From positions 1-64,000 of IMG/VR virus record IMGVR_UViG_3300042197_001295: 64,000 bases of DNA; one strand, written 5' to 3'. This DNA comes from a virus. Under the pieces are notes generated by a model. The model was not told where the DNA came from. It was given only the letters and a program-made list of their open reading frames with translations, and ran no database searches. This document shows, piece by piece, positions 1 through 64,000 of the stretch. Both the position numbers and the translations under genes were made by a program. Within the stretch, counting starts at the first letter, position 1; each line of letters starts with the position of its first letter.

Positions 1-75
1 AGAATTTGAAAAGAAATCAAAAAAGTTTTTATTATTTTTAGAAGTTGTTTTAGTTTCAATTTCTTTTTTATTCAT
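1..75 (-). CDS. partial unknown gene (N-terminus only)
   Basis: An ATG on the minus strand at 75 opens a 25-codon reading frame that runs off the left edge of the window. The visible start is lysine- and threonine-rich (MNKKEIETKTT...). No family can be named from so short a piece. It follows the glycosyltransferase gene in the same direction, so the two may be co-transcribed. Confidence 0.4.
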   Translation of the reverse strand, partial: MNKKEIETKTTSKNNKNFFDFFSNS

Positions 76-146
76 ATATAATATTTAATAAAATAACACT
101 ATTAAATATTACATTTTGTTTTATATTTAATATAAAACAAAATGCA

Positions 147-1064
147 TCAAGAATCTGACAAATCTTCGACTAGTTTTGATAATTTTTTATTCAATTCTTC
201 TATTTTACGTAATATTTTTCTTTTACGTTTTAACTTTTGCGTTTCTTTTATTTCTTTATATCCGGGGAGTTTGAACATAGTAATAATTATCCTTTTTAAG
301 AAAAATACTTTTTTTATTTTATTTAACTTTTCTATATTTATACTTGGTCCAAAAATTGGCGTTTTTCTTCCCTTCCAATTTGTTCCCATATTTTCAGAAG
401 ATGTTTCTGAACTATCCAAATGTATAACTATTATTTCTGGTAAAAATTCTCTTTGAGATCTTGTGAATTTTTTAGCATGTAAAACATCTGTTCTGTCACA
501 CGATCCGTGTTCAGTTGGATATTCCATAACGCCAGAAGTTTTTGGATTCCACAATTGCCAAAATCCTATTGGTTCCCACCCACCTTTTTTGTGATGGTAT
601 TCTGCTAATCTAACTCCAATTGGAAATTGATTTGTGTGTATATAAACCCAACCTTCCTGTATTGGTTGGGGATTAGAAATATAATTCATCCATTTTTCAT
701 ACGAATTACACATATATCTATCACATCCATAAATTTTATTTTCGTCTAAAGGGAGATTTTCTAAAATATTTCTTGTTAATGGGGGCAACCAAATATCTGC
801 ATCCATATGCAAAACCCATCCTTTTTTGCTTAAATGTTTCAATCCTTCGTTTATTGCTGCTCCTTTATTAAAAGGATTTTTATCTTTATAAAAAACATCA
901 GTTTGTATACACTTTACATTATAAAATTCGCAAAGTTTTTTAGTTTTTAAATCCTCTTTGTCGGTTACGACTACCATGTTATCAAACATCGATCTATTCA
1001 TTGGCAACGTGTGCGCCAAAAAGTCACTATAATTCACACAAACAACTACTGCTTCAAGATACAT
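147..1064 (-). CDS. glycosyltransferase, family 2-like (GT-A fold)
   Basis: A 305-residue protein with the layout of a GT-A glycosyltransferase: an N-terminal beta-strand (EAVVVCVNY), a nucleotide-binding half, and a DxD-type metal/sugar-nucleotide motif in HMDADIW at about residues 87-92. NKGAAINEGL near residue 67 is also typical of family 2-like enzymes. The C-terminal 60 residues are lysine-rich and coiled-coil-like. Family knowledge: such enzymes transfer a sugar from a nucleotide-sugar. The substrate cannot be read; modification of a virion protein or a host surface glycan are both possible. The neighbour is the divergent tail-fibre gene, and a late octamer lies 13 nt upstream. Confidence 0.7.
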   Translation of the reverse strand: MYLEAVVVCVNYSDFLAHTLPMNRSMFDNMVVVTDKEDLKTKKLCEFYNVKCIQTDVFYKDKNPFNKGAAINEGLKHLSKKGWVLHMDADIWLPPLTRNILENLPLDENKIYGCDRYMCNSYEKWMNYISNPQPIQEGWVYIHTNQFPIGVRLAEYHHKKGGWEPIGFWQLWNPKTSGVMEYPTEHGSCDRTDVLHAKKFTRSQREFLPEIIVIHLDSSETSSENMGTNWKGRKTPIFGPSINIEKLNKIKKVFFLKRIIITMFKLPGYKEIKETQKLKRKRKILRKIEELNKKLSKLVEDLSDS

Positions 1065-1077
1065 ATTCCGCTAAATT

Positions 1078-1085
1078 TATTTATA
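1078..1085 (-). promoter_or_regulatory. T4-type late promoter octamer
   Basis: A perfect TATAAATA on the minus strand, 13 nt before the glycosyltransferase ATG. It is back to back with the octamer of the divergent fibre gene. Confidence 0.6.
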
Positions 1086-1123
1086 CTTTCTGTAAAAAAT
1101 AAAACATTATATTTTATACAAAC

Positions 1124-1131
1124 TATAAATA
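1124..1131 (+). promoter_or_regulatory. T4-type late promoter octamer
   Basis: A perfect TATAAATA, 6 nt before the tail-fibre ATG at 1138. No Shine-Dalgarno sequence lies between them. Confidence 0.7.
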
Positions 1132-1137
1132 AAATTA

Positions 1138-3222
1138 ATGTCAGATAATTTTGAAGAATGGTTGAATGAAATTTCTTCAGTGCCTAAAGAAATATCTCCT
1201 TTAGAAGAAGAATCTTTTTCGATTGAACAAAATATACCAAAACCAACTAGTTCCCCAGTTGAAAAACCAATTAGAGGAATAGTAGAATGGGATAAGATAA
1301 AAAATAAACCATCAACATTTAATCCTTCAAGCCATAATCATGACGGGATATATGCACCTATATCTCACATGCATCCAATATCTAGTATAATAAATTTACA
1401 ATCAACATTGAGCAGTTTACAACTTTCAGGTGACTATGCACCTATAGTTCATACACACGATATTAGTAGTATTACCAATCTTCAAACTACTTTAGATGGA
1501 AAAGCTGCATCGTCACATACACACGATATTAGTAGTATTACCAATCTTCAAACTACTTTAGATGGAAAAGCTGCATCGTCACATACACACGATATTAGTA
1601 GTATTACCAATCTTCAAACCGAATTAAATAATAGATCATTAACTTCACATAATCATGATAGTTTATATGCTCAATTAGTTCATACACACAATATTAGTAG
1701 TATTACTAATCTTCAAACTGAATTAAACAATAGATCATTAACGAGTCATAATCACGATAGTTTATATGCTTCGATAGTTCATACTCATAATATTAGTAGT
1801 ATTGCTAATCTTCAAACCGAATTAGATGGAAAAGCAGCATCGTCGCATACTCATGGTAATATAACATCTTCTGGAACTATTGGAAATACTTCCGGTTTAC
1901 CGATAAAAACCGGAGCATCTGGTATACTTGAAACTGGTGCGTTTGGCACGGCAGTAGGACAGTTTGCGGAAGGCAACCACAAGCATTTTCTGAACGACAG
2001 TATGCCATATTTGAATGTGCAAGGTTATGAGTTGCCATACCGCTATTCTCAGCAGGATTGGTATTTAGAATTAAACAACTATGAAAGCATTCGAGTTTAC
2101 AAAGATGGCGCATGGAAACTCAATTTTTCGAACAATGATCCAGAAAATTCAGAAAACGTCACGATCACTGGTGGATATGATCTTTATCCGTGGAGCCAAC
2201 CTACTAATTTCCGCAATGCAGGATGGACAGTAAAACCGAGGTTATTCGGTGTACTAATAGACCAACTTGACCCCGGAACAAACAACACAGACTTAGACGC
2301 TACTACGTCTTATCACGGTCTGCTTCCCAAACTCGGCGGCGGCACGACCAATTTTCTCCGGGCCGATGGGACATGGGCCGCGCCTCCCGGTACAGCGTCA
2401 ACAGTAGACATTCGCCTTTACACCGTCAACGACACTTGGACTAATCCATCGCCAAGCTCCGCAAAGCGGGTGTTCGTCCGGTTGGTTGGAGGCGGCGGTG
2501 GCGGTGGCAGTGGACGCAAGGGTGCTACTAGCACTGTTCGGTGTGGCGGCGGTGGCGGCGCGGGTGGGTGCGTTGTCGAGTTTTGGACGCTTACTACTGA
2601 TTTGGGTTCAACGGAATCTGTAACTATTGGATCTGGAGGGTCTGGGGGGGCGACGCAGGCGACTAATAGCACTAACGGAAATGCCGGAACCGCCGGAGGA
2701 GAGACTACATTTGGTGGAGGGATAGCTTCGGGCGGAAACGGAGGAGGAGCTGGGACAAGCAGTAGCGGCACTGCCGGAGGTGGAACTAGCAGTGGTAATT
2801 TGTTTGGTGGCACTACGTCCAATGGCTCTAGTGGCGGCGCAGCAAGCGCGGCTGGAGGCACTGGGGCAGGGGGAACTGGAACGGCTGGGTCGCTACCGAG
2901 CGGTGGCGGCGCGGGTGGAGGCATTACAAGCGCGAATGTTTCTTCAACTGGAGGCTTAGGGGGCACGGTGGGGTCTAACACTATTGGCACGATTTCTGGC
3001 GGAGCAGCCGGAGCAGTGGCAGGGAACGGAGGCGCAGGGAATTCGGGGCGAGGGGTGGGGACTGGCGGTGGCGGTGGCGGTGGGAACGGAGGCGTAGGAG
3101 GGAACGGTGGTGGATTCGGAGCCGGAGGTGGCGGAGGTGGCGGAATAACAAATGACACTGGTATTACCAACGCAGGCGGCAATGGTTCGCCCGGGTATGC
3201 ACTTATTATAACTTATCTATAA
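1138..3222 (+). CDS. tail fibre with HxH repeats and a glycine-rich tip
   Basis: A 694-residue probable tail fibre. Residues 55-240 contain repeated SHxH / VHTHDISSITNLQ units, the histidine-pair repeats seen in trimeric phage fibres. The middle (about 240-440) contains the fibre-type sequence TTNFLRADGTWAAPPG. The C-terminal part, from about residue 447, is very glycine-rich (VRLVGGGGGGGSG and many GG runs), like receptor-binding tips of other phage fibres. Base composition changes sharply: the repeat part is AT-rich like the rest of the genome, whereas about 2330-3200 is GC-rich. This suggests the tip was acquired from another phage. A small chaperone-sized gene follows directly. The receptor is unknown. 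Confidence 0.85.
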   Translation: MSDNFEEWLNEISSVPKEISPLEEESFSIEQNIPKPTSSPVEKPIRGIVEWDKIKNKPSTFNPSSHNHDGIYAPISHMHPISSIINLQSTLSSLQLSGDYAPIVHTHDISSITNLQTTLDGKAASSHTHDISSITNLQTTLDGKAASSHTHDISSITNLQTELNNRSLTSHNHDSLYAQLVHTHNISSITNLQTELNNRSLTSHNHDSLYASIVHTHNISSIANLQTELDGKAASSHTHGNITSSGTIGNTSGLPIKTGASGILETGAFGTAVGQFAEGNHKHFLNDSMPYLNVQGYELPYRYSQQDWYLELNNYESIRVYKDGAWKLNFSNNDPENSENVTITGGYDLYPWSQPTNFRNAGWTVKPRLFGVLIDQLDPGTNNTDLDATTSYHGLLPKLGGGTTNFLRADGTWAAPPGTASTVDIRLYTVNDTWTNPSPSSAKRVFVRLVGGGGGGGSGRKGATSTVRCGGGGGAGGCVVEFWTLTTDLGSTESVTIGSGGSGGATQATNSTNGNAGTAGGETTFGGGIASGGNGGGAGTSSSGTAGGGTSSGNLFGGTTSNGSSGGAASAAGGTGAGGTGTAGSLPSGGGAGGGITSANVSSTGGLGGTVGSNTIGTISGGAAGAVAGNGGAGNSGRGVGTGGGGGGGNGGVGGNGGGFGAGGGGGGGITNDTGITNAGGNGSPGYALIITYL
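1459..1620 (+). repeat. 66-bp in-frame tandem repeat in the fibre gene
   Basis: Identical 66-bp units lie at 1459-1524 and 1525-1590. A third copy, identical for its first 29-30 bases, starts at 1591, and degenerate copies follow to about 1850. Each unit encodes 22 residues (DISSITNLQTTLDGKAASSH plus TH). The near-identity points to recent duplication or continuing recombination in fibre length. Confidence 0.9.
2330..3222 (+). other. GC-rich imported segment encoding the fibre tip
   Basis: This part of the fibre gene uses GGC, GGT, GCG and CGG codons and is visibly GC-rich, while flanking genes are strongly AT-rich. The composition returns to AT-rich at the stop codon. It marks a recently exchanged adhesin tip. 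The complementary strand has an open proline-rich frame only because the sense strand encodes glycine runs. Confidence 0.75.
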
Positions 3223-3228
3223 AATAAA

Positions 3229-3645
3229 ATGAAAAGGATAGCACATATTCAAAACGAAAAAATAATAAACGTAAGTGTAGGAAAAGACGATTGGATTGCT
3301 CCTGAAGATGGAAGTATGATGTTAGAATCAGATGCACTTTCTTTAGGATATACTTATTTTTCAAAAAATATTATTAATTACGATAATGCTCCTTCTTGGA
3401 AAGTAAAAATATGGTTGCTGAGAAACGGAATAACTTCTCAAGACATTTCAAATACTATTGTTCAAATTTATGAAAATATGTATGGCGAAAATCTCACAAG
3501 TCAACAAGAATTGGAAAAACAAGAAGCTCTTTTACGATGGGAAAATGTTACAGAAATACCATTTGATCATCCATTGGTAGGTTTAATAGCAAATCAATTA
3601 AATATAAATTTGGAAAATGTATGGAATGATATTCACAGCATTTAA
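3229..3645 (+). CDS. small unknown protein, possible fibre chaperone
   Basis: A 138-residue protein starting 6 nt after the fibre gene. No family was recognised with certainty. The phrase PSWKVKIWLLRNGI at about residues 63-76 and the acidic C-terminus resemble small proteins encoded behind phage tail fibres, some of which assist fibre assembly. That role is inferred from position and size only. The sequence before its ATG is A-rich without a Shine-Dalgarno sequence, so it probably shares the fibre transcript. Confidence 0.6.
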   Translation: MKRIAHIQNEKIINVSVGKDDWIAPEDGSMMLESDALSLGYTYFSKNIINYDNAPSWKVKIWLLRNGITSQDISNTIVQIYENMYGENLTSQQELEKQEALLRWENVTEIPFDHPLVGLIANQLNINLENVWNDIHSI

Positions 3646-3648
3646 ATA
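3641..3648 (+). promoter_or_regulatory. late promoter octamer (7/8)
   Basis: TTTAAATA, one mismatch from TATAAATA, 5 nt before the ATG at 3654. It lies at the end of the preceding gene. Confidence 0.5.
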
Positions 3649-3653
3649 TATTA

Positions 3654-6299
3654 ATGGAAGAATTTGAAATTGAAGATCCGGCAGATATTAATTTTTCATT
3701 AAATGAAAAATATCTAGGAGCAGATTTATACAGAGTAATATATCCAGAAGTATCTTCTAATATCACAACTTATAAAATAAATTTATCAGAAGGATATAAT
3801 TTTTTTCACTTGTTATCTGGTGAAGTTTTTGCTGATGCTTTAGATACGAATTATTCTATTGATTTGAATCAATCAAAAGAATTACTTTTATCAGCAACAG
3901 CAGGAAGTTCTATTGATGTTTCAGATGTAATTTGGCAACGTCAAGGATATAAATTAGAAGGAGCATGGTTAAAATCGTTTAATAATGAACCACGGGATGT
4001 AAAAATGCTTTCCCGAATAATTCCGGGACAAACTACTTTTAGATTTCCGTTTCCCGGAAAAGGTCTTTCTAGTATTGATTTGGGGTGGACTGGACATTCT
4101 TTGGAAAATGTTTCTAAAGATGTTTGGTATACTGAAAATACACAAAATTTAAGAGAAGAATTAACAAAATTATATTGGAACAATTTTCCTTTAAATTCTA
4201 GTTGTGATTCGATTGATATTCACCAAACAAAATTAATTGATAGTGGAGCAATAGCATCAAAGCACAGCAAAGATGCAGACAGAATTTACTATAGACCAAC
4301 TGTTCGGGACGGAAACCCCGATGGAATATACAATGGAGAACAACAAACTAGCTTTTTATATGATTTTGATTTAACGCAAATTCCAGTATCAGAAGGTGAA
4401 AATAAAATTTATTTTCCAATATCAAGAATAAGTCAAGAAGCAAGCGACAATGTAACAAAACCAAATTTCCAAATGAACATTGATCAGTGTTCTCCAATTA
4501 AATTATCCGAAATAAATGTAGCAATGGACATGGCAGGAGCAGTTGCTAGTTTAGATATTACAAAAGCAGATATGATTTTCAAAAAAAGCGGATTTTGTGG
4601 ATCGGTAAATGAAGCTGCATGGTTATCTGGAAGTCCAATTAGTGTTGGTGTTTGTTCTAATAATAGTTCGCATCAATCTTCTCTTTATTCTGTTTTTACA
4701 CCGGGACTTGAAACTAGATTTGTGTTTCATATGACTGGAGGTGATGGTTTGACTTTAAATAAAGTTTTTTATGGTTTAGATCATGATCCTTGGTGCCCTT
4801 ATTTAAAATTAGAACACATCGATTATTTAAAAAATAGCGATAGAACAAAAAATCTTGATTATGATCAAGCAAAAAAATGTAAATGTAAAGCAACTTGGTT
4901 TTCCCCTTGTGGACATTCTGAAAGTTTTATAAAATTTTGGAAATTTACAGACATAATTTACTTAGATCCATTGAGCGGATTTAATGAAGTTAGAAGTTTT
5001 TCTCCAGAATCATGGAGAGATAGAAATGGCAAACCTTGGAATGATTCCGATCAAATAGCATATTTTGAATATAGTGGAATCGAACCAACAATTGGATGGG
5101 GAAGAGGTAATTGGAGAACTGGAAACGGAGATGTGTTTTATTTAAAAGAAGGAGAAGTTTATGTATATAGAAGAACTGATATAAATTCATGTGGAACTAC
5201 TCCTCCATTAATATTGAATAGATCTGTGGAAGATTCTGTTTGCGGTTATGTTAATAGAAATACTCCAATATGGGCAAAAGCAATATATGTTGATGGACAG
5301 TTTATAGATGCAGGTGTTCCTTCTGATATGATATTAAGATCGACAGATTATATTGTTTATAACCACAAGCCAGAATATGAATTTACATGTACTAAATTGT
5401 CAAGTAGAAATGTTACATCTTTTAATGTTTCTTCGACAAGTTCTGTTGAACTTGTTCCTATTTCTTCTTTAGGAGGAATCGGCAGTCAATTAGTTTCAAA
5501 TATTTTAATAAAAGAAACAGAATATTCTTCTGTTTCTGTAGAGTCAGATGTAATAAGTTCATTCATATATCATAAAGCACCCAGCTTTTTATGGTCAACT
5601 GATTTAACAAATTATAATCCTAGACCATATTGGGCACTAGATCCAATAGAATATTGCATGGACGGTCAAACTTCCATCAATGAATATGACGAATATATAG
5701 TTTCTACATTACCAGTTCCAAGTAATCTTGTTTTAGAATATGATTCATATTTTTCTTATCAATATCAGGGAAATGTTCCATTTGTTTGGAATGAAGATAT
5801 AAAAATGAGAATAAATGAAAATAAACCCCCGGTTTGGATGAAAATTGATATTTCGGATTATTCTATGAATACATGGGAAAACACAACAAATCAAAAATCC
5901 GAATTAAAACACCCTAGTGTTTGGAGTCCTCCATCAGAAAATAAATTTATAATGTTTTCTGCAACAACAGCATCTTCTGATATGGTATTGGAAAGTCGCC
6001 ACAATTGCGGATTTTGGTCAGAAGTTGTTTATTGTGCAAAAAAACCTTTTACATGGACAGTTGTATTAACATCAGAATCTGCATTACAGAAAAACACTCC
6101 AATTTTAGATTTATATGTTAAACCAAACTATCCTTGGAGAAATGCAAAAAATATTTATGAAGCAAAATTCAAAATAATGAGCAAAAATCAAAAAACAAAA
6201 ACAAAAAAATCTTTAGGAGTGTTAACGCCAGAAAGAACAACCCAAGATATTTTAAGAGGAAAGGATATAACTATTGAATATGTCGGAAATAATACCTGA
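3654..6299 (+). CDS. large unknown protein, probably tail or baseplate structural
   Basis: An 881-residue protein with no signal peptide, transmembrane segment or recognised domain. It is rich in Ser, Asn, Trp and Tyr, with scattered Cys including KKCKCKATWFSPCGHSE near residue 415. Such composition is common in beta-rich virion proteins. It heads a run of four same-strand genes (3654-10144) with gaps of at most about 22 nt or small overlaps, between the fibre and gp25. A baseplate or tail role is likely from context, but no T4 counterpart could be assigned. Confidence 0.65.
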   Translation: MEEFEIEDPADINFSLNEKYLGADLYRVIYPEVSSNITTYKINLSEGYNFFHLLSGEVFADALDTNYSIDLNQSKELLLSATAGSSIDVSDVIWQRQGYKLEGAWLKSFNNEPRDVKMLSRIIPGQTTFRFPFPGKGLSSIDLGWTGHSLENVSKDVWYTENTQNLREELTKLYWNNFPLNSSCDSIDIHQTKLIDSGAIASKHSKDADRIYYRPTVRDGNPDGIYNGEQQTSFLYDFDLTQIPVSEGENKIYFPISRISQEASDNVTKPNFQMNIDQCSPIKLSEINVAMDMAGAVASLDITKADMIFKKSGFCGSVNEAAWLSGSPISVGVCSNNSSHQSSLYSVFTPGLETRFVFHMTGGDGLTLNKVFYGLDHDPWCPYLKLEHIDYLKNSDRTKNLDYDQAKKCKCKATWFSPCGHSESFIKFWKFTDIIYLDPLSGFNEVRSFSPESWRDRNGKPWNDSDQIAYFEYSGIEPTIGWGRGNWRTGNGDVFYLKEGEVYVYRRTDINSCGTTPPLILNRSVEDSVCGYVNRNTPIWAKAIYVDGQFIDAGVPSDMILRSTDYIVYNHKPEYEFTCTKLSSRNVTSFNVSSTSSVELVPISSLGGIGSQLVSNILIKETEYSSVSVESDVISSFIYHKAPSFLWSTDLTNYNPRPYWALDPIEYCMDGQTSINEYDEYIVSTLPVPSNLVLEYDSYFSYQYQGNVPFVWNEDIKMRINENKPPVWMKIDISDYSMNTWENTTNQKSELKHPSVWSPPSENKFIMFSATTASSDMVLESRHNCGFWSEVVYCAKKPFTWTVVLTSESALQKNTPILDLYVKPNYPWRNAKNIYEAKFKIMSKNQKTKTKKSLGVLTPERTTQDILRGKDITIEYVGNNT

Positions 6300-6783
6300 T
6301 CCAAAATTATACACTTCTGATAATTATAAAGTTGTCAATTTTTATCCTAGTTATTGGCAAGGAATAAACGGAGAAGTAATTTATTCAGAATCTAGGTTTA
6401 TCCCATATTCATCAAAATATAAAGAATTCCCTTTTAATCCCGATTGTCTTAATAATACCAATCTCCCAACAGGAACACTGGAAAAAGTTATTAGCGATAT
6501 AGACGGAAACATATGGAATTGTTATAAAAACGGAAATTATAAAAATCTTTGGTTGCAAAAAATAAATTCTACTAGTTTATCGTCTGTTTCTGGAAATTTT
6601 GAAGGTGAATTTTATATTTCTTCCGGTAAACATATTTGTTTTATAAACAATTATTCCGTTTCTGCTCTCACATACAAGAGAAATTCTTTGTTTTTAAACA
6701 AAACTTTAGAAATTTCCGCATTTCAATACTCTAATGATGTTTTGACTTGTTTAGACAAAAACAACGAAATTATAACAATATAA
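6280..6783 (+). CDS. unknown protein in the tail/baseplate gene run
   Basis: A 167-residue protein starting at the ATG at 6280; an in-frame TTG lies at 6274. It overlaps the end of the preceding gene by 20 nt, which suggests translational coupling. No domain was recognised. The composition (Asn, Ser, Tyr, Trp, with short hydrophobic strands) matches its neighbours and suggests a beta-rich structural protein. It is too short to be a classical baseplate wedge protein. Confidence 0.6.
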   Translation: MSEIIPDPKLYTSDNYKVVNFYPSYWQGINGEVIYSESRFIPYSSKYKEFPFNPDCLNNTNLPTGTLEKVISDIDGNIWNCYKNGNYKNLWLQKINSTSLSSVSGNFEGEFYISSGKHICFINNYSVSALTYKRNSLFLNKTLEISAFQYSNDVLTCLDKNNEIITI

Positions 6784-6786
6784 ATA
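6779..6786 (+). promoter_or_regulatory. T4-type late promoter octamer
   Basis: A perfect TATAAATA that includes the stop codon of the preceding gene, 6 nt before the ATG at 6793. Confidence 0.65.
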
Positions 6787-6792
6787 ATTTAA

Positions 6793-7791
6793 ATGTTATT
6801 AATAGAAAACTATATAATTTACAAAGAATCCAATAATTTATATTTTAAAAACTTATTTGTTTCTTCTGGTGCTACATTAGTGAGTGCAATAGGGGCATAT
6901 AATTTATTAGATTGTGTAATCGGGAAATCTCAACACTTGTTTTTAACTAATAACTATAATTTTATTTCACATTGTTATTCAACAAGTCAACAAGAAGTTT
7001 CCAGCAACTGTTTTAGTTATTATCAATCAATAAAAAACACACAAAACACTGTTTTAAAACCAACATATGTAAATTCTAATTTTTCAACAGACGAATGGTG
7101 GAATATTTTAAAAAATCACATTATTGATTATTGTTATTTTTCAAATTCTTTTAATTTTTTAACATCTGCAATAAACAATTCAAGCACAATTTTTAAAAAT
7201 ATCAAAAATATATACAAAAAAGGCGAAATTTTACCAGAAAATACAAAATTTGCAAAAACACAATATTGGATAACCGTTCCTGTTGGAACATCAACATGTT
7301 CATCTATAGATTACAATATAATTCCTTTAAAGTGTAACGAAAATCTAAACGGAATTGTAGGAGAAAAACAATATATAAAATTTAACAATGATCATGAAAA
7401 TATATCTTTAATATTTTCTTTATCTGCATATCCAACAGAAATAAAAGAAAATATAGAATTTAAATGGTATGATTATTTTAAAGAAGAGAACATAAATAAT
7501 GTTGAATTTTTAAATGCAACAAATGGTTCGTTTTCTGGAAATTCGGATATTATTATTAACAAAACGAAACAGCAATCAGCATGGTTTTTAAACTATGCAA
7601 ATTCCAGTTTATGGGTAAATTTAGCAACAAATCAACCATCTGGTATTGTTTTGAACACAGACGATGTTTTAGTTTATAAAAAATTCGACAACGATGCATA
7701 TTCTGCGCTTTCGTCGAGTATATTGGATGAAGATTTATTGGGATATTTAGACGAAAATCAAAAAGGAACATATTCCTTTTTACAAATGTAA
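6793..7791 (+). CDS. unknown protein in the tail/baseplate gene run
   Basis: A 332-residue protein without a recognised domain. It is Asn/Ser/Lys-rich with many alternating hydrophobic residues. The length is close to T4 gp8 (334 residues), but no sequence similarity was apparent, so this assignment is not made. It has its own late octamer and is followed by the propeller protein after 22 nt. Confidence 0.6.
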   Translation: MLLIENYIIYKESNNLYFKNLFVSSGATLVSAIGAYNLLDCVIGKSQHLFLTNNYNFISHCYSTSQQEVSSNCFSYYQSIKNTQNTVLKPTYVNSNFSTDEWWNILKNHIIDYCYFSNSFNFLTSAINNSSTIFKNIKNIYKKGEILPENTKFAKTQYWITVPVGTSTCSSIDYNIIPLKCNENLNGIVGEKQYIKFNNDHENISLIFSLSAYPTEIKENIEFKWYDYFKEENINNVEFLNATNGSFSGNSDIIINKTKQQSAWFLNYANSSLWVNLATNQPSGIVLNTDDVLVYKKFDNDAYSALSSSILDEDLLGYLDENQKGTYSFLQM

Positions 7792-7799
7792 AATAGACC

Positions 7800-7807
7800 A
7801 ATAAATA
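7800..7807 (+). promoter_or_regulatory. late promoter octamer (7/8)
   Basis: AATAAATA, 6 nt before the ATG at 7814. No Shine-Dalgarno sequence is present. Confidence 0.6.
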
Positions 7808-7813
7808 AAATTA

Positions 7814-10144
7814 ATGAATAATTTTTTATTATCTAGTGTTCCAGTTTCTGTACAGAATTATGATTCTTCAATAATAAGAAACGTATTTAATCCTTTGGAA
7901 TTGAAACACAAAGATTTCGATCCCAAACCAAATATTTTTTTCAATAATAAAGATTGGAACGAATTAGTCGATAAGTTTTACGAAAATTTAATTTATATTA
8001 AAAATCAATCTTATATATGGAATTCTATATTTCCCGGAATAGAAAGATATAAATGGATAACAATAAAAAACATAAAGAAAATAGAAGTTGTTGACGATAT
8101 TTTATATGCACTAGGAGAAAATACATTAAATGTCATTTCTTCTAGTGGAACAGGATTTGAAAAAGGCAAAATAGAACAAATTATTACTAAATCCGCATTA
8201 GATGATTTTTATGAATTAAAAGATTTTACAATAAACGAATATAAATTATTTGCTCTAGAAGGAAATTATGTTCTTTCGTGGGAATATCCTTCATTGAATT
8301 TCAAAGGTTATTTTGGTGGTTTTGGTGGTCCTTCTGAAAAGAATAAGTTTTACAATCCACAAGCAATTGCGTCAAACTCCGAATATATTTTTGTTGCAGA
8401 TACAGAAAATAAAAATTTAAAAATATATAATCATGATTTTCAATTTAGATGTAGAGTGGCATTTCCATCAAGACCAACAACAATCGCAATAAATAATAAT
8501 TATATTTTTGTAGGAAGTTCAGAATCTAATAAAATTTATAGATTTGAAATATGTTGTATAAAAAACTTTAAAATAATATACATACCTGAAAAATTCATAT
8601 TAAAATCTATAAGAAACGATTCATATCAAGATGGGTTTTTATATATTGTTTCAGAAAGCGGACTTGCTGCTAGATATACCCAAGACGGGTTATTTATAAG
8701 TTATTTAAGAAATCTCGACAATAACGGAATAGTTGATTTATATAAAAATCAAGCAGATGTTGTAGTATTAGGTAGAGATAATAATATTGTTAGTTATTTA
8801 GATTATTCTTATAAATTATCAGCACTAATAGAAAATCAATGCAGTGCAATCGTCCCTTCTGCTGCATATATCGGAGATGATGAATTAAACCCATCGTGGA
8901 TACCCTACAACAGCAGTTTAAATAAAATGTATGATGATATTGCTTGTTTAACAAATAGCATTACATCGATATTTGTGGGCGATTATTCATATGAATATGA
9001 TTCTATACTTTCTGTTATAACAATACCTTCTATATACGACTTTAAAGAAGAAATAGAAGATGTTTTATATTTTGGAGAAAACGATCCTTTTGTTTGGGAA
9101 GTTGTTGCTCGTCCTTGGAGAATATTTTATGACGAGTTTGAAAAAATGATAGATTTTTATAATTTCCAAACAAGTGCCAATATTGGGTATACGCCTTCAT
9201 TTTTTGGTTGTAGAAAAATAAAAGAATTAAAAACAAACAGACCTTTGGAAATTTCTTCTGATGTATATCCAATAACTTTGAGAGAATTGAATCCAGTTAG
9301 AAATAAATTTTCTCTGAATTATTTTTGTCAATCAGGAGAAGAATATATTACAAATGAATGTTTTAGAACTTGGAATGCATTTAACTGTTTATTTGACACA
9401 CCTTCTGCAAGCTGTGCAACTTGGGGTGATGTTTATGAACTTTGCGATGTTGATTGTTTTTCTGGAATAAAATGGACAAATATTTTACCTCCTAGTTGCA
9501 CCGGAGTTTCTGCTATAGACAGTTTGGTGAATGTTTATACTCCAAATTTTTCAAGTGTTGTTATTAGTAGACCTAAAGAAAGTCCGGTAACATTATATTG
9601 GAATAATATTTTGAATAGTTATAATTCTCTTTCTGGACATGTTCTGACATGGTATCGAGACAGATGGAGATATTATCTAAATGATGTTTTAATTGAAAAT
9701 TTCGGAAATAATTTGTCCCATCCAATGTCTGGATATTTTTTAAACCAAACACAATCTGATGTTGTTTTTACAAGTAATAATAATATTTTTGCGTGTTGGA
9801 AGAGATTGTTGTTAACAAGAAATACTGCTAAAAATTTTGAAAGTTTATTCCCTATAAAATATACCGATTTTAATTCCACTATAGGAAAAAATTGCGTATA
9901 TGAAAACACAAATTGGATATTAAATTATAATTCAAGTCTTCGTGTTTGGGATTTATCTTCTAAGCACTATGCAAGTGTTTGGATATATCCCAGCAAATAT
10001 AATACAGTTTCAGGGAGCAATGATATTTCTTTAAGATATATACCTAACCAAAATATAGTAAGTACGGATTTTTGCTTGGATTCCAAAAGGTCAAATTCTT
10101 ATGAATTGGGCAAAACGATAACATTAACCATTTCCGCAATATAA
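7814..10144 (+). CDS. large structural protein with an NHL-like beta-propeller part
   Basis: A 776-residue protein. From about residue 85 to 345 it shows blade-like repeats, for example NPQAIASNSEYIFVADTENK followed by PTTIAINNNYIFVGSSESNK, which look like NHL-type propeller blades (P..IA....YIFVAD). The rest is beta-rich with scattered Cys and Trp and matches no family I recognise. Position in the structural run before the collar proteins and gp25 supports a tail or baseplate location. The propeller could bind a glycan or a protein partner; that is inference. Confidence 0.65.
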   Translation: MNNFLLSSVPVSVQNYDSSIIRNVFNPLELKHKDFDPKPNIFFNNKDWNELVDKFYENLIYIKNQSYIWNSIFPGIERYKWITIKNIKKIEVVDDILYALGENTLNVISSSGTGFEKGKIEQIITKSALDDFYELKDFTINEYKLFALEGNYVLSWEYPSLNFKGYFGGFGGPSEKNKFYNPQAIASNSEYIFVADTENKNLKIYNHDFQFRCRVAFPSRPTTIAINNNYIFVGSSESNKIYRFEICCIKNFKIIYIPEKFILKSIRNDSYQDGFLYIVSESGLAARYTQDGLFISYLRNLDNNGIVDLYKNQADVVVLGRDNNIVSYLDYSYKLSALIENQCSAIVPSAAYIGDDELNPSWIPYNSSLNKMYDDIACLTNSITSIFVGDYSYEYDSILSVITIPSIYDFKEEIEDVLYFGENDPFVWEVVARPWRIFYDEFEKMIDFYNFQTSANIGYTPSFFGCRKIKELKTNRPLEISSDVYPITLRELNPVRNKFSLNYFCQSGEEYITNECFRTWNAFNCLFDTPSASCATWGDVYELCDVDCFSGIKWTNILPPSCTGVSAIDSLVNVYTPNFSSVVISRPKESPVTLYWNNILNSYNSLSGHVLTWYRDRWRYYLNDVLIENFGNNLSHPMSGYFLNQTQSDVVFTSNNNIFACWKRLLLTRNTAKNFESLFPIKYTDFNSTIGKNCVYENTNWILNYNSSLRVWDLSSKHYASVWIYPSKYNTVSGSNDISLRYIPNQNIVSTDFCLDSKRSNSYELGKTITLTISAI

Positions 10145-10147
10145 ATA
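10140..10147 (+). promoter_or_regulatory. T4-type late promoter octamer
   Basis: A perfect TATAAATA overlapping the previous stop codon, 6 nt before the ATG at 10154. Confidence 0.65.
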
Positions 10148-10153
10148 AATATA

Positions 10154-10624
10154 ATGTCAGAAGCATTATCATGTATACCTTTAGTTCCTTTGATTCATGT
10201 TATTTCCGAGAATGAATACTTGGGAGATGCATTTACAAAAATGAATTTAAATTTTTGTAATATAGAAACAAAATTAAACACTTTTCATAGAGTTGGAGAT
10301 TTTAAAAGTTCATTGATCGATGAAGATCACGATGGTTGGAAAATAGTTAACACCGAAAGAGATTTGCCTAGAGATATGTATCCTCAATTAGAATGTTTAG
10401 TTAAAGATAATAAAATATGTTTGTTAAATCCGATTACTTTTAGATTGCCAACAATATCTCCCAGACAAATAACTGTTAGAGGAGAAGTAAAAACAATGAA
10501 TTCTTTCCTATATATAGGAAATCCAGTTGTTAGCTTTGAACCTCCTCCAAAATCAAAATGTTATATTCCATATGATTTGGAAGAACGCATATTAGATTGT
10601 GAAGGTCATTTGAGTCCTTTGTAA
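10154..10624 (+). CDS. short tail-collar domain protein
   Basis: A 156-residue protein resembling the phage tail-collar domain: VGDFKSSLIDEDHDGWKIV at about residues 47-65, then RDLPRDMYPQLECL and FRLPTISPR. The usual (V)CDG is degenerated to VNTERD and the PDLRGRF signature is lost (PTISPRQI). It is a shortened paralogue of the collar proteins at 11084 and 56837 and shares their C-terminal pattern (NSFLYIGNP). In T4-like phages such domains occur in short tail fibres. It converges on gp25, with only 2 nt between the stop codons. Confidence 0.75.
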   Translation: MSEALSCIPLVPLIHVISENEYLGDAFTKMNLNFCNIETKLNTFHRVGDFKSSLIDEDHDGWKIVNTERDLPRDMYPQLECLVKDNKICLLNPITFRLPTISPRQITVRGEVKTMNSFLYIGNPVVSFEPPPKSKCYIPYDLEERILDCEGHLSPL

Positions 10625-10626
10625 AT

Positions 10627-11049
10627 TCAAACTTGTACGTTAGTTGTAATTAATTGATTATACAAATTCATACCCGGAGCATCAAAAGTAATATATACTT
10701 TATATCCGTTTTTTAATAAAACCATATTTACTTTTATATTGTTTATTCTTGGTTCATTGGCCTTTAGTGTTCTAGTTATATCTTCTCCTATAGAATAAGC
10801 AGTTTTTTCTGAAATTGGTAAACCCAAATAACTTATTAAGTTGGAACCAACATTTTGAAGTACGTTCATACTTCCTCTTTGAGTAAACATTAAATTAATT
10901 ATAGATTGTTTTATACTATCCAATCCGTCTGAAATTCTTAAATCACTATTATCATTTTTCAATTTAAACTGTTTATCAATATCTACAAATTTTAAATTAT
11001 CTTTTGTTAAAATGTTTTCTTCGGAGTATTCGTCAAAATTTAATTCCAT
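10627..11049 (-). CDS. 25: baseplate wedge protein gp25
   Basis: A 140-residue protein of the GPW/gp25 family (T4 gp25 is 132 residues). The family core is visible in GLDSIKQSIINLMFTQRGSM at about residues 43-62, followed by NVGSNLISYLG and an alternating strand region (NNIKVNMVLLKNGYKVYITF). In T4 and relatives gp25 is a wedge component that helps start sheath polymerisation. It is transcribed opposite to the surrounding collar genes and shares a bidirectional late promoter with the 11084 gene. Confidence 0.85.
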   Translation of the reverse strand: MELNFDEYSEENILTKDNLKFVDIDKQFKLKNDNSDLRISDGLDSIKQSIINLMFTQRGSMNVLQNVGSNLISYLGLPISEKTAYSIGEDITRTLKANEPRINNIKVNMVLLKNGYKVYITFDAPGMNLYNQLITTNVQV

Positions 11050-11058
11050 CTTGTAAAA

Positions 11059-11075
11059 TATTTATATGATAAATA
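11059..11075. promoter_or_regulatory. back-to-back late promoters for gp25 and the collar/BspA protein
   Basis: The minus strand has a perfect TATAAATA at 11059-11066, 9 nt before the gp25 ATG. The plus strand has GATAAATA at 11068-11075, 8 nt before the ATG at 11084. Only one base separates the octamers. The plus-strand octamer favours 11084 over the upstream in-frame ATG at 11066. Confidence 0.65.
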
Positions 11076-11083
11076 TTTTTATA

Positions 11084-14000
11084 ATGAAAAAACCATGTCT
11101 TCCAGATTTGTTTAATCCTATAGTTTTCCAAATAAGTAAACAAGAATACATAGGAGGAAGCGAAGTCCAAATAAATAAAAATTTCATAAAAATAGAATCG
11201 GCTTTATATTCCATGAATAATATAGGAGCAATAAAATATTCATTGCAATCTGAAGATCATGATGGATGGGTTTTGGCATCAGACGGAAGATGTTTACCGA
11301 AAAATGCTTTCCCTCAATTACAAAGAATAGATACAACTGTTATAACAGACGATACAACTCATTTTTCTATTCCTCCTATTGGTTATCTAGAAGGAAATTT
11401 ATGCGATAGTAGAACGGTCACGTCTATAACATATACGAGAGAAGAAACCGTGGAAAGAGATCCACGTCCTGTTAGAGTAAACGGATTTCCGTTGGGTTCT
11501 GGGAAAATGTCAACAGGTGTTCCTTATAAAATATCATATTCATTTTACGAAAATCCAAAAAAGAAAATCACCGCATATAATACAACAGTTAAAAAAAGAT
11601 ATTTGGATGTTCAAAAAACAGAAAGTTTATTTTCTGATTCAAATCTTTTTGGGGGGTTTGAAGGACAAGTTATTATTGCTCCTGACAATGGTCCTGATAG
11701 CTTTGAATCCAAATCATCAAAAGCAAAAAATATATACAGAGATTCATGGATAGAAATAGAATTTGATGTTCCTGTTCCGGCAAATAAAGTATTTTTTGCA
11801 ATTGAAAATGTTGCCGCATGGCAAAATATGAAAATAACGGTTAGTGGAGGAACTGCATCTATATTAGATTTTAATATAATTGACAATTTCGGAAAACCAG
11901 AAGAACAAAAATTAATATGTAAAAGAGTTGTAGATAAAACCAAAAAAGAGAAATTTTTTCCTACAAATTCCAAAGATGGTTATAAACAAGGAACTAATTT
12001 AGCAAATGATGGCGAATCTATAAAACAATGGTGTAGATTAAAAGGTTATGATAACGGAAAACCAATAGAAACGAGACAATGGAATTCGCCGGGAGATAAC
12101 AGAGTTGTAAAATGGAACAAATCTAAAAAGAAATTTGAAACATTAAGCGGAAGCGAATATAATAATTATGTATATAAATTAGAATGTGTGGGAAAAATAA
12201 TACCTTGTGTAAAAAGTCCAGACGATACTGAACCGAGAACAATACACACTCTTTCATATTCAAACGATGGTAATTTGAGTATAAATTCACCATATAAAAA
12301 TACCAGAGGAAACATAATAGGATCTTGGAGTGAAAATACGGTTAAAAAACTTAGATTTAGCGCAACTCAGGATATTAGAGATATGGTTGTTTTTATGTTG
12401 GGCGAAGCATTTCCGTATCCAGAAATAGAAGAAGTTTCCGAAATACCTCAAATAAAAATAGAACAAATATTTGAAAAAGCAAAATTAAACGGATTTGTTT
12501 ATGTTGGTCCATCTTTTCCTACTTTTGTTGAATATCCTTTTGAAGAATGTCCTTCGTTATTTGAACCAGAAAAATACTTTTTAGAATGTAACGTATTAAC
12601 ATCTATTGCAACGACAACTCCTCATAATAGTGTTTATTTTACGGCAAATAGCGGAATTTCTGCTATTAATTGGAGCAACGGAATATACACTGATTTTGTA
12701 ATTCAAACAGATTACGGATATAAAGAAATTTTATTTGGATTAGATGATATTAAAAAATTTATGAAATCCAGATTTCCATTAACTGTTTTAAATGAATCAA
12801 ACGGATATTGGATTGGAAAAAGTCCAGATCCATATATAAAAGTTAGACTAACAAGTCCAACAAATTTAAGAGTGGATGTTGTTTCTGGTGTTCCGGTTTC
12901 TCTGCCTTTAATCGCAAGAGGAACCCTTCCTTCTATCGAAGGACAAATTGACTGGGGTGATGGCACAACAAGCTACATCTATCCAAATCAAAACCCTACA
13001 CACGTTTATACGAGTTCTGGAAACTACACTGTAACATTCCGTGGAGTTTTAAGAGAAATGGGATGGTTATCGAATACTCCTTCAGATAATAAAAATTATT
13101 TTACAGGTGTTAGTGCATGGGGTGATTCTGGACTTAGTTCTATTTCTTTTGAAGGTGCAAGCATTACAGTATTAAATTCTAATTTACCGACAAGCGTCAA
13201 GAGTTTGAAAAATTTATTTAAGAATTGTAATTCTGTTCCGTCTAATATTTCGCAATTAAGTGTTAGTGGAATAGAAATTTTCGATGGGATATTTTATGGA
13301 TACACTGGAACTACTAATGTTGATATAAATTCTTGGAATGTTACAAATGCAAAAAGCATGAAAGAATCATTTTCAAATTATATATCAAACGCAACACCAA
13401 TTATTTCTAGTTGGAATGTTTCGGGCGTGAAAGACATGAGTTCAATGTTTTCATATTCTAATATTGTTCCTGTTATTTCTACGTGGAATGTTGAGAATGT
13501 TACGACAATGGAATCTATGTTTTTATCAAACCAAAGTGCAAATATAAATCTTTCTGGATGGAAAACATATAAATTAGAAAATGTAAAATATATGTTTTCT
13601 AAAACAAATACTCAGAACGTAAATTTGAATTCTTGGGTCTTTTCGTCAGTAAAGAATTTTGATTATATGTTTTCCGAAACTGGAAATGTAAACATAGATG
13701 TATCCAATTGGGATGTTTCTAATGCATTGAGCATAGAGGGAATGTTTTACAAATCGACCAGTTTTCATCCAGTTGTTACTAGCTGGAACACAAAATCTGT
13801 TTTAAATGCAAAACTTTGTTTTTCTGAAATGACTTTAGGAGTTGATATAAACGTATCTAATTGGAATTTATCGTCATGTATATATTTTGACGAAATGTTT
13901 AAAGGTAGTCCTGCTATAAATCCAGATATAACAAATTGGAAATTTACAAATTTGAGAAAGTTTTATTTAGAAAATAACGAGAGATATGAAGGATTATCAG

Positions 14001-14197
14001 ATATGTTTGTTGGATGCGGAATTCAGTTAAATAATGTTGGAAACGCAATAGATACATTTTATAATGAAATATATGGAGGACCATCAAATCAAACAATTAA
14101 AGTTAAAGGAGTTTATGTTGGGAATATACCGAGGTTTGATATTCTTTCTAATCAAAATAAACCTATTTTACAAGATAATAGTTGGACTATTTCGTAA
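11084..14197 (+). CDS. tail-collar protein with PKD-like and BspA-like (DUF285) repeats
   Basis: A 1037-residue adhesin-like tail protein. N-terminal collar domain: IGAIKYSLQSEDHDGW, ASDGRCLPKNAFPQL and HFSIPPIGY at about residues 43-105. A large unassigned middle follows. A PKD-like domain lies at about 600-650 (QIDWGDGTTS...HVYTSSGNYTVTF). From about 745 to 970 there are repeats of the pattern SWNV-(S/E)NV-(K/T)xM-xxMF, the DUF285/BspA-type leucine-rich repeats better known from surface proteins of cellular bacteria. A surface-binding role is inferred. The start at 11084 is chosen from the upstream octamer; 11066 is an alternative adding six residues. Confidence 0.8.
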   Translation: MKKPCLPDLFNPIVFQISKQEYIGGSEVQINKNFIKIESALYSMNNIGAIKYSLQSEDHDGWVLASDGRCLPKNAFPQLQRIDTTVITDDTTHFSIPPIGYLEGNLCDSRTVTSITYTREETVERDPRPVRVNGFPLGSGKMSTGVPYKISYSFYENPKKKITAYNTTVKKRYLDVQKTESLFSDSNLFGGFEGQVIIAPDNGPDSFESKSSKAKNIYRDSWIEIEFDVPVPANKVFFAIENVAAWQNMKITVSGGTASILDFNIIDNFGKPEEQKLICKRVVDKTKKEKFFPTNSKDGYKQGTNLANDGESIKQWCRLKGYDNGKPIETRQWNSPGDNRVVKWNKSKKKFETLSGSEYNNYVYKLECVGKIIPCVKSPDDTEPRTIHTLSYSNDGNLSINSPYKNTRGNIIGSWSENTVKKLRFSATQDIRDMVVFMLGEAFPYPEIEEVSEIPQIKIEQIFEKAKLNGFVYVGPSFPTFVEYPFEECPSLFEPEKYFLECNVLTSIATTTPHNSVYFTANSGISAINWSNGIYTDFVIQTDYGYKEILFGLDDIKKFMKSRFPLTVLNESNGYWIGKSPDPYIKVRLTSPTNLRVDVVSGVPVSLPLIARGTLPSIEGQIDWGDGTTSYIYPNQNPTHVYTSSGNYTVTFRGVLREMGWLSNTPSDNKNYFTGVSAWGDSGLSSISFEGASITVLNSNLPTSVKSLKNLFKNCNSVPSNISQLSVSGIEIFDGIFYGYTGTTNVDINSWNVTNAKSMKESFSNYISNATPIISSWNVSGVKDMSSMFSYSNIVPVISTWNVENVTTMESMFLSNQSANINLSGWKTYKLENVKYMFSKTNTQNVNLNSWVFSSVKNFDYMFSETGNVNIDVSNWDVSNALSIEGMFYKSTSFHPVVTSWNTKSVLNAKLCFSEMTLGVDINVSNWNLSSCIYFDEMFKGSPAINPDITNWKFTNLRKFYLENNERYEGLSDMFVGCGIQLNNVGNAIDTFYNEIYGGPSNQTIKVKGVYVGNIPRFDILSNQNKPILQDNSWTIS

Positions 14198-14232
14198 AAA
14201 TTGATATCGATTAAAACTAATAAACTTGATTT

Positions 14233-15069
14233 TCAAGAACCAACTGGATATATTATAGTTACATTATAATTCTTTCTCATCCAAGCAGTAATTGTTTCGA
14301 TATCAATTATTTTGTCAAGCTTTTTACCGTCAAGCTTTTTACTAAAATCACTAAACATATGTTTCATTATATCAATTATTTTTTCGTTATTTTTACTAAC
14401 GGCTAGAATTTTATTTATTGCTTTTCTATAACTAATATAATTGTTTTTTTCTTTTAATAACGAAAACATTTTCAAAATCTTTATAAAATTTTCTTTTTCT
14501 TCTGCTAAGTCTCTGGTGAGATTATATTCTGGATCGTCATTTGCTGTTAAATTTGCATCCGAATCAGAAATTCCTTTATAATTAAAATTGATAATCTTAA
14601 AAATTTTCTCCTTGAATTCGTTGATTGTCATATCCTCAGAATATTCAAATTCTCTATCATATTTCGGAGTCCCCCCTTTTCTTTTTCGTGCTCTGTCAAT
14701 TTCATTTTTATATTCTTTTTTGATTCCCGACATTATTGGTTTCATAGCATTTTCGAATTTCTCACTTCTGATTTGGTTTATTATATCGTTAAATATATTA
14801 AGCGTTAAAAGATACACATCGTATATTTTAATGCCTCCGAGGGTATTAGGACTATAAAATTTCCACTTCGATCCAAGGACTTCTCTTGATCTTTGATCAA
14901 ATTTATAATTAAATAGTTCTCTTATTTTTTGAGTTTGGTTTTGTTCGCCTCTACCAAGAACCGAATTCACCCCTCTGCGAATCATACCGCCTAAAGCATT
15001 AAGGATTTGATTCCCGGATTCGTTTAAAATAACCCTATTAATTTTGTCTTCTAAATCAAAACATTCCAT
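14233..15069 (-). CDS. probable internal head protein with LNE cleavage site
   Basis: A 278-residue, highly charged, mainly helical protein of unknown function. Its start contains DKINRVILNE|S at residues 8-18, matching the LNE|S/A site shared by other proteins here and by the capsid protein, so processing after Glu17 by the gp21-type protease is predicted. It lies 3 nt after gp22 and is probably co-transcribed with it. The gap on the 3' side contains a short inverted repeat (CTTGA-TTT-TCAAG) at 14224-14236 that may act as a weak terminator. Confidence 0.6.
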   Translation of the reverse strand: MECFDLEDKINRVILNESGNQILNALGGMIRRGVNSVLGRGEQNQTQKIRELFNYKFDQRSREVLGSKWKFYSPNTLGGIKIYDVYLLTLNIFNDIINQIRSEKFENAMKPIMSGIKKEYKNEIDRARKRKGGTPKYDREFEYSEDMTINEFKEKIFKIINFNYKGISDSDANLTANDDPEYNLTRDLAEEKENFIKILKMFSLLKEKNNYISYRKAINKILAVSKNNEKIIDIMKHMFSDFSKKLDGKKLDKIIDIETITAWMRKNYNVTIIYPVGS

Positions 15070-15072
15070 ATA

Positions 15073-15966
15073 TTAATATTTACTTTGTTTTAATGCTTTT
15101 GCGAATAAATCAACAACAGGATCACTTGTAACATTATTGGTTTGTCTTGGATTCGGCCTAGAAAGAGATTTGGGAACACTTTGATTTTCGTTTATCATAC
15201 CAAAATTTCCAGAAGTATTTCCTCTTCTAAGACTTTCTCCAATACTCTTGACTTTTTTACTTTCACTTATTTGGAATTGCTTGACTAAAAAGTCAAAATT
15301 TTCTCTAATGAAACTTTCGCTTCTGTCACTACAAACAACTCTCATGTGCTTTTGTAATGCACTGGGAAGATTGCTAATACGCATTTCCAAATACTTGGCA
15401 CCTTTTGCTCTTGCATTTTCCAACAAGAGTTCTTTGTTTTTGGCTTTGAGATTTTGCGATTCTTTAACTGCTTTCTTAACTTCTTCCGGCATAACAGTAA
15501 CCTTTAAAGATTCTTGTAATTTGGAAAGAGTTTCGGCAGCATGGGTATTTTTTGCAGCTTCGTTTATCTTTTTGTGAATATTCGGAATTTCTTCGACTAA
15601 AATAGTTTCCAAATAAGAATCTAATTTTTCAACAATAGTATCGAAATCGCGTTTTGCTTTTTTCTTTAATTCAGATTCGTAAAATGTCTTAACCTTTTTG
15701 AGTTTTTGAGTTTTATCTTTAATGATGTGATTAACCAACATTTTAGTTTTAGACAAAACATCATCATCAAGAGATTCTAAAAGCTTTTTGGTTTTATTGG
15801 TAACGTCTTCATCAAAAGCTTTTAGTGCAGCATCAACTGCAATATCTATTTCCTCTTGTTTTCTTTCCTCAAGTTGTTTGACTTTTGCGGAAACTTGCGA
15901 TTCAAAAGCTTCTAACAATTCTTTCTTTTGAGATTCTGTTAATTGATAATTTTCAAAAAGGTTCAT
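15073..15966 (-). CDS. 22: prohead scaffolding core protein gp22
   Basis: A 297-residue, strongly charged, mostly coiled-coil protein typical of T4 gp22 (269 residues in T4). Heptad-rich Lys/Glu segments cover residues 10-190. The better conserved part near 195-235 (MRISNLPSALQKHM, SFIRENFDFLVKQF) resembles gp22 of T4-like phages. The N-terminus MNLFENYQLTE|S ends in an LxE protease site like those of neighbouring proteins. In T4 it forms the prohead core and is degraded by gp21. A late octamer lies 11 nt upstream. Confidence 0.8.
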   Translation of the reverse strand: MNLFENYQLTESQKKELLEAFESQVSAKVKQLEERKQEEIDIAVDAALKAFDEDVTNKTKKLLESLDDDVLSKTKMLVNHIIKDKTQKLKKVKTFYESELKKKAKRDFDTIVEKLDSYLETILVEEIPNIHKKINEAAKNTHAAETLSKLQESLKVTVMPEEVKKAVKESQNLKAKNKELLLENARAKGAKYLEMRISNLPSALQKHMRVVCSDRSESFIRENFDFLVKQFQISESKKVKSIGESLRRGNTSGNFGMINENQSVPKSLSRPNPRQTNNVTSDPVVDLFAKALKQSKY

Positions 15967-15977
15967 ATTCTTTAATT

Positions 15978-15985
15978 TATTTATA
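15978..15985 (-). promoter_or_regulatory. T4-type late promoter octamer
   Basis: A perfect TATAAATA on the minus strand, 11 nt before the gp22 ATG. Confidence 0.6.
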
Positions 15986-16022
15986 TGTTGTATTTTAAAT
16001 TTTTAAATTTTAACGAAAAAAA

Positions 16023-18722
16023 TCAAACGGGTTTATTTTCTATTTTAGTAGAAATTACATATGAAATATTATTCGCCGCAGGACGCGATCTCGATTTGTG
16101 ATCTGTAACTCTGAAGGTGTCATTATTTTCTAATCTATAAAGCGGGTGAATACTGTTATAATTATTAATATTTGGTTGATAAGAATTATTTTGGAGATAA
16201 TTTTGCCCTATATATATACTATTATCGTTTTCTGTGTTTAATGTAATAACATGATTCGACTGCTTATACGGAAGAAAATTAGCAAAATAATTATCTGTCC
16301 CAGATTCTGAGATATAAAAAACCATTATTATATTTTTAGTTTGGGGGAGGTATTCATTTAAAATATCTCTACCCGAGGTAAAGTCGGACGGTTCGCCGAC
16401 ATATATAAATGTAAAATCTTTTCTATTTTCATAAATTTTACTAGAAGGAACATTTTTTTTGTCAAATGCTATTACAATTTTGTGATATCCATCGTCTCCT
16501 CCTATTATTGTCGGTATAATTAGTCTGTTATTGTATCTACCCCCATATTTGAAATCTGTTAATTCTAAACTAAAAGATGTATTTGAAGTTTTGGGTTTTG
16601 ATTTTACAAATTGTTCAGGAACAGGATTTTCTGACATATAATTATAAAACATTCTTTTTAATAAAATACCCGTAATACCCAATTCTTTTGAAATATCATA
16701 TATTATTTTATCGCTATTTTGTTGAGTTAAAATAGAACTAACAATTAAAGACATTCTCCTTTTTAAATCTGATTCATCGATTTTTGTAAGAAATTCAGAA
16801 AATTTCCCTTTATATTTTGGCAAAATTTCCTTATTTATAAATTCATTATTCACATAATACGAATCCTTACCTTGTGCTAAATCTTTTAAAAAATCTACAA
16901 AATTGCTATAATCATCCTTGGTTGGTTCTATATGTTTAAGAAAATAAGATGCTATTTTTGCATATTTTTCATAAACTGGGTTGTTCTTAACTAAGTCATT
17001 TAATTTTTTAGGAATATCTACTTTTAAATCACCATACAAATCTGAATTATAAAGTAATTTACCAAGTTGTAAATTTGGTTTTAAACCTTTCATATCTGTT
17101 GCTTTTAAACCAATGCTTATATTTCCTATTGATTCTTTTATCGTATTTTCAGGTTTATCTAGTAAATTAAACTCTGCAAATATTTCTTTTGCTATTTCTT
17201 CGGTTATCTCTGATTTTATTGCATCGTCTTCTTTTTTCGGTTTGAAAAAATAATTAATTTTATCCAAAAAGCTTTTCTTAGTTGGTTTGTATAAAGACGA
17301 AGAAAAAGAACCAGTTATAATAGGAATAGAACTTGGATTTATTCTAGTGTTATATATATATTTGAAATGACTACCGTCTTCAGAAACATCATGAAACATT
17401 CCTATTTGATTTTCTGGACTTAAAATATTATTCATGAATTTTACAACATTTACTATTCTTTTAATGGCAAATCCAGTTATATCAGTATTATATTTTTGGT
17501 TTAATTTTGTTGCGAATTCGATTTCTTTATCTAAAGTTTTTGCAGTAATCGTCGAAGGAGTTTCAGATGTAGGAACAATAGTATTATCGTTTTCTAAATA
17601 ATATTTATAATGTTCTTTTAAATTTAAAAATTTTGATATTGGATATATAATATCAGAATCATCGATCAAATTCCACAGTGCTGACAATTGAATGAAAAAA
17701 TCTTTAGGTTTATCTGGCAATTTATAATTACCCAGTATATTAAGTCGTACTCCTAAATCACCACTATAAGCTTCTTCATAGAATTTTTCGTTACATGTAC
17801 GTAAATGTTTAATAATTGATTCTTTATATCTTTCCTTATATTCTCTAGTAAAAATATTATCAAGTTCTTCAAACATTTCTTGTTTATCTTTACCCTCATA
17901 GTTCACAGGTCTTTTTTTACCAAAAGCATAAATAAAAAGCAAAATAAGACCCCACCAATAACGGTTTACTTCTTTTTTCAAAAAAGTCGAAGTTCTTTCT
18001 TCTAATTGTTTTTTTAGTTTTTCTAATTCATTTTGCAATTCTGGTATTTCATCATCTAAATCTGATTTCTCCTTTTTTATTTTTTCTAATAGGTCTGTTA
18101 ATTCCTTTAATTGTCTTGTCAATCCATCAGAAATTGTAATGTCATTAGTAGAATCGGGAATTTTTGTTTTTAATTGTTCAATTTCTAATCTTACTCTAGC
18201 TATTTCAGCTATAATTTCATCTTGTCTATTTAAACCAATATTTATATTATTTTCTATTACTTCAATTTCACGATTTGTTGTAACTATTTTATTTTTATCT
18301 ATTCTGCTTTTATTATTTTTATCTACCCATGATCTGAAATGTTCTTTCATTTCGTCATACCTGTTTCTATTTTGCCATATAAACAAATAACATTTTTTCA
18401 ATAAACCTTTCATGGTATCTTTATTTTGAATCAAACTCCATATTTTAGAATCTTCGCTTTTTATATGATTTATCATATCCTGTAATCCTTTATCGTCCGA
18501 TAAAATCGTATCAAAAGAGTTATTAAACGAGTTTTCGTTTGTTAAACTATTAATATAATCTTTTAAAGTAGGTAAATTATATAATACGTTTAAAACTCTT
18601 TGAAAATTATGATTGTGAGAATAATTATTTCTTGTTCTGAATGTTTCTATTATATTGTCTATGGAATCGATCTTAGGTTTTGATGCCGCTTCTGTTATAT
18701 ATTCATACAAATAAGATTTCAT
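16023..18722 (-). CDS. large probable internal head protein with capsid-targeting start
   Basis: An 899-residue protein of unknown function. It begins MKSYLYEYITE|AAS, very like T4 capsid-targeting sequences (MKTYQEFIAE|A), and cleavage after Glu11 is predicted. Residues about 150-245 are a long coiled coil, followed by a hydrophobic segment (WWGLILLFIYAFG) near residue 260. The C-terminal half is a globular Lys/Asn-rich region. It lies between scaffold gp22 and the ADP-ribosyltransferase-like genes. A role as a packaged, possibly injected, protein is inferred. No enzyme motif was recognised. Confidence 0.65.
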   Translation of the reverse strand: MKSYLYEYITEAASKPKIDSIDNIIETFRTRNNYSHNHNFQRVLNVLYNLPTLKDYINSLTNENSFNNSFDTILSDDKGLQDMINHIKSEDSKIWSLIQNKDTMKGLLKKCYLFIWQNRNRYDEMKEHFRSWVDKNNKSRIDKNKIVTTNREIEVIENNINIGLNRQDEIIAEIARVRLEIEQLKTKIPDSTNDITISDGLTRQLKELTDLLEKIKKEKSDLDDEIPELQNELEKLKKQLEERTSTFLKKEVNRYWWGLILLFIYAFGKKRPVNYEGKDKQEMFEELDNIFTREYKERYKESIIKHLRTCNEKFYEEAYSGDLGVRLNILGNYKLPDKPKDFFIQLSALWNLIDDSDIIYPISKFLNLKEHYKYYLENDNTIVPTSETPSTITAKTLDKEIEFATKLNQKYNTDITGFAIKRIVNVVKFMNNILSPENQIGMFHDVSEDGSHFKYIYNTRINPSSIPIITGSFSSSLYKPTKKSFLDKINYFFKPKKEDDAIKSEITEEIAKEIFAEFNLLDKPENTIKESIGNISIGLKATDMKGLKPNLQLGKLLYNSDLYGDLKVDIPKKLNDLVKNNPVYEKYAKIASYFLKHIEPTKDDYSNFVDFLKDLAQGKDSYYVNNEFINKEILPKYKGKFSEFLTKIDESDLKRRMSLIVSSILTQQNSDKIIYDISKELGITGILLKRMFYNYMSENPVPEQFVKSKPKTSNTSFSLELTDFKYGGRYNNRLIIPTIIGGDDGYHKIVIAFDKKNVPSSKIYENRKDFTFIYVGEPSDFTSGRDILNEYLPQTKNIIMVFYISESGTDNYFANFLPYKQSNHVITLNTENDNSIYIGQNYLQNNSYQPNINNYNSIHPLYRLENNDTFRVTDHKSRSRPAANNISYVISTKIENKPV

Positions 18723-18728
18723 TTTTTA

Positions 18729-18736
18729 TATTTATC
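18729..18736 (-). promoter_or_regulatory. late promoter octamer (7/8)
   Basis: GATAAATA on the minus strand, 6 nt before the ATG at 18722. Confidence 0.55.
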
Positions 18737-18804
18737 TATTTTAAAACATAAAAATCACAATTAACAAATCATAAACATAGTTTACTATAAAATATTTTGT
18801 AAAT

Positions 18805-18812
18805 TATAAATA
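18805..18812 (+). promoter_or_regulatory. T4-type late promoter octamer
   Basis: A perfect TATAAATA, 8 nt before the ATG at 18821. It is divergent from the promoter of the 16023-18722 gene. Confidence 0.65.
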
Positions 18813-18820
18813 ATATTATA

Positions 18821-19243
18821 ATGGTAAGTTGGGGTTCATTTAATTCTCAGGTTAGAACTAATGTTTTTGAGATAAACTTTATTAGACGTTTACCTCCTCC
18901 TCCGGGGTATGTCGGGACAAGAAGAATGTTATGTACCAGATCTAAAGAATTATTAGATTCGCCTTGGGGAAGAAAATTTTTAAACTATACCGTTCCTAGT
19001 GGAAAATTGCCATATGATCCGTATCAAAAAAATCTTGTTATTGTTTTTGATTTTATGCGTCAGGACTGGAGAGCAGTTCCGTGCGAATCATGTAATATAG
19101 TAACAACAATATCTATTAAAAATGACGAAGAATTGAATAAATTTTATTTTGATTGGTTTGCTTTTTTACGCAGAATGGGAAATGGTGCCCAGTTTAAAAA
19201 TTGGATGAATAGCACATGGACTCAATCTACGTGGAACATTTAA
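18821..19243 (+). CDS. unknown protein, probably structural
   Basis: A 140-residue protein (MVSWGSFNSQVR...) with many Trp, Phe and Pro residues and no recognised motif. It lacks the targeting start of the minus-strand head proteins around it. It has a perfect late octamer, so late, virion-related expression is likely. The gene converges on the ADP-ribosyltransferase-like gene with no gap (stop codons abut). Confidence 0.55.
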   Translation: MVSWGSFNSQVRTNVFEINFIRRLPPPPGYVGTRRMLCTRSKELLDSPWGRKFLNYTVPSGKLPYDPYQKNLVIVFDFMRQDWRAVPCESCNIVTTISIKNDEELNKFYFDWFAFLRRMGNGAQFKNWMNSTWTQSTWNI

Positions 19244-20062
19244 TTATATTTCATTTTCTACACCAACAATTTCAACATCGTCTGGATTGAAAATAACTAC
19301 ATTTCTTGTTATTTTTGGGATGGGATTTGATTGAGTCGGTCTTGAGTTTGCATCTGGATAAATTATTCCTTTGATACCGTTTTTTAATAAAAATAAAGAA
19401 GCAGCTTTGGGTTTGTTATGGCAATACCCTTCTAACAATCCTCCGTTTTCTTTTGGTATGGAAAAAGATTCTTTTATACCTTTGTATATTTCAAATCCAC
19501 TAGATTCTTCTAAAATATGTATGTTAGATGTAACATAATTCATTCCTCTTTCTATTTGATTTTTGTAACTAGACAATACTGTTTTAACAAATTTGGTTTG
19601 ATCCTCAAAAAGATCAAACCATTTTAAAAATTCATCTTCATTTGCTTTGATTTCTACGATATATAATTTTCCTGCGGGAGGAGCGAACAACTCGTTTGGA
19701 AGAGATTCGACATATTTTATTCCATCTGTTAATCCTGCTTTTTTTAAATAATCTATAATACGATCTTTGCTCCAGTGTAATAAAATAAAATCCCATATTA
19801 TCATTTTAGGATAATCTTGAGAAATATTAAAAAATTCATACCATTCTATACCAGCTACTTCTCTATATTTGTATTCTTCTTTATGTGCTTGTTGTATATA
19901 ACTAGCGGCAACGGATTTATTTTCGGCAAAATAAAATCCCCAACCAAATGCTTGTGCGCCTTCACCTGAACCTATTTTGTCATAAACGAATTTTTTTTCA
20001 TCAAATGGAACTGCCGAACCATGATATGCTCTTTCGTTTAACCATTGTTTAAATGTTTCCAT
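19244..20062 (-). CDS. ADP-ribosyltransferase-like internal head protein
   Basis: A 272-residue protein. The start METFKQWLNE|R is a predicted capsid-targeting peptide with cleavage after Glu10. Next comes AYHGSAVPFDEKKFVYDKIG and then GSGEGAQAFGWGFYFAEN, a pattern I associate with ART-like domains of phage polyvalent proteins (YHG plus GxGxYFAEN). An H-Y-E type active site is inferred; the third residue was not assigned. The precedent is T4 Alt, a head-packaged, injected ADP-ribosyltransferase. I chose 20062 rather than the upstream ATG at 20110 because only it gives the targeting peptide at the N-terminus. It overlaps the next ART-like gene by 25 nt. Confidence 0.7.
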   Translation of the reverse strand: METFKQWLNERAYHGSAVPFDEKKFVYDKIGSGEGAQAFGWGFYFAENKSVAASYIQQAHKEEYKYREVAGIEWYEFFNISQDYPKMIIWDFILLHWSKDRIIDYLKKAGLTDGIKYVESLPNELFAPPAGKLYIVEIKANEDEFLKWFDLFEDQTKFVKTVLSSYKNQIERGMNYVTSNIHILEESSGFEIYKGIKESFSIPKENGGLLEGYCHNKPKAASLFLLKNGIKGIIYPDANSRPTQSNPIPKITRNVVIFNPDDVEIVGVENEI

Positions 20063-20931
20063 TTTTCTTCCTCCAGAGCTTTTTGAAAATCGTCTAAATG
20101 GTTGGGCCATACATATTTCAATATATTCTCAGTGTTCATATTTTTAAAAATATTTATCACTTGTTTTTTAGACAACTTAATTATTGGGTTGGCGAGTAGT
20201 CTGTCGATAAAAATATCAAAATCAAATTTTTCTCTTGGTTTCAGAACTCTAAAATTATTTTTATTTAAAGATTTCGGTTTAAGATGGGAATATTGTTTTA
20301 AAAATTGCTTTGGTGTCAATCTAGTATATTTGGTATCTCTGTTCACATATTTATTTGGAGTGTCGTTAACCCATATTGCTTTTATAGAATTGTTGTTTAG
20401 TTCTCCTGTAAAGAGTGCTTGATATTCTGACGAAAAATATAGAGATTGTGCTAACTCTGGTCTATCGCTATTTTTAATAGAATCATATTTGCTTTTTGAT
20501 GCAATATTTCTAATTCTTAATCTTTCATGTTCTCTTTTTTGATCATCGCCAAAAAAGAATTGTGCTGGTTGACCTTGGATGGTATGATTGCCCTCCGGCC
20601 AAACAGGTGCCTCTAGATCAGAAACTCTGGAGCTAAATTCTATTATATAATTTCCAAATTCTTTTACCGTTCCCAAATCTATACTTACGAATAAACCTTT
20701 TGGGTTGTTATCAGCTTCATATGAATATATTCTTCTTGCTGTTTCCTTTCCGGTTAATCCAAAATCTAGGAATTCAAATAAATCACTTACTCTATTAAAA
20801 CCGTGATATACTGTTATAACATCTGAATCTTTTAGCGGTTCTAATTTATCAGTAGAAATATATGAACCATTTCGTTGTCGTCCAACTTTTATTGTTTTTG
20901 ATTCTATTAGATAATTTTTAAAAGATATCAT
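20038..20931 (-). CDS. second ADP-ribosyltransferase-like internal head protein
   Basis: A 297-residue protein starting MISFKNYLIE|S, a predicted capsid-targeting peptide cleaved after Glu10. The region VITVYHGFNRVSDLF at about residues 39-53, followed by PKGLFVSIDLGTVKEFG and an EFSSRV strand, resembles the ART-like pattern of the downstream gene, with Phe where Tyr is usual. The C-terminal third is basic and unassigned. Two ART-like genes in tandem resemble the Alt/Mod situation of T4, where such enzymes modify host RNA polymerase and other targets. Target and activity are inference. Confidence 0.6.
   Translation of the reverse strand: MISFKNYLIESKTIKVGRQRNGSYISTDKLEPLKDSDVITVYHGFNRVSDLFEFLDFGLTGKETARRIYSYEADNNPKGLFVSIDLGTVKEFGNYIIEFSSRVSDLEAPVWPEGNHTIQGQPAQFFFGDDQKREHERLRIRNIASKSKYDSIKNSDRPELAQSLYFSSEYQALFTGELNNNSIKAIWVNDTPNKYVNRDTKYTRLTPKQFLKQYSHLKPKSLNKNNFRVLKPREKFDFDIFIDRLLANPIIKLSKKQVINIFKNMNTENILKYVWPNHLDDFQKALEEEKWKHLNNG
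20067..20074 (-). promoter_or_regulatory. Shine-Dalgarno-like site, unusual in this genome
   Basis: GGAGGAAG on the minus strand, 4 nt before ATG 20062 (GGAGG is 7 nt before). It lies inside the end of the upstream gene (which ends at 20038). Most genes here lack such a site. It also encodes Glu-Glu of the upstream protein, so coincidence is possible. Confidence 0.45.
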
Positions 20932-20937
20932 TATAAT

Positions 20938-20945
20938 TATTTAAT
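20938..20945 (-). promoter_or_regulatory. late promoter octamer (6/8)
   Basis: ATTAAATA on the minus strand, 6 nt before the ATG at 20931. Two mismatches, but the spacing is typical of this genome. Confidence 0.4.
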
Positions 20946-20967
20946 ATTATAAGAAGTTTAAATGTTT

Positions 20968-21246
20968 TCATTTTTTCTTACCGTATCCGCAATCTCTTGG
21001 ACATTTCCCTCCACTGCACTTTCCATTACATTTCCATTTTCTTCTGGAAAGTTGATTAGGGCTGCATTTTCCTTTGTCTTTTATTCCGGCACTACGAGTA
21101 CAATATCTAACGCCTTTACAAGTTCCGGGAGCGATTGTATAATCTTTGTGACCATGACTAACTGTTTTTCCTCCGCATTTTGTTTTCCACTTCTTTTTGG
21201 ATTCGTTTAACATGGAATTTAAGTAATTGTTAAATTTTGTAAGCAT
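20968..21246 (-). CDS. small Cys-rich basic protein with capsid-targeting start
   Basis: A 92-residue protein. MLTKFNNYLNSMLNE|S forms a predicted targeting peptide cleaved after Glu15. The mature remainder is very basic with nine Cys in pairs and singles (KTKCGG, GTCKGVRYC, KCNGKC, KCPRDCG), which suggests a metal- or disulfide-stabilised fold and possible DNA binding in the head. Small basic internal proteins (T4 IPI-IPIII) are the precedent. No enzyme family was recognised. GATAAATA lies 9 nt upstream. Confidence 0.65.
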   Translation of the reverse strand: MLTKFNNYLNSMLNESKKKWKTKCGGKTVSHGHKDYTIAPGTCKGVRYCTRSAGIKDKGKCSPNQLSRRKWKCNGKCSGGKCPRDCGYGKKK

Positions 21247-21255
21247 AATTATATT

Positions 21256-21263
21256 TATTTATC
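21256..21263 (-). promoter_or_regulatory. late promoter octamer (7/8)
   Basis: GATAAATA on the minus strand, 9 nt before the ATG at 21246. Confidence 0.5.
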
Positions 21264-21298
21264 GAGATTAAAAAATAATTTTAATAATTTTGAACTTT

Positions 21299-21865
21299 TT
21301 ATTTTGTCGTGACTTTATTATAATCTGGATTACGTGCTTTTATTTCTTCTGTATTGTCTTCGTCTTCTATTACAAAACCTGCTCTAGTAATTGCGATTTT
21401 ATTATTATTGATTCTTAAATTAATATTATCTTTTTTATCGAGTGACACAGAAGGTCTAGAAACAACAAACTGAGGATTGTGATTCATTCTGAAATGTTTC
21501 AATATTTCTATTCTTGTATTTCTTATAATTTCTAATTCATCTTTTCTGTCTTCCCTATCTTCGCATCCATTTAAATTTGCATCCATAGCCCAGAAAGTGT
21601 GATTTATTCTTGTGGATATTTCATATTTATCCAACTCCTTGTCGTCGGGATATAATTCAAATTCTATATGTACATGGTTCCTTCTGCGAGTTTTTCCCTT
21701 ATATACAAATTTAGTATTTTCCTTTCTATTATTATCATTACCAAATATAACACATGAACCTGTTTTTTTAGTAACTTCTATATTAATTTTATTTGGTGTT
21801 TCAAATGTTGAAACATCAGATTCATTTAACATGGAATAAAAATATTTGTTAAATTTTTCAAACAT
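21299..21865 (-). CDS. probable internal head protein, paralogue A
   Basis: A 188-residue protein with start MFEKFNKYFYSMLNE|S, predicted to be cleaved after Glu15. The body is charged, and the most conserved part is CEDREDRKDELEIIRNTRIE near residues 103-122, followed by ILKHFR and NPQFVVSRP. The same block occurs in the next gene upstream, so the two are a tandem duplicate pair. Function unknown. TCTAAATA lies 5 nt upstream. Confidence 0.65.
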   Translation of the reverse strand: MFEKFNKYFYSMLNESDVSTFETPNKINIEVTKKTGSCVIFGNDNNRKENTKFVYKGKTRRRNHVHIEFELYPDDKELDKYEISTRINHTFWAMDANLNGCEDREDRKDELEIIRNTRIEILKHFRMNHNPQFVVSRPSVSLDKKDNINLRINNNKIAITRAGFVIEDEDNTEEIKARNPDYNKVTTK

Positions 21866-21870
21866 ATAGT

Positions 21871-21878
21871 TATTTAGA
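21871..21878 (-). promoter_or_regulatory. late promoter octamer (7/8)
   Basis: TCTAAATA on the minus strand, 5 nt before the ATG at 21865. Confidence 0.5.
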
Positions 21879-21933
21879 TAAACCTATAAATAAAAATATA
21901 ACACTGAGCTAACATAAAAAATCATCTTCTTTG

Positions 21934-22503
21934 CTATACTTGTGTTTTATAATTTGGATTGCGAGCTTTTATTAAATGCGCGTTTTCTAAGTCATCTAAG
22001 ATACTTTCCGGTTTATCTTCTATTACAAAACCTGCTCCAGCAATTGCGGTTTTATTATTATTGACTCTTTTTAGAAAATCTCGTCTTTCTTCTTCACTCA
22101 TTTGGAAAGCGGGTTTTGAAATAACAAACTGAGGATTATATTTCGTTCTGAAATGTTTTAATATTTCTATTCTTGTATTTCTTATAATTTTTAATTCTTC
22201 TTTTCTATCTTCCTTATCTTCACAATTTTCTAATGCATTAGAACCAACAGATCTATAAGCACCATTTATCATTGTAAATATTTCATATGTATCTGGTTCT
22301 TTATGTGTATCTAGTAAAAATTTTACTATTATGTAATTACCTCTTTTAGTTTCTCCATCATAGAGGTAATACGTGCCATATAAATTTGTTTTTAATTCTA
22401 TTTTTATTTCAATTTCATCTAATATTGTATCATTTTCATCTAATATTGTAAATGTAGATTTATTAAAAAAAGACTTGAGATAATCGTTGAATTTTTTTAA
22501 CAT
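21934..22503 (-). CDS. probable internal head protein, paralogue B
   Basis: A 189-residue paralogue of the 21299 protein, sharing CEDKEDRKEELKIIRNTRIE, ILKHFR, NPQFVISKP and a C-terminal (I)KARNPxY. Its N-terminus MLKKFNDYLKSFFNKS aligns with the targeting peptides but ends in FNK|S instead of LNE|S. The Glu needed by a gp21-type protease is missing, so this copy may not be cleaved. TTTAAATA lies 5 nt upstream. Function unknown. Confidence 0.65.
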   Translation of the reverse strand: MLKKFNDYLKSFFNKSTFTILDENDTILDEIEIKIELKTNLYGTYYLYDGETKRGNYIIVKFLLDTHKEPDTYEIFTMINGAYRSVGSNALENCEDKEDRKEELKIIRNTRIEILKHFRTKYNPQFVISKPAFQMSEEERRDFLKRVNNNKTAIAGAGFVIEDKPESILDDLENAHLIKARNPNYKTQV

Positions 22504-22508
22504 ATCAT

Positions 22509-22516
22509 TATTTAAA
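22509..22516 (-). promoter_or_regulatory. late promoter octamer (7/8)
   Basis: TTTAAATA on the minus strand, 5 nt before the ATG at 22503. Confidence 0.5.
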
Positions 22517-22550
22517 TTTTAATCTTTAGACGAAGATTTGCTTCAACTTA

Positions 22551-23249
22551 TTAATGAGGATGTTCAGGAAATACCCTCAACACTATTGGATTGGACTTCG
22601 GATTTACTAATTTATCTTTAAGTTCTTCATCTTTACTTAACATATCGAAAAATTTTTTCCCTACAGGAGTTCTACTAGAAGTTTCTATTTTTTTTACTTT
22701 TGGATATTTTTGTATTACGCTTTTAATCATATTTTTTCCTATATCGTTTTTCTGCCATTTATCACGAACACTAATCATATCAATATAAAACAAATCTTCC
22801 GTGATATTTCCTTCTATCAATCCTAAAATGTTTTTTTGTCCCTTTCTATCGTTATTCCAAACATCGGTTATTGGATTTCTTGATCCTTTAGGGACAATTT
22901 TATACGGAATTTTTCCTTCTTTTAATTCTTTTGCGGATTCCTCTGTTTTCATAAAATAGATAAGGGAATATCCTTTTGCAAAAAAACCGCTGTCCTCATC
23001 AATTCTAAAAAGAACTATATTTTTTTGTAACATCTCTGGTGTGCAATCTTTGAGGGCTATTTTTTTCCCCGATTCGTCATCGAAATATGCTTTTTTATTT
23101 TTACGATTAATATAAAAATCTGGCATTTCTAATAAAAATTGATTAATGTAATTGTTAAATTTTTCCATCATAAAAATCTCATTATTTTTATTAGAATTTT
23201 TTATTTTGTAATTATCGCCAAAAGGAGCGGTTCCTCTAAATGTTTTCAT
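22551..23249 (-). CDS. GNAT-like acetyltransferase, probable head-packaged protein
   Basis: A 232-residue protein. The C-terminal half resembles a GNAT N-acetyltransferase: strand DLFYIDMISVRDKWQKND, then IGKNMIKSVI (a weak acetyl-CoA loop and helix), then KIETSSRTPVGKKFFDML. It contains MEKFNNYINQFLLE|M, a targeting-like peptide starting at ATG 23168 (or 23171). I place the start at 23249 because an ACTAAATA octamer sits 5 nt before it; a start at 23171/23168 would put the targeting peptide at the N-terminus and is equally defensible. Target unknown. The pattern is degenerate, so GNAT is likely but not certain. Confidence 0.55.
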   Translation of the reverse strand: MKTFRGTAPFGDNYKIKNSNKNNEIFMMEKFNNYINQFLLEMPDFYINRKNKKAYFDDESGKKIALKDCTPEMLQKNIVLFRIDEDSGFFAKGYSLIYFMKTEESAKELKEGKIPYKIVPKGSRNPITDVWNNDRKGQKNILGLIEGNITEDLFYIDMISVRDKWQKNDIGKNMIKSVIQKYPKVKKIETSSRTPVGKKFFDMLSKDEELKDKLVNPKSNPIVLRVFPEHPH

Positions 23250-23254
23250 ATTAT

Positions 23255-23262
23255 TATTTAGT
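23255..23262 (-). promoter_or_regulatory. late promoter octamer variant
   Basis: ACTAAATA on the minus strand, 5 nt before ATG 23249. Same variant and spacing as on the plus strand at 23293. Confidence 0.4.
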
Positions 23263-23278
23263 ATTAAAAACACAAAAC

Positions 23279-23300
23279 ACTAAATACTAAATACTAAATA
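23279..23300 (+). repeat. three ACTAAAT units acting as promoter-like array
   Basis: Three direct copies of the 7-mer ACTAAAT occupy 23279-23299. With the next A, the last copy gives ACTAAATA, 5 nt before ATG 23306, the normal place of the late octamer here. The other two copies are spare octamer-like sites. Confidence 0.6.
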
Positions 23301-23305
23301 ATACT

Positions 23306-23665
23306 ATGTACGATTACTTACGAGAAAGTTATTTGGAACAATTTAATCACGAAACTACTGTTAAAAGAGATTTAGATCTTCTTGTTAAAGAAGCACATCA
23401 ATATTTTAACGGAAGTAAATATTATACAAAACAATATAATTTCCTTTTAAAGAAAATGTTAGAAGGAACCAAATTTAATATGTTTAATGCTAGAGATTTG
23501 GGATATCAGACTATGGATATGATAACTGAAGGAACCGCTTCTCGTATTAACGAAATCAACAAAAAGATATGGAATTATATCCACGAAAATATTGATAGTC
23601 CTTCTCGTAGACATGCATATTCGGAATGGTATAGAAATTTTAATGAAAGTTACACGATCTTATAA
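23306..23665 (+). CDS. unknown protein, possibly the front of a broken gene
   Basis: A 119-residue helical protein (MYDYLRE|SYLEQ...). LRE|S resembles the LxE sites of neighbouring head proteins. After its TAA stop the same frame continues as coding-like sequence with one further TAA up to 23953, so this may be the 5' part of a gene interrupted by stop mutations. No family recognised. Confidence 0.5.
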   Translation: MYDYLRESYLEQFNHETTVKRDLDLLVKEAHQYFNGSKYYTKQYNFLLKKMLEGTKFNMFNARDLGYQTMDMITEGTASRINEINKKIWNYIHENIDSPSRRHAYSEWYRNFNESYTIL

Positions 23666-23953
23666 GCTACGCAGAAAGAATTTGGCCGGGGTTTTGACAA
23701 ATTCAAAGCCAAACTAGAAGAAATTATAAACTAATTAGGAGATAAAGAACAAGCAATAACCAAACTTGAGGAACTTAATATGTTGAGTTATGACCTAGAA
23801 GATTTAGAATTTTTCGCTAAAACGCTTGGAGGTCATCGTGCAAGCGAACGGATATCAAACGCATATCAAATCCCACGAAATGAAGAAACGATAAAACAAT
23901 ATGCGGTGAACGAAATTTCAAATTACGTTTTTAAAAAAGTGGTTAGGGGATAA
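23666..23953 (+). pseudogene. decayed gene remnant in frame with the preceding gene
   Basis: Directly after the TAA of the 23306 gene, the same frame reads ATQKEFGRGFDKFKAKLEEI, then IN, a TAA at 23732-23734, then LGDKEQAITKLEELNML and on to a final TAA at 23951-23953. Composition is less AT-rich than the neighbours (GGC CGG, GCG GTG). The distal part could be translated from ATG 23780 (57 residues), but no octamer or Shine-Dalgarno sequence precedes it. Confidence 0.5.
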
Positions 23954-24367
23954 GCCAATTTCTTTGTTAAATAACTCGATATTTGTTATTGTTGATTTCA
24001 GCATTAAGCACTTTCCGCCCATCCATACTTCTTTATTCTCAGTAATACGAGGAAAAGTTTTCGTATCATATAATTTAAATTTATTTCTTTGTGGGTCTAG
24101 GTAATTATTTAATATATCTAACAGAGAGATTCCCGATAAAATTTCCTCTATGATTTTTAGGGCATCTTTGTCAAATATATAGGTATCTTTGTCAAATATA
24201 TAGTGACTATTTCTTACGATTTCTTCTAACCGTTTTTTCATTATTTCATTTTCCTTAATCTTTAACAATATTTCATTAGTTTTTTCGATATTTTTTAAAA
24301 AATTTATTCTAAATTCGCTATTATCTTTTTCATAAAATGAAGAACTACGAGCATTGTATGGAGACAT
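23918..24367 (-). CDS. unknown helical protein
   Basis: A 149-residue charged protein with an internal duplication giving YIFDKDTYIFDKDA near residues 56-69. No family recognised. It overlaps the plus-strand remnant by 36 nt. A targeting-like peptide starting at 24447 lies just upstream in another frame, so the original gene may have been longer and has suffered a frameshift. Confidence 0.45.
   Translation of the reverse strand: MSPYNARSSSFYEKDNSEFRINFLKNIEKTNEILLKIKENEIMKKRLEEIVRNSHYIFDKDTYIFDKDALKIIEEILSGISLLDILNNYLDPQRNKFKLYDTKTFPRITENKEVWMGGKCLMLKSTITNIELFNKEIGLSPNHFFKNVI
24164..24203. repeat. 21-bp period tandem duplication
   Basis: The 19-mer at 24164-24182 is repeated exactly at 24185-24203 (period 21 bp). 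It keeps the frame and duplicates seven codons of the 23918-24367 gene. Confidence 0.8.
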
Positions 24368-24447
24368 ATTAATTTATTCTTATCTTCTATCGATTCTCTT
24401 AATATGAGACCATCAACAAAATTATCAAACATCGGAAGACTATTCAT
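24304..24447 (-). pseudogene. out-of-frame capsid-targeting-like peptide
   Basis: A 47-codon minus-strand frame starting at ATG 24447 reads MNSLPMFDNFVDGLILRE|S, with the FxxF...LxE|S pattern of the local targeting peptides. It overlaps the start of the 149-residue gene in a different frame and ends at 24304. This looks like the severed front of that gene, or a true minigene. Confidence 0.35.
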
Positions 24448-24476
24448 AATTTATACTTATACGAAACAATCGAATA

Positions 24477-24575
24477 TATAAAAAAACAGATTTGCCTCCT
24501 TCAAAACTCTTAGACGAAAAACGCCCAAACGATGCGTTTTTAAAGATTGTGGATATGCTGTATGGAAAATTATAA
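24477..24575 (+). pseudogene. C-terminal remnant of an unknown gene
   Basis: The plus-strand frame ending in TAA at 24573-24575 encodes KKTDLPPSKLLDEKRPNDAF and then LKIVDMLYGKL, which looks like genuine protein sequence but has no start codon. A run of seven A at 24480-24486 just upstream is a likely frameshift point. Confidence 0.35.
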
Positions 24576-24576
24576 T

Positions 24577-25314
24577 CTAGACTAATTGATTTATAAATCT
24601 CAATACAGATTCAAACAAATATTGGGTTTTTTCATTAGAATCTTTTGGAAGTTTTTCCAAGGCTTTTTCTAAATCATTATATGCATTTATAACTTCTCTA
24701 GTCTCGTCGAATTCTAGGATTCTGCCTTTTGATTCTAAGATTCCTTTAACAAAGGCAGAATGACATGACGGACTCGCCACCACATCCATAGCGACTAACT
24801 GAAAATCACTTACAATAGCTCCTCTAGAAGATTCGTCTATTTTTCCTAATGCTCTGGTGCTAACACCGAATCCCCCTCCCCCGTTTATAATACCTTTTAA
24901 TATTTTGCCTTTTGGCGTTTCGGTTAAAACTCTTGATTCTCCTATATAAAGAGTAGATCCACTTTTTGAATTTTCTTCTTCTCTTAAATTTAAAATATAT
25001 GCACATGCAGTTTTTAATGAAACTTCTGTAGTTGGTGGGTGTTCTAGTGCTTGATAAGAAGTTTTTGTATTTATGGAATTTTCAGTGTACAATTTAACTT
25101 GTTCGCGAGCTTCGTTAGTTTTATAAATTCTACCGTTTCTATTTGCTTTGGCATTTCCTAATTCTATAGATCTTTCGTCATATGATTCTGCGTATGGTCC
25201 TTTTATTTTTAAAATTCTCGGCTCAGACGAATTTGATTGTTCAGTGATGATTTCAAAATCATCTCTAGAAAATCTAGGTTTCAAATCAATAACTAAATTA
25301 AACTTTTTATCCAT
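24577..25314 (-). CDS. 21: prohead core protease gp21
   Basis: A 245-residue protein of the T4 gp21 prohead protease family (T4: 212 residues). Landmarks: NRNGRIY at 58-64, QALEHP with probable catalytic His92, ETPKGKILKGI at 132-142, and GFGVSTRALG with probable catalytic Ser152. DVVASPSC around 177-184 may supply the Asp. In T4 this enzyme cleaves scaffold, internal proteins and capsid protein at (L/I)xE sites. The many LNE/LxE sites in neighbouring proteins and in the capsid protein fit this as the processing enzyme. Confidence 0.88.
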   Translation of the reverse strand: MDKKFNLVIDLKPRFSRDDFEIITEQSNSSEPRILKIKGPYAESYDERSIELGNAKANRNGRIYKTNEAREQVKLYTENSINTKTSYQALEHPPTTEVSLKTACAYILNLREEENSKSGSTLYIGESRVLTETPKGKILKGIINGGGGFGVSTRALGKIDESSRGAIVSDFQLVAMDVVASPSCHSAFVKGILESKGRILEFDETREVINAYNDLEKALEKLPKDSNEKTQYLFESVLRFINQLV

Positions 25315-25323
25315 TATAGATAT

Positions 25324-25331
25324 TATTTATA
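25324..25331 (-). promoter_or_regulatory. T4-type late promoter octamer
   Basis: A perfect TATAAATA on the minus strand, 9 nt before the gp21 ATG. Confidence 0.65.
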
Positions 25332-25351
25332 TTAGTTTATATTAATAATCT

Positions 25352-25359
25352 AATAAATA
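25352..25359 (+). promoter_or_regulatory. late promoter octamer (7/8)
   Basis: AATAAATA, 5 nt before the ATG at 25365. Confidence 0.6.
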
Positions 25360-25364
25360 CACAT

Positions 25365-25844
25365 ATGTTGAACAAATTTAATAATTATTGTGAAACTTTT
25401 CTTGGAATTATTTGGAGAACAAACCGCGATGAAGACGAAAACGACTATCCAGAAGGTAGAGACGATAGAGAAGTCTTACCTAGTCAATGGTGGGGATTTT
25501 GGCTTTTGCCAGATGGAAAACTAAGACCAGTAGGAATGATGCAACACCAAGAAGCGGGACGCGACATTTATAAAAAGATAAATCCAGAGGGACTCCATAA
25601 AGATGCTTTAAATGAAAAAGCAGAAAAATTAACAATTGTAGATTTTTTAAAAATGGGTTGGGCACTTTTAAGAATAGTAATAGATGGAAGTAATAATTAT
25701 AAAACGATATTTTGTGATTATGATAGTAGTAAAGGATTAGACAGTTTGCAAAATAAAGCATTAACGGGTTTACGGAAAGAATATAAAATATCAAAAATTA
25801 TAGAAAAAGGAATAGTTCCAGAAAATGTATACGGGATAAAGTAA
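25365..25844 (+). CDS. unknown protein with degenerate targeting-like start
   Basis: A 159-residue protein. MLNKFNNYCETFLG matches the first part of the local targeting peptides (MLxKFNxY) but lacks the terminal Glu, so cleavage is not predicted. The body has SQWWGFWLLPDGKLRPVGMM at about residues 40-59 and a helical, basic C-terminus. No family recognised. It lies beside gp21 but is transcribed away from it. Confidence 0.55.
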   Translation: MLNKFNNYCETFLGIIWRTNRDEDENDYPEGRDDREVLPSQWWGFWLLPDGKLRPVGMMQHQEAGRDIYKKINPEGLHKDALNEKAEKLTIVDFLKMGWALLRIVIDGSNNYKTIFCDYDSSKGLDSLQNKALTGLRKEYKISKIIEKGIVPENVYGIK

Positions 25845-25863
25845 TAATATTTTTAATTATCGC

Positions 25864-25871
25864 AATAAATA
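25864..25871 (+). promoter_or_regulatory. late promoter octamer (7/8)
   Basis: AATAAATA, 6 nt before ATG 25878. The spacing supports this ATG rather than the TTG at 25875. Confidence 0.6.
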
Positions 25872-25877
25872 TTATTG

Positions 25878-27716
25878 ATGTCTTCCTGTTCAGAATGTTC
25901 AACAAGTGCCGTAATTCCTCAAAGATCAGAGGAATATATTCAAGTTCTTCCCAACAATTGGGGGGGATCTGCTTATCTAGATTCTAGATTTAATAGTTAT
26001 TCTGAAGTAGCACTATATATAAAGTATATGCTAGGATATCCACAAAGCACTGTGGAAATGAGCAATTCTCAGATTGCAATGTGTATTGACGAAGCACTTG
26101 ATATTTTTACTAAACACTCTTCGCATTATACTACCGAATATATTGCTCTTTGGCCGAACTGGTATAAAAAAAATTGCGGTTTTGATTTAACACAAATACC
26201 AGAATTTTGTGGAAACTCTCAACAATGTATTACATATACTACACAATCGTCAATAGTTACCAGCATTGAAATAGAGAAAAATAATTTAGGAACTGGATTT
26301 GCATATATTTCTGCAAAAGGATTTAATCCTTTTGATTTTTGTTATGGAGACGAAACAGATACTAAAAATCCAAACAATCCAAACAATCCAAACTACGATC
26401 CAAGAAATCCTGTTGATATTTCCAAAAACCCAAAAGGAAATGATATAATTCTTTCATTTGACAAAAACAATCCTTGGAATTTCGATATTTGTGATGCAAA
26501 TAGCATCAACATAATTCCCCTTTCGTCTGAAAATGTTCCTGCAACTACAATAGCACAAACTTCTGCTTATTTAGTTTTAAAAAATGGCAAAGGATATTTG
26601 TATAAAGATAAATCTTTTTTTGATCCTTGTCCGAATAATTGTATTCCTTTGTCTTCTTGGTGGAACTTTAATCTAAATACGGCAACACATATCGAATTTC
26701 CAGATTTGCCTAATTTTTGTTTAAATCAAACCTTATATCCTTTACAACATCATGAATATAGTTCAAAAGTTCCAATGTTTACTGTTTGTAATTCAGCAAT
26801 GGATTCTGGAGGAGAACTTTTAACAAATGTTAGATTTGTTAGTAGTTGCCATGTTATACCGTCATTAACTGGAACACATTATTCCAATGAATTTTTAAAT
26901 ATAATTTCTTCAGAAAATGTAATTTCAGGATCTGATATTTTTAATGATATAAAAAATAATATTACAAATGATTGGAAAAATACCGGATTGGGTATTGATT
27001 TTGAATTAAATTATTGTATACCAGAAACACCGTGCAAAAGAAAATACGAAGTGTCTTTTGATAAAGTTACTGTGACAAAAAATTACGGGACGGTAAGCAC
27101 TGAAGTATCGGGAACCATATTTGATCACGATCTTCAAAATAGAAGAAAGGTGAGAAGTATATCAAAAGTAGAGCCAAACTCATATGGAGGATTTGGTGGT
27201 TTGAATGCATATATTGGTGGTATTTTTGGCGTGGAATATGTTATAATGAACCAAGTGTTTGGTTTTAATGCAATGGGCGGAAGAACCGGAGGAGGTAGTG
27301 TTGCATATAATTTATTCGACCACAGTTTGATGATGAGTTTATTGGAAACAATGAAATATCAATTAACATATGTTCAATACGAATTTAATCCGAAAACACA
27401 ATTTTTAAGAGTTTTTCCAGAACCGTTTTCTTCGTTTAATAGTAATAAAGGGTATGTTGCAAGAATGCATGTAACTCAACCAATAAAAAATTTAATAAAT
27501 GAACCTTGGGTTCGTGCATATTCTCTTGCACTGTCTAAAATTATTTTAGGAAGAATACGTTCAAAATATTCAGGAGTGAATCTTCCTAATGGAATCACGA
27601 TCCAAGGAACGGAATTAATAACTGAAGGAAACGCAGAAAGAGATGCATTATTTACACAATTAGTAAGTCAGACTGGAGCAGATAAACGTCCTCCATTAGC
27701 ATTTATGAGTTTATGA
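25878..27716 (+). CDS. 13: probable neck protein, gp13-like
   Basis: A 612-residue structural protein. ALYIKYMLGYPQSTVEMSNS followed by QIAMCIDEALDIF at about residues 49-81 resembles the N-terminal block of gp13-type neck proteins of T4-like phages. It is twice the length of T4 gp13 (309), with a long Cys/Asn-rich insertion between about 100 and 400. The C-terminal part (LETMKYQLTYVQYEF, WVRAYSLALSKIILGRIR) fits an adaptor that docks on the portal. The next gene is gp14-like, as in T4. The assignment rests on the N-terminal motif and order; it could be another head-tail adaptor. Confidence 0.6.
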   Translation: MSSCSECSTSAVIPQRSEEYIQVLPNNWGGSAYLDSRFNSYSEVALYIKYMLGYPQSTVEMSNSQIAMCIDEALDIFTKHSSHYTTEYIALWPNWYKKNCGFDLTQIPEFCGNSQQCITYTTQSSIVTSIEIEKNNLGTGFAYISAKGFNPFDFCYGDETDTKNPNNPNNPNYDPRNPVDISKNPKGNDIILSFDKNNPWNFDICDANSINIIPLSSENVPATTIAQTSAYLVLKNGKGYLYKDKSFFDPCPNNCIPLSSWWNFNLNTATHIEFPDLPNFCLNQTLYPLQHHEYSSKVPMFTVCNSAMDSGGELLTNVRFVSSCHVIPSLTGTHYSNEFLNIISSENVISGSDIFNDIKNNITNDWKNTGLGIDFELNYCIPETPCKRKYEVSFDKVTVTKNYGTVSTEVSGTIFDHDLQNRRKVRSISKVEPNSYGGFGGLNAYIGGIFGVEYVIMNQVFGFNAMGGRTGGGSVAYNLFDHSLMMSLLETMKYQLTYVQYEFNPKTQFLRVFPEPFSSFNSNKGYVARMHVTQPIKNLINEPWVRAYSLALSKIILGRIRSKYSGVNLPNGITIQGTELITEGNAERDALFTQLVSQTGADKRPPLAFMSL

Positions 27717-27746
27717 ATAAAATATATTTTTGTTTTGTACAAAAAT

Positions 27747-27754
27747 AATAAATA
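27747..27754 (+). promoter_or_regulatory. late promoter octamer (7/8) deciding a GTG start
   Basis: AATAAATA, 5 nt before GTG 27760. It supports that start over the TTG at 27730. Confidence 0.6.
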
Positions 27755-27759
27755 TATTT

Positions 27760-28548
27760 GTGAGATCGCCAAAAGATATAATTCCGTTTAATCCTCTTGC
27801 AGAAATATTTAAGATAGAACAAATTAATAATCCGCCTATGGATATTAATGATTCTGCTAGTATTGGAAACGACAATGTTTCAAAAATTTACAATCCAAAA
27901 TGTAAAGATATACCGGGGCAGGTAGTCCAAACTTTGGATTTGATAAATGAAGATGTAGAAAATCAATATGGAAATAGAATTTGGTATTGGGGAAGAAAAA
28001 ATATAACTGAAGTAGACAATTATTATGGTGAACCTCAAAATGTAGAATTTGAAGGACCAAAAGAAATGATAATTATGATTAATCCTACAGGAGCAAATCC
28101 TGCATTTTTACAATTTGGTAGATTTACTGATATTGATATGACATTAACAATATCGTTTCACCAATGGAACCGGGTTTGGGGAAAAGATAGACCACCATTG
28201 GAAGGAGATAGGTTTTTAGTTGCAGATGAAAATTGCACTCGACCAGAATTACAATCTCCTAGAGTATATGTTATTTTAACTAAAATAGATGTTTTAGAAA
28301 ACGGTTTTCAGGGTCCGTATAATTCTGTGTATAGATGGACTTTGACTGCCAAGAGATCTACTAATTCGTATGAAACAAATGCTCCTGAAGAAAATTCAGA
28401 TTTGGGTAATATTTTAAATGTCGATTCATATAAAAATGAAAAATTCGCATCAGATCAAAAAGATAGTTTAAAAAACCAAATAGATATTGATAATATCTTA
28501 AAGAAAAACAATCCAGCTTCTAAAAGAAAACCATTTAAACGAAAATAA
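27760..28548 (+). CDS. 14: probable neck protein, gp14-like
   Basis: A 262-residue protein (T4 gp14 is 256). Similarity to gp14 is seen in VQTLDLINEDVENQYGNRIW, NITEVDNYYGEPQNVEFE, and the middle block where FGRFTDIDMTL precedes GDRFLVAD and YRWTLTAKR. In T4, gp13 and gp14 form the neck that closes the filled head and receives the tail. It starts at GTG 27760 with a typical octamer. The basic C-terminal tail (KKNNPASKRKPFKRK) is distinctive. Confidence 0.65.
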   Translation: MRSPKDIIPFNPLAEIFKIEQINNPPMDINDSASIGNDNVSKIYNPKCKDIPGQVVQTLDLINEDVENQYGNRIWYWGRKNITEVDNYYGEPQNVEFEGPKEMIIMINPTGANPAFLQFGRFTDIDMTLTISFHQWNRVWGKDRPPLEGDRFLVADENCTRPELQSPRVYVILTKIDVLENGFQGPYNSVYRWTLTAKRSTNSYETNAPEENSDLGNILNVDSYKNEKFASDQKDSLKNQIDIDNILKKNNPASKRKPFKRK

Positions 28549-28570
28549 TAAATATATTAAATAATGATAT

Positions 28571-29857
28571 ATGGAAGAAAAAAATAAAAATTATCTTGTA
28601 AATTTTTCAGCAGGCATATTAGCACTTTTTTTAATATTTTCTAAAATTTCAAAGAAAAAAATAAACGTATCAGAACAAAATTTGAGTACGAATATAGTTG
28701 ACAAACCAAAAACTAATGTTATAGTAGAAGAAGGATCTAAAGTAGAACTAGTAGAAAAAGTTCCTATAGAAAAAAATAAACTTTTTATAGAAAAAAAATT
28801 CGATGGTTATACCAATCATTTTTTAGATTTCTATTATGTTAATAGCGATTGGGAACAAAAAGCAAAAACCATTTCCGATACTATTTTTCAAAATAAAGAA
28901 AAATACGTAAATGTTTCCAGTCAATTAGGAAAAGTTCCTTGGTATGTCATAGGAATAATCCATTATTTAGAGTCTGATTTTTCTTTTAATAAGCATTTAC
29001 ACAACGGTGATCCTCTTTCCGGCAGAACTGTCCGTGTACCAAGGGGAAGACCTCTAAACGACCCTACAGGAGAATCAAATAGGTATACTTGGGAAGAATC
29101 TGCTATTGATGCCATAAAGATAAAAATGTGGCACACATGGGTAGATTGGGAAGTTAAAGATATTCTATTTAGATCGGAGAATTATAACGGAAGGGGTTAT
29201 GCAAAAATGGGCAAATTGTCTCCTTATATATGGAGTGGATCTAATTACGGTGTTGGTTTAGGTAAATTTACAAGTGACGGAGTTTATGATAAAAATGCAG
29301 TTTCTAAACAAGTTGGCGTTGCTCTCATATTGAGAAAAATTTACGAAAAATTAAATTTTGTGTTTGAAAATACACAAATACAAAAAGAACCAATAGAAGA
29401 AAAAACCATTTTTTCTAAGAAAGAAGAAAAATTAAAATTGTATTTTGCAAAATACAATATAAAATATTTCCAACCAAAAGAATTTTTAACATTGGGAGGG
29501 GGAAACGAATACGGAAAATGTAAAGATAAAAATAAATTGCCCCCTGATGATCTTTTAGAAAATATAGCAAAAGTTGCTCAATATTGGGATATTGTCCGAG
29601 AAAAATATGGGAAAAAAATCATTGTAAATTCTGTTTATAGAAGCCCAGAATACAATAGTTGTTTAGACGGAACTGCATCTAATTCCTTTCATATGAAAGG
29701 AATGGCAGCAGATTGTAGTCCAGCAGAAGGAAGTCTTTCAGAATTAACAAAAGTAATTTCTTATTTAAAAAATGAGGGGAAAATAGTAGGAGGATGGGGG
29801 GTTTATCCAACATTTATTCACTTGGATACTAGACCTTCCAACGTAAAGTTTAGATGA
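28571..29857 (+). CDS. two-domain endolysin: lysozyme-like plus M15 peptidase
   Basis: A 428-residue protein. Residues about 8-24 form a hydrophobic N-terminal signal anchor. Residues about 80-255 resemble a phage lysozyme-like domain (VPWYVIGIIHYLESDFSFNK with a candidate catalytic Glu, then HNGDPLSGRTVRVPRGRP). Residues about 290-428 are an M15-type zinc peptidase with HMKGMAAD (His374, Asp381) and FIHLDTR (His417). The two activities would cut both glycan and peptide of peptidoglycan. The anchor suggests export by the host and membrane-linked release. It lies among neck genes, not in a lysis cassette. ATTAAATA at 28556-28563 may be its promoter. Confidence 0.8.
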   Translation: MEEKNKNYLVNFSAGILALFLIFSKISKKKINVSEQNLSTNIVDKPKTNVIVEEGSKVELVEKVPIEKNKLFIEKKFDGYTNHFLDFYYVNSDWEQKAKTISDTIFQNKEKYVNVSSQLGKVPWYVIGIIHYLESDFSFNKHLHNGDPLSGRTVRVPRGRPLNDPTGESNRYTWEESAIDAIKIKMWHTWVDWEVKDILFRSENYNGRGYAKMGKLSPYIWSGSNYGVGLGKFTSDGVYDKNAVSKQVGVALILRKIYEKLNFVFENTQIQKEPIEEKTIFSKKEEKLKLYFAKYNIKYFQPKEFLTLGGGNEYGKCKDKNKLPPDDLLENIAKVAQYWDIVREKYGKKIIVNSVYRSPEYNSCLDGTASNSFHMKGMAADCSPAEGSLSELTKVISYLKNEGKIVGGWGVYPTFIHLDTRPSNVKFR

Positions 29858-29862
29858 AAAAT

Positions 29863-30492
29863 CTAAACATAATATTTTTTAACATGGTTATGTAAAACAA
29901 TTCCTTGTTTTCGCAATTCGGGAATAATTACATTTCTGATCCAATTTCTCCTACAATGAGTTGGATCAGAATTTGTTGGATCTTCGCACAAATAATCTTT
30001 AAGACCTTCCACATTTTCCATATATTCGTTTAATTTCTTTTTTTGGATTAGCAAAAAAGGATGATAAATCCCAATTGGGTCTTCACACCAATAGGGCTTG
30101 ATCGGGATATATTGCGGAACACCATTTAGACAATTTAAAATATAACTTTCTTCGCAATCGTTCGCATGATGTGCGGTTACATAGTTTCCTCCAATTTTAG
30201 TCAAATGAAAAAATCTAAATTTTCTAAGTTCTCCTTCGCTTTCGTCGGGGAATTGTTCTTTATCTCTTTTGATGATCTTACAAGGAACATTGATAAAATC
30301 TGCAAATCTTTTTACAGATTCTTCCATTTTATCATTGATAGAAGAACATGCATGGTTAAAATGTAAAATATCAAATTCTTGTTTACATCGATATTTATAT
30401 TTTAACCAATGAGCAGCACTGATACTATCTACTCCTCCACTAACAAGAAATGTAAATTTATTTTGTGGAAGCCATTTAGAGTTGATTTTCAT
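29863..30492 (-). CDS. tilS: TilS-like tRNA(Ile) lysidine synthase (PP-loop ATPase)
   Basis: A 209-residue N-type ATP pyrophosphatase. The PP-loop SGGVDS is at residues 18-23, followed by LHFNHACS, the TilS-like TAHHANDCEES near 110, and DPTNSDPTHCRRNWIRNVII near the C-terminus (typically DxTN...RNxIR in TilS). Bacterial TilS adds lysine to C34 of tRNA-Ile(CAU); this short form lacks the C-terminal domains of the longer bacterial enzymes. The CCA-adjacent specificity cannot be read. A sigma-70-like promoter and a 44-nt leader with GAGAG near the start suggest early expression. It lies between late genes. Confidence 0.75.
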   Translation of the reverse strand: MKINSKWLPQNKFTFLVSGGVDSISAAHWLKYKYRCKQEFDILHFNHACSSINDKMEESVKRFADFINVPCKIIKRDKEQFPDESEGELRKFRFFHLTKIGGNYVTAHHANDCEESYILNCLNGVPQYIPIKPYWCEDPIGIYHPFLLIQKKKLNEYMENVEGLKDYLCEDPTNSDPTHCRRNWIRNVIIPELRKQGIVLHNHVKKYYV

Positions 30493-30536
30493 ATGAGTCT
30501 CTCAACGTGGAGAAAATACGAGAATTTGGGATTAAG

Positions 30537-30566
30537 ATAATATTGCACGTAATTTAAAATTGTCAA
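30537..30566 (-). promoter_or_regulatory. sigma-70-like promoter of the TilS-like gene
   Basis: On the minus strand: TTGACA at 30566-30561, an 18-bp spacer, TATTAT at 30542-30537 (or TAATAT with 17 bp). Unlike most genes here it leaves a leader of roughly 40 nt. Confidence 0.6.
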
Positions 30567-30571
30567 GAAGT

Positions 30572-31744
30572 TTATTCGCACAAATTGTTAGATGTTAATG
30601 TGCATGTATCCGTAACAGAAAATACAGTAAATCCATCAGAATAAGGATGTTGATAATTAAGCCAAGTAGAATATAAAGGATCAGAAGATAAAAATGGATT
30701 TTGTAATTCTGTTCTTTTTACGGAATCTGTAACAACACAACATCCAGCTTCATTTGCTAATACAATATCGAAAATACTTCCACCAGACATTGGAGGAATA
30801 TTAAAAGTAATACTATTAGAATTATACGACCATGACGTTATCGGTATACCAGAAATCATAACACATTCTGATGAAAGCGAAGTATAATCACAATAAACAT
30901 CTAAATCTTCTCTTAAAAAAGAATTTGGATAATATAATTTATATTCTATTCCATTTGTAGGATGTCCACCGGAAAGATAAATTTCTTTTACTTTGTCCAT
31001 GTTCATCCCCCAGAGTTTTTGGTATCCTATTTTGTTTTGTATAAACGCAGCATTTAGTGCTTTTGTAACGAAAGGTTTTCCTTTTAACAATTGTTTCCAC
31101 TGCACCGTTCCGTTTGGTGCCATCAAAGTATTTGATATTTTTGTAATTATTCCAACTTCTTGGAATTCTAAATCAGTCAACCACAAATATCCCTTTACCG
31201 TAAAACTTGTCGATGCCTGTAATATTGTGTTTACACTGCCCTCTTGAACAACAGTTGGAATATTTTCCGTCCAAGATCCGCCCCATATTATTTCCAAACT
31301 CACTGATTCGTTTGTTAACGGATCGTTTATAAATTGATAAGTTTGTGGGTTTAAATATTGAACTAATTTTTGCTGTATTTGATTTAAATCCCACATATAT
31401 AAACACAAAATTGTAATTGTGAAATTCATGTTTATGGGTATAGGCTCGGATTGAGCATATTTATTATCTACTAATTTAGAATAATTGTCTTTATTTTTTA
31501 TTCTAGCAGGATCTCGCGACCATCCAGATCTTACAATAGAAACAACAGGAAGTCTTATTGTTCCACTATCGTTTCTTATATCTAATAATAGATTACTAGG
31601 GGGACTTGATGTTAATGCAACTGGAACTTCTTCTACTATTCGTCTTTCGCCATCAAATCTATATATGTTTATTTCATCAATTGCTGAAGCAAATGCGGTT
31701 TGTATGTCTTCTAAAGAAAAAAAAGATTGATTTGGGGATATCAC
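30572..31744 (-). CDS. 15: tail sheath stabiliser/completion protein, gp15-like
   Basis: A 390-residue protein. Its N-terminal two thirds resemble T4 gp15 (272 residues): EVPVALTSSP, IRLPVVSIVRSGWSRDPARI, PIPINMNFTITILCLYMWDL and VQYLNPQ match the order of gp15 blocks (VPITYAS..., LPRINLHL..., SPIKMIYELSIFTRYEDDM). The C-terminal 150 residues are an extra beta-rich domain with several Cys. In T4, gp15 caps the tail and joins it to the neck. Start GTG 31744 is preferred over TTG 31747 because GATAAATA lies 5 nt before it. Confidence 0.65.
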   Translation of the reverse strand: MISPNQSFFSLEDIQTAFASAIDEINIYRFDGERRIVEEVPVALTSSPPSNLLLDIRNDSGTIRLPVVSIVRSGWSRDPARIKNKDNYSKLVDNKYAQSEPIPINMNFTITILCLYMWDLNQIQQKLVQYLNPQTYQFINDPLTNESVSLEIIWGGSWTENIPTVVQEGSVNTILQASTSFTVKGYLWLTDLEFQEVGIITKISNTLMAPNGTVQWKQLLKGKPFVTKALNAAFIQNKIGYQKLWGMNMDKVKEIYLSGGHPTNGIEYKLYYPNSFLREDLDVYCDYTSLSSECVMISGIPITSWSYNSNSITFNIPPMSGGSIFDIVLANEAGCCVVTDSVKRTELQNPFLSSDPLYSTWLNYQHPYSDGFTVFSVTDTCTLTSNNLCE

Positions 31745-31749
31745 CAAAA

Positions 31750-31757
31750 TATTTATC
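31750..31757 (-). promoter_or_regulatory. late promoter octamer (7/8) deciding a GTG start
   Basis: GATAAATA on the minus strand, 5 nt before GTG 31744 and only 2 nt before TTG 31747. Confidence 0.5.
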
Positions 31758-32451
31758 TTAACTGTTTTATTTCAAGAATATCTAGAATGTGCCATTTGCA
31801 AATTTTTCCACTATCTAAAGCAAATTCCCCAATTTGTGACATGTGGTGGTGACCACAATAAAATCTACTAGGCTTACATTTTTGTAAAATGTCATATCCA
31901 ATATTATTTTCTGTTTTTAGATCATCTGAAAGATATCTATCGTTTTTTGTAAAATTTTTTATGTTCCCATAAATATAACCTATATTTCTAGGATTAGTAT
32001 GCATAACTAAAACATCAACTTCTTCTATATTTTTTTTAGGACTAGGCAATCCTTCGTTTTCCCACCACGAAACTCCATTTATTCTATTTATTCGATCTAA
32101 AGATATTGCTCCTCCGACTAATAAAAATTTATAATCATTTAAAGTTAAATAAGTATAGTCAGGAATTAATTTCAAATTAGAAAATATAAAATTTCCATTC
32201 CAATAAGAAGGATCGTCATGATTGCCTCTAATAACAAACATATTAACTCTAAGATCTTTTAAAAATTGATTCAAATTTATAAGTTTTTTCAATTCTTTGT
32301 CGGGACTCCGAAAACCTATTCCAAAATCCCCAACCTGAATAAAATTTATATTTTCGTCGGGTTTTGAAAAATAATTTTCCAATTTTTCTTTTAAAAAATC
32401 AAATTCCCCGTGAATATCACCTATAAAATAACAATTAGTTAATTTTTTCAT
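31753..32451 (-). CDS. calcineurin-like metallophosphoesterase
   Basis: A 232-residue protein with all dimetal motifs of the calcineurin-like phosphoesterase fold: GDIHGE at 11-16, GDFG near 43, GNHDD near 97, a mid-protein HTNPR, and a C-terminal GHHH. Members hydrolyse phospho-mono- or diesters (protein phosphate, cyclic nucleotide, diadenosine tetraphosphate); the substrate cannot be read. The downstream gp15-like gene begins just before its stop, so they may share an mRNA. Confidence 0.82.
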   Translation of the reverse strand: MKKLTNCYFIGDIHGEFDFLKEKLENYFSKPDENINFIQVGDFGIGFRSPDKELKKLINLNQFLKDLRVNMFVIRGNHDDPSYWNGNFIFSNLKLIPDYTYLTLNDYKFLLVGGAISLDRINRINGVSWWENEGLPSPKKNIEEVDVLVMHTNPRNIGYIYGNIKNFTKNDRYLSDDLKTENNIGYDILQKCKPSRFYCGHHHMSQIGEFALDSGKICKWHILDILEIKQLR

Positions 32452-32460
32452 TGATTTATG

Positions 32461-32769
32461 TTAACATTTTTTTGCCCAATTTTCAACATAATTGATACAA
32501 CTATTCAAATTTTCTAATACTAATTTTTCCTTAATAGGAAACGGATGTATCCTGATTCCCGGAACTTGACCAATCTCTACTATGTCTTTTACAAAATCTG
32601 TAAATTTATTTTGTTTTATCCAACCATAATAAAAGTCTCGTTCTTCCCATATTAATTCTACAAGAACAATACAATCTAAACTTCTAGTAATTATTCCTAA
32701 AGATCTGAATGCATATGTTTCGGAAGGAGGAGCAATTAATGTTCTGTCGATGACCAAATTAGTAGCCAT
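32461..32769 (-). CDS. unknown small protein
   Basis: A 102-residue protein (MATNLVIDRTLIAPPSET...) with no recognised motif and no membrane segment. It lies 9 nt upstream of the phosphoesterase gene and probably heads its operon. AATAAATA stands 5 nt before its ATG. Confidence 0.55.
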   Translation of the reverse strand: MATNLVIDRTLIAPPSETYAFRSLGIITRSLDCIVLVELIWEERDFYYGWIKQNKFTDFVKDIVEIGQVPGIRIHPFPIKEKLVLENLNSCINYVENWAKKC

Positions 32770-32774
32770 AGATT

Positions 32775-32802
32775 TATTTATTCGTATAAATAGTATTAAA
32801 TA
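32775..32802. promoter_or_regulatory. divergent late promoters before the portal gene
   Basis: Minus strand: AATAAATA at 32775-32782, 5 nt before ATG 32769. Plus strand: ATTAAATA at 32795-32802, 5 nt before portal GTG 32808. A perfect plus-strand TATAAATA at 32785-32792 lies 15 nt before the GTG. Which plus-strand site is used is open. Confidence 0.55.
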
Positions 32803-32807
32803 AATCC

Positions 32808-34934
32808 GTGGCTATTCCAAGAAAAAATATAATAAAAAACATAGAAGATCGTAGGAAAAATTTAAACAGCATTTTGAATAACGAAAAAACAAAAATTTTT
32901 GGAAAAATTCCAAAAGGTTTTGAGCAAATAATGCAGAGACAAGCTGCTGTAAACTTATATAATTTGCCTTCTAGAAATTATGCGTCTTCTATTAATTTCA
33001 ATAATAAATTAATAAATTCTTTATATCAAGGTTTATCAGATTATAAATTACAAAGATTGAGAGAATTGAGAAGAATTGCAGATTCGTCTGAAATGACCAT
33101 TGCTCTTCGTGAAATAGCAGATGAATTTTTAAATGAAGATAGAGAATGTAAATATATTCAGATACGGGTCAGAAACCAACCAGATGAAGTTATTGATGTT
33201 TTGAGAAAAGAATTTTATTCTTTTATGGAAATTTTCAAACTAAAAGAAAAGGGTTGGAATTATTGTAAAGAATTTTTAACTGATGGAGAAAAGTTTTTTG
33301 AAAATTTAATTTCTATAGAATCTCCAGAATTGGGTATAGTTGGACTTTGTGAAATTCCTCCCGAAAGAATAGAACCTATTTATAGAAATAAACAAAACGA
33401 CGAGATTGAAATTTTCAAAATAAATGTTGATCCGGGATTTGCTAGTGAAGATTTAATAACAAATCAGAAACTTGCAATGAATGATATGAGTGATGAAAAT
33501 TATATCGATTATGATCCTGAACAAGTTACGTATATTCATTCTGGAGAATGGTGTCCGCAAAGAATGACGAAAAAATCTCACATTTCAAATGCTCTTAGAG
33601 ATTTTAGAATCCATTATTTGATGGAAGATACAAATTTAATATATATTACTGCACGGGCACCTCAAAGATTATTATTTAAAATCCCAACAGATAATATGCC
33701 AGATGATATGGCACAAGAGCATTTAAGAAGACAAGCAGCAGAATTTAACACCCAACAATCTGTAAATTCAAATGGTATAGCAGCATATCACAATCCACAA
33801 TCACAGTTAGAAAATTATTATGTTGCAACAAATAATGGAGTTGGCGTGGACATCCAAACTATAGGAGGAGATACACAACTTGATGGAAGACTACAATTAA
33901 TTAAATATTTTGCTTCTAAGCTATATCAAGCACTACAAATCCCAACAAGCAGATTAAATCCAGAATCTCAATACAGTGATGGGAGTAGTGTTACTGTCGA
34001 AGAAGTAAAATTCGGAAAAATGATAGAAAGATTACAATCTCGTTTTGCGGTTGCGATAAAAAAGACATTTATAACTCATTTAAAACTAAAAGGAAAAGAC
34101 GTGAAAGGATTAAAAGAATTTTTAAATTTAAAATATAATAAAAATGAAAACGACGAATATGGTAACAAACAAGTTAATTTAAAATCATACAAAGAAGAAC
34201 TTCGACAAGTAGAAAGTTCTTTAGAAAAACACATGCACGTTTTAAATGAACAAATAAAAAAATATAACGAAGAATTGAGTTTAATTTCTGAAAATTATAA
34301 TGCTTACAATGAAGAAGAATATACACAAGAAGAAGTAGAGTATATAAGAAACGAAATTAAAAAAATAGAACAAAGGTTGATGGAATTAATTAGTAAAAAT
34401 AAAAGCATATGGGATCAATATGAATTAGAAGATAATGACATTGATATTATATTCAATGCTCCGAATGCATATAATGCACTAAAGAAACAACAACAACTAT
34501 CAATAAAATTAGATACTTTAGGAAAATTAATGGAAATACCATTTATGAGTTTGGCATATGCACTAAAATACGGAGAAAGGTTCGATGGCGGACCTTTAAC
34601 AAATTCCGAAATAAATCAGTTATATGTTTATGCTATTGCAGAGCAAAAATTAAAAGCACAACTATCCAAAATAGAAAACGGGGAAGATATCGGTAGTGGC
34701 GGAGGAGGAGGACTATCTGGTCTTGGTGGAGGGGATATGTCCGATTTCGGCGGAGGAGGAGGAGCAGGTGGCGGCAGTGGAGATATACCAAAACCAGTGT
34801 TGCCTGATGCAGGAGATATACAAGACCTTGGAGGGGGGTCAGAACCTGAAATGGGAGGAGGAGGAGGAGCAGGACCGTCTCCTTCTGAAACACCAGCACC
34901 AGAATCTTCAGAAGATTTGGGAAATAAAGAGTAA
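32808..34934 (+). CDS. 20: portal protein gp20
   Basis: A 708-residue protein of the T4 gp20 family (T4: 524). Matching blocks include SSEMTIALREIADEFLNED, YIHSGEW, LIYITARAPQRLLFKIPTDN and ALQIPTSRLNPESQ. It would form the 12-subunit ring for DNA entry and neck attachment. The C-terminal 80 residues are a low-complexity Gly/Pro/acidic tail absent from T4 gp20. The start is GTG with an octamer 5 nt before it. Terminase genes lie 1.5-4 kb downstream, as expected for a packaging module. Confidence 0.88.
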   Translation: MAIPRKNIIKNIEDRRKNLNSILNNEKTKIFGKIPKGFEQIMQRQAAVNLYNLPSRNYASSINFNNKLINSLYQGLSDYKLQRLRELRRIADSSEMTIALREIADEFLNEDRECKYIQIRVRNQPDEVIDVLRKEFYSFMEIFKLKEKGWNYCKEFLTDGEKFFENLISIESPELGIVGLCEIPPERIEPIYRNKQNDEIEIFKINVDPGFASEDLITNQKLAMNDMSDENYIDYDPEQVTYIHSGEWCPQRMTKKSHISNALRDFRIHYLMEDTNLIYITARAPQRLLFKIPTDNMPDDMAQEHLRRQAAEFNTQQSVNSNGIAAYHNPQSQLENYYVATNNGVGVDIQTIGGDTQLDGRLQLIKYFASKLYQALQIPTSRLNPESQYSDGSSVTVEEVKFGKMIERLQSRFAVAIKKTFITHLKLKGKDVKGLKEFLNLKYNKNENDEYGNKQVNLKSYKEELRQVESSLEKHMHVLNEQIKKYNEELSLISENYNAYNEEEYTQEEVEYIRNEIKKIEQRLMELISKNKSIWDQYELEDNDIDIIFNAPNAYNALKKQQQLSIKLDTLGKLMEIPFMSLAYALKYGERFDGGPLTNSEINQLYVYAIAEQKLKAQLSKIENGEDIGSGGGGGLSGLGGGDMSDFGGGGGAGGGSGDIPKPVLPDAGDIQDLGGGSEPEMGGGGGAGPSPSETPAPESSEDLGNKE

Positions 34935-34940
34935 AAAAAG

Positions 34941-34948
34941 ACTAAATA
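34941..34948 (+). promoter_or_regulatory. late promoter octamer variant
   Basis: ACTAAATA, 6 nt before the ATG at 34955. Confidence 0.45.
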
Positions 34949-34954
34949 ATTTAA

Positions 34955-35512
34955 ATGGAATCTAAATTTTATACTTTAATATTTGAATTTTACAACAAAA
35001 ATAACATAGGTGGAATTCTAAGAGGTGATCATGTTACTTTTTCAAAGGATTGGGAAAAAATAGCAAATGAAAAAAAATATCCAGAACACATGAAAAATGT
35101 TCTAACCAGATTAGCAAACACTAAAAATAGACTTATTGTAACAGATGTGAATCGAAACTCTTCTGGAGCTATAGGAAATCCAATTGCTGGAGTTTTACCT
35201 GAAGATATTATTTTAAATGTTGCCGAAGAAATTTCTCCGGGTTTACCTATAGATTCTATTCCGGTTCCTTTGAATTTAATTCAAAGGGTTGAAAATGGAA
35301 TAAATTTAGGGCAAATTCCTGATTGTTGGAAAACTCCTGTTGTTATTACACAATCCAGAACTTTTGATCCTAAAAAGGATTCTATTGATACTGAAGGAAA
35401 TCCAGATTATACAAAATATAAAAAATTGGCACATCAACACATTTTAGATAGACAAAAAGAAGGTCATAAACCAGAACAAAAAGGTATTGGCATGACTGGT
35501 CAAACTAGCTAA
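34955..35512 (+). CDS. unknown protein behind the portal gene
   Basis: A 185-residue soluble protein with no recognised motif; DVNRNSSGAIGNPIAGVLPE lies in the middle and the C-terminus is Lys/His-rich. It sits between portal and clamp loader, with an octamer-like site of its own. A packaging or head role is possible from position only. It converges on the gp44 gene with 2 nt between stops. Confidence 0.55.
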   Translation: MESKFYTLIFEFYNKNNIGGILRGDHVTFSKDWEKIANEKKYPEHMKNVLTRLANTKNRLIVTDVNRNSSGAIGNPIAGVLPEDIILNVAEEISPGLPIDSIPVPLNLIQRVENGINLGQIPDCWKTPVVITQSRTFDPKKDSIDTEGNPDYTKYKKLAHQHILDRQKEGHKPEQKGIGMTGQTS

Positions 35513-35514
35513 TA

Positions 35515-36432
35515 TTATTCATTTAAAATTCCATAAATATCGATAATAGAACAGAAAAAGTTCAATTCTTTATCTCTTCTATTTTCATAATTGTTCAAAG
35601 TAAAATTTAAAGATCTTGCTATTTTTAAAGATTTGATTTGATCAATAGACTCGTCTTCTATGAATTTAGTAACTAAGAATTCTGATATTTTTTCATATTC
35701 GTCAAACGAAGAAACAATATTAATCCATTTTTGACGAATTGTTGATAATTTTTCAATAGAAGTAGCCTTTTTCAAAAAACTATGAATAATAGTTGCTATT
35801 TCTTCGGTTTGATCATTTATTAAAAATCCACTCTCTACCCAATTATATGCCTTACGCATATCTGGGTAAATATATTTTAACAAATAATTTTTCTGATCTG
35901 AATCTAAAACGATATCTTCTTTTTTAAGATTTGATTCTATGATTTTTAAAAAGCTATCAACATCTGGTTCAATTTTTTTAGGAATAGTTCTAGATACAAT
36001 TTCTTCGATAATTTTATCGGGTCTATTTGTAGTGAAAATAAAATAACACTGTGTTTTAATACTTTCTTCTAAAATGTCTTTTAGTGCTTGTTGTGCATTT
36101 CTTGTAAGTCCGTCTGCTTCTGAAAGAACACATAATTTAAAACCACAACCAAGGGTAGATGATTGCACAAACCTCGTAATGTTATCTCTAATCAAGTCAA
36201 TACCAGTTTCTTTGCTGGCATTAATAGAAAGAGTGCTAGGCAAAACTCCCCAATACTCTGACAAAAACATCGAAATTGATGTTTTCCCCGTTCCCGGTTT
36301 TCCGTAAAACATCAAATTTTGCTTTGTGTGATTTTTCATCAAAGATTTGACAAATTTCGATGTTTCTTCGGAAAATGCAAAGTCTTCAATTTTTTTCGGA
36401 CGATATTTTTCGCACAGAGAAAGTGAATTCAT
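35515..36432 (-). CDS. 44: clamp loader ATPase gp44
   Basis: A 305-residue AAA+ protein of the RFC/gp44 type (T4 gp44: 319). It has LCEKYRPKKIEDFAF, Walker A YGKPGTGKTS at 43-52, the sensor/Walker B region LCVLSEADGLTRNAQQALKD, and the arginine-finger region TTNRPDKIIEEIVSRTIP. With a small subunit (gp62, not in the window) it loads the gp45 clamp encoded at 60.9 kb. No clear promoter was found; the sequence before its ATG contains the octamer of the divergent terminase gene. Confidence 0.85.
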   Translation of the reverse strand: MNSLSLCEKYRPKKIEDFAFSEETSKFVKSLMKNHTKQNLMFYGKPGTGKTSISMFLSEYWGVLPSTLSINASKETGIDLIRDNITRFVQSSTLGCGFKLCVLSEADGLTRNAQQALKDILEESIKTQCYFIFTTNRPDKIIEEIVSRTIPKKIEPDVDSFLKIIESNLKKEDIVLDSDQKNYLLKYIYPDMRKAYNWVESGFLINDQTEEIATIIHSFLKKATSIEKLSTIRQKWINIVSSFDEYEKISEFLVTKFIEDESIDQIKSLKIARSLNFTLNNYENRRDKELNFFCSIIDIYGILNE

Positions 36433-36439
36433 ATAAATA
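36432..36439 (+). promoter_or_regulatory. T4-type late promoter octamer
   Basis: A perfect TATAAATA, 7 nt before the small terminase GTG at 36447. Its first base is the first base of the divergent gp44 start codon. Confidence 0.65.
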
Positions 36440-36446
36440 AGGATTA

Positions 36447-37058
36447 GTGGAAGATAAAATAAAAAATAAAACAGACACTTGGTTGGAAAGTGTTCTTCTC
36501 AAAGAGAATGAACACCAGAATCATGAATTGTCAATGAAGAATTCTTTAGAAAAAAATAAAATACCGTTTGAAGGAGAAATTTCTAAACCAGTATCAACAT
36601 CTGAATTATTAGGAAAAGCATTGGAAAGGGCAGACCAATTTCACCAAATAATTCTACCTGCCGTCGAAGAAATGGCATATGCAGTCAGAGAAGATGCCGA
36701 TGCAGAAAAAGGAAAAGCATTAGCAAATATGATAATGGCAGGACAAAAATGTCTCCAAACTTATGCAGATATTTATACAAAATTTGTTGAAGTTGAAGGT
36801 AGATTAGAATCGGAAAAATTAAAAGCAGAAGCAATAAAAAGCGTGAAAATAGGAGATACTATAAATATACAACAAAACAATGTTAGTGTAACTACTCCGG
36901 CAGAATTAATGAGAAAAATTACAGAAGCAATGTCTTCTGGAACTTTCGATGTTGATAAATTGAAAATGCTCAAAGAGCAAAAAAGAAAATTAGACAGAGT
37001 TACTAATAATTCCGATAAAGATAATGATATTAACATAGAAATTCAAAAAGATGTCTAA
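36447..37058 (+). CDS. 16: terminase small subunit gp16
   Basis: A 203-residue helical protein (T4 gp16: 164) directly upstream of and overlapping the large terminase by 8 nt. The central region SELLGKALERADQFHQIILP and ADIYTKFVEVEGRL fits the coiled-coil core of small terminases. The C-terminus is Lys-rich. It starts with GTG after a perfect octamer. The assignment rests on helical character, size and operon position; individual motifs in this family are weak. Confidence 0.75.
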   Translation: MEDKIKNKTDTWLESVLLKENEHQNHELSMKNSLEKNKIPFEGEISKPVSTSELLGKALERADQFHQIILPAVEEMAYAVREDADAEKGKALANMIMAGQKCLQTYADIYTKFVEVEGRLESEKLKAEAIKSVKIGDTINIQQNNVSVTTPAELMRKITEAMSSGTFDVDKLKMLKEQKRKLDRVTNNSDKDNDINIEIQKDV

Positions 37059-39408
37059 TAAAAAACCAAAATCAAAAAAAGTTTCTGAAAAACAAGAAGA
37101 AAACGAAGAAGAATCTCATGAATTGATCATTCCTGAAAATGATATTTCTATACATGAAGTTTCTAAAATAAAATTTGATGGAGATGATGAATCAAAAGGT
37201 CTTCGTCATGGAATGTCTGGTGTTCCAGCAGCAGGAAAAGCAAAATATAGATTAGACGAAAACGATATGTTGGAATTGATGTTAATCAAAACTGACATTT
37301 TTTATTGGTTAGAAAATTATTATTATATAACATTTATTCATCCATCTAAAAAAAGCAAAAAAATACAAAATGGCATAGAAGTAGAAATACCAATTAAAGT
37401 CACAGAACCAATTGCATTGTATAATTTTCAACGTGAAATAATAAGAAAATTTATGAATAAACAGCACATGGTTACTGTTACTTCAAGACAGTTGGGGAAA
37501 GACTTGGCTTTAAATACACCAATCCCAACTCCTAATGGGTGGACTACGATGGGTGAATTAAAACAAGGAGATGTTATTTTTGACGAAAAAGGAAATCCAA
37601 CAACTGTTCTTATAACACACCCTATTAAATACGATGCCGAAACATATAAAATAACATTTAGTACAGGCGAAACCATTATAGCCAATGCCGATCATAATTG
37701 GTGGACACAAAGTAAAAAAGAAAAAAGAAAAAAAATATTAGGTTCTATGAAAACAACAAAACAAATCATAGATAGCAAAGACGAACATAGAATATATTTT
37801 CAACCGGATAATGAAGAATTTATAAAACAATACAACTACAAAGTAAACAAAAGAAATAAATATATCTATATTACTAACATAGAACCAACAGATTCGGTTC
37901 CTATGCGTTGTATTACGGTGGATTCGCCAAATAGCCTTTATCTATGTGGTAAGACAATGATTCCTACGCATAACACTACAATACTTGTCGCATTAGCAAT
38001 TTATCAAGCATGTTTTAATGAAAAAAATACAGTTTTAGTTTATTCTCACATGGAATCGTCTGCAAAGATGATAGTTGGGAGAATTAAAGAAGCATATAGA
38101 TTAATGCCAAACCACTTAAAACCTGCGGTTAAAACTTGGGGCGCACTGGAAATTGAATTTGAAAATGGTAGCGTTATAAAAGCCGGACCAACTTCAATAA
38201 AATCAGGACACGGGGAAACTATTGATTTGTTATTGCTTGACGAGTTTGATTATGTTCAGGCAGAAGTTCAAGAAGGGTTTATTTTGGGTATTATGCCCAC
38301 AATTTCAACTTCCAGAGGAAAAATATTTATCTGTAGTTCTGCAAATTCTACCAGAGGATATTTTTATAAATATTTCCAACAAGCACAAAAGGGTGATTCC
38401 GAATGGAATTGGCACATGGCATATTGGTATGACGTTCCGGGTAGAGGTGAAGAATTTAAACAAAAAGCAATATCGGAATGTGCAGGAGATATGAGAATAT
38501 TTAGAAAAGCATATGAATGTGATTTCGGAGCAACAGAAGATGTTGGTGTTGGACTAATGGCAGAACACGGTTTTAATGTTTTAAACAAAAAAAGAAAATC
38601 TGAAGCACTAAAGGGATATGAATTTTTCGGAGAAGCATGTAAATTTTACGAACATCCGAATCAAGATAATATATATATTATGGGAGTTGATCCTGCTGAA
38701 GGAATAGGGGGCGATAATAGTGTTATTCAAGTTTTCGATTTTACGGATTTAAGCGACATAAAACAAGTAGCAGAATATGCTTATAACAAAATACATCCGT
38801 TGGAATTTTCTAATGTCATTTTAAAAATGGCAAAAATATTTGGAAGTCCTTGGATAGCAATCGAAAGAGACAAATCGGGAGCAATGATAATAGAAAATTT
38901 AATTAGAGAACACAAATACCCTAAACTTGTACATTGGGGTATGAAAAACGACAAGAAAAATTATTATCAAAGATATGGTATAAATTGTCAAGGTAATTCT
39001 AAAAAAGTAGCAATTACACACATGAGATATTATTTAGATACGGTTCATGCGGTAACAATTAATTCGCCAGATTGTTTAGACGAATTGATACATTTTAAAA
39101 GATTGCCAAACGGAACATGGCAAGGTGTGGAAAAAAATGATGATAGAATTACAAGTATGATATGGGCATTTAGCACATTACACGAAGAAGTCATAAACCA
39201 ATGTTTTGAAGTTTTAGATAAAGATATAAACGGAAAACCATTGAAAGTTAGAGATAAAATAAAAATAAATTCTTGGCAAAAAATAGAATCTGGTAGTTTT
39301 TTTAGACCAATACCATCAATTAAATCAAACAATAATATATTTTCTATACATTCGGAAGATAAAAGATTAAATTATGGGAATTTTTCTGGATGGAAATTGG
39401 AAAAATAG
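37051..39408 (+). CDS. 17: large terminase gp17 interrupted by an intein
   Basis: A 785-residue precursor of the packaging motor. Extein features: Walker A SRQLGK (145-150) continued after the intein by TTILVAL (309-315), Walker B LLLLDE (Asp397, Glu398), and a nuclease domain beginning GVDPAEG (Asp547). Removing the 158-residue intein gives a 627-residue protein, close to T4 gp17 (610), with a normal SRQLGK/TT P-loop. Splicing is therefore needed for ATPase function. The gene is coupled to the small terminase. The C-terminal nuclease region is intact. Confidence 0.93.
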   Translation: MSNKKPKSKKVSEKQEENEEESHELIIPENDISIHEVSKIKFDGDDESKGLRHGMSGVPAAGKAKYRLDENDMLELMLIKTDIFYWLENYYYITFIHPSKKSKKIQNGIEVEIPIKVTEPIALYNFQREIIRKFMNKQHMVTVTSRQLGKDLALNTPIPTPNGWTTMGELKQGDVIFDEKGNPTTVLITHPIKYDAETYKITFSTGETIIANADHNWWTQSKKEKRKKILGSMKTTKQIIDSKDEHRIYFQPDNEEFIKQYNYKVNKRNKYIYITNIEPTDSVPMRCITVDSPNSLYLCGKTMIPTHNTTILVALAIYQACFNEKNTVLVYSHMESSAKMIVGRIKEAYRLMPNHLKPAVKTWGALEIEFENGSVIKAGPTSIKSGHGETIDLLLLDEFDYVQAEVQEGFILGIMPTISTSRGKIFICSSANSTRGYFYKYFQQAQKGDSEWNWHMAYWYDVPGRGEEFKQKAISECAGDMRIFRKAYECDFGATEDVGVGLMAEHGFNVLNKKRKSEALKGYEFFGEACKFYEHPNQDNIYIMGVDPAEGIGGDNSVIQVFDFTDLSDIKQVAEYAYNKIHPLEFSNVILKMAKIFGSPWIAIERDKSGAMIIENLIREHKYPKLVHWGMKNDKKNYYQRYGINCQGNSKKVAITHMRYYLDTVHAVTINSPDCLDELIHFKRLPNGTWQGVEKNDDRITSMIWAFSTLHEEVINQCFEVLDKDINGKPLKVRDKIKINSWQKIESGSFFRPIPSIKSNNNIFSIHSEDKRLNYGNFSGWKLEK
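37501..37974 (+). other. class 3-type mini-intein in the terminase Walker A
   Basis: Residues 151-308. Block A is DLALNTPIPTPNGW...GELKQGD, with Asp instead of Cys/Ser at position 1. Block B is GETIIANADHNWW, with His215 (B:10) and Trp217 (B:12). Block F is MRCITV, with Cys287 at F:4. Block G is IPTHN|T, with Thr306 (G:5), His307 and Asn308, and extein +1 Thr309. Trp-Cys-Thr at these places is the published signature of class 3 inteins, which use the block F Cys as first nucleophile. At 158 residues there is no room for a homing endonuclease domain. Confidence 0.9.
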
Positions 39409-39418
39409 TTTATAGTGA

Positions 39419-39426
39419 TATAAATA
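39419..39426 (+). promoter_or_regulatory. T4-type late promoter octamer
   Basis: A perfect TATAAATA, 10 nt before the ATG at 39437. Confidence 0.6.
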
Positions 39427-39436
39427 AAAATATAAT

Positions 39437-40153
39437 ATGTCAGATTTAACTCAAAAAGTTCAAAACACTATATTTGGAAATTTTTCTTCCAATAGTCAAA
39501 GATTAAACGAATCCGCAAATTTTTCCGTTGGTAGTAGCGGAAAAGTTGCTAGAAAGAAAAATAGAAAAGTTATGAAAAGAAGAAAAAGCATGAGAGAAAA
39601 CCGTGGAAATATGGATATGTTCGATAGAGAGTTGTTACAAATAATGGAAGCATCTGGTGTCGATACTGATGAAGATATGGATTTGGGCTTAGATCCAAAT
39701 ATGAACAGAGGTGGTGAAAGTCGTTTTTCTGATGATGACAGTGACATGGATTTTGAAGACGAAGGAGATGAAGATTTTGAAGACGAAGGAGATGGGGATT
39801 TTGAAGAAGATGATGATTTTGAAGACGAAGACAGTGATTTAGGAAGCGCACAAGATATATTGGAAAAAATATATTACATGTTAAAAGATCATATCGAAGG
39901 CGAAGAAATGGAAGACGATGATGAAATGGTTAGAGAATCCATGGAACGTGTGTTAAAAAACACCGGAGGAGAATTAACCGGACACGATTATGCAGAAACC
40001 GATTATGTTATTATCAAAGGAGGAAAAGCATATAAAGTTGCATCTTGCTCATGTGATGGACATCCTGAAGAATTAAGAGGTAAAAAAGCTATAAATTTAG
40101 ACGATTTGGGTAATGCAGAAACTGGTTACGTGAATGTTAAGCATTTATTTTGA
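39437..40153 (+). CDS. acidic head-related protein with LNE cleavage site
   Basis: A 238-residue protein. Residues 1-26 end in NSQRLNE|S, the same cleavage pattern as the capsid protein (QRLNE|A), followed by a basic stretch (KVARKKNRKVMKRRK) and a long Asp/Glu-rich tract (about 85-140). The C-terminus holds HDYAETDYVIIKGGKAYKVA and a CSCDGH motif. Proteolysis by gp21 and a prohead-core role similar to the acidic T4 gp67/gp68 are inferred. It is the last gene of the packaging cluster and ends at a terminator. Confidence 0.6.
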   Translation: MSDLTQKVQNTIFGNFSSNSQRLNESANFSVGSSGKVARKKNRKVMKRRKSMRENRGNMDMFDRELLQIMEASGVDTDEDMDLGLDPNMNRGGESRFSDDDSDMDFEDEGDEDFEDEGDGDFEEDDDFEDEDSDLGSAQDILEKIYYMLKDHIEGEEMEDDDEMVRESMERVLKNTGGELTGHDYAETDYVIIKGGKAYKVASCSCDGHPEELRGKKAINLDDLGNAETGYVNVKHLF

Positions 40154-40180
40154 GTGAAATAAATGTTAAAATAAACGCCA

Positions 40181-40217
40181 AAAAAACAGGGTAGAGGTTT
40201 TTCTCTACCCTGTTTTA
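40181..40217. terminator. bidirectional intrinsic terminator
   Basis: A perfect 11-bp stem (ACAGGGTAGAG / CTCTACCCTGT) with a 6-nt loop, A-rich on the left and TTTT on the right. It lies between convergent genes and can serve both. Confidence 0.85.
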
Positions 40218-40246
40218 TTTTGTAGTTTTGTAGTTTTGTTACTTTT

Positions 40247-40582
40247 TTACTTAGAGGCAAATCCCAATTTAATGTCTCCGTAATCTAGAATTGCTTTGTC
40301 TTTGCCTTCTAGAAAGCCTTCTTTAAAGGCATCAGAACTATTTTCGTCAAACATAGGATTTCTATTGTAGGGATTTTCCAATAGGGCATGATACCCTTCT
40401 TGATACCCCCTGATGTATTCAGGATCGAAAAAAACTTCTGGGGTTTCTTCTACTGAATTGTGCATTTCGATTTTTTTATTGTTTTCTAGTTCAGAATCAA
40501 CAGTAACTAGATTGGATTTTGCATAAACCAAAACACAAACAAACATTACTGTGGTCGTGAATACGATTAGGGACTTGTTCAT
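40247..40582 (-). CDS. unknown secreted or anchored protein
   Basis: A 111-residue protein starting at ATG 40582 (an upstream in-frame ATG at 40636 would place the promoter inside the gene). MNKSLIVFTTTVMFVCVLVY is a signal peptide or anchor. The mature part has GYQEGYHALL and AFKEGFLEGKDKA, short repeats of the (Y/F)xEG(Y/F) type. No family named. A consensus sigma-70 promoter lies 8 nt upstream, suggesting early expression. Confidence 0.6.
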   Translation of the reverse strand: MNKSLIVFTTTVMFVCVLVYAKSNLVTVDSELENNKKIEMHNSVEETPEVFFDPEYIRGYQEGYHALLENPYNRNPMFDENSSDAFKEGFLEGKDKAILDYGDIKLGFASK

Positions 40583-40590
40583 ATAAGAGG

Positions 40591-40618
40591 ATATTAGCAC
40601 TTTTTTCGAGTTTGTCAA
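40591..40618 (-). promoter_or_regulatory. sigma-70 promoter
   Basis: Minus strand TTGACA (40618-40613), 16-bp spacer, TAATAT (40596-40591), 8 nt before ATG 40582. Confidence 0.7.
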
Positions 40619-40625
40619 GGACAAA

Positions 40626-40889
40626 TTATTCAACATTTAAAAAACTTAAAAGATATTCCGGTGGTTCTTCTCCAGTTTCTAAAAAATATAATATTTCCCA
40701 TTGGGTTTCTTCCATGAATTTTAAAAAAGGGAACATTTTATTTGAAACTCTTAATGCAAATGCATCATCTCCTTTTTCGTTTGGATCATGAATATTTGAA
40801 AATAAATTTAAACCTATTAAAAATGAAAGTTGTCTTGATTTTTTCAAGAGATCTTGATCTGAGGTTTTCACCAAATCTTTATAGTGCAT
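40626..40889 (-). CDS. unknown small protein
   Basis: An 87-residue helical acidic protein with no recognised motif (MHYKDLVKTSDQDLLKKSRQ...). It has its own sigma-70 promoter and is followed by another, so it is probably an early gene. Early phage proteins of this size often act on host functions; nothing specific can be said here. Confidence 0.55.
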   Translation of the reverse strand: MHYKDLVKTSDQDLLKKSRQLSFLIGLNLFSNIHDPNEKGDDAFALRVSNKMFPFLKFMEETQWEILYFLETGEEPPEYLLSFLNVE

Positions 40890-40904
40890 ACTAATTACAA
40901 CTGT

Positions 40905-40932
40905 AATATATCAAATTTTGATATTTTGTCAA
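40905..40932 (-). promoter_or_regulatory. sigma-70 promoter
   Basis: Minus strand TTGACA (40932-40927), 16-bp spacer, TATATT (40910-40905), 15 nt before ATG 40889. Confidence 0.65.
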
Positions 40933-40938
40933 TACTGA

Positions 40939-41442
40939 TTATTGAAAATATAAATTTTCTGATGAAACTGGTATTTCAACTAAATTTTTTACAAATGGAA
41001 TCTTTATATGAATTTTTTCAAATTTTACAGGAAAATACAATGTAGAACCATTTTCTAATTTTTTATCTTCAATTTCAAAATCCAAAATACATCCTTCCAT
41101 TACACCTTCTTCTTTTAAGAGATCATTTAAAGAAGTTTTAAATGATTCCACATCGTTTGCACAAAATGTTTCTGATCTATATCTGTCTAGATATATTTTC
41201 CATATTGCATCTATTTTATTAGAGAATTCTTTAGTAGAAATTACTGTTGCGTTTTCTGCTGGGGTTTGATCTTTTTCATTATCTATTCCTTGAGATTTTA
41301 TTTTACACAAACAAGAATCGCAAATAAAACTTCTTTTTAAGATATTTGTGTTGCTTCTCCAGAAGTTTCTATGTCTATTCCATTCATCCTCATTTAATGA
41401 AATGTCGTGTTTACAGCTATTGCATTTTAATAATCTTTCCAT
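40939..41442 (-). CDS. unknown protein with two CxxC pairs
   Basis: A 167-residue protein. CNSCKH near residue 7 and CDSCLCK near residue 41 form a four-Cys site likely to bind zinc. The C-terminal half is beta-rich without known motif. It lies 1 nt downstream of the membrane zinc-ribbon gene, in the RNase H operon. A regulatory or nucleic-acid-binding role is possible but not shown. Confidence 0.6.
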   Translation of the reverse strand: MERLLKCNSCKHDISLNEDEWNRHRNFWRSNTNILKRSFICDSCLCKIKSQGIDNEKDQTPAENATVISTKEFSNKIDAIWKIYLDRYRSETFCANDVESFKTSLNDLLKEEGVMEGCILDFEIEDKKLENGSTLYFPVKFEKIHIKIPFVKNLVEIPVSSENLYFQ

Positions 41443-41443
41443 T

Positions 41444-41821
41444 TTAATCTAAATCGTTATCTATTTTAAACCCAGTAGATGATTCTAATGGAGTCGTAAT
41501 TCCAAAAGATTTTACTTCAATAATAATAGAATTTGGTTCTCCGCATTTTGGATTTTTACAATTAAACATCATTTCTTCGTTTAATTCTATTACTTGATCG
41601 GAATTACAAACTTGACATATTGCACTTAAATTTATATTTCTATATGGAATATTTTTATATTCTTCCATGAATTGTTCAGATGTATCTAGAATATTCTCAG
41701 TTTCGATTTTTAAATTTTCAAAATCTTTTTTTAGAATATCCAATTTGAATAGAGAATATACAATATATGCGATAGACAATATAAAATATATTATAAATAA
41801 TGTAACGAGTAATGTTGTCAT
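41444..41821 (-). CDS. membrane protein with a zinc ribbon
   Basis: A 125-residue protein with an N-terminal transmembrane helix (LLVTLFIIYFILSIAYIVY, residues 3-21), a short coiled segment, and a cytoplasmic or periplasmic zinc ribbon (CQVCNSD and CKNPKCGE). Its start overlaps the end of the RNase H gene by ATGA, indicating translational coupling. Function unknown. Confidence 0.6.
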   Translation of the reverse strand: MTTLLVTLFIIYFILSIAYIVYSLFKLDILKKDFENLKIETENILDTSEQFMEEYKNIPYRNINLSAICQVCNSDQVIELNEEMMFNCKNPKCGEPNSIIIEVKSFGITTPLESSTGFKIDNDLD

Positions 41822-42744
41822 ATTGCTGTGAGGGCATAGAGTATTTCCAATTCGTCTAAATCATTTTTTTTATCGAAAACTTCTTTCCATATAAACGATT
41901 TTGATGAAATATGATTATCTATCTTTAATGAATTACTTAGTCTTGTAAATTCTTTTTGGTCAAATTTATAAGAAATATTTTTCATTTGTTCCAAATAAGA
42001 CCGCTCTTCGTCTGGACAATGTATTTTTGTTTTACTTAAATCTATCAATTCTACATTTTTCAAGATTTTTTCTTGATTTTCTATCGATTGTTTCGGGAAC
42101 CATTCGTCCCAATTAAAAACGGCATTTTTAGATTTTACTGGACCGTAATCGTCTAGTCCATCGATATTATCGGAAATATCTCCTTTAACAGCTTTGAATT
42201 TAATAAATTGATCAACATTTTCTAATTTCGTATTAATCATGAAATTTTCATGGTTTACGATTTTCTTTTTCTGGAACAAAAACACAGAAACGTCTTCATT
42301 AATAAGTTGAAGCAAATCTTCGTCTACTGTTAAAACTGTTTTTTTACCCTCTAAAGTTTTACATAAATAATAAATTACATCATCTGCTTCCATGAAGCAT
42401 GGTTGAATAACCGGAATTCCCAGAACTTTACAAAATTCAACAACATGATTTAGTATATCATATACCTGTGCTTTTCTAGCATCGTCTTTTCGATTGCCTT
42501 TGTATTCGGTCAACAAAGTTTTTCTATAATTTGTAGTTTTCCCAGAAGAATCTAATTGTTTGTCTAGAGTAAACCAAACTTTATCTGCATTCAAAGATTT
42601 GGAATAGTCTCTAATTCTTTTTAAGACTCTTATTAAGGAGGAATAGTTTTTTCCATCTTTTCCTAGAATTTCATTTTGGTAATTGGAAAAAACAGTGGAA
42701 TATGCCAATCCATTTCCATCTATAATTAGATTATTATTTTTCAT
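41818..42744 (-). CDS. rnh: RNase H / FEN-type 5'-3' exonuclease
   Basis: A 308-residue protein of the T4 RNase H (flap endonuclease) family (T4: 305). Acidic active-site landmarks: LIIDGNGLAY (residues 6-15), VWFTLD near 60, YKGNRKDD near 80, FMEADDVIYYL near 118 and TVDEDLLQL near 140; KAVKGDISDNIDGL fits the H3TH region. It removes RNA primers and flaps during replication. It is the first gene of an early-type operon with a near-perfect sigma-70 promoter whose -10 box lies 6 nt from the ATG. Confidence 0.88.
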   Translation of the reverse strand: MKNNNLIIDGNGLAYSTVFSNYQNEILGKDGKNYSSLIRVLKRIRDYSKSLNADKVWFTLDKQLDSSGKTTNYRKTLLTEYKGNRKDDARKAQVYDILNHVVEFCKVLGIPVIQPCFMEADDVIYYLCKTLEGKKTVLTVDEDLLQLINEDVSVFLFQKKKIVNHENFMINTKLENVDQFIKFKAVKGDISDNIDGLDDYGPVKSKNAVFNWDEWFPKQSIENQEKILKNVELIDLSKTKIHCPDEERSYLEQMKNISYKFDQKEFTRLSNSLKIDNHISSKSFIWKEVFDKKNDLDELEILYALTAI

Positions 42745-42750
42745 AGATGT

Positions 42751-42778
42751 ATTATATTCAAAAATCTAATATTGTCAA
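42751..42778 (-). promoter_or_regulatory. consensus sigma-70 promoter, probably leaderless
   Basis: Minus strand TTGACA (42778-42773), 16-bp spacer, TATAAT (42756-42751), then six bases to ATG 42744. Initiation at the usual distance would fall at the start codon. Confidence 0.8.
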
Positions 42779-42805
42779 TAAAAAAAATTTAGTATAATTA
42801 AATAT

Positions 42806-43558
42806 ATGACAGAAAAAGACACCGGAGAGGCTCATCATAAAAAAAAGGACAATTGGAGATACGGGAGAAATTTATATTCCGATATTCGAAATTTAACATC
42901 TAGAACTAGTCAATTAGATATTGAAAAAAGTATTGACATTTTAATTGAGAAAACATTATTAGTTAAAAAACCCGGCCAAATAAAACAAATATATACAGCA
43001 TGGGATACTGTTTCTAATGATAATAGAATTAAGCCGTATTTAGAACAAAAATATCCAGAAATATTAAAAAGACCAGCATCAAGTGCTTCAACAGATACCG
43101 TAAATTCAAAAAATATTCCAGCAAAAATAAGAGGACAAGCTGGAGTTGTTAAAGAAGTTTCAACTAAACAAAAAAAACAATTTAATAATAAATGGTTTGA
43201 AGTTACTTTAAATAATTTATCTACTGCTGGTTCTATAATGGAATTAATGAATATGTCAGATGCAGACTGGGACGGTTCTTGTGCCCAACTAGGACTAGAA
43301 GTTGCACACGGTTTATTTGGAAAAAAAGATGTAAATGGTGTTGGTTTATGGGATTCGTTTAAAGAATTATTTAAAAAAGACGAAGAACAAGAAAATCAAC
43401 AAAAACCTTTAACAAAACAATCGAGATCAGAAGAAGGAACAGAGGTAGTGTATGAAAATGTTAATAGTGAAGTTGTGATGATTGCTACCTCGAACGGGAC
43501 ACTCATGGGAAAAACAGTATCAGAAGCAGAAAAGAGTAGTAGTTCTGAATTAATCTGA
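42806..43558 (+). CDS. unknown protein upstream of the spike gene
   Basis: A 250-residue hydrophilic protein without recognised domain. Lys-rich ends flank a middle with WFEVTLNNLSTAGSIMELMN and a DADWDGSCAQLG segment. Position directly before the gp5-like spike suggests a baseplate-related function. TATAAT lies 7 nt before its ATG, but its -35 region is weak. Confidence 0.55.
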   Translation: MTEKDTGEAHHKKKDNWRYGRNLYSDIRNLTSRTSQLDIEKSIDILIEKTLLVKKPGQIKQIYTAWDTVSNDNRIKPYLEQKYPEILKRPASSASTDTVNSKNIPAKIRGQAGVVKEVSTKQKKQFNNKWFEVTLNNLSTAGSIMELMNMSDADWDGSCAQLGLEVAHGLFGKKDVNGVGLWDSFKELFKKDEEQENQQKPLTKQSRSEEGTEVVYENVNSEVVMIATSNGTLMGKTVSEAEKSSSSELI

Positions 43559-43616
43559 AATTGAATGCTCCAAGTGATAATCCAACATTTGAACCATCTA
43601 ATGAACAATAAACAAT

Positions 43617-46600
43617 ATGAAATCTAATAAAAAATGGCCATGTATAGGAAGAGTTATACAAGCTAACTTAAACGGAACGGTAAATGTTGCAATTCCCGGT
43701 TGGAACATGGGAAATGGTCCTGAAGAAACTGCTTTGTTTTATTCTGAATGGACAACAGATCCAAGAACCATGAAAGCTTGGCAAGATATAATTGCTACCG
43801 GAAATTCGCTTGCATTTGTTATGTCTCCTTTAAACGGAGGGGCAGGACCATCATATTATGGAACATCTGGTGGTGGTTATAGTGCCGATCCTAATAGTGA
43901 TTATAGAGCACGGAACGGAGGAGACCCATTTTCTAATACAAATGGCGATCCCGGAATGCCAACAGATGCTAATGGTAATATATTAATAGAAGATTTTTAT
44001 GCGGCAGCATTACAAAAAATTCAAAATTCTTCATTAAATGGGTTTTCGCCAGAAGATGGTGGAAATTACGGTATAAACGGAACTCCACAATCATGGGCAT
44101 CTTTTATGACAAGAATGGCATGGGCGGAATCTGGTACCACTATCGGAAATAAAGGATATGTTAGACCGTACATTGTTGGTGATGAGGGTAGATCTTATGG
44201 TGTTTTACAATTTGGTATAGGCCAAGGAAACACTGGAATAACACCACAAAATTGGAGAAACGCCCCTAGCCAAATTGATGCTTTTATACGATTTACAGAA
44301 TCATGGGTTAAAAATGATAGTAAGTATATAAATCCTCCTTTTCCAGTTAAAGCAAAACGATATAAAGGTTGGGGAGGACTTGGATCGACATTTGGGCCGA
44401 TACGAACAAATGTCGTAAATACAAAACCGTTACCTCCAAACTACAAACAAAGAGGAGAATATGCAGATGTAGTAGCACAAAGTACAGAAAATAATAGAAA
44501 GTCTAGACTTACATATGACAATAATCAAACGGAAACAGAAAAATATTTTTCTGATTTGGCTAACAATAAGGCCTCTTGCAACGAAAGTAATTGTGGAGAA
44601 GCAATAGGAGAACAGTTTTTCATAAAACCGGGAGACGTTTATAGTCATAATAAAATATACGATGCTAAATTTGATACTTCTAGCGACACTAGAGCTTCGT
44701 CTTCATATGATGAAACACGATTAAAAAAATTACTGGATGGTTCAGATCAATTTATAATTTTTAGAAGAACATTAGAAAATTCTAATGATCACGGAGTATT
44801 TAAAACCGGAAGAGTTATATCAAGCGGAACTTTTGACGGAAAACCTTGGGTAAAGATAAGAGCAGTTGGTGCCTATCAAGGAAATGGTAAACTTTATACT
44901 TCGCGAGACAGAGTATTAACAACAGCAAGAGGATATGGGGGTCAAAGTGTTCCGGGTGTAGGCAATGTATATACTCTTGAAAGAGTTCATAATTTCTCAG
45001 ATATAAAACCAAATAGATTAAACTATCCGAATACTTATAGCGCAAAAGCAGAACCGTCAATAGAAAGTGCCAATTCAACTTCTAATTCTTCCGGTCCAAC
45101 CCCAATGTCACCAAACTTTGCGGCGCATGTTGAACATTTCCCGGCAGCAAATGGATCATTTTCCCTTCCTTCGTTGGGGTCATATGTTATTTTAAATTTA
45201 TTAGACGGTATGACAATTCCTATAGTCATGGGATATTTCATGGGAGCAGCAGAATCTACAAATGTTCTTGGAAGTTTTCCAGTAAATGAAACAGATGGAA
45301 CTCCAGCAGGTGTTGCTGTGGAATCAAATCAATTAGCAAATGATAATTTATTTGCTTCGCCCGCATTCAATACAAATGTTCTTGGAAGTTTTCTAGTAAA
45401 TGAAACAGATGGAACTTCAGCAGGTGTTGCTTCGGAATCAAATCAATTAGCAAATAATACTTTATTTGCTCCGCCCGAATTCTATACAAATGAAGCGCTG
45501 TATACGAGTGCAACGAGTTCTTTTTCTGATTATCTTGTAATAGATTATAATCAACGGAACGTAGGTACTACCAACGGAAACCATATATTATATAATACGC
45601 TAAAAGGTTTTTTTTCTTTCAGTGGCATAACAGGAGAAGAAAAAATGATTTTGAAAGGTGCGCTCCAAAATATTCTAAGATTAGATAACGATGGATGGCA
45701 GCAATATGCTCAAAATTATTTTTCTAGAGTTCCCGGTCTTGCAAATAGCACATTCGGAACAATATATGAAAATATAAAAAACTCAAAAAATACTAGTAAC
45801 GAAGGATTTTCTACAAACGAATCTTCTAACAGAATAGCACATATTGCACAACAAACAATGTTAGATATTTATGCACAGGCACATCAAATTGCTTCTCAAT
45901 TTGATATTAATCGTTTAAATGGGCAACATCCAGATTGTCCAGTATGTAAAAAAGGAACATATCAAAGTGAATCTTTTACTTCTGTGGGAGGAATTTCTTC
46001 GTTCCCGCCTCAAGCAAGTTCTTCTGGAGAAGTGAATAGTGGTCTTATTAACAGCGTAATAAAATTTGGATACAAAATCTTTAAACCAGATACCGCAGGA
46101 TGTTATACTTGTAGAGGTACTGGACGTTCTCCTGCATCCGAAGGCGGAAGATACCCTAATATGGTATCTCAAAAACAAAAAGATATGGAAAAAATTTATG
46201 AAGACAATAAAGAAATTTTAAAACAAATGAGAGATACAATTAATAACAGTGGGGGACATGGAAATTATGCACATGCTGGAAATATATATATTGGATCAGG
46301 ACTTGCTTCTTTTGATTTTGATTTCCCCTCGTTTAGAGTTGACGAAGTAGGTAAATTATCTGTTGTGGGTTTAACTTCAGGAATAAATGGATTAAATCCG
46401 AATGCTATTGCTGTTCCTTTAGTAGAACCTGTTGAGGTTCCTGATCCGGGCTTCGGAAATGTAAGTATAGTTGGTAATAGAAGCATTTCTATTAATTCTG
46501 GATCTGGCGGATTCAATTTATCTACAACTGGAAACGTAAATCAAATCGGAGCAATTTACAAAGCAGATTATGTGTCTGCTTCTTTTACTGGAAAAAAGGG

Positions 46601-47339
46601 AATTATGGTAGATGGGGGGTCTGGCGGAACTATTATTAGAGGTGATAATATAAAATTAAGCCCTTCTGATAATGGTAAAATTGGTGGTAAACATGTTATG
46701 ATAGATGGACATGCGTCTGTAAATGACAATTTACTTGTTGCTGGAGGGGCAGCAATCAACGGAAATTTATCAGTTCAGTCAATGACCATGCCCGGAAAAG
46801 TAGCAATGACAGAATATGAATATGATCCAACTAATCCAAAAGAAGCAAATCCAACCAGAGGTGTAATAAATGGAATGGTTCAATCCCCATTAGCTACTGG
46901 TTTTATAAAAATATATAATACGCCAGAAGCTGCTGTTGCTGGCAAACCAACGGGGGCACCATTAGTAATTATGGAAGGAGCAGAATATTATTTTCGCATA
47001 GAAGAAGCAAGAATGAAAATAGAACCAGTTGGAGGAGAAACTGAAGGAGATTATCCCGTTATTATGCAACCACACGCACATCCAATGATTGTTCCTAATA
47101 TCGATATTGTTAAAGGACCAAGAAAAGTTCCGGTTCTTTTGGCAGATGGAAGTTATAAAGAAACAGAATTAAGCCCAACTCAAGCAGTTTATGCTGCTGG
47201 CATGGTCGATTCTAATAACGGAAGACTTGTTGCATATTCAACTCCCAGTTCACTATTGCCATATTCACTACATCAAAAAACATCAGGAGACGAAAAATTT
47301 GATACTACTGGTGGACCATCTTTTAGCGTTGCAGTATAA
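43617..47339 (+). CDS. 5: baseplate spike/hub protein, gp5-like, with lysozyme-like domain
   Basis: A 1240-residue protein. Residues 1-70 begin an OB-like domain (WPCIGRVIQANLNGTVNVAI). About 165-260 resembles a lysozyme/transglycosylase fold (MAWAESG, GRSYGVLQFGIGQG). About 495-545 is a gp5/VgrG-type OB core (LPSLGSYVILNLLDGMTIPIV). A 38-residue duplication lies at about 548-623. Two DnaJ-like zinc half-sites are CPVC (Cys774/777) and CYTCRGTG (Cys829/832). The C-terminal part (about 890-1060) is a repetitive beta-helix (SINSGSGGFNLSTTG...), followed by a distal region. T4 gp5 combines OB, lysozyme and beta-helix; this version is twice as long. Confidence 0.75.
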   Translation: MKSNKKWPCIGRVIQANLNGTVNVAIPGWNMGNGPEETALFYSEWTTDPRTMKAWQDIIATGNSLAFVMSPLNGGAGPSYYGTSGGGYSADPNSDYRARNGGDPFSNTNGDPGMPTDANGNILIEDFYAAALQKIQNSSLNGFSPEDGGNYGINGTPQSWASFMTRMAWAESGTTIGNKGYVRPYIVGDEGRSYGVLQFGIGQGNTGITPQNWRNAPSQIDAFIRFTESWVKNDSKYINPPFPVKAKRYKGWGGLGSTFGPIRTNVVNTKPLPPNYKQRGEYADVVAQSTENNRKSRLTYDNNQTETEKYFSDLANNKASCNESNCGEAIGEQFFIKPGDVYSHNKIYDAKFDTSSDTRASSSYDETRLKKLLDGSDQFIIFRRTLENSNDHGVFKTGRVISSGTFDGKPWVKIRAVGAYQGNGKLYTSRDRVLTTARGYGGQSVPGVGNVYTLERVHNFSDIKPNRLNYPNTYSAKAEPSIESANSTSNSSGPTPMSPNFAAHVEHFPAANGSFSLPSLGSYVILNLLDGMTIPIVMGYFMGAAESTNVLGSFPVNETDGTPAGVAVESNQLANDNLFASPAFNTNVLGSFLVNETDGTSAGVASESNQLANNTLFAPPEFYTNEALYTSATSSFSDYLVIDYNQRNVGTTNGNHILYNTLKGFFSFSGITGEEKMILKGALQNILRLDNDGWQQYAQNYFSRVPGLANSTFGTIYENIKNSKNTSNEGFSTNESSNRIAHIAQQTMLDIYAQAHQIASQFDINRLNGQHPDCPVCKKGTYQSESFTSVGGISSFPPQASSSGEVNSGLINSVIKFGYKIFKPDTAGCYTCRGTGRSPASEGGRYPNMVSQKQKDMEKIYEDNKEILKQMRDTINNSGGHGNYAHAGNIYIGSGLASFDFDFPSFRVDEVGKLSVVGLTSGINGLNPNAIAVPLVEPVEVPDPGFGNVSIVGNRSISINSGSGGFNLSTTGNVNQIGAIYKADYVSASFTGKKGIMVDGGSGGTIIRGDNIKLSPSDNGKIGGKHVMIDGHASVNDNLLVAGGAAINGNLSVQSMTMPGKVAMTEYEYDPTNPKEANPTRGVINGMVQSPLATGFIKIYNTPEAAVAGKPTGAPLVIMEGAEYYFRIEEARMKIEPVGGETEGDYPVIMQPHAHPMIVPNIDIVKGPRKVPVLLADGSYKETELSPTQAVYAAGMVDSNNGRLVAYSTPSSLLPYSLHQKTSGDEKFDTTGGPSFSVAV
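45258..45485 (+). repeat. 114-bp tandem duplication in the spike gene
   Basis: Two head-to-tail copies (45258-45371 and 45372-45485) encode 38 residues each, starting TNVLGSF.VNETDGT. They differ at scattered positions. The frame is kept. Confidence 0.85.
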
Positions 47340-47342
47340 ATA
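47335..47342 (+). promoter_or_regulatory. T4-type late promoter octamer
   Basis: A perfect TATAAATA overlapping the spike stop codon, 11 nt before ATG 47354. Confidence 0.6.
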
Positions 47343-47353
47343 AAATTATCAAT

Positions 47354-48307
47354 ATGGGATGTGTTCCAACAATAAATATAAATTTAAACTTACCTTTTCT
47401 TTCTATTCCAAAAGCTATATTATCTATTCTTGGAAAAATTTATGGGTTTGTTAATGGAATTATAAATTTTGCACAAAATTTTATAAAAAGTATAGTAGGA
47501 ATTTTAAAAAGCATTGTTGATAAATTTAAAGAAGCATTAAAAAATATTAAAAATTTAATTCCTAATTTGATTAAATCTTTGAAAAGTATTTTTAATCTTA
47601 AAAATATAAAAGTTAAACTTAATATTTTTTTAGGATCTTGTGATGTATTGGGAGCATTAAACTCAAAAGTTAAAGATTTTTTAAATAAATATGCAATAAC
47701 ATCTTTTAGAGATTTTGTTTCTAAATTGGGTTTATCCGATTTTTCCAAAATAGTAAACAGTATTCTTAACGTAGATGTTATATTACAAAATAAGTTAAAT
47801 GAATTATTAAGAAATCTAGAATCTTTTGCTCGTATACCCGGAATTCCGGGTATAGCAAGTGTTACGTTTGAATGTGTTGGACTACAACCAACATTAGGTT
47901 CTGGATATTATCAAGACTGGTTATCTATTGCCGGAATGGAAATGCCGCAATTAAAATTACCAGAATGTAGAGATGATTCTGTTCCTTGTAGTTTTCCTGA
48001 TAAATTAAAAGATGATTTAGCAAATAAAAAAAGACAAGATCTAGTAGACGATATTAATAAAAAAGTAGATTTAGGAATTTTGCCGGATTCGCCTTTTTTA
48101 AAAACTGTTAAAAATTATTTTTACAGTAGATATAATCTACAAAGAAAGAAATATAGAACAGACGAAAATGGATTTATTATAGAAGGTGTAGACGATATTA
48201 ATATATCTAATGTTTCAAATGTTCAACTATCAGCAAAACCAATCGTCAGTGCTTCTACAAGTTCTATGTATGTTTCTGGTGATTTGACGTTTGATGGAAA
48301 ATGTTAA
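47354..48307 (+). CDS. unknown protein with amphipathic/hydrophobic helices
   Basis: A 317-residue protein. The first 150 residues are a string of Ile/Leu/Lys-rich amphipathic helices (SILGKIYGFVNGIINFAQNF, IKSIVGILKSIVDKF), and the rest is globular with Cys residues. It follows the spike gene with its own octamer, so a baseplate-hub or tail-interior, possibly membrane-interacting, role is plausible. No family recognised. It overlaps the end of the convergent small gene by 4 nt. Confidence 0.6.
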   Translation: MGCVPTININLNLPFLSIPKAILSILGKIYGFVNGIINFAQNFIKSIVGILKSIVDKFKEALKNIKNLIPNLIKSLKSIFNLKNIKVKLNIFLGSCDVLGALNSKVKDFLNKYAITSFRDFVSKLGLSDFSKIVNSILNVDVILQNKLNELLRNLESFARIPGIPGIASVTFECVGLQPTLGSGYYQDWLSIAGMEMPQLKLPECRDDSVPCSFPDKLKDDLANKKRQDLVDDINKKVDLGILPDSPFLKTVKNYFYSRYNLQRKKYRTDENGFIIEGVDDINISNVSNVQLSAKPIVSASTSSMYVSGDLTFDGKC

Positions 48308-48549
48308 TTCCAAAAGTAATTTGTTGCAATAATTCCTTCTACGATTTTTAGAAAATCGAATGGATTGCCAATAATTCCAGAATAATCTGCTCTGATTTTT
48401 TCTAAATCATCAGAAATATCTGCCAAAATTTCTGGACGACATTGAATATTATAATCCGTATCTAAATCTTCGCTTAAAGCCTTGAGTTCTTTTTCGTTTA
48501 AAGAAAGACAAAATGCACTGTAGTTTTCATTATTATTTTCCATATCCAT
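48304..48549 (-). CDS. unknown small acidic protein
   Basis: An 81-residue acidic, helical protein (MDMENNNENYSAFCLSLNEK...). No family recognised. TTGACA lies upstream (rc of 48582-48587 region) but no well-spaced -10 box was found, so its promoter is uncertain. Confidence 0.5.
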   Translation of the reverse strand: MDMENNNENYSAFCLSLNEKELKALSEDLDTDYNIQCRPEILADISDDLEKIRADYSGIIGNPFDFLKIVEGIIATNYFWN

Positions 48550-48582
48550 ATAATCATATGGTAATATAATGTTGTTGGAATG

Positions 48583-48798
48583 TCAATGTTTTTTTGTTGT
48601 TTCTTTATATTTTTTTATTCGATCTATATAAATTTTTCTTTGTTCTGATAATTTTACATATTCATCAGAAACTAGATAATTTATTCCAATTCTTGCAATA
48701 AATGGATCTTTTGTTATTTCTTGCCAAGTTGGTTCTGGGGGAAGATTTGTTACACAACCGCTCAAAAATAAACACAATAAAATAATACTATTTTTCAT
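48583..48798 (-). CDS. small lipoprotein, o-spanin-like
   Basis: A 71-residue protein with a signal peptide and lipobox (MKNSIILLCLFLSGC, Cys15), followed by a short charged helix. It overlaps the upstream one-helix protein gene by 11 nt. An inner-membrane protein overlapped by a small lipoprotein is the architecture of Rz/Rz1 spanins, which fuse the membranes at lysis of Gram-negative hosts. The call is structural, not by sequence similarity. Confidence 0.55.
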   Translation of the reverse strand: MKNSIILLCLFLSGCVTNLPPEPTWQEITKDPFIARIGINYLVSDEYVKLSEQRKIYIDRIKKYKETTKKH

Positions 48799-48991
48799 TA
48801 TTATATAATTTATTTAATTCATCTAGATTTCCGTCATCTATAAACTTGTCAATTTCTTTTTTCTTTTTCTTTATTGCTTCTATTTCTTTAAAATCGGATA
48901 TTCCTTTTTTAATACTTTCCGTGAGATTTAAAACTAATCTAATCAATGTTATTAACATTGATATAAATTTAATTAAATTTATAATATTCAT
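48788..48991 (-). CDS. small one-helix membrane protein, i-spanin-like
   Basis: A 67-residue protein with an N-terminal hydrophobic helix (IKFISMLITLIRLVLNL) and a charged coiled C-terminus (KEIEAIKKKKKEIDKFID). The start at 48991 is chosen because a perfect TATAAATA lies 5 nt before it; longer readings overlap the divergent protease gene. Together with the following lipoprotein it could form a spanin pair. Confidence 0.5.
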   Translation of the reverse strand: MNIINLIKFISMLITLIRLVLNLTESIKKGISDFKEIEAIKKKKKEIDKFIDDGNLDELNKLYNNEK

Positions 48992-48996
48992 AATAT

Positions 48997-49022
48997 TATT
49001 TATATTAAAAACTCTATAAATA
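48997..49022. promoter_or_regulatory. divergent late promoters
   Basis: Minus strand TATAAATA at 48997-49004 (5 nt before ATG 48991) and plus strand TATAAATA at 49015-49022 (6 nt before ATG 49029). Both are perfect. Confidence 0.7.
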
Positions 49023-49028
49023 TAATTA

Positions 49029-49928
49029 ATGAACAAAAAAGATAAAAATAAAAAATGTTTATCTCCAACTAGTTTTAGTGATTTTACAGGAGATTCTGTT
49101 GTTTCAAAAAATAAAATTTGGGATAAAAACAAAATTTTAAAAGTTGGTTTTTTAAACGGAACAGATTTACAAAAACAAAAAGTTCAAAAAACAATTGAAG
49201 AAAAATTAATTCCATTTATTTCTTTAAAGTTTGAATGGAACACGAATGTACACCAATCTGAAATACGAATAGGTTTTGATAAAAACGAAGGGGCATGGTC
49301 ATATGTCGGTATTGAAAATTTAAATATAGAATCTCCTAGAAAAACCATGAATTTAGAATGGCAAGACGAATCTGTTATACTTCATGAATTTATGCACTCT
49401 ATTGGATTTGAACATGAAATGGGCAATCCTTTAGGAAAACCAATACAATGGAACAAAGAAAAAGTTTACGAAGATATGGCAAAACCTCCTAACAATTGGG
49501 ATAGAGAAAGAGTAGATTCAAATATATTTATTAGATTAGATCCTGATAATATTTCAGGAACGGATTTTGATAAAGATAGTATTATGTTATATCCAGTTCC
49601 TGCTGAATGGACATTGGATGGTTTTTATTCAATGCATAACAAAGAATTATCCGAATTGGATAAGAAAAAACTACAAGAAACATATCCAAAAGAAAACCAA
49701 TCTTTACCGGTGTATAATTTATTTACAGGACAAAATGTTATTGTTGCTTCTGATGATCAAACTTCTATGAAAAATATTTTAAGAAGCGTATTTCCTAATA
49801 AAATTTATGTTCAAAGATTGTGGACAAGTAATCTCATTAGTTTAGCAAATACGCTAGGTGGATCTTTTGATCAACAAACTCCAAAACATGTTTTATATTC
49901 TTTCATATATGACAAATTAGAAATTTAA
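49029..49928 (+). CDS. astacin-like (metzincin) zinc metalloprotease
   Basis: A 299-residue protein with the extended metzincin zinc site HEFMHSIGFEHE (His119, Glu120, His123, His129) and a Met-turn SIMLYP (Met186, Tyr188), the astacin arrangement. No signal peptide is visible, so it acts inside the cell or in the virion. The last about 80 residues are an extra domain. It is flanked by spanin-like genes and the tail sheath gene and has a late octamer. A virion-associated enzyme digesting host surface protein or a processing protease are both possible. Confidence 0.8.
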   Translation: MNKKDKNKKCLSPTSFSDFTGDSVVSKNKIWDKNKILKVGFLNGTDLQKQKVQKTIEEKLIPFISLKFEWNTNVHQSEIRIGFDKNEGAWSYVGIENLNIESPRKTMNLEWQDESVILHEFMHSIGFEHEMGNPLGKPIQWNKEKVYEDMAKPPNNWDRERVDSNIFIRLDPDNISGTDFDKDSIMLYPVPAEWTLDGFYSMHNKELSELDKKKLQETYPKENQSLPVYNLFTGQNVIVASDDQTSMKNILRSVFPNKIYVQRLWTSNLISLANTLGGSFDQQTPKHVLYSFIYDKLEI

Positions 49929-49961
49929 TTTTTTGTCTTTGAAAACATAAGTAATAAATAT

Positions 49962-52900
49962 ATGGCTAGTTTGAAATCGCCGGGGATTTGTGTAAAAATA
50001 AGTGAGGAAGTTCTTAATATTCGTAATGAACAAGGAACTAAAATTTTAATTAATGGATTTACTCCAAAAGGAGATGCATATAGTCCAAAATATATTAATT
50101 CATTAAATGAATTTGAATTGGAATTTGGTCTTCCGTCAGAACCAGTAGAAAGATATTCTTATTTAGCAGTAAGAGAATCTTTAGAAGCAGGTGCTGATGT
50201 TTTGTTTACTAGATTACCATACGGAAGCGGAGCAGGTGTTTTAAACCAAGAAGAATATACTGCATTGGTGTTTCCCGTGATTGGTTTAAGTGCAGGAGAA
50301 ATTGATGTTTGTAATTGGTTTTCTAATCTTACTCAAGAAGAATATTTGGAAAAATTTCCTTGGATTTATGATGCAAATGAATTTTTATTAAAGGATTACA
50401 AGTTAGGATCTTCTAATTTGTTGTGTGATTTAAATGCAACTTCAGAACCTTCCGGTGTTCTTGTTATGCACAATTATCCTGTTCCTTCAACTGGTGCATT
50501 AAAACAAATTAAATTTAGAGGAGAACCAATAAGTGGAAGCGGCGACGATTCTGTAGCAGAACCTCTTAAATTCTTTACCATGCGTCAAGTTTCTGCAAAT
50601 AGCTGGAAAGTTATTAGCGTTATTGACCAAACACTCATTCCTTCACTTTCCAGTGATGAAACTTTAAATAGAGATGTTGATGGTAATTATGTGTTTAACA
50701 TACCCGGAAGTGGTTTACAAATGGAAAAAGGTGATATTGTGGCACACTATGCACAATATAGTGTTTTAAAATATTATCCTTCTACTCAAAGTATTAAAGG
50801 TAAATCTACAATAGTTCCCGGATCTGGTCTTTCTGCTACTTTAGCAGAAAACTTCGTTCTTACTTCTCAAGAACTTCAAACCGTAGGAGAAGAATATCTT
50901 CTTAATTTTACGTTTGTTCCCGAAGTTTCTGGATTAGATTGTTTTACTCTTGTTAATTCTGGATTAAAAATTCCAGAACAATTTAGATATCAAACTTCAG
51001 TTCTTCCCGGCGATGCACGATTGGAAGATGCTGATTATTATTTGCTTGGTCAACCCAAACAAATAACCTTGAACGAAGAACAATACAAAAACCTCAACGA
51101 AGGTAAGTTTAGTTGGGAATGTGGCGCACTTGCTAATAGTATTCCAGATTTAGATTTGGATAATGGAAGTGTCCGTGGTGGTATTATTGTTGTTGATGAA
51201 CTTCGTGAAAAGGTTTGCGATGATCACACTGGATGGTATATTGGTGTTACAGACAATACTAATTTTAATCCTACTACTGACTTTAAATCATTTACTGGTA
51301 TATATGGAAGATTCCAAACAACTTGTAATGGTGTTAGCGGAAGCTGGACCGAAGTTCCTGAAGAAAGATGGAACTTCAAGACTTGGAACCTTTATGGGGA
51401 ATTGGCAAGCTTGTCAGAAGCAGTTGAAAGATATGCACCTTCCCAGTTTGGAACCGAAGTATACAACGATCATTTAAATGTTACATTGTGGAAATTGACT
51501 CCAGATTCTTCTGGGAACATGATAAAATTAAACGCAGAATTGTGGGAAACTCATTCTGGTAGTTTAAATTCAAATAGAAAGGAAACAAACACTTCTGGTG
51601 AAAGTTTTGTTAATTTGTTCTTGCCGGAAGTTGTAAGAAGAAATAATTCTAGATTGAAAATTTTCGTTAATAAATTCTTGTCTGAAAGAAATTGTTGGAA
51701 CAATGATCAAACTGGTCTTCCCAAAAAGAGAGTTAGAATGGTCAATGGTTCTACTTTTGTTTCTCAAGAAGGATTAGATCCACAAGAACAAATGCAAGGT
51801 TATGCAGACAATCTTTTTGGATTAGCAAGTTGTGGTATAACTTGTGAACAAAGATTCTTAAACGAATGTCATACAAAAGACATAGGAAATCTTCCTATAA
51901 AATTACAAATAGCACTGAGAGGTGTGGAAAACCCGGAAATATATGATATTGATCTTTCTGTTGATGCTGGATTGTCTACTGTTTGGGCAACCAGAAACAG
52001 TGTGGAAGCATCTAACTGCGATGTTTGTAGAGACGATTCTTACATTTTCGATGACAATGTTTATGTAAATCTTGGATTCTTAAATGATTATGAAGGACTG
52101 AATGTTCTTACTCCAGCAAAAGCCGGATGGGATACTATATACAGAATTTTCAGAACTTTTGCAGAAGATCAAAGAGTTATTAACTGCGGTGTTCCAATTT
52201 TCCACATTCAAGATCCTTTAAGACAAATATTCGTAAATGGAAAATTCCGTACATTTGATAACAAAAAGGTCATTGTTTCTACCTCAGAAACGATGGGTAA
52301 AACTTTTGCTAGAACTATATGGGCACCATTGAAAAATTTATTAGAAGGTGTTAGTAGTCCATATGTTGGTGTTTGGGCAAACTGGTTACAAGCCTATAAT
52401 GCTTTTGATGACACTGTGTTTTGGGCACCTAGTTCTCCTTTTGTTGCTGCAATGTTAGCACGAAATGACGAAAATGGACCACAAAGAGTTGGAACTGCTC
52501 CTTTTGGATTATCTAATGGCGAAATTAGAAATGTTATTGGAGGTCAGGCTGGATTAGCAATAAATCCTTATCAAAAAGAAAGAGATAAACTTGCTGAAAT
52601 ATCCGCTAACCCGATTATATACATAAGAAACGAAGGAGCTATTTATTCCTTTAACCATAAAACTACTTTGAGATCTGAATATGCATTAAGATCTAGAGTT
52701 CCTGTTAGTAGAGTTTTCATCGAACTTGCAAAACAAGGACAAGAAATCGCATATGGATTCTTGAATCAACCCAATACTATAATTACTAGAACTAATCTTA
52801 GAAGTGCTATTGAAACCCGATTGAAAATTTATAAAGACAATGGGGTTTTAGAAAAATACAGAATTGTCATGACATCTGGCGACGATGGTCAAGTCGGAGG

Positions 52901-53015
52901 ACTCAAAAAGAGATTGAATGTGTTTATCTACTTGACATTCTCTGGATGGGTCGAAGAAATTGTTCTTAACTTTATAGGAACAGACGAAGGAGTTACGGTT
53001 GAAACTTTAGAATAA
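49962..53015 (+). CDS. 18: tail sheath protein gp18
   Basis: A 1017-residue contractile tail sheath protein (T4 gp18: 659). The start MASLKSPGICVKISE and the block FGLPSE...YSYLAVRESLEAGADVLFTRLPYG match the N-terminal domain of sheath proteins. The C-terminal domain (VLEKYRIVMTSGDDGQ, RLNVFIYLTFSGWVEEIVL) is the conserved polymerising part. The extra length lies in the middle, surface-exposed domains. AATAAATA stands only 1 nt before the ATG, closer than for any other gene, so either another promoter is used or the start differs (in-frame TTG at codon 4). Confidence 0.88.
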   Translation: MASLKSPGICVKISEEVLNIRNEQGTKILINGFTPKGDAYSPKYINSLNEFELEFGLPSEPVERYSYLAVRESLEAGADVLFTRLPYGSGAGVLNQEEYTALVFPVIGLSAGEIDVCNWFSNLTQEEYLEKFPWIYDANEFLLKDYKLGSSNLLCDLNATSEPSGVLVMHNYPVPSTGALKQIKFRGEPISGSGDDSVAEPLKFFTMRQVSANSWKVISVIDQTLIPSLSSDETLNRDVDGNYVFNIPGSGLQMEKGDIVAHYAQYSVLKYYPSTQSIKGKSTIVPGSGLSATLAENFVLTSQELQTVGEEYLLNFTFVPEVSGLDCFTLVNSGLKIPEQFRYQTSVLPGDARLEDADYYLLGQPKQITLNEEQYKNLNEGKFSWECGALANSIPDLDLDNGSVRGGIIVVDELREKVCDDHTGWYIGVTDNTNFNPTTDFKSFTGIYGRFQTTCNGVSGSWTEVPEERWNFKTWNLYGELASLSEAVERYAPSQFGTEVYNDHLNVTLWKLTPDSSGNMIKLNAELWETHSGSLNSNRKETNTSGESFVNLFLPEVVRRNNSRLKIFVNKFLSERNCWNNDQTGLPKKRVRMVNGSTFVSQEGLDPQEQMQGYADNLFGLASCGITCEQRFLNECHTKDIGNLPIKLQIALRGVENPEIYDIDLSVDAGLSTVWATRNSVEASNCDVCRDDSYIFDDNVYVNLGFLNDYEGLNVLTPAKAGWDTIYRIFRTFAEDQRVINCGVPIFHIQDPLRQIFVNGKFRTFDNKKVIVSTSETMGKTFARTIWAPLKNLLEGVSSPYVGVWANWLQAYNAFDDTVFWAPSSPFVAAMLARNDENGPQRVGTAPFGLSNGEIRNVIGGQAGLAINPYQKERDKLAEISANPIIYIRNEGAIYSFNHKTTLRSEYALRSRVPVSRVFIELAKQGQEIAYGFLNQPNTIITRTNLRSAIETRLKIYKDNGVLEKYRIVMTSGDDGQVGGLKKRLNVFIYLTFSGWVEEIVLNFIGTDEGVTVETLE

Positions 53016-53057
53016 AAAATAGGTAAAGACAAATCATAAAACCAAAAAACCGTTATC

Positions 53058-53084
53058 AACCCGCACATAAAGTGCGGGTTTTTT
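53058..53084 (+). terminator. intrinsic terminator after the sheath gene
   Basis: A 9-bp stem (AACCCGCAC / GTGCGGGTT), loop ATAAA, then a run of T. It follows the sheath stop codon by about 40 nt. Confidence 0.85.
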
Positions 53085-53124
53085 GTAGAGAAAAACTAAA
53101 AATATGAAAAAGTTAACACACAAC

Positions 53125-53367
53125 TTAATTAAATTTTAGCTTGAATCTATCCTCTTTAGGCAGATTGAACATACAATCGTTTTTATCTGCCCTGATTTCT
53201 GGGTTACTTTCATTTTTCTTTCTCAAAAGCGGTAAAATTTCCTCTGTTAGATTTTTAGTAATCGTTTGCAATTGGTAAACAGAATCCATCAAAACTTTTT
53301 GACGATGTTCAAATTTTTGGATTTTTTCGCTGAGTAGTTCCAATTCTTGAAGTAGTTCTTCGTTCAT
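53125..53367 (-). CDS. unknown small coiled-coil protein
   Basis: An 80-residue protein starting at ATG 53367; the upstream TTG at 53388 lies inside the promoter. Residues 1-55 are a Leu/Glu/Lys heptad coiled coil (ELLQELELLSEKIQKFEHRQ), with a basic C-terminus. It is a lone minus-strand gene between sheath and capsid genes, driven by a sigma-70 promoter, probably early. Function unknown. Confidence 0.55.
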   Translation of the reverse strand: MNEELLQELELLSEKIQKFEHRQKVLMDSVYQLQTITKNLTEEILPLLRKKNESNPEIRADKNDCMFNLPKEDRFKLKFN

Positions 53368-53376
53368 CTTGATGTG

Positions 53377-53404
53377 ATCATACCACAAAAAAACACATTG
53401 TCAA
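53377..53404 (-). promoter_or_regulatory. sigma-70 promoter
   Basis: Minus strand TTGACA (53404-53399), 16-bp spacer, TATGAT (53382-53377), 9 nt before ATG 53367. Confidence 0.75.
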
Positions 53405-53434
53405 CGATTTTTTTTAAAAAAATATTTAATGACG

Positions 53435-53442
53435 TATAAATA
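53435..53442 (+). promoter_or_regulatory. T4-type late promoter octamer of the capsid gene
   Basis: A perfect TATAAATA, 90 nt before the chosen capsid ATG 53533. This gene would have a real 5' leader, unlike most others. Confidence 0.6.
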
Positions 53443-53532
53443 AATTTGTATAGTCGCAAACCAATTTGTGAAAATACGAAATTACGGAAAACATTTTTGT
53501 GGTCCGTGAAACCAAAAACCCAAAATAAAAAT

Positions 53533-55059
53533 ATGTTATTAGACGAAAGTTATCAAGGTTCGGTATCCAAGGCAAAAATGCTCACTGCCAAATGGCGGGA
53601 AGTTCTTGACCACGAAGATGCCGGAAGTCGCAGAATTGAAGATCCATATCTTCGTTATTGTACAGCTCAAATTCTCGAAAACCAAGCAGATTGGTTTAAG
53701 AAAAAGGGAATGTTGAGATTTAATGGTGGTCGTGGAGTTCAAAGATTGAACGAAGCAGGACTTGGAAACAATGATATTTATACCTCTTATGGTAATCCCG
53801 GATACAATGTCGGTGCAAATGGCGGAGATGTTCCTGCCAATAACGACTTTTATGCTCCGGGCGATGCTCGTATCCCGACTACGTTGATCCCGATGTTAAG
53901 ACGTACGTTCCCTTCGTTGATCACGCACGAAATTGCTGGTGTTCAACCTATGGACGGACCCTTAGCACTCATTTGGGCATTACGTTATCGTTATGATGGC
54001 GAAAACCTTGCTTGCTTCTCTCCTGATGGTGGTTGCAGCATGAATGCTCCTGCTGTTAGCAGTGCCCCTTGGAGAGCGCACAGTTATCAAGAAGCGGGTA
54101 ATCCTGCTTACTTGAATACTGCTCACACTGGTGTTATTAACAATAGCCTTAGTGGTATTGGTGTTGTTGGTCAATCTACCTCTGGTAGTAATTTCGACAG
54201 TCTTCCGTTTGAAATGGGTGTTGCAGAACAATTGTTAAATTGGGAAAGCAAAACTAATTTCCCGCAAATGAAGTTTACCCTTGAAAAGACTGCTGTTGAA
54301 GCAGGTACTAGAAGGCTTGCTACCAAGTGGCCTCTTGAAGCTGAACAAGACTTGGGTGCAATGAATCGTTTGGATATTCGTCAGGAAATGACCAATATCA
54401 TGGCATACGAATTACAAGCGGAAATTGACCGTGAAATTGTCATTCGTATGAGAAACATTGCTTTGCAAGCTGGTCAAGGTATCGCAAATGGGTATTCCTT
54501 GTGGAGTCCTTGTAGTGCTGATGGTCGTCACTTTGCAGAACGTGGTGTTGATTTGTATGCTCGTATCGTGCAAATCGCAAACATCATGACTGTCAAGACC
54601 AGACGTGGTCCTGCTAACTTCTTGATTGTTACCCCTACGGTTGCAACCATTCTCCAAACTTTGGATAATTATACTTTGTATAATATCAATCACACTCTTC
54701 CTCAAACCCAATCTTTTGGTATTACCAAGATTGGTACCTTGGGTGGTGAGTTTACTGTTTACAGAGATGTTCACACCGAAGCTCAGTGGGTTCAAGGTCA
54801 AAGACCTAATCGTATTGATTATATCCTTCTTGGATACAAGGGACGTGAGTTCTGGGATACTGGATTGGTTTATGCTCCGTATATTCCAATTACTATCCAA
54901 GAAACCATTGGACCAAACGATGGTGCTGCTAGAATTCTCATGATGACTCGCTATGCGGTAGCGGAATCGATTTGGGGGTCCAGTAACTTCTATCATGTTC
55001 TGATTTTGAAGGGTCTTGGTCAAGCATGTGGAGTTAACGGTCCTGTGTATATGGGCTAA
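53533..55059 (+). CDS. 23: major capsid protein gp23
   Basis: A 508-residue T4-type major capsid protein (T4 gp23: 521). Conserved blocks: RIPTTLIPMLRRTFPSLITH, EIAGVQPMDGPLALIWALRY, YELQAEIDREIVIRM and TVATILQTLDNYTLY. The propeptide ends at QRLNE|A (after Glu74), matching gp23 processing by gp21 after Glu65 in T4. The ATG at 53533 is chosen; a TTG at 53446 would add 29 residues with no T4 counterpart. Codons are less AT-biased than elsewhere (CGT, GGT, GCT), as expected for a very highly expressed gene. Confidence 0.93.
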   Translation: MLLDESYQGSVSKAKMLTAKWREVLDHEDAGSRRIEDPYLRYCTAQILENQADWFKKKGMLRFNGGRGVQRLNEAGLGNNDIYTSYGNPGYNVGANGGDVPANNDFYAPGDARIPTTLIPMLRRTFPSLITHEIAGVQPMDGPLALIWALRYRYDGENLACFSPDGGCSMNAPAVSSAPWRAHSYQEAGNPAYLNTAHTGVINNSLSGIGVVGQSTSGSNFDSLPFEMGVAEQLLNWESKTNFPQMKFTLEKTAVEAGTRRLATKWPLEAEQDLGAMNRLDIRQEMTNIMAYELQAEIDREIVIRMRNIALQAGQGIANGYSLWSPCSADGRHFAERGVDLYARIVQIANIMTVKTRRGPANFLIVTPTVATILQTLDNYTLYNINHTLPQTQSFGITKIGTLGGEFTVYRDVHTEAQWVQGQRPNRIDYILLGYKGREFWDTGLVYAPYIPITIQETIGPNDGAARILMMTRYAVAESIWGSSNFYHVLILKGLGQACGVNGPVYMG

Positions 55060-55094
55060 TAACTCCCTGTAAATCAAAGAGTTACAACTAATTA

Positions 55095-55130
55095 ACAAAC
55101 CGTAAGACAAAATCTTACGGTTTGTTTTTG
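55095..55130 (+). terminator. intrinsic terminator after the capsid gene
   Basis: A 13-bp perfect stem (ACAAACCGTAAGA / TCTTACGGTTTGT) with a 5-nt loop and a following T-run. Confidence 0.85.
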
Positions 55131-55137
55131 TAATTTA

Positions 55138-55233
55138 ATGGTATGCCGTCTCTGCGAGCATTTGGATTTAGATGGTTCTATGTCAATTGACACAACAACT
55201 CTGATACAGTATAATGCCGTATTACTATTATGA
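55138..55233 (+). CDS. possible 31-residue protein (low confidence)
   Basis: A short frame MVCRLCEHLDLDGSMSIDTT... with a CxxC pair. Its TGA overlaps the ATG of the next small frame (ATGA). No Shine-Dalgarno sequence or promoter is placed for it, and a sigma-70 promoter for the next frame lies inside it, so it may not be expressed. Confidence 0.25.
   Translation: MVCRLCEHLDLDGSMSIDTTTLIQYNAVLLL
55187..55215 (+). promoter_or_regulatory. consensus sigma-70 promoter
   Basis: TTGACA (55187-55192), 17-bp spacer, TATAAT (55210-55215): both boxes are perfect. It precedes the 55230 small frame by 14 nt. Confidence 0.75.
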
Positions 55234-55307
55234 AAAAAGAAGAAATAGAAACTTGGAAAAAACACTTTCAAAAATTCAATAAAGCGACGTTTATGAAGCA
55301 TAAATAA
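55230..55307 (+). CDS. possible 25-residue basic protein
   Basis: A short frame MKKEEIETWKKHFQKFNKAT... directly behind a perfect sigma-70 promoter. After its TAA the frame continues as QKLKDHIYDSKLTEYQNMKK and then stops again, so it may be the front of a broken, longer gene. The following 120 bp hold no other gene and end at a terminator. Confidence 0.4.
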   Translation: MKKEEIETWKKHFQKFNKATFMKHK

Positions 55308-55430
55308 CAAAAGTTAAAGGATCACATATATGATTCAAAATTAACAGAATATCAAAATATGAAAAAATAATGGATATAAGCGCATTTATGATTGTGGAAA
55401 GAAAAAATACATATTTGAAGTAAAATAAAG

Positions 55431-55463
55431 AAAAGGGGGAGACGTTTTAGTCTCCCCCTTTTC
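55431..55463. terminator. bidirectional intrinsic terminator
   Basis: A 9-bp GC-rich stem (GGGGGAGAC / GTCTCCCCC), 6-nt loop, flanked by AAAA and TTTT, extendable to 13 bp. It serves the plus-strand small gene and the minus-strand Hsp20 gene. Confidence 0.88.
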
Positions 55464-55474
55464 TCATCCCTATA

Positions 55475-55912
55475 TTAACTTAATTTATAAGTCTTTATAT
55501 TTTCTCTTTCTCTTTTTGATCTGGGAACCAACACTTCTAATACTCCATCAGTATATTTAAATGATATATTGTCAATATCATAATCTTGACCAACAGAAAA
55601 CGATCTATTATATGTATATTCTTTTTTCCCGTCTTTTGATACAATTTGTCTTTTGCCGGAAATATATACTTCTCTAGAAACAGAATTAGACTTTAGTTCC
55701 ATTTCATCTTTAGGAACACCCGGAAGGTCAATTTGAACAGTTAAACCATCTTCATTAGAAGAAAATCTAACTTGATCTCCAGTTTTATATATTTGTTCCA
55801 AGTTATGAAATACTGGAACCCGATTAAATTCACTGAATAATCGATCCATTTCGATTAACAATGCATTTTGTGGTAATTGTGGTGATTGACGATTTAGTTT
55901 ATATTTGTCCAT
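55475..55912 (-). CDS. hsp20: small heat-shock protein Hsp20
   Basis: A 145-residue protein with an alpha-crystallin domain at about residues 48-140: VRFSSNEDGLTVQIDLPGVP, the strand pair SREVYISGKRQ, and the signature DGVLEVLVPRSK near the C-terminus. Small heat-shock proteins hold unfolding proteins; T4-like marine phages often carry one. Its promoter combines a sigma-70 pair with a perfect late octamer, so both early and late expression is possible. It has a leader of about 50 nt. Confidence 0.9.
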   Translation of the reverse strand: MDKYKLNRQSPQLPQNALLIEMDRLFSEFNRVPVFHNLEQIYKTGDQVRFSSNEDGLTVQIDLPGVPKDEMELKSNSVSREVYISGKRQIVSKDGKKEYTYNRSFSVGQDYDIDNISFKYTDGVLEVLVPRSKRERENIKTYKLS

Positions 55913-55969
55913 GGTTTTTTGTAATTAGTTAGTTAAAATGTAGTTTGTTTTAGTTACAAACTACAAAAA

Positions 55970-56000
55970 TATTTATACTACAAACAATCTATCTTGTCAA
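55970..56000 (-). promoter_or_regulatory. overlapping sigma-70 and late promoter of hsp20
   Basis: Minus strand TTGACA (56000-55995), 17-bp spacer, TATAAA (55977-55972), which is also the start of a perfect TATAAATA (55977-55970). Confidence 0.75.
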
Positions 56001-56011
56001 GACATGTTTTT

Positions 56012-56764
56012 TTAGTTAAATATGATTTCTACACCGAGTAAATGGGCATCGTGACCGTAAGTATCGCCGGATGCAGTAGCATTTCGGTAGATTTGGAATA
56101 ATATCGGTGTGTTTGCTGCTGGTGTTCCTGCAATAGTAACTGCATTTGTTGCTGATGTAATGTGCATATCGTTCAGGGCAAGGAGAGTATCAGTTACCGT
56201 TTGTGCGTTACCAAATGAGGTATCCAGTGCATCGTGATTTGCGAATGCACGACCTTGAATACTCCAGACGACATCATCATTACCGTCCCCAACTCCACTT
56301 GCCGTCCAATAAAATCGGGAAGTTATGGTAGAATTATTGTAGTTGTTTGGAAGGATGACAACAGCTTGGGCAAATTCGTTTGTAGTTGCATCGAAAAGAA
56401 GCTCATCCCAATTTGTGTGGTTAATAGGAAGTTCACGAGAATTCACTCTACATCCATTGGTTTTACGAGGAACCCATGTGTTTGCATTAATCCAAATGTT
56501 TGTTGCACCGAAATGACTACTTAATGAATTGAAATTTATTAGTAAATTATCTACTTCTACTTCAAGGGCACTTAAACTACCAGAATCGGAAAATTCATCA
56601 ACTATATCAACAACATCTTCTACTCTATAACTTCTTGGTCCTCCGTCAGAACTTTCTCCTGATATTATTTCAGAAGCTGTAACGAGAGGAGGAACTTCAT
56701 ATCTTCCCGGTGATCTCATTCCAGCTAATGGATCATAATAAGGATCATTTGACTCGTTACTCAT
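56012..56764 (-). CDS. virion surface protein with a jelly-roll-like C-terminal domain
   Basis: A 250-residue protein. The N-terminal 80 residues are acidic and AT-rich in codons. The C-terminal domain (about 95-250: NEFAQAVVILPNNYNNSTIT, SRFYWTASGVG, VVWSIQGRAFANHD, HLLGVEIIF) is a beta-rich module I recognise from C-termini of various phage structural proteins; its function is not established here. This part is less AT-rich than the N-terminal part, suggesting module exchange. Start ATG 56764 is chosen from the octamer 6 nt before it; TTG 56770 abuts the octamer. Confidence 0.65.
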   Translation of the reverse strand: MSNESNDPYYDPLAGMRSPGRYEVPPLVTASEIISGESSDGGPRSYRVEDVVDIVDEFSDSGSLSALEVEVDNLLINFNSLSSHFGATNIWINANTWVPRKTNGCRVNSRELPINHTNWDELLFDATTNEFAQAVVILPNNYNNSTITSRFYWTASGVGDGNDDVVWSIQGRAFANHDALDTSFGNAQTVTDTLLALNDMHITSATNAVTIAGTPAANTPILFQIYRNATASGDTYGHDAHLLGVEIIFN

Positions 56765-56770
56765 ATACAA

Positions 56771-56778
56771 TATTTATA
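56771..56778 (-). promoter_or_regulatory. T4-type late promoter octamer
   Basis: A perfect TATAAATA on the minus strand, 6 nt before ATG 56764. Confidence 0.65.
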
Positions 56779-56821
56779 CATATATTTTATATTTTAAAAC
56801 CAATTATCGATAAATAACAAA

Positions 56822-56829
56822 GATAAATA
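56822..56829 (+). promoter_or_regulatory. late promoter octamer (7/8)
   Basis: GATAAATA, 7 nt before ATG 56837. Confidence 0.55.
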
Positions 56830-56836
56830 AATTTAA

Positions 56837-57853
56837 ATGACTTCGTCTAAAAAAATACCTTATATTAAAAAAATAGAAGCTAATGTATGTCCACAAGAAA
56901 CAATAGACATTATAAACAGAAACTTGTCTTCTATTGTAAATGCATTTAAAGCAGAAGCCAGTCCTGTTTATACATTGGGAGATATAAAAGCAAGTTTATC
57001 TAAAACAGACGAAAATGGATGGTTTGTTTGTGACGGCAGACTATTCGATTTAGAATTATTTCCGCAATTAAGAACATTGGTAACTCAAGGCGTTTTGACT
57101 CAAGTTGGACCAAGTACAGTTTTATTGCCGGATTTGAGAGGAAGATTTTTAAGAGGATATGATTCTTCTAATGAAAGAGATCCAGATTTTGCTACTAGAT
57201 ATAATATTTTAGGAAATACTTCTGGGAATTCTTTTCCGGGAACTTATCAAGATCATGCACAAGAAATAGAAAAAGAAGCATATGATTATTACTATTCTTA
57301 TTCTGATACTATAAAATATAGAGAATATACTTTTAATAAAGTAGTTAGAGACGCTAGTAAATTGTCAGGATCGGAATTTGTAGACTACAATGAAGTTAAA
57401 AAAGCCTATTTAGATGATGATACAAATTTACAATCTAGATTAATAACAGAAAAAAAAGATTATAAACAAAAAGTAGAAGCAGTTAAACTTCCTAGTTTAA
57501 ATCAAGTTATAAACAGGGACAATCACGAATTAAAAGTTCCGATAGCAAACAACGAACAAGGTGTTGTAAGAGGAATTGCATCACAAAATTCTGGAATTAA
57601 TTCTGGTGTAGAATCCCGTCCAAAAAATATGACGGTCGTTTATAAATTATATATAGGAGAACCAAACTGCTGTAGTCCTGAAGAATTGCCAGAATGGAAC
57701 GTGGAAGATGCAAATGTTTGGTTTCCTGCTAATTTCAGCGAACCGTTGGATTGTAGCAGTCTGTCTGCATTGTCTGCAATATACACTGATTTAGCATGTG
57801 ATCCATTTGATTTAGATAATAATTTAGATACTGGAAACTTACAACAAATATAA
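56837..57853 (+). CDS. tail-collar protein, short-tail-fibre-like
   Basis: A 338-residue protein with the best-preserved collar domain of the window: LGDIKASLSKTDENGWFVCD, GRLFDLELFPQLRTL and LPDLRGRFLRGYDSSNERDP at about residues 47-120. The rest carries a charged helical insertion and then RPKNMTVVYKLYIGEPNCC, the usual end of collar proteins. Related to T4 gp12-type short fibres. It shares N- and C-terminal patterns with the 10154 and 11084 proteins, making a three-member family. Confidence 0.78.
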   Translation: MTSSKKIPYIKKIEANVCPQETIDIINRNLSSIVNAFKAEASPVYTLGDIKASLSKTDENGWFVCDGRLFDLELFPQLRTLVTQGVLTQVGPSTVLLPDLRGRFLRGYDSSNERDPDFATRYNILGNTSGNSFPGTYQDHAQEIEKEAYDYYYSYSDTIKYREYTFNKVVRDASKLSGSEFVDYNEVKKAYLDDDTNLQSRLITEKKDYKQKVEAVKLPSLNQVINRDNHELKVPIANNEQGVVRGIASQNSGINSGVESRPKNMTVVYKLYIGEPNCCSPEELPEWNVEDANVWFPANFSEPLDCSSLSALSAIYTDLACDPFDLDNNLDTGNLQQI

Positions 57854-57873
57854 GATATAAGTATTAATATAAA

Positions 57874-59868
57874 ATGGCAGTAGATTCAAGAAAAACCTTA
57901 TTAATAACTGATTTAGATCCAACGGTTTTTGGGAAAATAACAATAGGCAATAAATGTTATGTTAGTATTCCAACAATGAGTGGATCTGGTTTTAACTCAT
58001 TATTTAGATACAGTATAAGAGATTTAGGAGATGTTAGTAATGACGCAATTCCGGTAGAAAATAATATTCTTGCATTTAAAAACGGAAAATGGGTTTCGTC
58101 TGTTATTGATTCCACTTTTAAACAAAACTTGGATATAAAATTAAATGATATAACCGATGTTAATTTAAACCAAAATTTAGCACAAGATAGTGTTTTATCA
58201 TGGGACGGTATTTCTAATAAATGGATACCAAAAGCGATTACGTCTAATCAAGATAATAATAATAATGTATATGTTCCAGAAAGAATAAAGTTTGTAGGAA
58301 CAGCAAAAGGACAAACAGAAGGTGTTTTTGTTGTTTCTACAACAAATGAAATATATCAATCCGGGGTATCCAATAGTGTTTATAATTATTTTACAGCAGC
58401 AGCTCCCGGAGGAACTACGGATAGATTGGTATTATCCCCATTTTCAGAAGAAGACGGACCAGTAGACGGATCAGGATGGAAAAAAGTGTTATTTAACAAT
58501 AGAAATTGTTATGCATTAACTGTTAACGGACAACTTTGGGCAAAAGGATTTAATGATTGTGGACAATTAGGAGTTGGGACTAAAGTCCCTGTTACAGCTA
58601 ATAGTAAAACAGATGTGTTCAGACTAGTAAGTCCTCCAAGTTTCATTGCGGGTTCCGTTACGATTAAAACTGTTTTTGAAGATATAGATATATCTTGGTC
58701 AAATCCTACTGCTCTAAGATCTCAAGAGGTTGTGGTAGCCGCAATATGTAGAAAAGATACACAATCACAAGTACCCGGAGCAGATAGATATCTTTTTGTA
58801 TGGGGTAATACATTTATAACTGAAGCTAATGGTATTGAGAATACACCTAAACGAATATCTAATTTCGATGCGTTAAAACCAATTAAAGTATCATTGGGAA
58901 TGAGTGGTGCTACACATTATACTGTTTTATGCGAAGATGGAAAAGTTTTTACGGCAGTAAATAGACTTTTCGGAGATCGGGCATCAGATAGAACTTTCAA
59001 TAATACTTTAGTTACCACGTATGCTGGAAATCCTTTAGGAAGATCTCATACACTTTCAGCATTTCCCGTAAGTAGTTTTAATGAAGTTTCGTATGATGTG
59101 ACGCCAGTTCCTATTATAAAAGATATTTATAATGGATGTGGTGCATATTTTCAAACTACTACCACCAGTTCGTATGCGCCCTATACTATGTTAATAGATA
59201 ATAACGATAAATTATACTATGCTGGAAGAAATAATACAGGACAAGCAGGAATAGGAACAAAAACTACAATCGCAACATCAACTTCTGCTAGTGGACAAGG
59301 CGCATTTGTTGCATGTATTAACTCTACCACAAACGGTCAATTAAGAGTTAAAAGTTTCGGAATAAATGACGGAGCATTTCATTTTGCACACATAGAAAAA
59401 GACACTGAAAAATTAGTAACTCTTGGTTCAAATATAGGAAATCAATTAGGAACATTAGGAGCAGCAAATATGGTTACTAGTGCATATTCTATAGTAAATA
59501 TGCCGCTTAGTGGAGAAACTATTAAAAAAGTAATAACCGGGTCATATGCTACTTCGACCGGGGATAATACTTTATCCGGTATGACCATGGTATTGACAAA
59601 TAATGGTCTTGTTTATACATTCGGTCATTGCCCAAATGGGCAAAGCGGAAACGGAAGACTTAATCCTGCTCTTCCAGCTATTGTTCCTATGCCAGAACCT
59701 ATTTTTGATATTACTATGGTTGGAGCAGATCAAGAATCTGCTATATTTGTATTAGGAAATAGCGGACGAGGATATGTTTGGGGTGCAAACAATAAAGGAC
59801 AAACTGGAGCATTGCCCCCCAGTATCGGTTCCATCCCATATCCTATAAATGTTCCAATTCCTCAATAA
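57874..59868 (+). CDS. RCC1-like beta-propeller tail protein
   Basis: A 664-residue protein. From about residue 140 onward it shows RCC1-type repeats: ALTVNGQLWAKGFNDCGQLG, TMLIDNNDKLYYAGRNNTGQ, MVLTNNGLVYTFGHCPNGQS and GRGYVWGANNKGQTG (G-x-L/V-W/Y-x-x-G-x-N-x-x-G-Q-x-G). The N-terminal 130 residues have fibre-attachment character (ALSWDGISNKWIPKAI-like). A role as an adhesin or tail-tip propeller following the collar protein is inferred. TATAAGTA lies 10 nt before the ATG. Confidence 0.75.
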   Translation: MAVDSRKTLLITDLDPTVFGKITIGNKCYVSIPTMSGSGFNSLFRYSIRDLGDVSNDAIPVENNILAFKNGKWVSSVIDSTFKQNLDIKLNDITDVNLNQNLAQDSVLSWDGISNKWIPKAITSNQDNNNNVYVPERIKFVGTAKGQTEGVFVVSTTNEIYQSGVSNSVYNYFTAAAPGGTTDRLVLSPFSEEDGPVDGSGWKKVLFNNRNCYALTVNGQLWAKGFNDCGQLGVGTKVPVTANSKTDVFRLVSPPSFIAGSVTIKTVFEDIDISWSNPTALRSQEVVVAAICRKDTQSQVPGADRYLFVWGNTFITEANGIENTPKRISNFDALKPIKVSLGMSGATHYTVLCEDGKVFTAVNRLFGDRASDRTFNNTLVTTYAGNPLGRSHTLSAFPVSSFNEVSYDVTPVPIIKDIYNGCGAYFQTTTTSSYAPYTMLIDNNDKLYYAGRNNTGQAGIGTKTTIATSTSASGQGAFVACINSTTNGQLRVKSFGINDGAFHFAHIEKDTEKLVTLGSNIGNQLGTLGAANMVTSAYSIVNMPLSGETIKKVITGSYATSTGDNTLSGMTMVLTNNGLVYTFGHCPNGQSGNGRLNPALPAIVPMPEPIFDITMVGADQESAIFVLGNSGRGYVWGANNKGQTGALPPSIGSIPYPINVPIPQ

Positions 59869-60206
59869 TCTTCGTTTTGAGAAGATTCCATATTAATTAA
59901 ATTATCAATCAATATACTAAGTCCAGCCTTTGTAGTAAAAGATTTTACTTTTTTTACTATATGGCCTTCGCCTTTTGTATCAATACCAAGAACTATAAAT
60001 GCATCAAAAAATTCAGAAACCATTCCATCTAATACAGATGCATCATTTTCTGTAAAATTTACTTGATTATATTCTATATCATTAACATTATCGTTTATTA
60101 GTTTTTTCTCATAACTAAAATCTTCAACAATTTTTTGTTTTGTAGAATCGTCTATTTTATTTCTTTTAATTTTGTATTTTTTTATAGTTTTATATTTTTT
60201 TTGCAT
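59862..60206 (-). CDS. unknown protein
   Basis: A 114-residue protein with a very basic N-terminus (MQKKYKTIKKYKIKRNK) and an acidic remainder. No family recognised. It is the last gene of the minus-strand replication cluster and overlaps the RCC1 gene end by 7 nt. It has its own perfect octamer. Confidence 0.55.
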   Translation of the reverse strand: MQKKYKTIKKYKIKRNKIDDSTKQKIVEDFSYEKKLINDNVNDIEYNQVNFTENDASVLDGMVSEFFDAFIVLGIDTKGEGHIVKKVKSFTTKAGLSILIDNLINMESSQNEDY

Positions 60207-60214
60207 TATATTAA

Positions 60215-60222
60215 TATTTATA
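60215..60222 (-). promoter_or_regulatory. T4-type late promoter octamer
   Basis: A perfect TATAAATA on the minus strand, 8 nt before ATG 60206. Confidence 0.6.
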
Positions 60223-60227
60223 GATTA

Positions 60228-60893
60228 TTATTGTTCTTCGTGAATTTCTTCTTCAGTATTTAAAGAAGTTACCGGATTTTTACCGATACAACCAAAACTG
60301 TAAAGATCAGTCATTATTACTTCCATAGATTCTGTATATAGCTTTGGTAAGAACATTGGAACCATTTGACCTCCGTCATAGTATCTAATGTTTCCGTCTT
60401 TATATCTAATGATATATAAAGACGAACCATGTGGATCTACAGAAAAAATCCACTTTCTAGAATCGTTTTCGTCGAAAGTAATATTCTTTGAATTTTCCTT
60501 TAAAAAGTTTATATAATATCCAGAATTGAATAATCTATTAATTATATAGTTTTTTGTTTTTAGATTAGTGGGAATAACCGTATTTTTACTATATGTAATA
60601 TTATTAACTATTTGTTCTATTGTATCATAGATATATTCGTGATCTATTTGTGTTTGAATTTTATTATCGTAAATAAGATCAAACGAAAACGAACCTAAAT
60701 TTTCTCTATTTATATGAGCAACAGCAATTATTTTATGATCTGGATGTAATATAACAGAATAAAGTCTACTGTCCCATTTTCCAAAATTAAAATCTAATTT
60801 TTCGCAATATTCATATGCTTGCCTCATTCTAGAAACAAATTCATCAACAGTTGGTGGCTTTATTGTTATATTTTTTACTCTTTGTTTTCCCAT
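60228..60893 (-). CDS. unknown protein downstream of the sliding clamp gene
   Basis: A 221-residue mixed alpha/beta protein. Segments such as YSVILHPDHKIIAVAHINRE and KWIFSVDPHGSSLYIIRYKD suggest a small enzyme or regulatory domain, but no family can be named. It follows the clamp gene after 13 nt in the same direction and may be co-expressed with it. Gene 62 (the small clamp-loader subunit) often follows gp45/gp44 in T4-like phages, but no similarity was seen. Confidence 0.55.
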   Translation of the reverse strand: MGKQRVKNITIKPPTVDEFVSRMRQAYEYCEKLDFNFGKWDSRLYSVILHPDHKIIAVAHINRENLGSFSFDLIYDNKIQTQIDHEYIYDTIEQIVNNITYSKNTVIPTNLKTKNYIINRLFNSGYYINFLKENSKNITFDENDSRKWIFSVDPHGSSLYIIRYKDGNIRYYDGGQMVPMFLPKLYTESMEVIMTDLYSFGCIGKNPVTSLNTEEEIHEEQ

Positions 60894-60906
60894 AGTTTTT
60901 TAAAGT

Positions 60907-61689
60907 TTAAGAATTTTTAATTCTAGAAAGAACATATATTATTGTGGAATCGTTTTCAACACAAAAGAACAATATAACATTTCTTTCCAAGTTTATTTTT
61001 ACTAGCGTATCAATAGAAGGAAGATAATCTATGAAATTTGCATTTAATGTATACTGAAAAGGCTTTTCTGATTTTGAAGGAGTCTTAAAAGACATTTCAT
61101 CTATAGATAAATCTTTGCTTTTATCTGCTACAGACCGAAAAACGCATTCGTTTTCATCGTTTGTTATTTTCAAAAAAGAATGATTAGAAAAAGATATGCA
61201 TCTTTTAATTGAAGATATTTCTTCTTTGAGAATAGAAAAAGAAACATTGTAAGAATAATTTAAAATTTGATCTTTCTTAAACGGGATTCTTTTAATTTTA
61301 TCATTGAGCAAATATTCGTTCATTAATTGAATTTTGAATAAGTGCTTGTCTCCGTTATATTCCATAACTCCGTTGGAAATATTAAATTCCAACGGGGAAC
61401 TTTTATCTTCTTCTTTATTCTTCTTTTTTGATTTGTTATTAGAAACGGAATCTGCTCCAAACATCAATTTGGAAATATCATTTATTCCAAAATCAAATTT
61501 TTCATTTTCTGCAACGTCTGATTCGCATGAAATAATAGAACAAATAATATTGCTCTTGTCCCCATTATGATCTGTTATAGAATATAAACAGTCTTTTTCT
61601 ACAGAGAAAATACAACTTGTATCAAAAGGAACCAGAGATTTTAAGAATGTTTTGGTAAATGACTCAGGATTAATCTTTAATTTCATCAA
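60907..61689 (-). CDS. 45: sliding clamp gp45
   Basis: A 260-residue protein (T4 gp45: 228). The start MKLKINPESFTKTFLKSLVP and the strand pattern SCIFSVEKDCLYSIT match the gp45 N-terminus (a helix, then paired strands). FGINDISKLMFG corresponds to the linker/strand after the first domain half. A Lys/Glu insertion (KSKKKNKEEDK) near residue 85 accounts for the extra length. A gp44 loader is encoded in this window, which supports the call. Its start overlaps the ABC-ATPase gene by 20 nt. Confidence 0.7.
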   Translation of the reverse strand: MMKLKINPESFTKTFLKSLVPFDTSCIFSVEKDCLYSITDHNGDKSNIICSIISCESDVAENEKFDFGINDISKLMFGADSVSNNKSKKKNKEEDKSSPLEFNISNGVMEYNGDKHLFKIQLMNEYLLNDKIKRIPFKKDQILNYSYNVSFSILKEEISSIKRCISFSNHSFLKITNDENECVFRSVADKSKDLSIDEMSFKTPSKSEKPFQYTLNANFIDYLPSIDTLVKINLERNVILFFCVENDSTIIYVLSRIKNS

Positions 61690-62473
61690 TGTTTTTTGCT
61701 AAGGTTTTTACGGATTCGCGAACACTCTTCAAATAACCATCTTCTAATTCAATTATATTGACATCTTTTCTTCCTACAACTGCCAGAGAATGAGTTGCGA
61801 TTATCATTTGAATGTTGTTGTTTTTTTGAAACTTCGCTAAAACATCCCACATTTGTAACTGTTTTGCAAGCGACAAACCCTTTTCGGGTTCATCTAATAA
61901 AAGTGTAATTCTTTTATTTTTAGGAAGTTGTTTACCGAGACTATCCATCCATTCTTTTTGGATCATTTGTTCTTTAGTTGCATTTTTCCAAAATTCTTTA
62001 GGATATCCTTCGTTTACAGTGTTTAGAATTTTATTTATTCTAGAAACGATATATTGTCCAGATGAATAATTTTCCAGTGCATTTTCAAATTTTTCATCTT
62101 CTGTTGTTATATCATCATCAAATTTTAAATCAAGTTGATGAACTCTATTTTCAGAATGGTTATGAAAACATGGAGTCCCGTCCCATTTTACAAGAGCATC
62201 GATATCTTGAGTTTTAGTAAGCCTTCTTAAAACAAAAGGAAAATGAGCAACTTTTGTCACGCCCAAAATATTTGGGTCAACTGGTTTTGACCAACCACTA
62301 TTTGGAATACATGTATATGCTTTTAACGTATCTAAAATTGTAGATTTACCGCTACCAATTTGGGCATATAAAACATTAATTCCAGACGTAAATGTAAAAG
62401 TCTTCTGGAAAAAAGAACTACTAATTTTGGTTTCTATTGGATATCCAGAAACTATTTTTATATCGTATATCAT
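61670..62473 (-). CDS. ABC-type (AAA_21-like) ATPase
   Basis: A 267-residue ATPase with Walker A AQIGSGKST (37-45), a signature-like YSSGQ near 135, Walker B ITLLLDEPEKGLS near 190 and a switch-His ATHSL near 227. It lacks coiled-coil arms, so it is not a Rad50/gp46 recombination protein. It resembles single-domain ATPases of the OLD/RecF-like class. It is sandwiched between the clamp gene and an unknown partner gene overlapping by 4 nt, so a complex with that partner is plausible. Confidence 0.75.
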   Translation of the reverse strand: MIYDIKIVSGYPIETKISSSFFQKTFTFTSGINVLYAQIGSGKSTILDTLKAYTCIPNSGWSKPVDPNILGVTKVAHFPFVLRRLTKTQDIDALVKWDGTPCFHNHSENRVHQLDLKFDDDITTEDEKFENALENYSSGQYIVSRINKILNTVNEGYPKEFWKNATKEQMIQKEWMDSLGKQLPKNKRITLLLDEPEKGLSLAKQLQMWDVLAKFQKNNNIQMIIATHSLAVVGRKDVNIIELEDGYLKSVRESVKTLAKNIDEIKD

Positions 62474-63090
62474 ATATTTTCGATAAAATCATCAGAATTT
62501 AACAAGTCTTCTTCGTTTAATTTAGTATAATTAAATGTTATTTTAGATGGATCGGGTGTTTCCCAATTAAATTCATTTACTTTTGGATTAGATTTGTCCT
62601 GTTCCATGAAATCCACTATTTTTTTCAATTCTTCTAAATCTGTAATTTCATAAAGATTTATTCTATAATCATTATAGTCATGAAAAACTATATTATTATC
62701 AATAATAGAATGATTTATATTAGAAGACAGCAATTCTTGTTTAAACAGATCGCAATTTTCTTTTATTGTCTTAAATGAATTTTCGATCATTTTAGATAAA
62801 TGATTAAAAATGTCTTCTACATTATCTGTAGACAAGATTATTTGCGATTCGTTCGATTTATCTATTAAATCTATATTTTTAGAATTATCGTCAAGTTTTA
62901 AATATAAAGATTCAGTAAGAGATATTTCCTCGTTTTTAACATAAAAAGGGTCAATTTCAGGAAGATTTGAATTTAAACCTTTATATAACCAAAATAATTC
63001 GCCCAAATCTGTATATCTAAATTTTGTTGCCCAGAAATGAAAAAATTGTATACTATACGTTTGAGTTTTTATATATTCATCATTCGTCAT
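62470..63090 (-). CDS. unknown protein coupled to the ABC-type ATPase
   Basis: A 206-residue acidic protein without recognised domain (FFHFWATKFRYTDLGELFWL near the N-terminus). Its stop overlaps the ATPase start (ATGA), implying translational coupling and a likely functional pair. Function unknown. Confidence 0.55.
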   Translation of the reverse strand: MTNDEYIKTQTYSIQFFHFWATKFRYTDLGELFWLYKGLNSNLPEIDPFYVKNEEISLTESLYLKLDDNSKNIDLIDKSNESQIILSTDNVEDIFNHLSKMIENSFKTIKENCDLFKQELLSSNINHSIIDNNIVFHDYNDYRINLYEITDLEELKKIVDFMEQDKSNPKVNEFNWETPDPSKITFNYTKLNEEDLLNSDDFIENI

Positions 63091-63655
63091 TTTTCTTTTT
63101 TCTTTCTATAGGGTATTTGGACGAAAGTCTTTTATCTATTCTATTGCAAATAGTTTTTAATTCTTTGTTTTCTTGTTTTAATGCTATTATTTCGTTCAAC
63201 ATTAAAACAATAACCTCATTTACAGACATATTGTTACCATCTTCTGGAACATTAACTGTATTTTTCTTTTTTTGAGGTTGTCTAAAATCTCCTAATTCAA
63301 CTTCTTTCTCTAAAGATTTTGTAAGATTGGTTGAAAACTTTTCTCTAAGTTCATTAGGAATATTAATGAACTTTAATTCTTCTACAGGAAGTTCAATAAC
63401 ATTCGGATTGTGGTTTTGTGGAGGAGTAGGAGGAGTGTTATAATTAACGTGCGGAACATTAAATTGGGGTTGATACCCCCCCGGATACCCACCTTGTTGT
63501 GGGTATCCGGGTCGCATTTGCATAGAGTTATAAAGTGAGGAACTATGTGACGAATGTTTAGCAGGAGAATCACCGTCCAAATATGAATTTTCGTGTGAAC
63601 GAAGTTCAACTGCTGTTTGAAACTTTAATTGTCTTGCTAAAATATCGTCTTCCAT
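63080..63655 (-). CDS. unknown protein with a Pro/Gly-rich linker
   Basis: A 191-residue protein. The middle (about 50-85) is Pro/Gly/Gln/Tyr-rich (MRPGYPQQGGYPGGYQPQ), and the C-terminus is a coiled coil (VIVLMLNEIIALKQENKELK). The start at 63655 follows the upstream stop by 17 nt; in-frame ATGs at 63724 and 63775 would overlap the upstream gene. No family recognised. Confidence 0.5.
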   Translation of the reverse strand: MEDDILARQLKFQTAVELRSHENSYLDGDSPAKHSSHSSSLYNSMQMRPGYPQQGGYPGGYQPQFNVPHVNYNTPPTPPQNHNPNVIELPVEELKFINIPNELREKFSTNLTKSLEKEVELGDFRQPQKKKNTVNVPEDGNNMSVNEVIVLMLNEIIALKQENKELKTICNRIDKRLSSKYPIERKKKNDE

Positions 63656-63671
63656 CTTTTTTTTATCTATT

Positions 63672-64000
63672 TCACACAGAGGTTTTTCTACTTCTGGAAA
63701 GCTTTTCGAGAAGTTCGAGATCATCGTCTTCGTCTTCTTCGACCATGCTTCTAATATTCTTTTTAGTAGGTTCATTCAAATTTTCATGATTACCCATGGG
63801 GATAAAATCGTCATCACCGTCATTAACAATTTTATTATTATTGAAATTAAAAATCTTTTTATTGCTAGAAAGACTATTAACAATGTCGGTCAAATGAAGA
63901 TTAATCGTATTGTTAATCTCTTCCTCAGATTTAACTTGAGGAACATATTTAGTGAGATCGTAAACCTTATGGTATGGTTCTTTCCAATCTTCCAAACCTT
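63672..64000 (-). CDS. partial unknown acidic protein
   Basis: The 3' end of a gene whose start lies beyond the right edge of the window; the TTG at 63995 is not a convincing start. About 109 residues are visible, ending in an acidic stretch (VEEDEDDDLELLEKL). No family can be named. Confidence 0.5.
   Translation of the reverse strand, partial: GLEDWKEPYHKVYDLTKYVPQVKSEEEINNTINLHLTDIVNSLSSNKKIFNFNNNKIVNDGDDDFIPMGNHENLNEPTKKNIRSMVEEDEDDDLELLEKLSRSRKTSV

Follow-up and report, generated by a model that had tools for sequence, protein, structure and literature searches.

Although only distantly related, the Alteromonas phages A5 and V22 have a common host-recognition module, which was attributed to horizontal transfer (PMC10579305). 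The fibre gene described here is a clear case of this well-known kind of exchange and resembles that of A5 and V22 in that phages of different families share a fibre together with the small gene that follows it. However, A5 and V22, whose hosts are known, have the whole fibre-chaperone module in common, whereas in our case a resident shaft appears to have received the tip alone, from phages differing by 30 points in GC, and the only pointer to the host is a prediction from sequence. Two other described systems are close to the tip itself. Bxb1 gp33, which forms the tail wing brush of a mycobacteriophage, was reported as a PPII-helical bundle like that of phage S16 (PMC13243192). The glycine-rich domain of our fibre is homologous to gp33 (PDB 9d93; E 1.5e-9 and 1.2e-6), and the motifs GGGGGSGR and LGST occur in both, but gp33 is a separate gene of another phage, and the shaft and first tip domain are not in common. 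A possible analogy is offered by gp38, the glycine-rich adhesin of S16 (PDB 6F45) and other T-even phages, through which a T4-like fibre would likewise carry a glycine-rich tip distally. In contrast to gp38, which is a separate protein, the domain described here is the C-terminus of the fibre frame and not the product of a gene behind it; no match to 6F45 or gp38 was found at E values up to 1, nor any match to the GP38 Pfam family.

The window, that is, the whole 64,000-nucleotide stretch analysed, sits in an 81-kb virus record, and all 64 kb are identical to positions 12680-76679 of a second contig of 144,634 bp (IMGVR_UViG_3300042198_000079, hereafter G001 or the 144.6-kb genome). A gp23-type capsid (PF07068, E 4.5e-75) and a gp20-type portal (PF07230, E 4.4e-62), together with a terminase, identify the phage as a T4-like myovirus of ~30% GC overall, with a capsid ~29-33% identical to those of the best-matching named T4-likes. 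Single-protein scans of IMG/VR for close relatives, using gp23, the terminase and an 881-aa gene, recovered only the identical contig. An alignment scan returned T4-likes at ~30% among the matches listed, and the first part of the tip was absent from 23 other T4-like contigs among those matches. No relative carrying another, pre-exchange tip was found in these searches, and the tRNA genes looked for as a host clue are absent.

The fibre gene (1138-3222) is a single open frame of 694 aa, in which an anchor and an HxH shaft are followed by a non-repetitive tip domain, a linker and a glycine-rich domain that runs up to the stop codon (Table 1). The tandem repeats in the shaft could permit variation in shaft length through recombination. 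The fibre gene is immediately preceded by an oppositely oriented family 2 glycosyltransferase gene (147-1064, minus strand).

Table 1. Coordinates of the fibre gene segments, the adjoining small gene and the proteins with a similar N-terminal stretch, in window positions.
Feature	Position	Strand	Remarks
N-terminal anchor and HxH shaft of Phage tail repeats	1138..1857	+	Pfam PF12789 (PTR), E 1.5e-35; GC3 0.14; fourfold-site GC 0.17
Tandem DNA repeats in shaft	1450..1824	+	66-bp unit (perfect, 100%) and, overlapping it, a 99-bp unit (88%)
Transition stretch to last HxH (HKH) motif	1858..1977	+	GC3 0.25; L004 DNA match starts at 1978
Putatively imported tip, part 1: non-repetitive domain and linker (LDATTSYHGLLPKLGGGTTNFLRADGTWAAPPG)	1978..2397	+	Fourfold-site GC 0.45; identity to L004
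Putatively imported tip, part 2: glycine-rich domain to stop codon	2398..3222	+	Fourfold-site GC 0.44; PHROG 754 match
Small gene of the tip cassette, 138 aa	3229..3645	+	47% identity to L198:4791-5174
Proteins with similar N-terminal stretch	15073-15966, 16023-18722, 19244-20110, 20038-20931, 20968-21246, 21299-21865, 21934-22503	-	
Protein with similar N-terminal stretch	25365-25844	+	

Base composition changes sharply along this frame. Raw GC is ~0.30 at 1138-1899, rises to ~0.60 at 2330-3222 and is 0.28 in the next gene, and GC3 follows the same course, from 0.14 in the shaft to ~0.46 in the tip (1978-3222), against ~0.20 in the rest of the window and genome. At fourfold sites the shaft has a GC of 0.17 vs 0.19 in the rest of the 144.6-kb genome, and both parts of the tip depart from that genome value (29/64 sites, p 1.5e-6, for 1978-2397; 92/208, p 1e-16, for 2398-3222). 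All three measures confirm the original prediction that AT-rich HxH repeats give way to a GC-rich, glycine-rich tip within one frame, and codon use marks the tip as foreign. Its boundary at 2330 has to be moved, however: the raw GC step there reflects mostly the onset of Gly/Ala-rich protein, codon use already shifts at ~1900-1978, by the last HxH motif, and 1978-2397 is not glycine-rich, yet is foreign in codon use too. The 5' crossover is likely located in the preceding stretch, 1858-1977, where fourfold-site GC is 0.31 over 26 sites, a value not significant alone.

In scans of 2.9 million viral contigs, the full tip was found in one other phage, a 36.6-kb siphophage contig of 62% GC (IMGVR_UViG_3300011116_000965, hereafter L004). 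The sole strong DNA match between the window and L004 spans 1978-3220, from the HKH codons to the stop codon (74.9% over 1261 bp). The tip proteins are 76% identical, and 67% over the first 122 aa; GC3 of the aligned tip codons is 0.459 in the window and 0.605 in L004; and their divergence by NG86 amounts to a Ks of ~0.85 and a Ka of 0.19, with a lower Ks of 0.41 by YN00. Outside the tip, L004 has an unrelated backbone and a collagen-like shaft instead of the HxH shaft. A second GC-rich relative, L198 (5.5-kb contig, 59% GC), has a backbone 71-73% DNA-identical to that of L004 and a tip 64% identical to that of the window. In the tip tree, window and L004 form a pair supported at 99/98, which L198 joins at 100/99. 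Homology limited to the tip in otherwise unrelated phages marks the tip as a laterally exchanged module. Because the window pairs with L004 and the adjoining L198 has an L004-like backbone, transfer from siphophages to the T4-like phage is the most likely direction, although this direction rests on few sequences, since close relatives of the tip occur in just two other phages. Searches beyond these did not find the tip: it did not turn up when 85,000 genomes were scanned for an exact pattern, nor in terminase-bearing regions of Verrucomicrobiota loci, and named phages matched the linker alone. More distant glycine-rich tips, and also the linker, were found in Verrucomicrobiales genomes, mostly of 58-64% GC, in a comparison that covers Verrucomicrobiota and is not to be read as making the domain exclusive to that phylum. 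The L004 terminase likewise has relatives in Verrucomicrobiota (45 of 46 matches at 50-70% identity, and the remaining one, in an Opitutae genome, at 25%). Two other leads were set aside: the lone phage DNA match, to Dulem virus 61, falls in a low-complexity glycine repeat, and the AT-rich contig L207, although nearly as long as L004, has no DNA match to it, so that the similar length is coincidental.

The tip is followed by a small gene in both L004 and L198, and the window has the same arrangement. Its small gene is homologous to that of L004 in the N-terminal half and unlike it in the C-terminal half, and its relative in L198 adjoins the L198 tip on the 3' side. The C-terminal half matches small genes at two sites of the Verrucomicrobiales genome G496, at one of which (L187) the homologue lies ~1.8 kb behind a glycine-rich tip gene, and behind several other glycine-rich tips, too, there is a small gene whose N-terminal pattern looks similar by eye. 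An 18-bp DNA match at the small-gene start (window 3239-3256, E 3.5) is merely suggestive. The small gene has no Pfam, NCBIfam or PHROG match, no homology to known fibre chaperones and no match in the search for phage counterparts, and its relatives match PHROGs of unknown function only; its model (pLDDT 68) consists of short strands and then helices. Possibly it acts in fibre assembly or is associated with the tip.

Taken together, these observations indicate, with a probability of roughly 85%, that the fibre gene is a natural chimera with its own anchor and shaft and a tip from a GC-rich siphophage lineage infecting Verrucomicrobiota. A T4-like myovirus would have retained its anchor and HxH shaft and gained the segment from ~1900/1978 to the stop codon at 3222, by a 5' crossover near the HxH motif and a 3' crossover where the conserved small gene starts or just ahead of it, sites that would preserve both the reading frame and the cassette. 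If the small gene was already resident, the event would have replaced an older tip. The horizontal origin put forward in the original prediction is well supported, by codon use, by the tip-confined DNA homology, by the tip tree and by the AT-rich control phages considered below, but its description as recent stands only in part, as the tip is partly ameliorated (GC3 0.46, vs 0.60-0.62 in the GC-rich relatives) and its nearest relative is as divergent as given above. Likewise, the nucleotide search for a donor yields L004, a relative at 76% in protein rather than the donor itself.

It might be argued that no transfer took place and that a Gly/Ala-rich domain is GC-rich through its GGN and GCN codons, or requires codons ending in G or C. 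The rise in raw GC at 2330 is indeed largely explained by codon positions 1 and 2, but foreign composition extends to the third and fourfold positions, including those of 1978-2397. Moreover, 45% of glycine codons in the fibre end in G or C vs 15% in the protein that ranks next in glycine content in this genome (138 Gly), and three AT-rich control contigs with glycine-rich tips match the GC3 of their own genes (tip/other genes: L207, 0.23/0.22; L208, 0.15/0.16; L213, 0.17/0.19). That gene and these contigs rule out amino-acid content as the cause, and an origin without transfer is very improbable. Hardly more credible is an assembly chimera, in which a fragment of a GC-rich phage was misjoined into an AT-rich contig. 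The 81-kb and 144.6-kb contigs, identical over 64 kb, may share one assembly or population; against this, an intact frame crosses the 5' junction, AT-rich composition resumes right after the stop codon, and the small gene expected of the cassette comes next, with AT-rich codons. In addition, the tip is just 75% DNA-identical to L004, and its GC3 lies below that of its GC-rich relatives.

The reverse direction, with the T4-like phage or its lineage donating the tip to siphophages, is only slightly less improbable. The GC3 of the L004 tip (0.60) is slightly under that of other L004 genes (~0.71), but further GC-rich contigs, e.g. L201, likewise have a lower GC3 in this domain. The window tip differs widely in GC3 from its genome (0.46 vs 0.20), whereas the tips of L004 and L198 are near theirs, and the next relative of the window/L004 pair is L198 with its L004-like backbone. 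A more serious alternative, possible but less favoured, is that a single event brought in both the tip and the small gene, the latter then ameliorating faster. The two genes are adjacent in L004 and L198, and both window genes are homologous to theirs. However, GC3 is 0.18 in the small gene vs 0.46 in the tip (p 6e-12), and the two differ in their nearest relative, as the tip is nearer to L004 than to L198 (76 vs 64%) and the small gene nearer to L198 than to L004 (47 vs 31%), although the C-terminal half of the L004 small gene looks replaced. Thus the AT-rich codon use of the small gene, in the same two-gene cassette as the tip, suggests that it is part of an older resident cassette whose tip was replaced later, a reading that presumes similar amelioration rates for tip and small gene.

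The glycine-rich domain matches the minor tail protein family PHROG 754 (57-322 of 325, E 1.5e-17). It falls outside the Pfam family Gly_rich_2, since PF21722 scores 18.8 bits on the tip, below the cut-off of 24.3, and the AlphaFold model of the tip (pLDDT 31) is too low in confidence to be used for a polyglycine II helix bundle. Judging from its position and family, this domain is the predicted receptor-contacting end of the fibre. The imported tip would set which surface structure the phage binds, most likely one on Verrucomicrobiota. The original prediction saw in the exchange a change of host range, but the relatives of the tip, which point to Verrucomicrobiota, are as compatible with a shared host as with a host jump, and a verrucomicrobial host is the better prediction. 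This provides a testable host prediction for an orphan T4-like lineage, and the locus documents an intragenic exchange of a probable receptor-binding tip between phage families that differ strongly in base composition, together with its likely direction. A more tentative idea, which we would not favour at present, is that a deep T4-like lineage infecting Verrucomicrobiota repeatedly took tips from siphophages of the same hosts, with crossovers at the HxH motif and at the start of the resident small gene. If so, tips would be swapped through a defined cassette that works between phage families and spans a 30-point GC gap.

Several other features of this genome deserve mention. Outside the window, G001 119826-121424 (L167/L168) is a second GC island. 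It holds a gene whose MKSFRQYLNSFLTEN start is AT-rich and whose body has ~50% GC, and behind it a gene whose ADP-ribosyltransferase match stays below threshold (ART-PolyVal, 26.3 bits, cut-off 31.2). The end of the contig, G001 1-716 (L162), is also GC-rich (~0.5) and may be an import or an assembly edge; by eye, it encodes a short helicase-like fragment. Within the window, a 664-aa protein with RCC1 repeats is encoded amid phage structural genes (57874-59868). Finally, many otherwise unrelated window proteins begin with a similar short N-terminal stretch (METFKQWLNERA, MISFKNYLIES, MLTKFNNYLNSMLNES; Table 1), and more are found elsewhere on G001. This stretch is reminiscent of the capsid-targeting sequence of packaged internal proteins in T4, and in the protein encoded at 19244-20110 it precedes a weak ADP-ribosyltransferase-like match (DUF3990, ART-PolyVal).
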